Source: Planctomycetota bacterium (GTDB taxonomy: Bacteria; Planctomycetota; UBA11346). Taken from it: a stretch of DNA of 38,429 nt. The position numbers and the translations under genes are program-made. The notes beneath the pieces were generated by a model, which was not told the DNA's origin, did no database searches, and saw only the letters and a list, made by a program, of their open reading frames with translations. Shown here piece after piece: positions 1 to 38,429 of the stretch. The DNA lies in the NCBI GenBank assembly GCA_003136555.1, contig PLEW01000122.1:1-38429 (forward strand), written 5' to 3'. The first letter of the stretch is position 1. Each line of letters opens with the position of its first letter.

Positions 1-488
1 AGCGAGAGCACGTCGCCGATGTTGTCGAAGCCCTCGCCGACATCATCGGAGGGGAAGGACGAGCGCGCGGTGCGCAGGTCGAGCCCGAGCAGGTCGCGGA
101 TGGTATAATCGTATTCGGTGCGGTTGAGGCGGCGGATGGTCACCCGCCCCGGGTCGGGCGGGCCGTCGTAGCGCTTGATGACCTTGATGGTGGCGATGAG
201 GCGGTCGCGCTCCTCGGCCGACGGCTGCTTCTTGGCGGTGTCCGGCGGCATGTCGTGGCTGTGCAGCTGATCGATCACCTCGCGCCACATCTTGAGCGCG
301 TGCTTGGCGGCATCCTCGCTGGCGATCGCGCTGAGATCGAGATCGCCCTTCTTCTTCTCCGGGTTGTGGCAGGCGAAGCAGTAGGTATCGAGGAGCGGGC
401 GGACGTCCTTCATATACGACGGCCCATCGCCCGCCCAGCCGAGGGCCGGCAGCAGGGCCAGCACCAGATTCCGCACGCTCGCACTCAC
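1..488 (-). CDS. DUF1587/PSD1-type planctomycete cytochrome c protein, N-terminal part (truncated by window start)
   Basis: Manual reverse-complement translation from GTG at 488: [42 protein letters not shown]...[48 protein letters not shown]. Signal-like N-terminus, CxxCH haem motif (CFACH) and the LNRTEY-x-TIRDLLG/FP-DD-GFDNIGD signature typical of DUF1587. Not in the supplied ORF list. Confidence 0.88.
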   Translation of the reverse strand, partial: [162 protein letters not shown]

Positions 489-1234
489 CGCGATCCTTCG
501 GGGCGATGCCCGTGGGAGGTATTCCGGCCGGTTCTGACGTTCCAGCTGGAATGGGTTCCCTTATTGTGTCAAACAAGCGGGCCGGCGACGCACCGGCAAC
601 CGGACGACCAACCAAGGATACCATGGCGGGGCACCGCCGTTGAAGCTGATTGACGCTGCGCTCGCCAGCTGCCTGCCCAGCATCACATCTCCAGGCGGCG
701 CTTTCCCCATCCCCCCCGGTAAAAGGGCATGAACGTTAGTGAATCACCTGACATCGTGACCCCCCCTGCTCTCCAGGTAGATGCCTCATCATGACATCCG
801 TTGCGCACCGATATCCATCGCAGCGTAAACCAACACGCCCATCGAGGTGCTCCTGGTTCGCTGGCCCGCTCATGCCTCAGCGCCATGCAGACGGAGAGCG
901 ACGGAAAGCCCGTTTGGGGATCGCCCGCTGCGCCCCCCCCGACGTACCTGACCGCTGGGCATCGCACCAGACGCTGCCTTGTGGACGTGCACCGCCATCC
1001 ATCCGAACCACGACGCCTCACGCCAGTGCCGGCGGCTTCTCCGTCATGGCCAGGTTCCCGATTGTGTGGGATCGACGATCCGCAGTGATCCTTCCGCATC
1101 GAAGGCCAGAAAATGCGCGCGGTTCCGCGTCACACGTCCACGAAAGCGTCGTGCCACCGTGGCGATGCGCAGTTCAGCCATACTGTCGTGGCGTGACGGG
1201 AGTGGTCGTGGTTGAGCACACATATTATGCCACT

Positions 1235-1262
1235 TTGACACTGCTGGTCGCTCGCATATACA
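1235..1262 (+). promoter_or_regulatory. Putative sigma70-type promoter (TTGACA-16-TATACA)
   Basis: TTGACA 1235-1240, 16-nt spacer, TATACA 1257-1262, in a locally AT-rich stretch; followed by inverted repeat ATTGTT-GT-AACAAT at 1262-1275. Confidence 0.45.
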
Positions 1263-1485
1263 TTGTTGTAACAATAGCTTACGATTGATTGAACATGAGA
1301 TTGCCATGCTGCGCGATCGAGAATCGTGATGGCCCGCTTGGCGGCGTGCCCGTCAGGCAGATGCTGCCTGAAATCCATGCAGTGCTTTGCCCTGCAAGCA
1401 GATGGATTCATTCCTTCAATTCACGCGCCTGAACAGTTCGGCCACTGCCGTCAACCACCGCCATCTCGAACCGGGCATCTGGCAT

Positions 1486-2151
1486 CTACGACGTCTTAGG
1501 CGATACGATCTTCTCGTTTACCGCTTTCGCTATGGCGCCGCCTCTGCTGTGCACATGGAGCTTCTCGTAGACAGTCCGTATGTACTCATCGGCGGTGTAA
1601 TAGCCTATCCCCAACTCGGATGCCGCCTGCTTGGTGGTATGCCCGCTCACGAGGAGCTGGAGGATCTGCATCTCACGTGGCGAGAGCCCGTAGTCATGCT
1701 TGGGGGCTGTCGCTTGGGAGACCATCTCCAAAACGCGGCGGGCTATATGGGGATTGATGGGGGAACCGCCGTCCGCCGCGCTGCGGATGGATGCGGCGAC
1801 TTCCTCTGCGCTCGTTGATTTGAGCAGGTAGCCGGTGGCACCGGCGCAAATCGCTCGGAATATCTTATCGTCATCCTCGAAGACGGTGAGGATGATCAAC
1901 GCCGTGGACGGGTAGCGTTGGCGAAAATGCGGAAGCGCCTCGATGCCGCTCATGCCGGGAAGCTCGACGTCGAGGAGGAGCACGTGTGGCGCTGCGGGAG
2001 CGGGCAGCGCGGACAAGGCGTCTTCGCAGCTGAAATAGCGTTGCGGGCAGGAAATGCCATCGCAGCGATTGAGCGCCCGCTGCAGTCGACTGCCATAGAC
2101 CTTGTGGTCTTCGACCAGCCAGACAGTGATGGGGCGGGCTTGGTCAGGCAT
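1486..2151 (-). CDS. NarL/FixJ-family response regulator (REC + LuxR-type HTH)
   Basis: VWLVEDHKVY, LLLDVELPGMSGIEAL (phospho-acceptor Asp region), LSPREMQILQLLVSGHTTKQAASELGIGYYTADEYIRTVYEKLHVHSRGGAIAKA (LuxR HTH). Confidence 0.95.
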   Translation of the reverse strand: MPDQARPITVWLVEDHKVYGSRLQRALNRCDGISCPQRYFSCEDALSALPAPAAPHVLLLDVELPGMSGIEALPHFRQRYPSTALIILTVFEDDDKIFRAICAGATGYLLKSTSAEEVAASIRSAADGGSPINPHIARRVLEMVSQATAPKHDYGLSPREMQILQLLVSGHTTKQAASELGIGYYTADEYIRTVYEKLHVHSRGGAIAKAVNEKIVSPKTS

Positions 2152-2153
2152 GG

Positions 2154-4160
2154 TCAGGCATGGTGCGGCAGGGAGATGGTGATGGAGGTCCCGTGCTGAG
2201 GCGCAGAATCGACGCTGACGATTCCACCGTGCTTCGCGGCACGCCGCTGAAGATTGACCAGGCCCATCCCTCCTCCCTTGAGGGCGGAGGGATCGAAGCC
2301 GCGCCCGTTGTCACGCACGGTCAGGATGAGGGTTTCATCCCCTTGCGCGAGCGTGATGTCGGCATGCGTCGCCTGTGAGTGCCGCACCAGGTTATGCAGC
2401 GATTCCTTGAGCATCAGCACGAGGTCGCGCCGCTGGTCCATCCGCATGCGGTTGAAGGCCGCCGCGGCCGGTTCATGCAGTTCGTGCGGGATGTTGCGGA
2501 GGATGCGGTCGATGATGTCGCGAAGGTGCTCGATCAGGTCACCTTGGCCATATTTCCCGCTCTGGGCGAGTCGCACGAGGTCGCGCATCGTATCGAGCGT
2601 CTGCCGTGCCGTATCGCGGATCTCAGCCAATTCCTGCTGCATGGCTTCGTCTCTCGTGAGCGCGAGCGCCTCTTCGCTTATCAAGACGATGCAGCCGAGG
2701 CTGCTGCCGATGTCGTCGTGCAGATCCTGCGAGATGCGCTGGCGCAAGGCATCCATTTCCAGGCGGCGGTCGCGACGATGCCGGAGATTCGCTCCGAGCA
2801 GCGCAAGCACTACGGCAACGATGGCTGCCGCGAGTATCCACCAGGAGATCATGATGAACCGCGAACGGATGTCGGACGACCTGGTGTCGATTTGGGCGAT
2901 CCTCTGCATGATCTCGCGGCGATGCGATAGGCCGAGAAGCCAGTCCCCCAGATCGAGGATGTTCGCGCGGCTGGTGAAACCGTCCACCAGAGCCGCGCGC
3001 GACCAGCCGTTCCCCTCGATCGAATCGAATGCGCTCACCTCCTTGCCGAGCGCGACATTCGTGTCCCCGGACCAGACCTGCATCTCGGAAAGCGCGAAGA
3101 GGTAGCGCCCATTGGCATTGAACAGCTGCGGTGCGGACACGCGCACATAGCGGGCGGTTTCATCCCGGGCGACGAAGCTGATGGCATTCTCGCCAGGGCC
3201 GACCGGGGCGCGCGGCTCCGCGCCGTTGCCCCCCTCCAGGCCGGACAGCTCGACGGCATTGCGGAAGCTCAGATCATTCGCCAGCTGGACGGTCAACCCA
3301 GGCGGCCAACCGTAGCCTGGACGATGCGAGAATTCTGGCGGATAGGCCGGGAACAGCCGAACTTCATTTACCGGCATGACCTCGCCGAGATCCACCTGGA
3401 CCCAGCGTGGCGATGGGTGAGGCTCACGCTCGAGGACGACTGGCTGGCTGGAATAGCCCAGGGTCGGGCTCGGCCTTGAGCCCTGTGGCGGGCCGAGCAC
3501 CGAATGGCCATCCACGAGATTCGAGAGTCCCCACACCGGCAGCGCACCCATGGTGCGGCTGGAGGTGAAATCGCTGCGGCCAAGTCCGGCGGCGATATTG
3601 CGCTTCCCCTGGAGTACGATGATTTCGCCGAGCGCGAACAGCGCACGTCCGCCATCCTGATACAGCCTGGTTGCCGTGATGCGCACGAAGCGCGCACGCT
3701 TCCCGGCGCACGGCAGATAGACTGGCAGCGTGCCTGGATTGGCGAAATCGGTCGGCGTATCGCCAGCGATCACGGTGCGCCCCGCCTGGTCTGCGCTTTC
3801 GGATATCTCCACACGGAAACGCGCAGGGAAGCCGTAGCCCGGCACTATCGCCCGACCGCTGTCGGAAGCGGCCGGCACCAGCACCACGGCATCGAGCGGC
3901 TCCTCTCGCCGCAGATCCACTTCCACCCACTCCACCGTATTGGAGGACGCCGAGAATCCGCTGTGATAACCGATGCGATCCGTGAGTTGCGGCGTCGGCG
4001 CCGGAGGCAAGGGGACGAGGGCAGCCTCCAGGTCTCGTCGTTCAACGTCGTTGTGCCGCAGTTCGGAACTGAACCAGGAGAGCGACGCGACCTGGGCGAC
4101 GCACCCACCCACCACCAGCGCCGCAAGACCGATCGTCAGCTGGACGGTGCGACGCATCAT
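2154..4160 (-). CDS. Sensor histidine kinase (HisKA_3 + HATPase_c) with two discoidin/F5-8C-like extracytoplasmic modules
   Basis: N-terminal hydrophobic segment, two repeats of W-V-VDL...FP/VP...PGYGFP...RFVRITA/RYVRVSAPQLF-GR-LFALSE, TM helix WWILAAAIVAVVLALLGANL, RISQDLHDDIGSSLG (H box), DNGRGFD and GGGMGLVNLQRRA (HATPase). Confidence 0.92.
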   Translation of the reverse strand: MMRRTVQLTIGLAALVVGGCVAQVASLSWFSSELRHNDVERRDLEAALVPLPPAPTPQLTDRIGYHSGFSASSNTVEWVEVDLRREEPLDAVVLVPAASDSGRAIVPGYGFPARFRVEISESADQAGRTVIAGDTPTDFANPGTLPVYLPCAGKRARFVRITATRLYQDGGRALFALGEIIVLQGKRNIAAGLGRSDFTSSRTMGALPVWGLSNLVDGHSVLGPPQGSRPSPTLGYSSQPVVLEREPHPSPRWVQVDLGEVMPVNEVRLFPAYPPEFSHRPGYGWPPGLTVQLANDLSFRNAVELSGLEGGNGAEPRAPVGPGENAISFVARDETARYVRVSAPQLFNANGRYLFALSEMQVWSGDTNVALGKEVSAFDSIEGNGWSRAALVDGFTSRANILDLGDWLLGLSHRREIMQRIAQIDTRSSDIRSRFIMISWWILAAAIVAVVLALLGANLRHRRDRRLEMDALRQRISQDLHDDIGSSLGCIVLISEEALALTRDEAMQQELAEIRDTARQTLDTMRDLVRLAQSGKYGQGDLIEHLRDIIDRILRNIPHELHEPAAAAFNRMRMDQRRDLVLMLKESLHNLVRHSQATHADITLAQGDETLILTVRDNGRGFDPSALKGGGMGLVNLQRRAAKHGGIVSVDSAPQHGTSITISLPHHA

Positions 4161-4525
4161 AGAAGGGGGGATCGTAGCTGCTCACCCAGTACCTCGCCAC
4201 CCCTTTTGCCTGCTGGCATGCGCACCGGCGAGCGCCTGAGGGATCATCGTCGTCGTCAGGGCGGACCACGGCTCTGCTGGCGTCGAGACAGCGAGACTCA
4301 GCTGCGTCAGCCGCCAGCGGACAGAGCACGGAAGCAGCCCCGCCACCCTCATTGGCCGCCATGGAGATGGGCGACCCCGCTGCAGGGGATCGCCTTAAGC
4401 CGATGATGCGCCAGCCCTTATCCAGGATCATGCAGCGCTGCGGTCGGCAGTCGGATGGTCATGGGGAACCCTGTCCGAATGTTCGGGGGTTCCACGCTCA
4501 CGGTGCCATCGCTACCCTCCAGGCC

Positions 4526-6943
4526 ATGATCCCCCGTCCGCGCACCATCCATCTCGCTGCGATGCTGCACATCGCCGTCTGCGCGTGCTGCGCCGCGGAG
4601 TCCGCGGATTTCGAGAAGACGGTCACACCATTCTTCGCCGAGAATTGCCTCAAATGCCATGACGCGAGGAAGCAGAAGGGCGATCTCCGGCTCGATACGC
4701 TGCCTCTGGATTTCATCGGCGAGAAGAATGCCGGTCACTGGACCGATATCCTCGACCGCCTCACTTCAGGCGATATGCCGCCGGAGAAGGAATCGCGCCC
4801 GAAGCCGAGGGAGACGGCCGCGGTGGTGGAGTGGATCGCCACCCAGCTGGCGGAGGCGGAGTCGGCGCGTCACGCCACCTCGGAGCGCGTCTCCTTCCGC
4901 AAGCTCACGCGTGATGAATACGTGAATACAATCCACGATCTGCTCGGCGTGACCTATGACGCCTTCAGCACCATGGGCATGGGGGAGGACCCGAATTGGC
5001 TCGGCTTCGAGCGCATCGGCTCGGTCCTCTCGTTCGCGCCTGCGCACATCGAGAAGTATCTCAGCGCCGCACAGCAGGTGCTGAACGAAGCCCTGCCACC
5101 AGGACCGAAGCCTCCATGCAAGCTCATCCACTGGGATCCCTTCGGCATGCGTGAAGCCTGGGGTGGGATGAAGAAGGATTTCGAACGCCAGGGCAACGCG
5201 GCAGCGGTCCGCTTGCCGATCATCCCGAGCAGCAATGCCGTCGGGGTGGTCGGCAAGCGGCTGAATCTCCTCATCCCCTCCACCGGCGTCTACCTGCTGA
5301 GAGTGAAGCTCAGCGGCCTGCATCCGGCGCAGCGCCTGCCGCCGCGGTTGCGCATCTATGAGGCGGATATCGACAGCATCCTGGCCGAACAGGATGTGGA
5401 TGCGCCCGAAGATCGGCCCGTGACGCTCGAATTCCGGGTGCATCTGACCGCAGGGAATCACGATATCGATGTGATGAACGCGGTGCCTGGCCTGGCGAAA
5501 CCCATCCAGGACAGCAACCACGCGGTGTTCACCAGCCTGCATGCGCGCATGCCATGGCAGCAGAAGCTCACCGACGATGCCGATCAGCCGCTGCGGCCGT
5601 TCCTGATCCTGGATTTCGTCGAATGGGAGGGTCCGCTCTGCGAATCGTGGCCGACACCGGCGCAGCGTGAGATCTTCGGTAATGGAACCCGCGACGCCGC
5701 CCAGGCCCACGACATCATCGCGCGCTTTGCAACCCGCGCCTTCCGCCAACCGGTGGCGATCGAGGAGATCGAACGCTATACGCAGCTCGTCGAAGCCGAG
5801 ATGAAGGCTGGCAAGGCCTTCGAACCGGCGGTGAAGACCGCGTTGGCCGCGATCCTCTGTGCGCCGAACTTCCTCTACCTCGTCGAAGGCTCACCCGCGA
5901 AGGCGACCACGACCCTCAACGACTACGAGCTTGCGGCGCGGCTGTCCTATTTCCTGTGGAGCACGCAGCCTGATGACGCATTGCGCACTCTTGCGGGAGC
6001 CGGAAGGCTCCATGACGAGGCGACCCTCCGCAGCGAAGTGCGGCGCATGCTCGCTGATCCCAGGGCAGCGGCATTCGCCGAGGCCTTCCCGCGCCAGTGG
6101 CTGCAATTGCGCCGGGTCGGGATGTTCGCGCCGGACAAGGCCCTCTATCCCGACTACGACGACTACCTGCAGAAGAGCATGATCGCCGAGACCACGAGCT
6201 TCTTCCATGAGGTGCTGGCGAAGAACCTCAGCCTGCGCAACTTCCTCGATTCCGACTGGACCATGCTCAACCAGCGCCTTGCGCTCCATTATGGGATCGC
6301 GGGCGTGACCGGAGAGGCCATGCAGCGCGTCTCTCTCAAGCCCGAGGATCATCGCGGCGGCCTGATGACCCAGGCCGCAGTGCTCGGGCTCACCTCCGAC
6401 GGCACCCGTCACCGCCCGGTGCATCGCGGGAAATGGCTGTCCGAATCCATCCTCGGCCGGCCGGTACCGCCGCCGCCGGCCAATGTCCCGGCGATCAAGG
6501 CCGCGCAGGCCGCCGCGCCCAAGACCAGCCTGCGCGACAAGCTCGCTGCGCACCTGGAGAACGCCTCCTGCGCGGCCTGTCATCGCAAGATCGATCCACT
6601 CGGACTGGCCTTCGAGAACTATGACGCCATCGGCCGCTGGCGCACCGAGGAGACCGTGCGCGACGGTTCCGGCGCCAATCCGAAGGTGGACGCAAGCGGC
6701 GAGCTGTCCGATGGCCGGAGATTCGCCGACGTGAACGCCTTCAAGAAGCTGATGCTCGACGATACCGACAAGTTCGCGGCCGCCTTCACGGAAAAGCTCG
6801 CCACCTTCGCCATGCGCCGCGTGATGACCTTCTCCGACCGCGCTGAACTCCAGCGCATCGCCGCGACGAGCAAGGCCGACGATTACCGTCTGTCGACGCT
6901 GATCGAGATCTTCGTGACGAGTGCACTCTTCCAACGACGCTGA
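4526..6943 (+). CDS. DUF1592/DUF1588/DUF1585-type planctomycete cytochrome c protein
   Basis: ORF 4352..6943; likely start at 4526 (MIPRPRTIHLAAMLHIAVCACCAAES signal peptide). CLKCH haem motif, KLTRDEYVNTIHDLLGV, DYELAARLSYFLWSTQPDD, HRPVHRGKWLSESILG, ASCAACHRKIDPLGLAFENYDAIGRWRT. Confidence 0.93.
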   Translation: MIPRPRTIHLAAMLHIAVCACCAAESADFEKTVTPFFAENCLKCHDARKQKGDLRLDTLPLDFIGEKNAGHWTDILDRLTSGDMPPEKESRPKPRETAAVVEWIATQLAEAESARHATSERVSFRKLTRDEYVNTIHDLLGVTYDAFSTMGMGEDPNWLGFERIGSVLSFAPAHIEKYLSAAQQVLNEALPPGPKPPCKLIHWDPFGMREAWGGMKKDFERQGNAAAVRLPIIPSSNAVGVVGKRLNLLIPSTGVYLLRVKLSGLHPAQRLPPRLRIYEADIDSILAEQDVDAPEDRPVTLEFRVHLTAGNHDIDVMNAVPGLAKPIQDSNHAVFTSLHARMPWQQKLTDDADQPLRPFLILDFVEWEGPLCESWPTPAQREIFGNGTRDAAQAHDIIARFATRAFRQPVAIEEIERYTQLVEAEMKAGKAFEPAVKTALAAILCAPNFLYLVEGSPAKATTTLNDYELAARLSYFLWSTQPDDALRTLAGAGRLHDEATLRSEVRRMLADPRAAAFAEAFPRQWLQLRRVGMFAPDKALYPDYDDYLQKSMIAETTSFFHEVLAKNLSLRNFLDSDWTMLNQRLALHYGIAGVTGEAMQRVSLKPEDHRGGLMTQAAVLGLTSDGTRHRPVHRGKWLSESILGRPVPPPPANVPAIKAAQAAAPKTSLRDKLAAHLENASCAACHRKIDPLGLAFENYDAIGRWRTEETVRDGSGANPKVDASGELSDGRRFADVNAFKKLMLDDTDKFAAAFTEKLATFAMRRVMTFSDRAELQRIAATSKADDYRLSTLIEIFVTSALFQRR

Positions 6944-6957
6944 CCAGAGTGATAACC

Positions 6958-7953
6958 ATGAAATGCCTCGCCGCCCTCCTCTCCACGATACTGTCCATCG
7001 CCGCGCTGTCCGCGGGAGACGCGACCGCGCCGGCGGCTTCCGCACCGCCTGATCTCAGGATCACGCCGGGCAAGGTCATCATCCCGACCGGCACATCCAT
7101 GCGGCGGATCTGGGGCGAACTGGTCAGCATGGATCTGGCCACGCGCACCGGCACCTTCCGCAAGGATGGCACGGACCAGCTGATGCCCTTCGCCGTGATG
7201 CCCTATGCCGAGCTGCTCCATCATGCGACCCTCGGCGACCTCCAGGATTTCCGCATCGGCGAGCGAGCCATCTTCCGCCTCCATGAGGATGGGAAAGGGG
7301 AGTGGGTCGCGCTCACCTACATCCAGGATGAGATGAACATGATGAACAACCACAAAGAGTATTTCTATGTGGATAGCATCGATGCGGCGAAGGGCAGGCT
7401 CATCTGCACCTGGGCGAACGCCGATCAGAGCTTCATCCGCCAGAAAAATGTGCTGATCGAGACCGATCATGACACGCGCTACTGGAAGGCCGCAAAATCG
7501 GCGACCTTCGCGGACATCGCCATCGGCGGCAAGCTGCGCACCAAGACCCATGGCATCGGCAAGGGCAATACGCGCATGTGCTGGGAGGTCTTCCTCGATG
7601 ACGAGAGCCTGATCGCGTTCCAGACCGAGCAGAAGGCCGTCCATCAGCGGCGCATGGTCGAGGAAGGGCTGCCCGGGTACGTGGATGTGGCGGTGGCGGC
7701 AGCAGCGGCGGCGGTCGACAGCGTGGTGCAGTTCACCCTGTTCCCGGAAGGCCGTGGCTTCTTCGCCCAGCTCAAGGTCGGCGGCGCCGCCCGCGTCGCG
7801 CCAGCGGGTCCAGACCGCAAGCCGACCATGCCTCCGGTCCCAGCGATCATCACCGCCGTCAGCGGGGCGGAGGTGAGCGTCAGCCTGCCCTCCGCAGCCG
7901 CCGCCACCTTCCAGGCGGCGGGCATCGCCCGGCTGTGGCCGGGCGCGCATTGA
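6958..7953 (+). CDS. Secreted hypothetical protein, one copy of a locus-specific repeated domain
   Basis: Signal peptide MKCLAALLSTILSIAALSAGDA; domain WGELVSMDLATRTGTFRKDGTDQLMPFAVMPYAELLHHATLGDLQDFRIG... matches the repeats in 9515..11491. Confidence 0.85.
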   Translation: MKCLAALLSTILSIAALSAGDATAPAASAPPDLRITPGKVIIPTGTSMRRIWGELVSMDLATRTGTFRKDGTDQLMPFAVMPYAELLHHATLGDLQDFRIGERAIFRLHEDGKGEWVALTYIQDEMNMMNNHKEYFYVDSIDAAKGRLICTWANADQSFIRQKNVLIETDHDTRYWKAAKSATFADIAIGGKLRTKTHGIGKGNTRMCWEVFLDDESLIAFQTEQKAVHQRRMVEEGLPGYVDVAVAAAAAAVDSVVQFTLFPEGRGFFAQLKVGGAARVAPAGPDRKPTMPPVPAIITAVSGAEVSVSLPSAAAATFQAAGIARLWPGAH

Positions 7954-8013
7954 CCAACGCGGCGCTCCATAGCGGCAACCTCCCACCACCACCAGCGGAA
8001 CCCGAGTGACACC

Positions 8014-9417
8014 ATGAGCAATATCCGATCCCAGCGCTGGCTGCTTGATCGCCGTCACGCCCTGCGCGGCCTTGGCGCCATCATCGCCCTGCCCCTGCTC
8101 GACGCGATGTGTCCCCTGAGCGCTGCGGCCCCCCCCGCCGCTGAGACGGCAGCCAAGCCGCGCCGCAGCGTGTTCGTCTACATCCCCAACGGCGTCAATG
8201 GCATGACCTGGCAGGTAAAGAAGCCTGGTCGCGGCTTCGAGCTCTCCACCGCGCTTGCACCGCTCGCCGCGCACCGGGATGCGCTCACCGTCTTCAGCGG
8301 ACTGCATCACCCCAACGGCATCGGCTCGGCGCACGTCTGCGCCGACCTCTGGCTCACCGGCGCGAAGCTCGACGACAAGGGTCGCAGCGCGCGCAACAGC
8401 GTCTCGTGCGATCAGCTCATGGCCGAGGTCACCTCGCGCCAGACGCGCTTCGCCTCGCTCGAGCTATCGATCACGGCAGGCGTCGGGCAGCCGAACAACA
8501 CCACCACCCTGGCCTTCTCGCGCGACGGCGTGCCTCTCCCGGCGGAGGAGAACCCGCGCACGGTCTTCAACCGCCTCTTCGTCCCCGATCCAGGCGGCGC
8601 GAAAGCCGAAGAAGAGCGGCTGAAGACCGGCCGCAGCATCCTCGATTCGGTGCTCGGTGCCGCGAAATCGCTGCGGCGCGGGCTGGGCAGCGAGGACTAC
8701 TCGAAGCTCGACGAATACCTGCACGCCGTGCGCGATGTGGAACAGCGGACCGAGAGGCTGGAATCCTGGCTCGACGTCCCGAAGCCGGTGCTCGGCAAGG
8801 CTGAAAGCGACAGGTTCCAGCGCAACGTCCCCAAGGCGCAGGCGGGCGAATATTACCGCACGATGTATGATCTCATCGTGCTCGCATTTCGCACCGATGT
8901 GACGCGCGTGGTCACCTACCTGAGCGGCAGCGAGGGCGTCGGCCTGGCCATCCCGGAAATCGGCATCAGCCAGCAGCGCCACTCGCTGTCGCACCACAAC
9001 TGCGATCCTGAGATCCTCGACCGCCTGACCAGGTGCGATGCATTCCTCATGCAGCAGTTCGCCTATTTCCTCGATCAGCTCAAAGCGGTGAAGGAGGACG
9101 GTGAATCGCTGCTCGATCGCACCATGGTCCTGACCGGCAGCGGCATGAGCTACGGTCACGGCCATGGCAACGCCAACCTCCCCATCATCCTCGCCGGCGG
9201 CAGCGGACTCGGACTGAAGCATGGCCAGCACCTCGACTACAATCGCATGGGCGTCGCGGGCTATGCACTCGACAACGACGAGTGGCACTCGCTCAGCTTC
9301 AAGCCCAAGAACGGCGATGCCCGGTTGAGCAATGTCCTGCTGACCATGCTCCAGAAGATGGAAGTCAATGCTGCGCGGTTCGTGGACAGCCTGGGGCCGG
9401 TGGCGGAACTGGGATGA
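8014..9417 (+). CDS. DUF1552 domain-containing protein, Tat-like N-terminus
   Basis: LLDRRHALRGLGAIIALPLLDAM, RRSVFVYIPNGVNGMTWQ, SVSCDQLMAE, LDEYLHAVRDVEQR, HSLSHHNCDPEILDRL, VLTGSGMSYGHGHGNANLPIILAGGSG. Confidence 0.93.
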   Translation: MSNIRSQRWLLDRRHALRGLGAIIALPLLDAMCPLSAAAPPAAETAAKPRRSVFVYIPNGVNGMTWQVKKPGRGFELSTALAPLAAHRDALTVFSGLHHPNGIGSAHVCADLWLTGAKLDDKGRSARNSVSCDQLMAEVTSRQTRFASLELSITAGVGQPNNTTTLAFSRDGVPLPAEENPRTVFNRLFVPDPGGAKAEEERLKTGRSILDSVLGAAKSLRRGLGSEDYSKLDEYLHAVRDVEQRTERLESWLDVPKPVLGKAESDRFQRNVPKAQAGEYYRTMYDLIVLAFRTDVTRVVTYLSGSEGVGLAIPEIGISQQRHSLSHHNCDPEILDRLTRCDAFLMQQFAYFLDQLKAVKEDGESLLDRTMVLTGSGMSYGHGHGNANLPIILAGGSGLGLKHGQHLDYNRMGVAGYALDNDEWHSLSFKPKNGDARLSNVLLTMLQKMEVNAARFVDSLGPVAELG

Positions 9418-9514
9418 GCTCCAGACCCATGCCCATCTCGTTCGCTGTCCGATCTCGCACGGCGTCCTTCCCCGCCGGCCGCATGGCCTGTGCAACCATT
9501 CCGGACGACCATCA

Positions 9515-11491
9515 ATGAGCTGTCACCGATCCATGAGGGGGGCACCCGCCCGCACACTGCATTGTCCGCACCTCAGCCCACTGCGACTCGCCGTTCTGCT
9601 GTGGTGGCTGGGCATGGTTGCGCCATGCGCCGCGGAGTCGGCGGCGACCGCCGATGCACGGTCGCCTGCCCGCGGCGACATCGCCACCGCAAGCACGCCC
9701 CCGTACCGGCCGAAAGCCGGCGAATTCCCGCCCTTCCACACCGAACATCGCACCGAGGGCACCTTGCTGGCGGTGGATTATGTCCATCGCACGGGCGTCC
9801 TGCGCGATGACGGCACCGGCGACCTGGTCGATTTCTCCATGCCGCCGTTCGCCGGCGTGCGGTATCTCAATGCCCAGGCCGATCTGCGCGACATCCCGCT
9901 CGGCATCAACCTCTCCGTCTTCCTCCACCCGGATGATTCCGGCGCGTTCACCCAGGTCACCTGGCTGTGCGATGATTTCACCAGCATGGCCGCTCGCAAC
10001 GCGACGTATCACCTTGATGGATCGAAGGTTGGAGAGGGGATGCTGATCGCCTCCCTGCAGTATCCGGGAAGGCATGAGATCGCTTCCGGCAGCCAGAAGC
10101 TGCTGGTGGATGCCCGCACCCGGGTGTGGAAGGACGGAAAGCAGATCACGCTCGGCGAGCTGGTCGTGGGCGACGCATTGCTGGTCAACCGCGGCGCGCG
10201 CACCGCCGCTGGGATGGGACCGTGCGTGGATATCTGGGTCGGGGCCGACACCCACCAGCGCGCCACTGCGGGGCAGCGCGCACGCCAGCGCGATTCGCTC
10301 AAGCTGCGTGGCCTGCCTGGCTGGGTGGATAGCGACGATGACACCCATATCGTCATCACGCTCTTCTCGAGCGAGGATCGCAGCGTCGTCCAATCGCTCT
10401 TCACCGACAAGGAATTCCCCGTCGGCAAGGATCTCTATGTCGCCACGACCAACCGCGAACTGCGCACCTACGACGCCAATGTCGACGGCGTGCGGGCGCA
10501 ATTGCTCAGGATCGAATCCGCACCGTTGGATTGCTATGGCAGCAGCGGCATCCGGCTGGTGCTCAAGCCCAACGAAATGCTCGAAGGCTTCCGTCCAGGC
10601 GGCTTGCTGCGGATCTTCAACGCCGAATGGCCGGTGAAGAAGGGCCCGGCGGACCCGCTGTTCGGGGAGGCCCTGGGCAACTATCATCTCGTTCATTCCC
10701 CGGAGATCCTTGACCCGCTCGCGCACGAATTCCCCTTCCGCACCGATTTCGGGAATGAACAGATGCCGTGGTACCAGCTCCAAACCGGCGTCACGCCGCC
10801 GCCGTTCTCCGAGCATCTCGTACTCGGCGAACTGGTCAAAGTGGACGCCAACGGGCATGGAGGGCAATTCCGCAGCGATCGCAGTGGCGACCTGGTCGAT
10901 TTCAACCTCCTGCCCCAGGGCGGCATCCTGCAGCGAGTCGCCTACAATCGCGTCGCCTCCCCGGTGCGGATCACCGAGAGCGTCTCCTCGGTGCTGTACC
11001 TCGACGCCGACGCGACGCTCGCCGATATTCCCCTCGGCACGCGCTGCCGCTTCCAGCTGTATCAGGATGGGATGCATGCCTTCACCCAGGTCGGACTGAT
11101 GATGGACGAGTTCACCCGCCTGGCGCTGAACCACGTTCTCTATCGCATCGAGGATCTGCGCCTGGATGCCGGCAGGCTCCATATCGTCCGGCATCTCCCG
11201 CAGGTGAAGAACTACCACGAGGATATCGCCACACCGCTCGACCTTGGACGTGCGGAACTCGATGTGGATGCCCGAACCCGGGTCTGGAAAGGGGCCAAGC
11301 AGATCGGGCTCGCCGATCTTGCCATCGGTGATGAGCTGCTCATCAACCTATCCGGCCAGAGCCGGCATGATCCTGGCCGCTGCACCGACCTGTGGGTGGG
11401 TGAGGAAGCGCAGAAGCTCGCAACCGCTGCGCAAATGAGGAAGAACGACGCGCGCCTGAAGGCGGCCAAGAAGGCGGCGCCCGCGAATTGA
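9515..11491 (+). CDS. Secreted hypothetical protein with two tandem copies of the domain found in 6958..7953
   Basis: Copy 1: TLLAVDYVHRTGVLRDDGTGDLVDFSMPPFAGVRYLNAQADLRDIPLGINLSVFLHPDDSGAFTQV...; copy 2: ELVKVDANGHGGQFRSDRSGDLVDFNLLPQGGILQRV...DADATLADIPLGTRCRFQLYQDGMHAFTQV... . Start at 9515 chosen within ORF 9368..11491. Confidence 0.85.
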   Translation: MSCHRSMRGAPARTLHCPHLSPLRLAVLLWWLGMVAPCAAESAATADARSPARGDIATASTPPYRPKAGEFPPFHTEHRTEGTLLAVDYVHRTGVLRDDGTGDLVDFSMPPFAGVRYLNAQADLRDIPLGINLSVFLHPDDSGAFTQVTWLCDDFTSMAARNATYHLDGSKVGEGMLIASLQYPGRHEIASGSQKLLVDARTRVWKDGKQITLGELVVGDALLVNRGARTAAGMGPCVDIWVGADTHQRATAGQRARQRDSLKLRGLPGWVDSDDDTHIVITLFSSEDRSVVQSLFTDKEFPVGKDLYVATTNRELRTYDANVDGVRAQLLRIESAPLDCYGSSGIRLVLKPNEMLEGFRPGGLLRIFNAEWPVKKGPADPLFGEALGNYHLVHSPEILDPLAHEFPFRTDFGNEQMPWYQLQTGVTPPPFSEHLVLGELVKVDANGHGGQFRSDRSGDLVDFNLLPQGGILQRVAYNRVASPVRITESVSSVLYLDADATLADIPLGTRCRFQLYQDGMHAFTQVGLMMDEFTRLALNHVLYRIEDLRLDAGRLHIVRHLPQVKNYHEDIATPLDLGRAELDVDARTRVWKGAKQIGLADLAIGDELLINLSGQSRHDPGRCTDLWVGEEAQKLATAAQMRKNDARLKAAKKAAPAN

Positions 11492-12070
11492 CTGGATCGG
11501 GGGCCAATAGCCCTCCCACTTCCAGTGGTCGTCGTAGCCGCAGACCGCCGCGACGTCCTTTGCGCGCGCTGCATCCCGATTCTGCGCCCCGCAGGCGCTC
11601 CCGTTGCGGCCACGCGTCATGCATCCATGAGGGAGAAGGACGGCCACGGCCATCTCCCGGTTGACCATCCACCGACCGTGACCTGATCGCGCCTGGTCTA
11701 GAGCCTCGACGACGTGTCATCCCGTCCCGGTTGCGACCAGGATCGTCCCGAGGTCAGACGCAGATGGTTGGATGGTCGCTGGCGGACGCCGTCCTCTGTC
11801 GCCACATCCTGCGGCGGGGCTCCGCGGGAGGTCATCGTCGAATCCGCTCGCAGCCAGCGACAATTCGAGAAGCGCCTATCCCGGATCGTGAGGACCGGGT
11901 ATGCGGCGGTACGGAGTGCGATCAGTAGCCGCGTTCACCGGCATCTGCGACGACAATCACCTGGATGCGCGGAGCTTCACTGCCTGCCGCTGAATGCGTG
12001 TGCCGGACGTTCGCGACTGCCGCGCACAGTCCCCCCTTGAGACCCGCTGCCGGCCCTCATCGTCTGACAT

Positions 12071-13780
12071 ATGCCCAGGCGTGAATCCATCGAGCGTCCC
12101 CACCGGGCCATCGACCAGCTTGTGCAGCGGAAGAATGACGAGCTGCAGCGCATGGCCCGGCTGTTCACCTCGAAACCGGCGGCCAACAAGGCTGCGCTGG
12201 CCAAATTCCTGGTCGATCGTGCCACCCCTCCGCTGCTGGCTCAGACGCTGGAGCTGGTCGGCGATGGGGGCCGGAAGCTGCTGGCCCATGCTGCCCATGG
12301 CAACGGCCTGCTGCGCACGGCACAGAAGGCGGTACCCGACTTTCATCTCGGGAGCTGGAAGTGGTATGGATATGGGGAACGCACGGTACGACCGTCCCCG
12401 GTTCTGATCTTCTTCCCCGACGGTGAGCAGCTCCCGTCCGACTATCGAGCCCGGTTGGCGAAGCAGCTTCCAGCCCCCCCATCGCCGCCGCTCGAGCCTC
12501 TGGCGGGGGATCCACCAGGGACCATCGTCCCGAGCGACCCCCTGGCGGATGCGGCCCTTATCCTGCACCTGGTGAAGGAGGGCGGACTGCAGACCGCCGT
12601 CAACGGCTTGAGCCCGGCGTGCCTGAAGCGCCTGGCCGCAAGCGCCATCGGCGTCAGCGGCGAGCGCCGCGGCGATCAGTTGCGCCTGGGGTCCTTCGCC
12701 GCCCTGCTCGAGGAAAGCGATCTCATCTCCAGGACCTACACGGGCTGGAAGGCGAAGCGCACCGCCATCGGCCACGCCGAATTGATGGCCATCTTCACGC
12801 TCTATGCGCGCAGCGAGCTCGATGAGATCGGCCAGATCGTCAGCATCCGGGGCCGCAACCATTCCTATGCTCCGTGGACGGATCCGGCCGTTCGCCGCCA
12901 GGAACTGCTGCGCGTGCTCCGTGGCTGCCGGCCAGGAGCATGGTACGCTACCCGTGATCTCCTCGACCATGCTGCCGCCACCGCTGCGGTCGACACGCTC
13001 CTGAGCACCACCGACCTGGTGCGCATCGGCAGGGATTACGATGGCTCCATGGACAACCTGGGCGAGGCCGGGCTGGACCTGATCCGGGATGCGTGGATGC
13101 GCATGGCCCTGTTCGCCTATCTCACCCCCCTGGGGGTGATCGAGATCGCGGTCGGGGATCCGGAGCCCATCCCGCCAGCGATCCGGGCGCTCACCCGGGA
13201 CGTCGATGACTTCCCCACCTCCCTGTCGCCCGCTGATACGATGACGGCGGTGCGCCTCACCCCGCTGGGTCTGTGGCTGCTCGGTCTCGGTCCGGAGCCC
13301 ACCAGGGCGACGGGGGAGCCGGGCGGTTGGCGCATCCAGGCGGACGGGACCGTCGTCGCCCTGGGACAGCGCGTCGGTCCCCGCGAGCGGCTCCTGCTCG
13401 ATGCCGTCGGCAAGCACCAGGACGAGCGCACGTGGCGCATCGAACGCGCCTCCCTGATCGCGGCCATCGCCGGCGGCCGGACGGCCGCCGCGCTGCGGGA
13501 ACAGCTCGAGTCCCTCTCCCGGACAGCCCTCCCCGATGCGCTGGTGCGTCTCCTCGAGGATGCCAATCGCCGCGCAACCGCGATCGTCATCCATGGCCCC
13601 GTGGTCCTGCTCACGGTGTCCGATCGGACCGCTGCCGAACAGCTCATCCATGACCGCGCCACCGCGTCGCTATGCCGGAGCTTTGGCGACGGGGTCATCG
13701 CCGTGACTCCCGGCAATCTCAATGAACTGCGCCGAGCCGCCCGCAAGCTCGCCTGGCACATACCTGCGTATGACAGCTGA
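12071..13780 (+). CDS. XPB-helicase-associated (Helicase_C_3-like) protein, paralog of 15947..17719
   Basis: C-terminal half WRIQADGTVVALGQRVGPRERLLLDAVGKHQDERTWRIERASLIAAIAGGRTAAALREQLESLSRTALPDALVRLLEDANRRATAI aligns by eye with LRVHADGSVVATGVVPVSDRILLDGWLQSETERAWRIDRDRLLRACEEGRRLDDLRGFLAQAGPLPDAVSRLMDDAQRRFTAI of 15947..17719. Confidence 0.75.
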   Translation: MPRRESIERPHRAIDQLVQRKNDELQRMARLFTSKPAANKAALAKFLVDRATPPLLAQTLELVGDGGRKLLAHAAHGNGLLRTAQKAVPDFHLGSWKWYGYGERTVRPSPVLIFFPDGEQLPSDYRARLAKQLPAPPSPPLEPLAGDPPGTIVPSDPLADAALILHLVKEGGLQTAVNGLSPACLKRLAASAIGVSGERRGDQLRLGSFAALLEESDLISRTYTGWKAKRTAIGHAELMAIFTLYARSELDEIGQIVSIRGRNHSYAPWTDPAVRRQELLRVLRGCRPGAWYATRDLLDHAAATAAVDTLLSTTDLVRIGRDYDGSMDNLGEAGLDLIRDAWMRMALFAYLTPLGVIEIAVGDPEPIPPAIRALTRDVDDFPTSLSPADTMTAVRLTPLGLWLLGLGPEPTRATGEPGGWRIQADGTVVALGQRVGPRERLLLDAVGKHQDERTWRIERASLIAAIAGGRTAAALREQLESLSRTALPDALVRLLEDANRRATAIVIHGPVVLLTVSDRTAAEQLIHDRATASLCRSFGDGVIAVTPGNLNELRRAARKLAWHIPAYDS

Positions 13781-13828
13781 CGGGCATCACCGATGCCCGA
13801 TGCTATCGTCCATCACCAAGACCATCCG

Positions 13829-14206
13829 ATGCCCAACCATGCGAACCGCAAGCGACGCACCACCTCACGCGCCGGGCGGGCGCGTGCTCGGCCTGGGTCG
13901 ATCGAGACTTTGAATGCGCTCATCGAGGAGGCAACCGTCGACGCCTATGGCGACGAGCAGCAGATCGGTGGTTTCCACAGCTGCCTGGAGGAACGGTTGG
14001 AGGTCCCCTTCGCCACGGTCGTGCTGGGCATACCGGTGCAGGTGACCGGTATCGATTACGACGAGGCAGGACTGCTGGTCGCTACCTGCATCAGGGGGAA
14101 GCTGGTCCAGCGCATCTCGCTGCTTGAGCTTCCACTACCCGAGCCTCCACCCCCCGGGCACGAATGGATCGCCGCCTATCGACACTGGAGTCGCGGCAGA
14201 GGATGA
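13829..14206 (+). CDS. Small conserved hypothetical protein (EEATVDAYGDEQQ...LPLPEPPPPGHEWIAAYRHW family)
   Basis: IETLNALIEEATVDAYGDEQQIGGFHSCLEERLEVPFATVVLGIPVQVTGIDY...LPLPEPPPPGHEWIAAYRHW; resembles a widespread small family often annotated 'calcium-binding protein' (from memory). Confidence 0.7.
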   Translation: MPNHANRKRRTTSRAGRARARPGSIETLNALIEEATVDAYGDEQQIGGFHSCLEERLEVPFATVVLGIPVQVTGIDYDEAGLLVATCIRGKLVQRISLLELPLPEPPPPGHEWIAAYRHWSRGRG

Positions 14207-14273
14207 CCCTCAGTGGTGGCGACCGTGGATCGGCAGGAGACCCCGGTCAGGCGTCAGTCGGGCCGGTCGGGGA

Positions 14274-15950
14274 TCAGGCGATGCCGTCAACGATGGCATA
14301 GTGGTAACCCTGCTCGCACAGGAACCGTTGGCGGTTCAGGGCGAAATCCTGCTCGATGGTATCGGCACTGACCAGCGTGTAGAAATGGGCGACGTTGTCA
14401 CCGGGCTTGGGCCGCAGCAGCCGGCCGAGGCGCTGGGCCTCCTCTTGGCGGCTGCCGAAACTGCCACTGACTTCGATGGCGAGCGCAGCATCCGGCAGGT
14501 CGACGGCGAAATTCGCCACCTTCGAGACCACCAGGGCACGGATGCGTCCGGCACGGAAGTCGGCGTACAGCGCATCGCGTCGTGGCTGCGGGGTGCTGCC
14601 GGTCAGCAGCGGCAGGTCCAATGAATCGGCAATGGCGCCGAGCTGATCCACATAGGTGCCGATGACCAGGGCAGGTGACGCAGGATGCCGAGCCAGCAGC
14701 ACCCGGATGGCGTCAAGCTTGGCCGGATTCTCAGCGGCGGCACGCAGCTTGCGCCGGGGGTCCGCCTGGCAATAGGCAGCGAAGGCCGCACCGGTCAGCG
14801 GCAGACGCACCTCGGTGCAGCGTGCACTGGCGATCCAGCCCTGGGACTCCAGTTCGCGCCATGGGGAATCGTAGCGCTTCGGCCCGATCAGGGCGAACAC
14901 CTCGGCCTCGCGCTGGTCTTCCCGTACCAGGGTGGCGGTCAGCCCCAGGCGTCGACGCGCCTGGACTCCCGCAGTGACCTGGAATATCGGCGCGGGGAGC
15001 TGGTGGACCTCGTCGTAGATGATCAAGCCCCAGTCGCGGCGCTGGAACAGATCGAGATGCGGGAAGCCGCCGGTGGCGGAATCGCGATGGGTGAGGATGT
15101 GGTAGGTGGCCACCGTGACCGGACGCAGATCCTTGACGGTGCCATCGAATGCGCCGATCTGATCCGGCGTCAAGGTGGTCTTGTCGAGCGCCTCGCTGAT
15201 CCATTGCCGGACTGCAGTGGTCGAGGTGGTCAGGACCAGGGTGGCAGCGCCCACCTGGGCGGCGGCCGCCAGGCCGATCACCGTCTTGCCCGCTCCGCAG
15301 GCCAGGACCAGCACACCGGAGCCGCCCCGGGTGCTGCCGCCGGCCAGGAAGGCGTCCACCGCGGCATGCTGATAGTCGCGAAGCGCGAAGGGCGCGCCGC
15401 CAGGTAGCTCCTTCCGCATCGCCAGGCTCAGCGCTTCGCCCGGGGTGAACCCGGCCCGGTCATCGACCGGGTAGCCGGCCCTGGTCAAGGCCACCTTCAG
15501 TTTTCCTCGTTCGAGCAGGGGCACCTGGATGGCGCACGCGCTCAGCTGCTCGCCGAGATGGTGGTGGATGCCGGGCAGGGTGCGGATGTGGCCGGCGAGC
15601 GCTGCATCGCGGCACTGCAGCACCAGTCCATCGTCCAGGGGGGATCGTTCCAATGTCAGCTTGCCCCAACGGCCCGCCCATTCGTTCAGGCGCACGGTGA
15701 TCGTCTCGGGCAGCGGGAAGCGCGAGAGCTCCGCCAGCATGCGCAGCGTGGCGCTGACGTCCTTGCCGATGGCGCAGGTGTTCCACACCGACAGGGCGGT
15801 GATGCGCCAGCTATGCACATGCTCGGGCGATTTGACCAGCTCGGCGCAGTGGGCCAGGCATTCGCGTGCATCCGCATAACGCGGATGATCGACTTCAACC
15901 AGGACGGTGAGGTCGCCCTGGATGATGAGCGGCCGGGATGGGTCGTTCAT
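14274..15950 (-). CDS. XPB/Rad25-like DNA helicase (SF2)
   Basis: Walker A LACGAGKTVIGLAAA, DEVH box IIYDEVHQLPA, LGLTATLVREDQREAEVFALIGPKRYD (XPB-type RED motif), QRLGRLLRPKPGD (motif VI). Start at MNDPSRPLIIQGDL; ATGA overlap with upstream gene. Confidence 0.92.
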   Translation of the reverse strand: MNDPSRPLIIQGDLTVLVEVDHPRYADARECLAHCAELVKSPEHVHSWRITALSVWNTCAIGKDVSATLRMLAELSRFPLPETITVRLNEWAGRWGKLTLERSPLDDGLVLQCRDAALAGHIRTLPGIHHHLGEQLSACAIQVPLLERGKLKVALTRAGYPVDDRAGFTPGEALSLAMRKELPGGAPFALRDYQHAAVDAFLAGGSTRGGSGVLVLACGAGKTVIGLAAAAQVGAATLVLTTSTTAVRQWISEALDKTTLTPDQIGAFDGTVKDLRPVTVATYHILTHRDSATGGFPHLDLFQRRDWGLIIYDEVHQLPAPIFQVTAGVQARRRLGLTATLVREDQREAEVFALIGPKRYDSPWRELESQGWIASARCTEVRLPLTGAAFAAYCQADPRRKLRAAAENPAKLDAIRVLLARHPASPALVIGTYVDQLGAIADSLDLPLLTGSTPQPRRDALYADFRAGRIRALVVSKVANFAVDLPDAALAIEVSGSFGSRQEEAQRLGRLLRPKPGDNVAHFYTLVSADTIEQDFALNRQRFLCEQGYHYAIVDGIA

Positions 15951-17719
15951 TCCGGGCAGCTCCAGCCCATCGCCCGGATGGCCTTGCGCGCGGCCTTCCA
16001 ATCCGCGTTCCGGACCGCCAGCTGGTCCTTTTCAAGGCGGCGCAGGTACTTCCCGGTGCGGGGATCCCCCAGCAGCAGCTGCGCCAGCTCCTCCGGCACG
16101 TGGAAGGCGCGCCAGCTGCCGGCGTCGGTGATCGCGGTGAAGCGGCGCTGGGCATCGTCCATGAGGCGGCTGACCGCATCCGGGAGTGGTCCGGCCTGGG
16201 CCAGGAAGCCACGCAGATCATCCAGACGGCGGCCTTCCTCGCAGGCACGCAGCAGGCGATCGCGATCGATGCGCCAGGCGCGCTCAGTCTCGGACTGGAG
16301 CCAGCCGTCCAGGAGGATGCGATCGGAGACCGGGACGACACCGGTGGCCACCACGCTGCCATCGGCGTGCACGCGCAGACACGATGGCGCAGGAGGAGGA
16401 GCCGCGAAGGTATCACGGGAACCGAGGATGTAGGCACCCAGGTCCGTGACGCGGAATGCCCGCAGCCCATCATAGCGGCTGAGGAAATCCAGGTCATCGG
16501 CCCCCCACAGGCCACGGTAGTCCGGTGCGGCTCCCCATGGTGGGACCAGCGCCAGATCGACCACCCCAAGGGTCGCCAGATATTCCACCAGCACCACCGC
16601 GAGGTAGCGCATCTCCAGGATCTCCCAGCCATGACTGCCGTTAAAGCCCAGGTTGCCATAGCGCTTCTCGCTCAGGTAGAGCTCCCAGGGTGCGGCATCG
16701 CAGACCCGCAGCCGTTCATCGGCACCCTGCAGCCAGCGTCCGAAGTCGGCCAGCGCCACCCAGCGGCCTGGGGGCACCAGGCGCAGCTGATCGAGGATGA
16801 TGGCCCGGCGATCAGCGGGATCCGAGAACGAGTCGGCACCGCGTCCGCTCTGGCCCTTGATCGCGTCGATGCGGCGGAATTCGTCCACATCGCTGGCCTT
16901 CGACCACCGCTCGCAGCAATCCCTGAGTGCGCAATGGGCGGGCATTGCCATCGCCGCGGTGCCTTCGGACGTCAGCTGCCGTCCACCGGCGGTCATGGGC
17001 GAGTAGCTGCAGGCGTACATCAGGGTCGGCCACGCCACCGGCCGGATCGGGCCGATCGCCTGCGAGGTGCCGCCGCTTCCAGGCAGGTCTGCCACCCCAT
17101 CGTAGACGTCAGGCTCCGCAAGTACCGCCAGGATCGCGCGCTGACTGGACGAGGTGGGGAATCCGGCATCGGTGCAGCGCAGCGCGCCCGTCTCGGCCAA
17201 GCGCAGGACACCATGGAACTCCCGCAGGGCTATGGTGGCGGTGTGGATCAACCGCATCCCGGCTTCAGCGGGCGGATCGCCATCACAGCACCGTAGTGGC
17301 GGCCTAGGCGGAGCCGTGAGCAGGGCCTTGAGCGGCTCGACCAGGGCAGGAATTACCTCCCTGGTGTCGCCAATCAGCACGCAGACCAGCAGGCGGACGC
17401 CATCGTTGCCCGAGCGGTCGACACCCGGATGCCGGGGATCCCTCTCGGCAGGGCGCAGGGTGACCCCGAAGCGGCTCTTCAGGCGCACTGGATCGATATA
17501 ACCCTTGTGATGCACGGCATCGGCGAGCGCGAGCCGCTCGCTCTCATTCATGCGCGCAATGGTCTGCGCGAGGCCGTCCCCGTGCAGTTGGCGCGCGACG
17601 AGATCGGCAAGATCCCCTTGGCGGGTGGGCAGATTCTTCTGCCCAAGCATATAGGCGAGGCTTCTGAGCTCCTTGGCGGTACGTAGCGCGAAGCTGTCGA
17701 TCAGCTCAGGGAGGCTCAT
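15947..17719 (-). CDS. XPB-associated Helicase_C_3-like protein (Rv0862c-type partner)
   Basis: Start MSLPELIDSFALRTAKELRSLAYMLGQKNLPTRQGDLADLVARQL; C-terminal LRVHADGSVVATGVVPVSDRILLDGWLQSE..., directly upstream of and overlapping the XPB helicase (ATGA). The mycobacterial XPB/Rv0862c pair is the remembered precedent. Confidence 0.8.
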   Translation of the reverse strand: MSLPELIDSFALRTAKELRSLAYMLGQKNLPTRQGDLADLVARQLHGDGLAQTIARMNESERLALADAVHHKGYIDPVRLKSRFGVTLRPAERDPRHPGVDRSGNDGVRLLVCVLIGDTREVIPALVEPLKALLTAPPRPPLRCCDGDPPAEAGMRLIHTATIALREFHGVLRLAETGALRCTDAGFPTSSSQRAILAVLAEPDVYDGVADLPGSGGTSQAIGPIRPVAWPTLMYACSYSPMTAGGRQLTSEGTAAMAMPAHCALRDCCERWSKASDVDEFRRIDAIKGQSGRGADSFSDPADRRAIILDQLRLVPPGRWVALADFGRWLQGADERLRVCDAAPWELYLSEKRYGNLGFNGSHGWEILEMRYLAVVLVEYLATLGVVDLALVPPWGAAPDYRGLWGADDLDFLSRYDGLRAFRVTDLGAYILGSRDTFAAPPPAPSCLRVHADGSVVATGVVPVSDRILLDGWLQSETERAWRIDRDRLLRACEEGRRLDDLRGFLAQAGPLPDAVSRLMDDAQRRFTAITDAGSWRAFHVPEELAQLLLGDPRTGKYLRRLEKDQLAVRNADWKAARKAIRAMGWSCPE

Positions 17720-18377
17720 GGGTGGGCGATTGTTCGCTCCTGATCGTGTGCGCAACCTGGGATATCGTGCCTGCCGCTCGCCCAGAGGCTCCGAGGGGAG
17801 GGTCGCCTGCCACTGCCTGGCTGGTCGATCGAGCCGGGTGCTCGAGGGCCTCGGGATGCTGATTGGCGAAGCTCTGCGGATGCCCGGCGGGATACGTCAT
17901 GGTGTCCTCCATCGCGGGGCTGATGGCATGGGCGGCAGAAACCGTGGTCGGTGTGATCATCGCCGCCGATGATGACCCCTCATCGACGGACAGCAGCCGA
18001 CCCGTCTGCTGGTCATCTCTTCCGTCGGGATTGTAGTACCGGTCCAGCGCTTCGTACTCCTCCATCTGCCACATGGCGATCGGATCGCCGGCAATGAGGT
18101 CCAAGACATCCAAGCAGTGCCGCGTGGTGGTGGAAGGCCGCGGTCGTGGTGTGACGCCCTGGCGTGCGAGCCGCTGTGCGTCGACCAGACGCGCCTCGGG
18201 GATGGAGACTCCGAGCAGGCGCAATTCCAGGATGGCGCACAGGCGATCGGTACCGAACCACCTGCTGTATCCGCGAACGAGATCCTTGCCACGGTAGGTT
18301 GGCATCCATGTCTTCGCCTGCTGAAGACGCCCTTCTCGTTTCAGGCGACGGCGTCGTGGGCAGGGCATGTTCCGCAT
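17706..18377 (-). CDS. Hypothetical protein with KRxxRLQxAKxWxPxYxGKxLVRGYxxWFGxDxLCAxxELxxLGV motif
   Basis: From ATG 18377: MRNMPCPRRRRLKREGRLQQAKTWMPTYRGKDLVRGYSRWFGTDRLCAILELRLLGVSIPEARLVDAQRLARQG...; stop overlaps the start of 15947..17719 by 14 nt. The 440-aa ORF 17706..19028 is over-extended. Confidence 0.65.
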   Translation of the reverse strand: MRNMPCPRRRRLKREGRLQQAKTWMPTYRGKDLVRGYSRWFGTDRLCAILELRLLGVSIPEARLVDAQRLARQGVTPRPRPSTTTRHCLDVLDLIAGDPIAMWQMEEYEALDRYYNPDGRDDQQTGRLLSVDEGSSSAAMITPTTVSAAHAISPAMEDTMTYPAGHPQSFANQHPEALEHPARSTSQAVAGDPPLGASGRAAGTISQVAHTIRSEQSPTHEPP

Positions 18378-18650
18378 CCTGTGTGACGCGAGCTGAAGGG
18401 AAGCCGCCGCTGACGCAGCGACCCCTGCTACAGAACCGTGCCCCGGGGTGAATGCAGCCAGCCCGACGTCACTGCGGCTTCGTTGCCACCGGGTTCGATC
18501 CGTTGTGATCACCACCAGGGGGGCGCTGCCGCCCATCCGGCGGTCCCTTCCGGACTGCGACGTTGCCCATGGTCGCATGGTCTGATCGCTTGCTTCGCTT
18601 TCTGCTTCGGCTCCAATCGGCAGGAACCTGAAGCGGGACAGCGAAAGACC

Positions 18651-19019
18651 ATGAACGGAGTACCCGACGACGCCAATCTGGATGTCCTGCAGCATATCGA
18701 ACAGGGCTTGGCAGTAGCCTACAAGTCCGACCCGGCATTGACCGACAGCAGAGTCATGCTGTCCCTCGGAAAGGCAAAGGCGGCGATCAAGCAGCGCTTT
18801 GGCTATGGCAAAGGGCTGAGCATCCAGCCCGATAGCCCCACCGAGGCGACCATCATCGACACGATGGTCGGCATCGGCATGGACAGGATCGGTACCGGCG
18901 GCACGTTGACGCTCGATGACTATGTCAAATGCCTCGACAAGGTGTCGCGGTCGGTGGATACCCATCGAGCCTATGGCATCCGCGGCTATTTCGACTTTAT
19001 CAGGCGCTTCGCCGTTTGA
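18651..19019 (+). CDS. Hypothetical protein, 122 aa
   Basis: MNGVPDDANLDVLQHIEQGLAVAYKSDPALTDSRVMLSLGKAKAAIKQRFGYGKGLSIQPDSPTEATIIDTMVGI...; sensible composition, and conflicts with the N-terminal extension of ORF 17706..19028. Confidence 0.65.
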   Translation: MNGVPDDANLDVLQHIEQGLAVAYKSDPALTDSRVMLSLGKAKAAIKQRFGYGKGLSIQPDSPTEATIIDTMVGIGMDRIGTGGTLTLDDYVKCLDKVSRSVDTHRAYGIRGYFDFIRRFAV

Positions 19020-19205
19020 CGACGGCAATCCCCTCTGCGACAGGTGCAGCTGGTCGCGGCGTCACGATCTGCTTGCTGACGAATGGATCATCGTCGGAAG
19101 ATCCATCTCGCCGGCTTCGCTGTGCGAATGATCCCCTGCATGCGCTTCCTCGGTCGAGTGAACTGCGCCTGCGCGGGCCGCGGATGCGGACCTCGGCCTA
19201 CCGCT

Positions 19206-19826
19206 TCAGAAACCGATGCCGTAGGCCAGCGCCCAGCGCCACTCGTGCGTGCGCTCATCACGGTAGACGCCAGGTGTCAGCGACAGGCCGGCCACCACCA
19301 GCATGCCCTCGACACCGAGGTAGGTCTGCTTGTCGCGATTCACCCCATACAGCGCCTCCACGCGATGGGCACCGTCGCTCCAGCGGTCGATGATCACCGC
19401 GCGCGCACCGATACCGCCATTGATCTCGTCATCGCCCCGGTGGCCGAGCAGCGACAGCATCAGCCAGTGCTTCTTGGGGTCAGTCAGGTAGATGGCACCG
19501 AGCCCATAGCGCATCCCTGACAGCCCGGCGGAGGCGTCGATGAAGGGGTGGAGATGGGTATTGTCGAGGAATTCGATGGTGACGGTCAGATCCAAGCCGA
19601 TCAGGCCGCCCAGCTGGGCACCGGAAATGGTCATGGAGGTGTGGTCCGGAATCACATGGCTGAAGTCGCCCTCCGCATTCAGGGCCAGGAGGTCGTCCGG
19701 GGCCGGTTCCGCAGCGCACCAGGAAGCTGAGGCCACGACCAGCAGCAGACAGAGCGCGCACAATCCCGGACCGGTCCAGGTCGGCCAGATCAGGGCTTCA
19801 ACCGTTATGCCCGTGGAGCGTCGCAT
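19206..19826 (-). CDS. Secreted/outer-membrane-like hypothetical protein
   Basis: From MRRSTGITVEALIWPTWTGPGLCALCLLLVVASASWCAAEP (signal peptide); alternating pattern DLTVTIEFLDNTHLHPFIDASAGLSGMRYGLGAIYLTDPKKHWLMLSLLGHR... ending WALAYGIGF (aromatic C-terminus). Confidence 0.65.
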   Translation of the reverse strand: MRRSTGITVEALIWPTWTGPGLCALCLLLVVASASWCAAEPAPDDLLALNAEGDFSHVIPDHTSMTISGAQLGGLIGLDLTVTIEFLDNTHLHPFIDASAGLSGMRYGLGAIYLTDPKKHWLMLSLLGHRGDDEINGGIGARAVIIDRWSDGAHRVEALYGVNRDKQTYLGVEGMLVVAGLSLTPGVYRDERTHEWRWALAYGIGF

Positions 19827-20022
19827 GCCGGGAGGTCGTACTTGCATGGGCCGGGCCGGGCAAGGCGCAATCACAGGACGACCTGCGTACGCGGATCCCA
19901 ACTGGCGCTGCGGCCCACCATCGCTAGATCAGCCTCGTCGCCTCCCCTGCATGCCGTTCACGCCCGCTGCGGGTACGGACCTCGGGGATGGACCGGAACC
20001 GTTGCCATGGGGCATGTGCATG

Positions 20023-20937
20023 CGCATGGCGATCGCCCTGTGGCTGTACTGGCCCCTCACTTCATCCGCACCGGTGCTGGCCAATGCGGATGACGCCGAG
20101 CCCTTCGTCCGGACCGCGCCGGCATCCCTGCCCGATCCTACCGCCACACTCGACGCAGCCGAGTACGCCCAGCTGATGGCGGCAGTAGTGGCGACGGTCG
20201 ACGTCGCCGAACTGAAGCGCTCGGGCATGCCCGCTGCCGGATTGGAGATCATCAAGGTCAAACCGGGCACCCAGGCCAAGACCTTGGGCATCATGGCCGG
20301 CGACATCATCGTCGCCGTCGAAGATGGGAATCCGCGGTTCCAACAGGACTTCTCCGCCGCGCGCGACAAAGGCCCGGACACGCTCGAGCCCTGGGACCCC
20401 ACTCATGGCACCCATCGCCTCGTCCTCGAGAGTGGACTGCTCGGCATCACCTGTGGCGCCGTGTGGCATCCGGAAGTGGGGTACCTGCGCATGGCGCATC
20501 GTTCGGCGTTGTGGCACCGCGAGGTGGGGCGGCGGCACCCTCGTTCAGGAGCGACCCCGAACTCGCCGCCTTGGCCCAGGCCAAGGCCCACGGCTACGAC
20601 GGCATCTCTCTGCGCACCCTGCCGGATTGCGCCAGCTTCCATGCGAGACGGTTCGCAGATGCGCTGGCGCTCGGCGAGGCGAGCACGCGGTCGCTGCCGA
20701 CCGGCGAACGGGCCGAATCGATCTGCGCCATGTACGCAGTACGCATCGGCATTGCGCGGCTTCACGCTGCCGGAAGCGCAATCGATCCTCGCGCGACCAT
20801 CGTCGCGGCCACAGGTCCCGCTGCAGTGTCCGTGTCCAGACGTGGCACGTGGCGCCGAAGCGGCACCACCAACGAAAGAAGCGGCATTTCGCCCGATTCC
20901 TGCATTATGCAGGGTCCGTGCAGCGTGCAGCGGACCC
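20023..20937 (+). pseudogene. PDZ-type secreted protein gene, apparently frameshifted
   Basis: Frame 1: MRMAIALWLYWPLTSSAPVLANADDAEP...AAGLEIIKVKPGTQAKTLGIMAGDIIVAVEDGNPRFQQDF (PDZ-like). Coding character then moves to frame 3 (FRSDPELAALAQAKAHGYDGISLRTLPDCASFHARRFADALALGEAST...AESICAMYAVRIG) and back to frame 1 (GFTLPEAQSILARPSSRPQVPLQCPCPDVARG). No in-frame stop before the hairpin at 20912-20937. Confidence 0.5.
20912..20937 (+). terminator. Strong hairpin GGGTCCG-TGCA-gcg-TGCA-g-CGGACCC
   Basis: 7-bp GC-rich stem plus 4-bp inner stem with one bulged G; overlaps CCTGCA-tta-TGCAGG (20899-20913). No T-tract. Confidence 0.4.
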
Positions 20938-20959
20938 GACAAAGGATTGTACAAAAAGC

Positions 20960-20987
20960 TTGTCCCGATCCCGCCGGCGGGCATAAT
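20960..20987 (+). promoter_or_regulatory. Putative sigma70-type promoter (TTGTCC-16-CATAAT)
   Basis: -35 TTGTCC 20960-20965, -10 CATAAT 20982-20987, 12 nt before ATG at 21000. Confidence 0.45.
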
Positions 20988-20999
20988 GAGCAGATCAGT

Positions 21000-21200
21000 A
21001 TGTCGCTCGCCCCTGCACAACTTGCCGTACAAACCGCGAACTTCGTCAGTTCCCGCGCCCTCCATGTCGCGGTGGCCGAGCGCAATCGGCGGCTGTTGGG
21101 GACCGATAGCCCGGAAGCCCGTGCGCGATCCGAGCAGTTCGACCAGGCGGTGCGCGATGAGCTGCACCGGCTCTTCTTCGACATCGACGAGACCGACTGA
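21000..21200 (+). CDS. Small hypothetical protein, 66 aa
   Basis: MSLAPAQLAVQTANFVSSRALHVAVAERNRRLLGTDSPEARARSEQFDQAVRDELHRLFFDIDETD*; promoter-like motifs upstream and perfect palindrome downstream. Confidence 0.55.
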   Translation: MSLAPAQLAVQTANFVSSRALHVAVAERNRRLLGTDSPEARARSEQFDQAVRDELHRLFFDIDETD

Positions 21201-21208
21201 GCCAGGTG

Positions 21209-21230
21209 CCGCGCGCAGCGCTGCGCGCGG
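21209..21230 (+). terminator. Perfect 22-nt palindrome CCGCGCGCAGCGCTGCGCGCGG (possible terminator)
   Basis: Self-complementary across its full length, 8 nt after the stop of 21000..21200. Confidence 0.4.
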
Positions 21231-21323
21231 CCTCCCCACCGCCCCACGTCCCTCGGCAGCACGCCCATGCGCACTGTCGACGGGGTGGTGGGTGATCGTC
21301 GTCCGCTCATCCGGGAGAGAACG

Positions 21324-21347
21324 TTGACAATTCGTTTGACTACGAAT
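21324..21347 (+). promoter_or_regulatory. MarR-gene promoter -35 with embedded operator-like inverted repeat
   Basis: TTGACA 21324-21329 followed directly by perfect inverted repeat ATTCGT-TTGACT-ACGAAT 21330-21347, upstream of the MarR ATG at 21369. Confidence 0.55.
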
Positions 21348-21368
21348 GATTCATGTCTAAATGATGGC

Positions 21369-21911
21369 ATGGCTCGCAAATCGTCGACGACGACTCCGCC
21401 GATGACCGCGGCCAACCCCTGTTCGCTCGCCATCCTGCGCTCGGTGCGCCGCATCCAGCGGCGCATCGAACTGGCCTCCTACGAACTCGAATCCCAATAC
21501 GCCATCACCGCTCCGCAGCTGCTGTGCCTGCGCGCCATCGTCCTCCACGGTCCGCTGACCCAGAGCGAACTGAGCCGTGAAGTCCACCTCAGCGCGAGCA
21601 CCCTGGTCGGCGTCCTCGACCGGCTCGAGGCCAAGAGCCTGGTGACGCGCACGCGCGACCGCATCGATAGGCGGCGGATCTACGTCGAAGCCACGACCCT
21701 GGGCGAGGTGCGCGAGCGCCACTCGCCCGAGCCGCTCCAGGCCCATCTCGAGCGCCAGCTCGAGACCTTGAGTGCCAGCCGGCAGAAGGCCATCGCCGAT
21801 GCGCTCGATCACCTCGTCATCCTGCTCGAAGCCCAGCACATCGAAGCGCCTCCCGTCCTCGGCAGTGGTCCCATCCCCAAACCCTCCAGCCTGGAAGGAC
21901 GCGATGTCTAG
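21369..21911 (+). CDS. MarR-family transcriptional regulator
   Basis: LASYELESQYAITAPQLLCLRAIVLHGPLTQSELSREVHLSASTLVGVLDRLEAKSLVTRTRDRIDRRRIYVEAT: winged HTH with DRxDRRR wing. Confidence 0.92.
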   Translation: MARKSSTTTPPMTAANPCSLAILRSVRRIQRRIELASYELESQYAITAPQLLCLRAIVLHGPLTQSELSREVHLSASTLVGVLDRLEAKSLVTRTRDRIDRRRIYVEATTLGEVRERHSPEPLQAHLERQLETLSASRQKAIADALDHLVILLEAQHIEAPPVLGSGPIPKPSSLEGRDV

Positions 21912-21989
21912 AGGGCGGATGCCTGGCGACCCGCCTGCATGCCGTGCTCGATGCCGTCCGCCTTCCAGCATCCCGTTGCCCAAGCACCT

Positions 21990-22691
21990 ATGTCATTCAT
22001 CTCCTCCGCTCCGACCACCGTCCATGCGCCTGCCGCCGGTGGCCCGCAGGCGACGGTCCGGCTGCTGGTCGGCGGGCAGGCGAGCCCGCAGCTCCCGGAC
22101 GGCCCAGGCCATGCGATCGATGCCCTGGTGGCCGGCGCATCAACCCGCCGGCTGCTCTCCCAGCTGCCGACCAGCGAGCGCTCGACCACCGTCCTGCTGC
22201 TGGTCGAAGCCGCCTCCGCCGCGCTGAGCCAGACCATCTTGGAGCGCCTGACCGAGATCATCCCCATCGTGGCATCCGACAGCACCGTGGTGTCGGCGAC
22301 CGCCACCACGGTGCTGAGCCGCATCATCGCCCAGATCCCCGAAGGACCAGAGGACCTGCATATCTCCGCGGCGGCGATCACCTGGCCGCGCCTGCGCGTG
22401 CTCTACACCGGGGCCAACCGCCATGTCCTGATACGGGGCAATGGCCACAGTGCGATGGTCCTGACCCCGCGCGCAGTCCACAGTCCGGCGCTGGTGACCA
22501 GTTCCCTGGTGCCCGGCGACTGGGTGGTGCTCCTGGCGCGCACCACCAGCGACGCCATCCACCTCTCCGGCACCGGCCTGGCGGTGCGCGATGCGGTATC
22601 CCCGCACTCGGTGTGCACCAAGCTGGTCTCCAGTGCGGCGCATGACGATCCCAGCTCGCACCACGCCGTGGTGGCGCTGGCGGTGCGGTGA
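21990..22691 (+). CDS. Hypothetical protein, PP2C/SpoIIE-like C-terminal features
   Basis: MSFISSAPTTVHAPAAGGPQATVRLLVGGQ...LYTGANRHVLIRGNGHSAMVLTPRAV...LVPGDWVVLLARTTSDAIHLSG...DDPSSHHAVVALAVR. Confidence 0.6.
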   Translation: MSFISSAPTTVHAPAAGGPQATVRLLVGGQASPQLPDGPGHAIDALVAGASTRRLLSQLPTSERSTTVLLLVEAASAALSQTILERLTEIIPIVASDSTVVSATATTVLSRIIAQIPEGPEDLHISAAAITWPRLRVLYTGANRHVLIRGNGHSAMVLTPRAVHSPALVTSSLVPGDWVVLLARTTSDAIHLSGTGLAVRDAVSPHSVCTKLVSSAAHDDPSSHHAVVALAVR

Positions 22692-22747
22692 TGCGGCCAC
22701 CTCCCGCCATGACCTCCGCTCGCCACATCTCCTGATCAGGCAGACCC

Positions 22748-23485
22748 ATGGATGGCATCCCCCTCCCGCTGTGGACTCTGGTCGGCGAGCACCTCCATGA
22801 GGTGCTCATGCGCTCGGCCGAGCACCTGGCGCTGTGCAGCGGTGCGCTCGCGGCCGCCTGCCTCCTGGGCATCCCTGCCGGCATCGAACTCGCCCGCCGA
22901 CCGCGCCTCGCCGAGCGCATCCGTGCGGCCAGCGCGGCCATCCACGTGGTTCCCAGCCTAGCGCTCCTGGCGGTGCTGGTGGTCGCGCTCGGCCGCCTGG
23001 GCGATGGTGCCATCCTCGTCGTCCTGACCGGCTCTGCGCTGATCCCGATCGCCCGCAGCACCATCGCCGGAATCTCCACCACCCCGATGCTCGCTCCGGG
23101 CGCTGGCGCCCCTCCACTCGCCTGCGCCACCCACGAGATCAGCTGGGACGGGGGGCTCCCGCTCGCGCCGCAGGCGCTGGTGGGCGGACTGCGCACCGCC
23201 ACCACCTGGACCATCGGCTGTGCGACCCTGTGCGCGCTGGTCGGCGGTGGCGGCCTGGGCGTGTTCATCGTCCGCGGCCTGGCCAGCGGCCAAGGCGGCC
23301 TGATCCTGCTGGGCGCCGTGCCGGTGGCGGCGCTGGCACTGGCCTGCGATGCGGCCTTCCGCCACCTGCTGCGGCGGCTCGATGGCGGCCAGCCACGCCC
23401 CCCCGCGACCGAGACCACCGAGACGGCCCTGGTCGACCCCATCATCGTCGATGACCCGGCTGCGGCCGGGGCAGCGACCCCATGA
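22748..23485 (+). CDS. Glycine betaine/choline-type ABC transporter permease (OpuBB/ProW-like)
   Basis: EHLALCSGALAAACLLGIPAGIELARRPRLAERIRAASAAIHVVPSLALLAVLVVALGRLGDGAILVVLTGSALIPIARSTIAGI...LRTATTWTIGCATLCALVGGGGLGVFIVRGLA. Confidence 0.85.
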   Translation: MDGIPLPLWTLVGEHLHEVLMRSAEHLALCSGALAAACLLGIPAGIELARRPRLAERIRAASAAIHVVPSLALLAVLVVALGRLGDGAILVVLTGSALIPIARSTIAGISTTPMLAPGAGAPPLACATHEISWDGGLPLAPQALVGGLRTATTWTIGCATLCALVGGGGLGVFIVRGLASGQGGLILLGAVPVAALALACDAAFRHLLRRLDGGQPRPPATETTETALVDPIIVDDPAAAGAATP

Positions 23486-23495
23486 GCCCCTCCCC

Positions 23496-24395
23496 ATGCT
23501 GACCCCACGACAGGTGATTCTCGGAGCGCTCGCCTCGGTGGTGCTGCTGGCGGCCTCCTGCTGGACGCTGCGCGTGCTCGAACGCGACGCGGTGGTGGTC
23601 ATCGGCTGCCTGCCCTCCACCCAATCCCGCCTGCTCGCCGAGATCCTGGCGGCAGCCATCACGCGCAGCACCGGCCGCTCGGTAGCCACCCGCACGTGCG
23701 CGAGCACCGGGGAATGCTTCACCGACCTGCATGCCGATGCGGTCCAGCTGGTGCCGGTCTCGACCGGTCCGCTGCTGAGCGAGATCTTCGGCTTGGCACC
23801 GGAAGCAGATCCGCAGCAGGCCTGGTCCGAGATCGCCGAACGCACCCGCCAGGACACCTGGCTGGCGGTCGGGCCTCCACTGGGGCTGGACGATCGCATG
23901 TCGCTGGCCATGCGCCGCGAGCAGGCGGACCGCCTTGGCATCCGCACCATCAGCGACCTGCTGATGCACCGTGACCTGCGTCTGGGCGGCGAGCGCGCCT
24001 TCCTCGAACGCCCCGATGGATGGCCGGGACTGGTGCACCTCTACCGGTTGCGGCCGGCGCATCCGGCGGTGGCGCTGCAGCCGGCGCAACTGCTGCGCGC
24101 GCTGCATCAAGGCCAGGTCGACCTCGTCGCCATTCCGTGCACTGATCCGGCGCTGGCCGCCGACGATGCCCGGGCGCTGATCGACGACCGCGCCTTCTTT
24201 CCCGCCGATGCCGCGGCGCTGATGATGCGCCGCGACCTGGTCGACAGCGACCCGGCCATCGCCCAGGCGGTGGCGGAGCTGGAGGGCCGCATCGACGACC
24301 GCGCGATGAGCCAGCTGAACGCCGAAGTCGACATCGCCGGCCGCCCGGTCGCCGTGGTGGCCCGGGATTTCGTCCGCCATCTGACGCGGCAATGA
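23496..24395 (+). CDS. OpuAC-like (glycine betaine-type) ABC substrate-binding protein
   Basis: N-terminal hydrophobic anchor; VVIGCLPSTQSRLLAEILAAAITRSTGRSV...DAVQLVPVSTGPLLSEIFG...WLAVGPPLGLDDRMSLAMRREQADRLGIRTISDLLMHRDLRLGGERAFLERPDGWPGL. Confidence 0.78.
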   Translation: MLTPRQVILGALASVVLLAASCWTLRVLERDAVVVIGCLPSTQSRLLAEILAAAITRSTGRSVATRTCASTGECFTDLHADAVQLVPVSTGPLLSEIFGLAPEADPQQAWSEIAERTRQDTWLAVGPPLGLDDRMSLAMRREQADRLGIRTISDLLMHRDLRLGGERAFLERPDGWPGLVHLYRLRPAHPAVALQPAQLLRALHQGQVDLVAIPCTDPALAADDARALIDDRAFFPADAAALMMRRDLVDSDPAIAQAVAELEGRIDDRAMSQLNAEVDIAGRPVAVVARDFVRHLTRQ

Positions 24396-26371
24396 TCGCC
24401 CGGTGCCGTGCGACGTGGAGCTGGGTGCTCGCCCAGCCGACCGGACGCTGGCTGGTGCTCGGCGGGCTGGTGGGCCTGGCGACCGGCGTGGTCGGCTCGA
24501 TCTTCCAGATCACCACCGACAGCCTCGCCCGCTTGGTGCTCGGCCGCTTCGCGGGAGTCGATCCGGAGCTGGTGGTGCAGGAGCGCACCGCGGATGCGGC
24601 GACCGTGGCGGCGACCCCGTGGCTGCTGCCGCTGGTGATGGCGGCCGGCGGCCTGGCCGCGGGCCTGGTATGCCATCACCTGGCACGCGCCGCTCGGGGC
24701 GGCGGCACCGGCGCGGCGGTGGCGGCCTTCCACGAGCATCGCGGGCGCATCCCGGCGCGCCTGACCTGGGTCAAGTGGTGCGCCTCGGTGCTGACCCTCG
24801 GCACCGGCGGCAGCGGTGGTCGGGAAGGGCCGATCTCCCTGGTGGGTGCCGGTCTGGGGAGCCTGCTGGCCGAGCGCCTGCAGCTCACTGCGCGCGACCG
24901 GCGCATCCTCCTGGTCGCCGGCATCGCTGGCGGCATCGCCGCGGTCTTCCGAGCACCCTTGACCGCCGCCATCTATGCCATCGAGGTGCTCTATGCCGGG
25001 CCCGATCTCGAGACCGCGGCGCTCATCCCCTGCTTCATCGCTGCCGCGACCGGTTACGTCAGCGGCACCATGGGCACCGATCTCCTGCTCCCGCTGATCG
25101 GCAGCGCGCCGTCGGCTGCCTCGACGCTGTTTCAGCCCATCGGACTGTCCTTCCATCCCGCTGACTGGCTTCAGCTGATCGGCTACACCGCCGTTGCCAC
25201 CATCAGCGTGCTCGCAGCGTGGATCTTCAGCAGCCTGCTGCGGCTGGTCCGCCATGCCTGCGAGCGCGCCAGCGAGCGGCCCTGGCTGGCTCCAGCGGTG
25301 GGTGCCGGACTGGCGGGCGCGACCGCGCTGGCCATGGTCGGCCTGGCGCGCTGGGCGGTGCCGGGGGCGGACATCGGCACCATCGCCCTCTCGACGGTGG
25401 GCAGCGGCTATGGCGCGCTGCACTGGCTCTTCGCCGGTGGCAGCGACACCCTGCCGCCGCTGGTGCTGGCGCTGGTGCTGGTCACCCTGGCGCTGGCGCG
25501 CGCGCTGGCCACGGCACTGACAGTCGGCTCAGGCGGCTCGGGCGGGCTGTTCGGCCCGTCCCTGGTCATCGGCGGCTGTGCGGGCGGAGCGATGGGGGCG
25601 CTGATCGCGCACACCGGCATCGCCCCGCCGGTGCCCGCGTGCGTGCTCATGGGCATGGCGGCGGTGCTGTCCGCCACCCATCGCACGCCGGTGGCGGCGC
25701 TGCTGATGGTCGGCGAGATCGCCGGCACCTGGTTGCTGCTGCTGCCTGCGATGTGGGTCAGCGGCCTGGCCTTCCTGCTCGGACGCTCGACATCGGTGGT
25801 GGCCGGCCAGGTGGAGAGCCAGACGCACAGCGCCGCCCACCGCAGCCATCACTTCGCCGATCCGCTGCGCACTGCGCGCGTACGCGACCTCCTGGGCCAG
25901 CCGCATGCCTGGACCACGCTGCGTCCCGAACAGCCCCTCGGCGAGATCCGCCACGCGCTGCAACGCGCTGCTCACGATGCCCTGCCGGTGATCGGGAACG
26001 ACGGCGCCTTCCTGGGCGTGGTCGAACGCAGCGAGGTCACCCACCTGCCCGATGATGCGCACCTCGACCAGCTGGTGATCGCCCTCGAGCTCGCCAGCGG
26101 GGCCGGCGTCACCCTGCATCCCGACGAGGGCCTGGACCACGCGCTGAGCCGACTGCACGCGCACCAGGTGCAGGAGATGGCGGTGGTCGACGCCGATGGC
26201 CGCTTCCTCGGCATGGTCGGCCTGGCCCAGCTGGCCTCGGCATACCGCACTGCGGTCGATCGCATCGAGCAGGATCGCGCGTCCGAGGAGTCGCTTGCCA
26301 GCGAAATGGCCGCGCGCCCGCGCGGAGCCACCACCGAGCACCGCGACCGCGCGCATACGCTCGCGGATTGA
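24392..26371 (+). CDS. ClC-family chloride channel/antiporter with C-terminal CBS domains
   Basis: GTGGSGGREGPISLVGAGLGSLLAERL (GxGREGP selectivity motif with gating Glu), GGIAAVFRAPLTAAIYAIEVLY, GSGGSGGLFGPSLVIGG, tandem CBS-like C-terminus. ATGA overlap with preceding gene. Confidence 0.95.
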   Translation: MIARCRATWSWVLAQPTGRWLVLGGLVGLATGVVGSIFQITTDSLARLVLGRFAGVDPELVVQERTADAATVAATPWLLPLVMAAGGLAAGLVCHHLARAARGGGTGAAVAAFHEHRGRIPARLTWVKWCASVLTLGTGGSGGREGPISLVGAGLGSLLAERLQLTARDRRILLVAGIAGGIAAVFRAPLTAAIYAIEVLYAGPDLETAALIPCFIAAATGYVSGTMGTDLLLPLIGSAPSAASTLFQPIGLSFHPADWLQLIGYTAVATISVLAAWIFSSLLRLVRHACERASERPWLAPAVGAGLAGATALAMVGLARWAVPGADIGTIALSTVGSGYGALHWLFAGGSDTLPPLVLALVLVTLALARALATALTVGSGGSGGLFGPSLVIGGCAGGAMGALIAHTGIAPPVPACVLMGMAAVLSATHRTPVAALLMVGEIAGTWLLLLPAMWVSGLAFLLGRSTSVVAGQVESQTHSAAHRSHHFADPLRTARVRDLLGQPHAWTTLRPEQPLGEIRHALQRAAHDALPVIGNDGAFLGVVERSEVTHLPDDAHLDQLVIALELASGAGVTLHPDEGLDHALSRLHAHQVQEMAVVDADGRFLGMVGLAQLASAYRTAVDRIEQDRASEESLASEMAARPRGATTEHRDRAHTLAD

Positions 26372-26401
26372 AGCGGCCTGCTGCACCCGGCGCCTCAAGG
26401 C

Positions 26402-26620
26402 TCAGCAGAGTCCGAAGCTGATGATGCCGCTGAAGATGCCGATGATCTCAGCCAGCACGTACCCGACCACGATGCCGATGAGCACCAGCAGCGTCCTGAC
26501 GATGGCGAGCCCGATGCTCATGAGCGGGGACGGCTGGCCCAGGAGCGTTCGGGCGGACGTGCGCAGCGGTGTCCGACGTCGACCGTGCGGCGGTGGAGCG
26601 CTGGCGGGCAGAGCGGTCAT
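26402..26620 (-). CDS. Small hydrophobic membrane protein, 72 aa
   Basis: LMSIGLAIVRTLLVLIGIVVGYVLAEIIGIFSGIISFGLC; ATGA overlap with upstream 26617..27192. Confidence 0.65.
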   Translation of the reverse strand: MTALPASAPPPHGRRRTPLRTSARTLLGQPSPLMSIGLAIVRTLLVLIGIVVGYVLAEIIGIFSGIISFGLC

Positions 26621-27192
26621 GGCGATGCCCCCGCCGGTGCCGCACGCGCAGCGATGCGCGCCTGCAGCGCCTCCCGGAGATCATCGGCCGCATGCCCGGT
26701 CGACTGCACCAGGTCGAGGATGGTGGCGAGATCCGGCCCGTGCGGATCGGAGGCGAGCGCGAGCGCATAGGTGCGGGCGGCGCGGTTGCCGGTGCGGCAG
26801 TACAGCAGCGCGGGCTTGGGCGACTGCGCCAGCGCCTGCTGCAGCGCGGTCACCGCCTCATCCGGGATCGCGCCGTGCGCGACGGGGATGTAGGCGAAGT
26901 GCAGACCGCTGCCTTCGACCCGCGCCTGCATCTGACGGGACTCTGGTTGACCAGCTTCTTCGTTGTCCGGCCGGATGTCGATCACGGTCCTGATGCCGGA
27001 ATGGATCAGAAAGGGCAGGTTGCCGAACGTGATCTGCTTGGTGACCAGGACGTCGGCGCCCATGGGACGCAGCACGGGGGCTCGTGTCCGGTGATCCGTC
27101 ATGCCGAGGACGATCAGGAAGACCACGGAACTCACCATGACGGTGGTCACGAACAGCCTGGCATGGGAGAGCGTCCGCGGCTTGCGCTGCAC
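26617..27192 (-). CDS. DUF442/TIGR01244-type (beta-lactamase hydrolase-like) phosphatase, membrane-anchored
   Basis: GTG start at 27192 with AGGAG upstream; TM VTTVMVSSVVFLIVLGM; VTKQITFGNLPFLIHSGIRTVIDIRPDNEEAGQP...PALLYCRTGNRAARTYALA (CxxGxR-type catalytic loop). Confidence 0.78.
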   Translation of the reverse strand: MQRKPRTLSHARLFVTTVMVSSVVFLIVLGMTDHRTRAPVLRPMGADVLVTKQITFGNLPFLIHSGIRTVIDIRPDNEEAGQPESRQMQARVEGSGLHFAYIPVAHGAIPDEAVTALQQALAQSPKPALLYCRTGNRAARTYALALASDPHGPDLATILDLVQSTGHAADDLREALQARIAARAAPAGASP

Positions 27193-27800
27193 GATGTCCG
27201 TCTCCTGGGTCCGTCCGCCGGAGTCGCCTCCCGGCGGACATGTGCACGCTGACGTGTCCAGATCCTGTCGCTGGGCGCAGTGGGCGAACGGGAGTTCTGC
27301 TGCGGCGCTCCCCACGACTGTACCTCAGTGCCCAGCGCGCGGCAGGTCGCCATCGTCTGCCTGGACTGCGGATGCTGGTACACTGCCGGCGAGCCATGGT
27401 CTCCCGCCGGGGTCACCTGGGATCGGACCCGCGATCTGGATCCTCGCTGGCCATGCAACTGATTACCTATGAAGCAGTTGGCGATTGCCACGAGCACCTC
27501 CATAGACGCGGGATATGCGCCTGTCTGCTCCACCAGCGGCTGTCGAGGGATGCCCCTGGACTGCTGCTCCCCCTCAGGACAGACCGGTGGGATGGTCTGG
27601 ACGGCAGCACCCGCTGGGGCCAGGACAGGTCGCGGTGGCAGACGGACGCTCGGCACAGCCTGCGGCGACGAACGACCTCTACTCCAGGGCTGTGCACGCA
27701 ACCGCCTCATGATACAGTAGATGCGCTGTCGCCGCCGGTGTAGGAGAACCCCACATGGTGGTTGCTAGACTTGGGGTCATCATCCTCGCAGGAGCACCCC

Positions 27801-28079
27801 ATGTTAACCCCACTGCGCATCATCCTGGTCACCGCCATCACCTGCTGCTTCGCGTCAGCAGGAACGACCGGTACCACCGATACGACCACTGGAACTGGTA
27901 CCGGCACCGGCACCACCAACAGCACGCCGCATCATCACCATCACCATCATCATCACCACTGGAAGCATCACCACCATCACCATCACCACCACCACCATTT
28001 CCAGCCTGCCGCGACCGGCAGCACGACTGGTGGTTCGACGGGCAGCACATCGGGCAGCTCGACTTCCACCTCGCACTGA
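27801..28079 (+). CDS. Secreted histidine-rich protein, 92 aa (H10-WK-H11)
   Basis: AGGAG 6 nt before ATG; MLTPLRIILVTAITCCFASAGTTGTTDTTTGTGTGTGTTNSTPHHHHHHHHHHWKHHHHHHHHHHHFQPAATGSTTGGSTGSTSGSSTSTSH*; signal peptide; mixed CAT/CAC codons. Confidence 0.8.
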   Translation: MLTPLRIILVTAITCCFASAGTTGTTDTTTGTGTGTGTTNSTPHHHHHHHHHHWKHHHHHHHHHHHFQPAATGSTTGGSTGSTSGSSTSTSH

Positions 28080-28093
28080 GCGCAGGCGTGATG

Positions 28094-28129
28094 GCGCATC
28101 CAGGACGGACACGTGCCTCCTGGATGCGC
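28094..28129 (+). terminator. Perfect 12-bp stem-loop downstream of His-rich gene
   Basis: GCGCATCCAGGA - 12-nt loop - TCCTGGATGCGC; no T-tract. Confidence 0.55.
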
Positions 28130-28243
28130 GGCTGATCCCTGCACCAGTCTTCACCACCGGCCAGCTGTGCTCCCGGTCTGACTGCTGAATTGGTGCAGGG
28201 TGATGCCGTTCTCCAGGACCAGGATGTTCCCTCAGGAGTGGTG

Positions 28244-29449
28244 ATGCGCGTCCGTCTATCACCCCGTCCCCTTCTTCATGCCTGCCTGGCGGTGCTGTTG
28301 GCCGGGGCCGGCCTCGCACCGTCACTGATCGCCGAGGAGGAACTGCACCTCGACAGCGGCATGATCGTCGTCGGTGACGTGATCAGCGAGACCCCGGATA
28401 CGGTGGTGCTGCGCACCCAGGCGCTGATCCGCCATACGCCGCTCGCGGCCACCCTGACCTACCGTCGCGATCAGATCGACAGCCGTCGCACGGTCCCCTC
28501 CTTCCACGACCAGTACCTCGCACGCGCACCGCTCTCCCCCGACACCGTCGAGGGCCATCTGGCGCTCGCACGCTGGTGCATGGACTGCTGCCTGGTCCCG
28601 GAGGCGCTGGAGAATGCCCAGCGCGCCGAGGCGCTCGACAGCTACAACCAGGTCGTCGCCCAGCTGTTCAAGGATCTCGGGTACGTCAAGGACCAGGGCC
28701 ACTGGGTCTCGGTCGATGACGCCGGATACAAGGCCAGTCATGGCGCCGCGCTCGCCACCGCGGCGAGCGTCCCGCCGGCATCGTCCGCAGCGACCGCGAC
28801 ACCCCCCATGGTGGCCGCGCGGCGGCCGCTCGCGCCCAGCCCGGCCCTCCCCGCCCGCGATGTCAGCGCAGCGCATCCGGCCCAGCCCGCCGGTGCGGCC
28901 AGCGACGCCGATACCGCGACACCGGTGGCCGTCAGCGCCATCCCGGCGGGCGTCCTGGCGGTCATGTCCGCCGCCGCTGCCGGGCATCCGCTCAGCGATT
29001 ACATCAGCGATACCGAGGACGGCCACCTGGTCTACAGCGCCGAATTCACCCGTGCCGATGGCATCGCCATGGAAGTGACGGTGACCAAGGAGGGCGCCCT
29101 GGTCGATGTCTCGCCTGAGGCCGACGAGGCGCCGACGGGCGCTGCCGGCTCATCCGGGAGCCCCGCACGGGTGACGGGCGCGCCCGCCACTGCGGCGGCC
29201 GGCGCGGACGTCGAGATCACCGCCCGCGCGGTCCCCGCCATCGTGCTCGCCGCCATGACCAAGGCCGCCGGCGGCGCGCCGGTCAGCGATTACGTCCGCT
29301 CGGTCGACGACGGCGAGGTGGTCTTCAGCGCCGAGTTCACCAACGCCGCGGGAACGGTCATGGAGATCACCGTCGGCCGGGATGGAACGGTACTGGATCT
29401 CTCCCCCGAAGCCGCCGATGAGGCGCCCAGCTCCAATAGCCGGCGCTAG
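28244..29449 (+). CDS. Secreted protein with two tandem PepSY-like repeats
   Basis: Signal peptide MRVRLSPRPLLHACLAVLLAGAGLAPSLIAEEE; repeats PAGVLAVMSAAAAGHPLSDYISDTEDGHLVYSAEFTRADGIAMEVTVTKEGALVDVSPEADEAP and PAIVLAAMTKAAGGAPVSDYVRSVDDGEVVFSAEFTNAAGTVMEITVGRDGTVLDLSPEAADEAP. Confidence 0.8.
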   Translation: MRVRLSPRPLLHACLAVLLAGAGLAPSLIAEEELHLDSGMIVVGDVISETPDTVVLRTQALIRHTPLAATLTYRRDQIDSRRTVPSFHDQYLARAPLSPDTVEGHLALARWCMDCCLVPEALENAQRAEALDSYNQVVAQLFKDLGYVKDQGHWVSVDDAGYKASHGAALATAASVPPASSAATATPPMVAARRPLAPSPALPARDVSAAHPAQPAGAASDADTATPVAVSAIPAGVLAVMSAAAAGHPLSDYISDTEDGHLVYSAEFTRADGIAMEVTVTKEGALVDVSPEADEAPTGAAGSSGSPARVTGAPATAAAGADVEITARAVPAIVLAAMTKAAGGAPVSDYVRSVDDGEVVFSAEFTNAAGTVMEITVGRDGTVLDLSPEAADEAPSSNSRR

Positions 29450-29686
29450 CCGCCGCTGACACGCTGATCTCCCCCTGCGTACCGCACGCCTGGGATGCCA
29501 GTGGCGAGCGGCCGGTGATGCCCCTCCGCGCACACCGGCGTGAACGTATCCTTCGTTCCACCGTTCACCCCCGTACATCAGCCCTGAGGTATGCAGCGCT
29601 CGCGTCGGGACCAGCGACGCCTAAGAACCATGGTCCTGGACCGTGGTCAGGGTGTCATACCACACCAGCCGACGATCGGACCCTGG

Positions 29687-30355
29687 ATGGCATTCCGCAC
29701 CGCGACACCCGTCCAGCTGATCCTGCTCGCGGCAGGCATCTCCATGAGCTGCGCCCTGGTGGGCATCGTCGTGATGATCCTGACCAGTCATGGCCCGCCA
29801 GCGTCCGCGGACACCCTCCAGCAGCAGATCCCGCGACCTGAGCCCAGTGCCCTGGCAGGACCAGCCCCCGGTGCGCCTGCCCCCGCGCGCGCGCCTGAGG
29901 ACACTGATGAGCGTCCCCATGCGGGCGCATTCGGTGGCGTGGTCGGTCAGGACATCCTGAAAAGCGCGACGCACATCGTCCTCTATCGCCTCTACGGGGA
30001 ACGCGACATCACCGATGCGCAAGGACACTATATGGAATTCGATGTCAACGACACGGTCGGCGAGCCCGTCACCCTCAACCCTCATTCCACCGCCGAGGTC
30101 CGCCGACTGTTCACCACTCCCGAGAGCGTCACGCGGGCGGTGAAGGGCTGCGATCCCCAATATGGGGTGAAGTTCCGCTTCGACAGTCCGGCAGGATCTG
30201 CAGAGATCGTGGTCTGCTTCGGGTGCGGCGAAGCCGCCATGATCCTCCAGGGACGCTGGATCGATGAGGTGGACATCGATCCGATGCGCGAGGCCTTGGC
30301 CACCGTGGTCAAGCGCCTGCTGCCCCGCGATGCTGTCATCCAGAGCCTGCGCTGA
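29687..30355 (+). CDS. Membrane-anchored hypothetical protein
   Basis: MAFRTATPVQLILLAAGISMSCALVGIVVMILTS (TM anchor), Pro/Ala linker, then a globular domain of normal composition. Confidence 0.7.
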   Translation: MAFRTATPVQLILLAAGISMSCALVGIVVMILTSHGPPASADTLQQQIPRPEPSALAGPAPGAPAPARAPEDTDERPHAGAFGGVVGQDILKSATHIVLYRLYGERDITDAQGHYMEFDVNDTVGEPVTLNPHSTAEVRRLFTTPESVTRAVKGCDPQYGVKFRFDSPAGSAEIVVCFGCGEAAMILQGRWIDEVDIDPMREALATVVKRLLPRDAVIQSLR

Positions 30356-30412
30356 CCAGGACGAGCATGGGCTACCGGAACCCCAACGCACCTGCCCGGT
30401 GCCAGTGCGTCG

Positions 30413-30439
30413 TTGACAGCATACCGACTCGTCGGCATG
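30413..30439 (+). promoter_or_regulatory. TetR-gene -35 (TTGACA) and operator-like palindrome
   Basis: TTGACA 30413-30418; CATACCGACTCGTCGGCATG 30420-30439 is a 20-nt near-palindrome (one mismatched pair plus the central dinucleotide) just upstream of the TetR start. Confidence 0.5.
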
Positions 30440-30441
30440 TG

Positions 30442-31068
30442 ATGCCCGTCATGGAAAGCGATGCCCGGCATGCATCGACGACCAGGCTCCTGGACGCGGC
30501 ACTGCATGTCATCCGGGCCACGGGCTCTGCCGCGACGACGGTCGATGACATCTGCCGCACAGCAGGGGTCACCAAGGGGAGCTTCTGTCACCACGTCGCC
30601 ACCAAGGATGCGCTGGCACTGGCCGCGGCTGCGCATTTCTCGGCGCGCTCAGACGGCGTCTTCACCACCGCACCGTGCCGCTCCATGCCCGATCCGCTGG
30701 ATCGCCTGCTCGGCGACGTCGCCTTCCGTGGTGAGAGCCTGCATGGCGGACTGCCCGACTACACCTGCCTGCCGGGCACCCTCGTCCAGGAAACCTACGC
30801 CACCCACCCGGATATCCTCGCCGCATGCGATTCCGGCATGTCTGGGCATATCGCCGCATTGACCAGCGATGTCGAAGCCGCACAAAGGCTCTGCGCGCCG
30901 ACGGCCACCTGGAGCGAGGAGAGCGTGGGCTACGTCATCCAGGCGATCCTGCAGGGCGCGTTCATGGTCGCCAAGGCGAAGCAGGACCCCGCGGTCGTGC
31001 ATGAGAGCCTGGCCCATCTCGCCCGCTATCTCGAGTCCCTCCTACCTCGACCACCCACCACCAGATGA
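30442..31068 (+). CDS. TetR-family transcriptional regulator
   Basis: TTRLLDAALHVIRATGSAATTVDDICRTAGVTKGSFCHHVATKDALALAAAAHF (TetR HTH). Confidence 0.92.
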   Translation: MPVMESDARHASTTRLLDAALHVIRATGSAATTVDDICRTAGVTKGSFCHHVATKDALALAAAAHFSARSDGVFTTAPCRSMPDPLDRLLGDVAFRGESLHGGLPDYTCLPGTLVQETYATHPDILAACDSGMSGHIAALTSDVEAAQRLCAPTATWSEESVGYVIQAILQGAFMVAKAKQDPAVVHESLAHLARYLESLLPRPPTTR

Positions 31069-31079
31069 CAGGAATCCCC

Positions 31080-31523
31080 ATGACCACCATCACCGTTGAA
31101 GCGACCATTGCAGCCCCCCTTGCCGCGGTCTGGGACGCCTGGAATACGCCGGAAGACATCAAGCAATGGAATGCGGCGTCTGACGATTGGCACACCACGA
31201 GATCCCAGGTGGATCTGCGGGTTGGCGGGACCTTCTCATCGCGCATGGAGGCCAAGAATGGCAGCATGGGCTTCGATTTCGCCGGAACGTATACCAAGGT
31301 CGTCGAGCATGCCTTGATCGAGTGCGCTTTCGGCGGCCGCGTGCTGGTGGTCGAATTCATCTCCGGCAGCGATGGTGTGACGGTGCGCGAAACCTTTGAC
31401 GCCGAGTCGACGTATCCCATCGAGCAGCAGCGGGGCGGCTGGCAGTCCATCCTGAACAATTTCAAGACGCATGTCGAGTCGCGCCATCGCCTGGCTGCCG
31501 GCCGGACGACCTCCGCTCCGTGA
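31080..31523 (+). CDS. SRPBCC / AHSA1-like domain protein
   Basis: MTTITVEATIAAPLAAVWDAWNTPEDIKQWNAASDDWHTTRSQVDLRVGGTFSSRMEAKNGSMGFDFAGTYTKVVEHALIEC...GGWQSILNNFKTHVE. Confidence 0.92.
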   Translation: MTTITVEATIAAPLAAVWDAWNTPEDIKQWNAASDDWHTTRSQVDLRVGGTFSSRMEAKNGSMGFDFAGTYTKVVEHALIECAFGGRVLVVEFISGSDGVTVRETFDAESTYPIEQQRGGWQSILNNFKTHVESRHRLAAGRTTSAP

Positions 31524-31710
31524 CTCCCGGCTCCAGGTCAGCGACGGGCTGATACCGCTCGCCCGGGCGCATCGCGGTGCAGGGGCGCCGATGCCGGTGG
31601 CTGGTGCTGGTCCAGATGAGCATCGGACGGCCAGCATCGGCGGACATCGCCCTCTGCTCTGTTCGGCATCGTCGCAGGCTGAGGCGTCGCCGTCCAGCAG
31701 GGCCGACAGG

Positions 31711-32610
31711 TCAGCTCGGCTGGACGGTACCGGAGTTCGTCGGCAGACCGCTGCTCACCGTGGAATTCAGCAGCGGCCGCCCTTGCTGGCAGTACCTCGC
31801 CGGAGCGGCGCCGACCACCCTGCGGAACAGCTTGTTGAAATGATGGGGATCGGGAACGCCCACATGGGTGCGCACCTCGGAGATCGTAAGCCTGGTCGTG
31901 TCGAAGAGCCACCTGGCCCTGTCGATGGTGCAGCGGTTGCGATAGGCGATCATGCTCTCGCCGTAGCGGAGGCGGAATGCCGCAGTCAGGCGATTATGGC
32001 TGACTGAGCAGCGGCGCGCCACCTCGGTCATCGCCAGATCGTGGCTTTCCGGATGGCGGAGGATCTCGGCGGCCTGCACGGTCGCACGCTGCATCCTCGT
32101 CAGCGACTGGATGCTGCCGGCAGCACCCGCCTGATCCTGCATGACGCCCGCCAGCCATGTTATGAATGAGGCCGCTCCCGTGCGCGCGGCATACATGAAG
32201 GCGTGCCGCTGATCGCCGCTGGCGGCCATCCAGTCCTGGGTGATGGCATTCAGCCTCCGCTGCGCTTCGAAGCGGTGGAGATCGAGCCGGCAGAGCACGG
32301 GCAGACGGACGGTCCCACCGCTGGGGTCTGGGATCCCCGGCAGCAGGCGCAGGCACCAATGGCTGCCCGGTCTCGGGAAATGGTAGCGGATGTCGGCATG
32401 CGCAGGGAAGAGGACGACGTCTCCAGGTTGGATGCTGAAGTCGTCGTCGCCGATGCGCACCATCGCCACATACGAAAAGAGCGTGACCATGAAGGTGTGA
32501 TTGCGATGGTTCTCCCGGAAATGCTGGGCGGGATGGCTGAACCGGCCGCAGCCGAATACCGTCGGGGCCAGATCGATCGGCACCACCATGCTGGGAACGG
32601 TTGATTTCAC
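31711..32610 (-). CDS. AraC-family transcriptional regulator
   Basis: N-terminal cupin-like sensor (FSIQPGDVVLFPAHADIRYHFP) and C-terminal AraC HTH (LAMTEVARRCSVSHNRLTAAFRLRYGESMIAYRNRCTIDRARWLFDTTRLTISEVRTHVGVPDPHHFNKLFRRVVGAAPARY). Confidence 0.93.
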   Translation of the reverse strand: MKSTVPSMVVPIDLAPTVFGCGRFSHPAQHFRENHRNHTFMVTLFSYVAMVRIGDDDFSIQPGDVVLFPAHADIRYHFPRPGSHWCLRLLPGIPDPSGGTVRLPVLCRLDLHRFEAQRRLNAITQDWMAASGDQRHAFMYAARTGAASFITWLAGVMQDQAGAAGSIQSLTRMQRATVQAAEILRHPESHDLAMTEVARRCSVSHNRLTAAFRLRYGESMIAYRNRCTIDRARWLFDTTRLTISEVRTHVGVPDPHHFNKLFRRVVGAAPARYCQQGRPLLNSTVSSGLPTNSGTVQPS

Positions 32611-32731
32611 ACCAACAGGGTAGATTCCTCCGGATGGCGTTCAAGCATCCTGGCGTGACAAGATAGGGTTGCTGCCGCGACCGCTGGATGGCACTCCGCC
32701 CTCGACCCGATGATCACGGTGACGGGAGCCC

Positions 32732-34636
32732 ATGGATCATTGTCTCACCTCCCTCTTCCCGCACTGGATGCGGATGGGATTGCTCTGGGGGGCGCTGGCG
32801 TGCGCGCTCCCGGTCAGCTTCGCCGCGGACATCGGTGATGGCTTGCGGGAGTGGCTGATCACCAATGCCGCATCCGGGATCGATGTCGGCGTGACGGCGC
32901 GCATCGCCGGGCAGGAATTCCCGTCCGCCACCATCCAGGAGGTCGACGCCAGTGGCGTGCGCCTCAGGGCCAGCGGCCTCAGCGCCACGGTGCCGTGGAA
33001 GGCATTCGATGCCGAGTCGATGTACCTGCTGACCTCGACCCTGCTCAAGCGCATGCCCGCCGGAGTGGCGGTGGAAGCGCTGCTCCTGGGTGCCAGGACC
33101 AGCCGACGCGACGATCCGCGCTTCCGGCAAGCACTCGATGATCTGCGCCAGCGCTCGCCAGCCGACGCGCACCAGGTCGACGTGATCATCGAGCAGGTTC
33201 GCCAGAGCATCTCCGCCGCCAGTGCCGCAGCGCCCGCGCGTCCGGTCACCCAGGCGAAGCCGAAGGCGGATCCGAGCCCGCTCGCCAACCAGGTTCCCTG
33301 GGACCTGCCGGGGCTCTCGGCGATGCGCCCCTCCAAGCACAAGGTGTTCGCGCATTATTTCCTGCCGTTCCCCGTCTCCATCGACAACCTGCCCCCGGCA
33401 TCCGATTATTACGCGCGCAATTACCTGCTGCCCGAGGGCGAAAACGGGAAATTCGCCGCGCGCGGCGGGTTCCTCCGCGAGCGTCCCCTTCCGCGGGCGC
33501 CGGTCGCCGGTGCCGATTGGCGCCTGCACGACCTCATCTACGAAGCGCATCTGGCGCGTGACGCCGGACTCGACGGTTTCGTGGTCGACCTGCTCGGCGC
33601 CGATGATCATGAGGGCTCGGTGCGCCGTCTGCTCGATGCCGCGCAGGCCGTCGATCCGGATTTCAGGATCATGCTCATGCCGGATATGACCTCCGAGCTG
33701 CGCGCGAAGCCGGATCGGCTGGTGCCCCTGATCACGGAGATCGGCCATCATCCCGCCTGCTTCCGCCTGGCCGACGGCCGCCTGGTCGTCGCGCCCTATT
33801 GCGCCAACATCTTCCCGGTGGACTGGTGGCGGGAGCGTCTGAAGCAACTCGAATCCGCTGGCCTGCCCGTGGCCCTGGTGCCGCTGTTCCAGGGATGGAC
33901 GGTCCCGGCCCCGTTGTTCGCACCCATCTCCTACGGCTTCTCCGAATGGGGGGGCAGGACGCCGATCGAGAGTCGCAGCATCGAGGCCACGGTCGCCACC
34001 ATCCACCGATACGTCCCCGTATGGATGCAGCCGGTGGCGCCGCAGGACATGCGGCCGAAGGACGGCGCATTCCTGGAAGCCGCCGGCAGCCTGACCTTCC
34101 GCACCCAGTGGGAGAATGCGATCCGCGGCGGCGCCGACTGGGTGCAGCTGATCACCTGGAACGACTATTCGGAATGCACCGAGATCGCGCCTTCGACCGG
34201 CATCGGCTATGCGTTCTACGACCTGACGGCCTTCTACACGGCCTGGTTCAAGACCGGGGTCGTGCCAGCGATCAGGCAGGATGCCTTGATGGCCTTCCAC
34301 CGCATCCAGCGCTCCGATGTGCGCCTGCGGCTGCAGAAGAGCCCCTGGATCAACCGCTTGGCCTCGGAGCCGACCCGTGATGAGATCGAACTCCTGGCAT
34401 TCCTGACCGCACCTGGCGAGGTGGAGATCTCCATCGGCAGCGATGTCGTCCGAAGCCATGCCGAGGCGGGCCTGACCATCGTGCATGCACCGCTGCGCAT
34501 CGGGACTCCGACCTTCACGCTGGCGCGCAATGGCAAATCGGTGATCGCGATGAGAAGCCCGTGGACGGTGGTCGCGGAGGCCGATTACCAGGACTTCCTC
34601 TACCATGCGGTGGTCAGCTACCGTTCCTCGAAATGA
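32732..34636 (+). CDS. Secreted GH71-like (glucan endo-1,3-alpha-glucosidase-type) glycosidase
   Basis: Signal peptide; N-terminal module with VTARIAGQEFPSATIQEVDASGVRLRAS; HKVFAHYFLPFPVSIDN, DAGLDGFVVDLLG, VWMQPVAPQDMRPK, GADWVQLITWNDYSECTEIAPS. Confidence 0.8.
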   Translation: MDHCLTSLFPHWMRMGLLWGALACALPVSFAADIGDGLREWLITNAASGIDVGVTARIAGQEFPSATIQEVDASGVRLRASGLSATVPWKAFDAESMYLLTSTLLKRMPAGVAVEALLLGARTSRRDDPRFRQALDDLRQRSPADAHQVDVIIEQVRQSISAASAAAPARPVTQAKPKADPSPLANQVPWDLPGLSAMRPSKHKVFAHYFLPFPVSIDNLPPASDYYARNYLLPEGENGKFAARGGFLRERPLPRAPVAGADWRLHDLIYEAHLARDAGLDGFVVDLLGADDHEGSVRRLLDAAQAVDPDFRIMLMPDMTSELRAKPDRLVPLITEIGHHPACFRLADGRLVVAPYCANIFPVDWWRERLKQLESAGLPVALVPLFQGWTVPAPLFAPISYGFSEWGGRTPIESRSIEATVATIHRYVPVWMQPVAPQDMRPKDGAFLEAAGSLTFRTQWENAIRGGADWVQLITWNDYSECTEIAPSTGIGYAFYDLTAFYTAWFKTGVVPAIRQDALMAFHRIQRSDVRLRLQKSPWINRLASEPTRDEIELLAFLTAPGEVEISIGSDVVRSHAEAGLTIVHAPLRIGTPTFTLARNGKSVIAMRSPWTVVAEADYQDFLYHAVVSYRSSK

Positions 34637-34842
34637 TGACGATCCGTCGGCTGTCCGCGAGCGGGGAGGGCGGCGGGGGTCGCTGGTGCGGCCATGATCA
34701 TCGGCCTGCCGGCGGCGATCCCCTGTGCCGGATGCAGCCATGCACCATCCGCCCCGCCTCCATCCAGCCTCCTGGGCGGAATCCGGTGACGCCTCCAGCA
34801 TCCCGTGTGGTGATCAGATCGGCGAGCGTTCGCAGCGCGCGG

Positions 34843-35919
34843 TCATTGCGGCGTCCTCTTCGCCTTGCCGTCCTTGGGCAGATTCGCCAGCGGGATGCCA
34901 TAGACGATCGAGCAGACGCCCGTCTGGTCGATCGGCACCGTCGCCTTCCTGTAGCTCTTGCCATCGGTCGACCAGGTGATCCCGCCCCAGCCGCAATCGA
35001 CGGCGATGCCGGCTGGCGATACCGCCTTCGGGAGCTGCGGCGGATTGGCCACCGCCATCCAGTGCACGCCATCGGATGAGGTCTGCACGCCCTTCTTGCC
35101 GCGCAGGTAGAACAGCCCATCGCGGAAATGCAGGCAGCTGTCGTCGTGCTGGTCACCCGAGGTCCCGGTCAGGGTGAACTGGAGGCCATCGTTCGACAGG
35201 ATCAGGGCGCCGGTCTTGGTGCAGGCGACGAAGCGCTTGTTGCCGAAATCGAGGCCGCACACATCGGCCTCCTCGCGCGTCATCGCCAATGGCGTGTCGC
35301 CATCCTTGCTGCCGCCGATCCAGCCGATGCGCGGCTGGTTGCCGGGCAGGGCGTAGTCGCCGGCGAACACGGCGGCGCCGTTGCCGGCCACCCAGCGGCG
35401 GAAGTAGGCGTTCTGCCAGCCGGGACCCGCATTGGGCAGGATCATCTTGGCCTCGGCCGCCTGCTTCCAGGTGATGCCATCCGCGGAGAGCTGGAAGTGG
35501 TCATCGAAGGCGGAAAGCAGACGGTCGCCGAGATCGATCACCACCGACACCCGCCATTTGTTGGTGACCACCTCGTCCCAATGCTTGCCGTCGACCGAGC
35601 GCAGGATGAATCCCTTCGGCGGACCGAAGGGTCCCCCTCCGCCGCCCCCGGCGGCATAGAACACCCCCGCGCGGTAGACGAGCGTGAAAATGACATTGCA
35701 GTCGTCGGCGTTCTTGTCCGACCAGCGCTCGGCAGTCCAGTTCTGCCCATCGATGGACCATCCGCGGAAGCCGCCGTAGCCGACGGCGACGAAGACGCCC
35801 TGGCCGGGGACCGGCTTGTCGGCAGGCGCTGCCCCGGCAGCGCTCGGCTGGGCGGCATGGAGCAGCGGGCCCATCAGGGCGAGGGCGACGGCGAGGTGCA
35901 GAGAGAGCGGGCGGATCAT
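34843..35919 (-). CDS. Secreted beta-propeller-like protein with six SxDGxx(W/F/Y) repeats
   Basis: Signal peptide MIRPLSLHLAVALALMGPLLHA; repeats SIDGQNW, SVDGKHW, SADGITW, SNDGLQF, SSDGVHW, STDGKSY. Confidence 0.8.
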   Translation of the reverse strand: MIRPLSLHLAVALALMGPLLHAAQPSAAGAAPADKPVPGQGVFVAVGYGGFRGWSIDGQNWTAERWSDKNADDCNVIFTLVYRAGVFYAAGGGGGGPFGPPKGFILRSVDGKHWDEVVTNKWRVSVVIDLGDRLLSAFDDHFQLSADGITWKQAAEAKMILPNAGPGWQNAYFRRWVAGNGAAVFAGDYALPGNQPRIGWIGGSKDGDTPLAMTREEADVCGLDFGNKRFVACTKTGALILSNDGLQFTLTGTSGDQHDDSCLHFRDGLFYLRGKKGVQTSSDGVHWMAVANPPQLPKAVSPAGIAVDCGWGGITWSTDGKSYRKATVPIDQTGVCSIVYGIPLANLPKDGKAKRTPQ

Positions 35920-36089
35920 GGCATCCTTGTCGCAGAGCCTGGTACAGGCGACATCGATAGGCTGGTGGTCACCCGTCCGCCCCAGTGTCCGGTCACGTCA
36001 TGCCGGGCAACCAGGATGCCGAGCGTCTCGGTGCCGTCGGCATCGCGACAACGCACCGCGACAATGAATGGCAACGAGGCGGCCACCAT
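35916..36089 (-). CDS. Possible small ORF (57 aa) overlapping the start of 34843..35919
   Basis: Manual translation: MVAASLPFIVAVRCRDADGTETLGILVARHDVTGHWGGRVTTSLSMSPVPGSATRMP*, ending in an ATGA overlap. A competing ORF (35993..36430) exists in another frame. Confidence 0.3.
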   Translation of the reverse strand: MVAASLPFIVAVRCRDADGTETLGILVARHDVTGHWGGRVTTSLSMSPVPGSATRMP

Positions 36090-36097
36090 GTCAGCAA

Positions 36098-36114
36098 TTT
36101 TAAACGTTTCAAAA
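36098..36114 (-). promoter_or_regulatory. LacI/GalR-type operator-like box TTTTGAAACGTTTAAAA
   Basis: Near-perfect palindrome centred on AACGTT, in an AT-rich island (about 36090-36175) within GC-rich DNA, upstream of the 34843..35919 locus. Confidence 0.5.
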
Positions 36115-36792
36115 GCGGCCGGCGTGGGGTCGGTTTAATTTTCATGTCATTTAATAACATATAGTTATGTACTATCCCAGGTGATCGAATCAGCGCTCCT
36201 GGCCAACCCCATTGCTGCGCCATGATCGGCCTCGCCGGTAGTCGTGGCGGTGATGCGCGGCAGATCCCGGGTATCCCGGGTCTGGACATCGGCTGGTGCG
36301 ACGGCGGCGACGGGGGAACCGGCGCTGGGCTGCTCGCAGAAGCGGGCGCTGTGCGTCGCCGCTGCTGCGTCCAGGCCGATTGCCAGGACCGCGCCAGCGG
36401 TGCCGATCGACGCACGGATCGCCGCCGCATGGTCGCTCAGGCGCTTCCGGCTCCCGGAGCGAGCGCTACGACGTGATGCCTGATGGGAACAGGCAGATAT
36501 TCACGCCCCGCATGATCCGCTGACCATCTGCGGATCCATCACCATGTCAGCACCTGCCTGCATGCGTGTGGCTGCGGTGCCTACGATGGCTCTGATCGCC
36601 CCTTGGACGGATCAGCCCGTCAGCACACGCACAGCGCAACCGATGGCGCGCGCATGGTCGTTCAGGCGCGGCCAATGGCGGTCATCATGCTGACAGGGTC
36701 TCGCGCTATGATGGCCACCATCGCCATACTGCTGTCCCCATGGCTGCACCGAGATGGCGACGCGGCGTTCCATCCCTGCCGGAGCCTGCTCG

Positions 36793-37326
36793 ATGATGCG
36801 TGTCACCACCCGGCTGCTCCTGGCATCCGCATGCCTGCTGATGTGCGGCTGCAGCAGCGACAGCCCTCCAACCGGTCCCACCACCAGTGCCACCGAGGTC
36901 GGCTTCACGACGGGATTGAGCTATCTGCCGTCGTCGCCCGCTCCCGGCGACACGGTGACCATCTCATTCACGCTCGGCGATGATACCACCGACGGCACCG
37001 CAGTCTCGGAGATCCCCTATGAGGTGACCCTCGATGGCACCGTCGTCTATCAGGGTGACAGCAGCGCCATTCCCGCCAATGGCACCTCGGTCACCTCGAT
37101 CGGGTTCCAGATCGCCACCTCCGGCGATCATACCATCGTCGTCACCCTGGACCCCGATGGCGTCACCGGCTATGTCGATCCCCAGAGCGACTCGCAGTAC
37201 ATCACCATCTTCGTCTTCGCCGCGGTGGTGGCAGAGTCCCGCCAATGGCCCAGTCCCGCGACGACGCCACATCAGGCGCGTGATGCCGGACCACAGCGGT
37301 CAGGGATGGGCACGCCAGCGTTGTGA
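36793..37326 (+). CDS. Putative lipoprotein with CARDB/Ig-like domain
   Basis: MMRVTTRLLLASACLLMCGCSSDSPPTGP (lipobox-like), LPSSPAPGDTVTISFTLGDDTTDGTAVSEIPYEVTLDGTVVYQGDSSAIPANGTSVTSIGFQIATSGDHTIVVTLDPDG. Confidence 0.75.
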   Translation: MMRVTTRLLLASACLLMCGCSSDSPPTGPTTSATEVGFTTGLSYLPSSPAPGDTVTISFTLGDDTTDGTAVSEIPYEVTLDGTVVYQGDSSAIPANGTSVTSIGFQIATSGDHTIVVTLDPDGVTGYVDPQSDSQYITIFVFAAVVAESRQWPSPATTPHQARDAGPQRSGMGTPAL

Positions 37327-37570
37327 GGCGGGGCGAACCCGGTCCCTGCCGCTTCGTCCACCCTCAACGCCAGCGCCTGCGCCCGGGCCTTCACCTTCTC
37401 TGGAACAGATCGCGCAACGATGGTCGCGATGGTCGCGTTCGCGAGCGGATCGCTCCCATCGATGCCGGGTCTGTGACGGCACTCATGTCACGCGCCAGCA
37501 GGGCGCTTGGCCATGATGGCACCATCCCGGGTAGCGGAAACGGCCCGACACGATGGGCAGAGCTCATCGG

Positions 37571-38429
37571 TCAGGGTGCAGGTCCTTGACGGCCGATCGC
37601 ATCCCGAGTGGCATCGATCTGAGTCATGCAGCGGACGATGTCCCGCATCACCGCCCCCAGATCGGAGATGAAGGCGCTGGTATCGCACGCAGCACGGCCT
37701 GAAGCCCACTGGCTGGCGACCTGGCGCGCATCCGTGCACAGGCGCAGCGCGCCGGCGCTGCCGACGCGCACGGGCTGGCCGATGGCGATGCCCTGGGCGC
37801 AGAGCGCGCGGTAGACCTTCAGGCATGCGTCGAAAGGCGCGATCGCACCCTGGTGGCGCAGCAGGAACGGGACGATGGTCGGCGGGAAGGCGTCGCTCCC
37901 GCCAGCGGATGCGAGCGGTGCTGGGACTGCCAGCGGCACGAATTCATCCTGGACGCCGAGGCCCTGTCGCAGGCTGGCGGCACAGGCGAGGAGATGCTCC
38001 CGGCGATAGGCCGCGGGCACTGCCGCATAGGCGCGCATCTCGCTGAGCGCAGCCATCCAGCGGAGCACGAGCCCGTCATTGCCGACCTCCGGCAAGGCAG
38101 CGCGGACCCCCGTCCAGCTGCGCGGCCACGCGTGCGCCGAGGCATAGTCGCGAAGACCGCAGGGCACCTCGCGCAGTGCTGCGCAGCGCCCTGCGAGAGC
38201 CTCGGGCACCAGGAGCGCCCCGCTGAACGATGGCCCGCAGAAGAACTTCGATCCGGTCAGCATGACCATGCGGCCCTGCTGCAGATGCTCGGACAGGCGC
38301 TCACTGCTGATCCTCCCCTGGCAGGCATCGACCAGGAGCAGCAGCCGATCGTCAGCACGGGAGGCGAGATCATCGAGGCAGGCGCGGCTCGGATAGCCCG
38401 TGCCGAGCTTCGAGCAGTCCATGACGATC
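37571..38429 (-). CDS. PLP-dependent class-V aminotransferase-like protein (truncated by window end)
   Basis: LLLLVDACQGRISSERLSEHLQQGRMVMLTGSKFFCGPSFSGALLVPEALAGR (Asp and Schiff-base Lys regions); frame open to the window edge. Confidence 0.7.
   Translation of the reverse strand, partial: IVMDCSKLGTGYPSRACLDDLASRADDRLLLLVDACQGRISSERLSEHLQQGRMVMLTGSKFFCGPSFSGALLVPEALAGRCAALREVPCGLRDYASAHAWPRSWTGVRAALPEVGNDGLVLRWMAALSEMRAYAAVPAAYRREHLLACAASLRQGLGVQDEFVPLAVPAPLASAGGSDAFPPTIVPFLLRHQGAIAPFDACLKVYRALCAQGIAIGQPVRVGSAGALRLCTDARQVASQWASGRAACDTSAFISDLGAVMRDIVRCMTQIDATRDAIGRQGPAP

Follow-up and report, generated by a model that had tools for sequence, protein, structure and literature searches.

A Double Polyhistidine Protein from a Planctomycete Genome as a Candidate Extracytoplasmic Metal Buffer

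Background: Histidine-Rich Metal-Binding Proteins

Polyhistidine binds nickel, copper, zinc, and cobalt, and several natural proteins are built around this residue. Histidine in prokaryotic low-complexity regions is 33-fold enriched for nickel-binding proteins and 21.6-fold for metal-transport proteins (PMC6821194). The periplasmic protein SilE, 143 residues long and encoded within the sil operon, carries ten dispersed histidines and ten methionines; it is disordered and folds upon binding six Ag+ ions through His and Met side chains, as a ‘molecular sponge’ (PMC5008109). Hpn is a small, histidine-rich protein that stores nickel and buffers its toxicity, and both Hpn and Hpn-2 are cytoplasmic in a published model (PMC4671568). 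The Anabaena exoprotein ZepA, which has homologs in Planctomycetota, can feed zinc uptake (PMC10957091). In viper venom, secreted poly-His/poly-Gly peptides combine zinc binding with metalloproteinase inhibition (PMC12108757).

Here, we describe a planctomycete gene whose product consists largely of two uninterrupted histidine runs held between flexible arms. It is an orphan of rare architecture and known chemistry.

Architecture of the Gene and Protein

The ORF lies at positions 27801-28079 (stop codon included) on the forward strand of contig PLEW01000122.1, positions 1 to 38,429 of which were analyzed and are referred to as the window. Its ATG is preceded, at a distance of 6 nt, by the Shine–Dalgarno sequence AGGAG (27790-27794). 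Translation yields MLTPLRIILVTAITCCFASAGTTGTTDTTTGTGTGTGTTNSTP-H10-WK-H11-FQPAATGSTTGGSTGSTSGSSTSTSH*, confirming the initial annotation, which had described a 92-residue protein with a signal peptide, a Thr/Gly arm, H10-WK-H11, and a Ser/Thr/Gly tail; secretion is probable. The predicted Sec signal peptide, MLTPLRIILVTAITCCFASA (27801-27860), combines a single basic residue with a hydrophobic core and ends in A-S-A, compatible with signal peptidase I, with cleavage predicted before Gly21 (between ASA and G). A lipoprotein was considered and rejected: the residues preceding Cys15 and Cys16 are Thr14 and Cys15, incompatible with the lipobox [LVI][ASTVI][GAS]C, which is absent.

The mature protein begins with a Thr/Gly-rich N-terminal arm of 23 residues (27861-27929), followed by the first histidine run, H10 (27930-27959; six CAT and four CAC codons), a Trp-Lys interruption (27960-27965), the second run, H11 (27966-27998; four CAT and seven CAC), and a Ser/Thr/Gly-rich C-terminal tail of 26 residues (27999-28076). 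After the predicted cleavage, the chain has a computed length of 72 residues and a mass of 7.6 kDa, with 22 His, 20 Thr, 11 Gly, 9 Ser, and no Cys or Met; its non-His residues include only one Lys and one Trp.

Thr, Ser, and Gly together account for 40 of the 72 mature residues and form two arms flanking the histidine runs, a composition that would suit a surface or matrix linker. The arms, possibly glycosylated, would then be the part that matters, and the histidines would provide pH-switched charge or metal-bridged cross-links. We find this highly improbable, given that the protein is very short and lacks an anchor, a sorting signal, or a repeat.

Evidence for a Genuine Gene

Several properties set the ORF apart from a fortuitous reading frame. 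Its histidines are encoded by 10 CAT and 12 CAC codons, in line with the 50/42 ratio in eight convincing genes of the window. Since this mixture matches local usage, the runs are neither a fresh microsatellite nor a pure trinucleotide repeat, and the argument against recent slippage put forward in the initial annotation holds. Elsewhere in the window, on both strands, the longest in-register CAY run is three codons. The codon-usage score ranks the His frame above the other five whether or not its His codons are counted, while the 26-codon C-terminal tail taken alone scores ambiguously. The ORF also satisfies a crude rule for signal peptides (basic n-region, hydrophobic h-region, and A-X-A), which selects only 0.7% of the ORFs when the window DNA is Markov-shuffled. 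The isolated long CAY run, the codon mixture, the frame score, and the signal-peptide rule together indicate that 27801-28079 is likely, although not certainly, a genuine gene.

Alternative accounts of the region were discarded. An overlapping forward-strand ORF (27755-28135) and a minus-strand ORF (27855-28325) both have poorer codon scores across the region and match no family. Duplication of a histidine block was considered because the two runs agree at 7 of 10 codon positions, a level that, with two synonymous codons, is indistinguishable from chance.

Profile searches against NCBIfam and Pfam returned no family above its curated cut-off. The top matches (NF007454, NF053667, PF10986, and PF04592) are all sub-cut-off and fall on low-complexity sequence, and the weak similarities to ZrgA, HypB, and ZnuA likewise coincide with the histidine runs, under their curated cut-offs. 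For instance, the ZrgA match (PF10986) scores 19.8 bits against a cut-off of 27.4, covers profile positions 76-100 of 161, and is confined to a His run; we therefore do not place the protein in this family.

Genomic Surroundings and Host

The host genome spans 5.9 Mb in 253 contigs and is 86% complete. The host is a planctomycete, and its fragmented assembly suggests that only a metagenome-assembled genome represents it; planctomycete cytochrome and PSD domains found in the window are consistent with a planctomycete host. A second His run of this genome, H7G6, lies in a Ser/Thr-rich ORF of 225 codons on another contig (L035, C95, positions 1501-1521), for which a signal peptide is not evident.

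The poly-His gene sits within ~0.9 kb between two neighboring genes. The leftward gene encodes a beta-lactamase-hydrolase-like phosphatase domain. The rightward gene (28241-29449) encodes an exported protein in which two repeats weakly resemble PepSY; the PepSY score is below cut-off, and no family scores above its own. This rightward protein has several partial relatives in the host genome (e.g., C233:8138-8593, 58% identity) and across the family. The wider contig carries a CLC channel, a glycine-betaine ABC system, a GH71-like protein, a TetR regulator, a sensor kinase, and planctomycete PSCyt/PSD and HXXSHH proteins. No metal-related gene was found among the Pfam-nameable genes of the window or the remaining contig, where several ORFs have no family. 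More specifically, Pfam identified no TonB receptor, metal ABC transporter, or Zur gene near the poly-His gene, and no efflux genes or sil or pco cluster on the contig. No RNA family was found in the window. ARAGORN called a 91-base tRNA-Glu at 23232-23322 on the forward strand, inside an ABC-permease-like ORF (22748-23485); Rfam reports no tRNA at that site, so this is probably a false call.

Fifteen nucleotides past the stop codon begins a hairpin at 28094-28129 on the forward strand, with a perfect 12-bp stem (arms 28094-28105 and 28118-28129), a 12-nt loop, and a folding energy of -26.7 kcal/mol. Two perfect 12-bp stem sites occur in the window against 0.5 expected, and this one is found once in the genome. 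The terminator scan makes no call here because a U-tract is missing. The position of the hairpin 3′ of the gene makes a separate transcript, ending at 28094-28129, plausible. Thus, the stem-loop noticed in the initial annotation is real, while the deduction that the gene is monocistronic is only partly sound for want of a U-tract.

An Orphan among Its Relatives

Homologs were sought in 59 relatives, as the initial annotation had proposed, and every hit obtained there was driven by composition. None was found in the four genus genomes or the 23 family genomes, and the comparable architectures that do exist elsewhere are scattered and probably convergent. The best same-genus matches (G002:C80 and G002:C71) are out-of-frame ORFs that overlap other genes and are driven by composition; other His runs in the family are in implausible frames or are H7-H8 stretches within larger proteins. 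A syntenic copy is also lacking: no small His-rich secreted ORF lies beside relatives of either neighbor gene, the downstream neighbor having only partial matches in the genus (30-38%) and the upstream phosphatase a single one (42%, in G003). The intergenic DNA finds only short low-complexity matches elsewhere. On these comparisons, the gene appears to be a lineage-restricted orphan. Another member of the family encodes an apparently exported protein with GHPWHHHHHHHHGWYGHGF, a His run adjoining Trp (L039, G012:C630).

At the level of the phylum, the pattern (CAY)8-N6-(CAY)6 occurs in 4 of 392 genomes, including the one studied here; two of the remaining three contain pure CAT repeats, and the other (G189) an H18 run accompanied by several additional histidines. 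Likewise, (CAY)10 is present in 14 of 392 genomes versus ~10 for a reversed control, and nearly all of these runs are in implausible frames. The closeness of the two counts implies that many His-coding runs are simple repeats. G189, deposited as ‘Proteobacteria bacterium’ and placed in the phylum of the window, has its run (HHCDGEHG...H18-AEPGTIPP) near contig ends, and its H18 contigs (G189:C62 and C251; L245 and L248, also L145) may be pieces or variants of a single gene.

These counts bear on the view that the ORF is non-functional, i.e., a frame open by chance where intergenic DNA is under no constraint, or a gene that is newly born, decaying, or derived from a repeat. Such an origin would agree with the orphan status, the missing syntenic counterpart, the unique DNA, and the near-background frequency of (CAY)10, and spurious ORFs are frequent in GC-rich DNA. 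However, the Shine–Dalgarno sequence, the signal peptide, a codon score higher than in any other frame, and the mixture of His codons point the same way, and we regard a non-functional ORF as unlikely.

Secreted Poly-His Mini-Proteins Elsewhere

A search for H8-XX-H8 in GTDB genomes, together with viral contigs, returned at least 177 loci, most of which, among the matches listed, are simple repeats or lie in implausible frames. Viral contigs contributed 59 loci with double His runs, none with a signal-peptide-bearing ORF in the His frame, and were set aside. At least nine loci encode proteins of 51-97 residues with a signal peptide and a run of at least 18 His in mixed codons. They come from Methylocystaceae (L079, L125, and L144), Methylosinus (L159), Mesorhizobium (L086, with an interrupted run, H11-K-H13), Acetobacteraceae (L150), and Nitrososphaerales (L080, L112, and L116). 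Among the matches listed, signal-peptide mini-proteins make up 9 of 83 mixed-codon loci in the His frame versus 2 and 3 in the shifted frames, which suggests that selection repeatedly gives rise to this architecture. Two further loci are similar in look: L093 (Nitrososphaera) is 5′-truncated, and L095 (Nitrosocosmicus) was not taken by the heuristic. Judged by eye, some loci resemble the His-rich loop of Acinetobacter CDF-type transporters; L073, L076, L104, and L170 are CDF-like transporters of this genus with H18-H24 loops of variable length in mixed codons.

The window protein falls within a minimal architecture class defined by a signal peptide, a length of up to ~100 residues, and at least 18 His in one or two mixed-codon runs. 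It shares with the nine or more analogues its small size, signal peptide, and long mixed-codon His run. In contrast, the analogues carry a mostly single run at or near the C-terminus, lack the Thr/Gly and Ser/Thr/Gly arms, and show no evident similarity outside the histidines. Common descent is neither shown nor likely, and independent origins are probable. No metal gene was seen beside those analogues whose neighbors were scanned. Methanotroph-related Methylocystaceae and ammonia-oxidizer-related Nitrososphaerales are both heavy copper users. It is conceivable, albeit doubtful, that these mini-proteins, the window protein included, form a class that has escaped description: genetically encoded metallophores or metal buffers that evolved repeatedly among both bacteria and archaea. 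No described class of this kind was found in the open-access literature, most subscription journals being outside that search. Low-complexity filters mask such sequences, so secreted poly-His proteins are easily missed in homology searches.

Proposed Function

We favor, with a probability of roughly 55%, the reading of a genuine gene, confined to its lineage, whose small product is exported through Sec and serves as an extracytoplasmic metal buffer or sponge. The signal peptide would be removed upon Sec export to leave the 72-residue, 7.6-kDa chain, predicted to be disordered. Its two His runs would form imidazole-dense chelating blocks, joined by Trp-Lys and displayed on flexible hydrophilic arms, that may loosely bind several nickel, copper, zinc, or cobalt ions at neutral pH and release them when the histidines become protonated. 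Buffering would take place in the periplasm or at the cell surface. The gene is presumably expressed, any of these metals may be the physiological one, and the protein could act in either direction, to detoxify or to scavenge.

The proposed sponge is supported by the start codon, Shine–Dalgarno sequence, signal peptide, and frame, by a codon mixture matching local usage, by the enrichment of histidine in metal-related low-complexity regions (PMC6821194), by the precedent of SilE (PMC5008109), and by the at least nine unrelated secreted poly-His analogues. Against it stand the lack of a homolog in the genus or family, the lack of a metal gene next to it or beside the scanned analogues, and the weakness of the ZrgA, HypB, and ZnuA matches, which are sub-cut-off and limited to His runs. 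As for the initial annotation, its extracytoplasmic metal-binding protein is probably secreted, whereas metal binding is backed only by composition and the established chemistry of polyhistidine; reading the protein as a metal binder was reasonable but is unproven.

Alternatively, the protein may be a secreted metallophore that is released, captures scarce zinc, copper, or nickel, and returns the metal to an uptake system. Predicted export without a recognizable anchor agrees with release, and ZepA sets a precedent for exoprotein-fed zinc uptake (PMC10957091). Yet a TonB receptor, a metal ABC transporter, and a Zur gene are all missing nearby, ZepA is a folded, two-domain protein of ~27 kDa with a wholly different composition, and the affinity of polyhistidine is just moderate for scavenging. 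This makes a metallophore improbable in our view. The moderate affinity of run-type His sites and the missing uptake genes are also why we prefer, weakly, a sponge or buffer over a scavenger.

A histatin-like antimicrobial, or an inhibitor that strips metal from the metalloproteases of competitors, would find its precedent in the poly-His/poly-Gly peptides of viper venom (PMC12108757). The mature chain, however, has a single Lys and a single Trp among its non-His residues, and export or immunity genes do not lie alongside, which leaves this idea with hardly any weight.

If it is expressed, hardly any simpler metal binder for use outside the cytoplasm could be conceived: a pair of natural His-tags carried on flexible arms. 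The analogues scattered among methanotroph-related bacteria, a rhizobium, and ammonia-oxidizer-related archaea would then allow a direct test of whether a bare His run is enough to buffer metal outside the cell.

Comparison with Known Systems

Among described proteins, the closest in character are SilE and PcoE, which are also small and exported, with ligands along a flexible chain; the window protein resembles them through its heuristic signal peptide, predicted disorder, and proposed sponge role. Unlike in SilE, its histidines form uninterrupted runs, the mature chain has no Met, and it is not part of an efflux operon. As it has neither the conserved spaced His and Met residues nor a location in a sil or pco cluster, we do not assign it to the SilE/PcoE family. 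Similarly, the protein is very small and largely histidine, as are Hpn and Hpn-2 of Helicobacter pylori, which function in nickel storage and trafficking and are further marked by nickel binding and NikR-controlled expression, but its predicted signal peptide and different layout separate it from these cytoplasmic, signal-peptide-free proteins. ZrgA (PF10986), to which the weak profile match points, belongs to a zinc uptake family with a His-rich stretch. The Atheris venom poly-His/poly-Gly peptides offer another natural example of secreted, uninterrupted His runs beside a flexible Gly region, and they bind zinc (PMC12108757); unlike the window protein, they are eukaryotic and have a metalloprotease-inhibitor role, and there is no homology. 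By analogy, the best reading is that the window protein may work in the manner of SilE or Hpn while standing outside both families.
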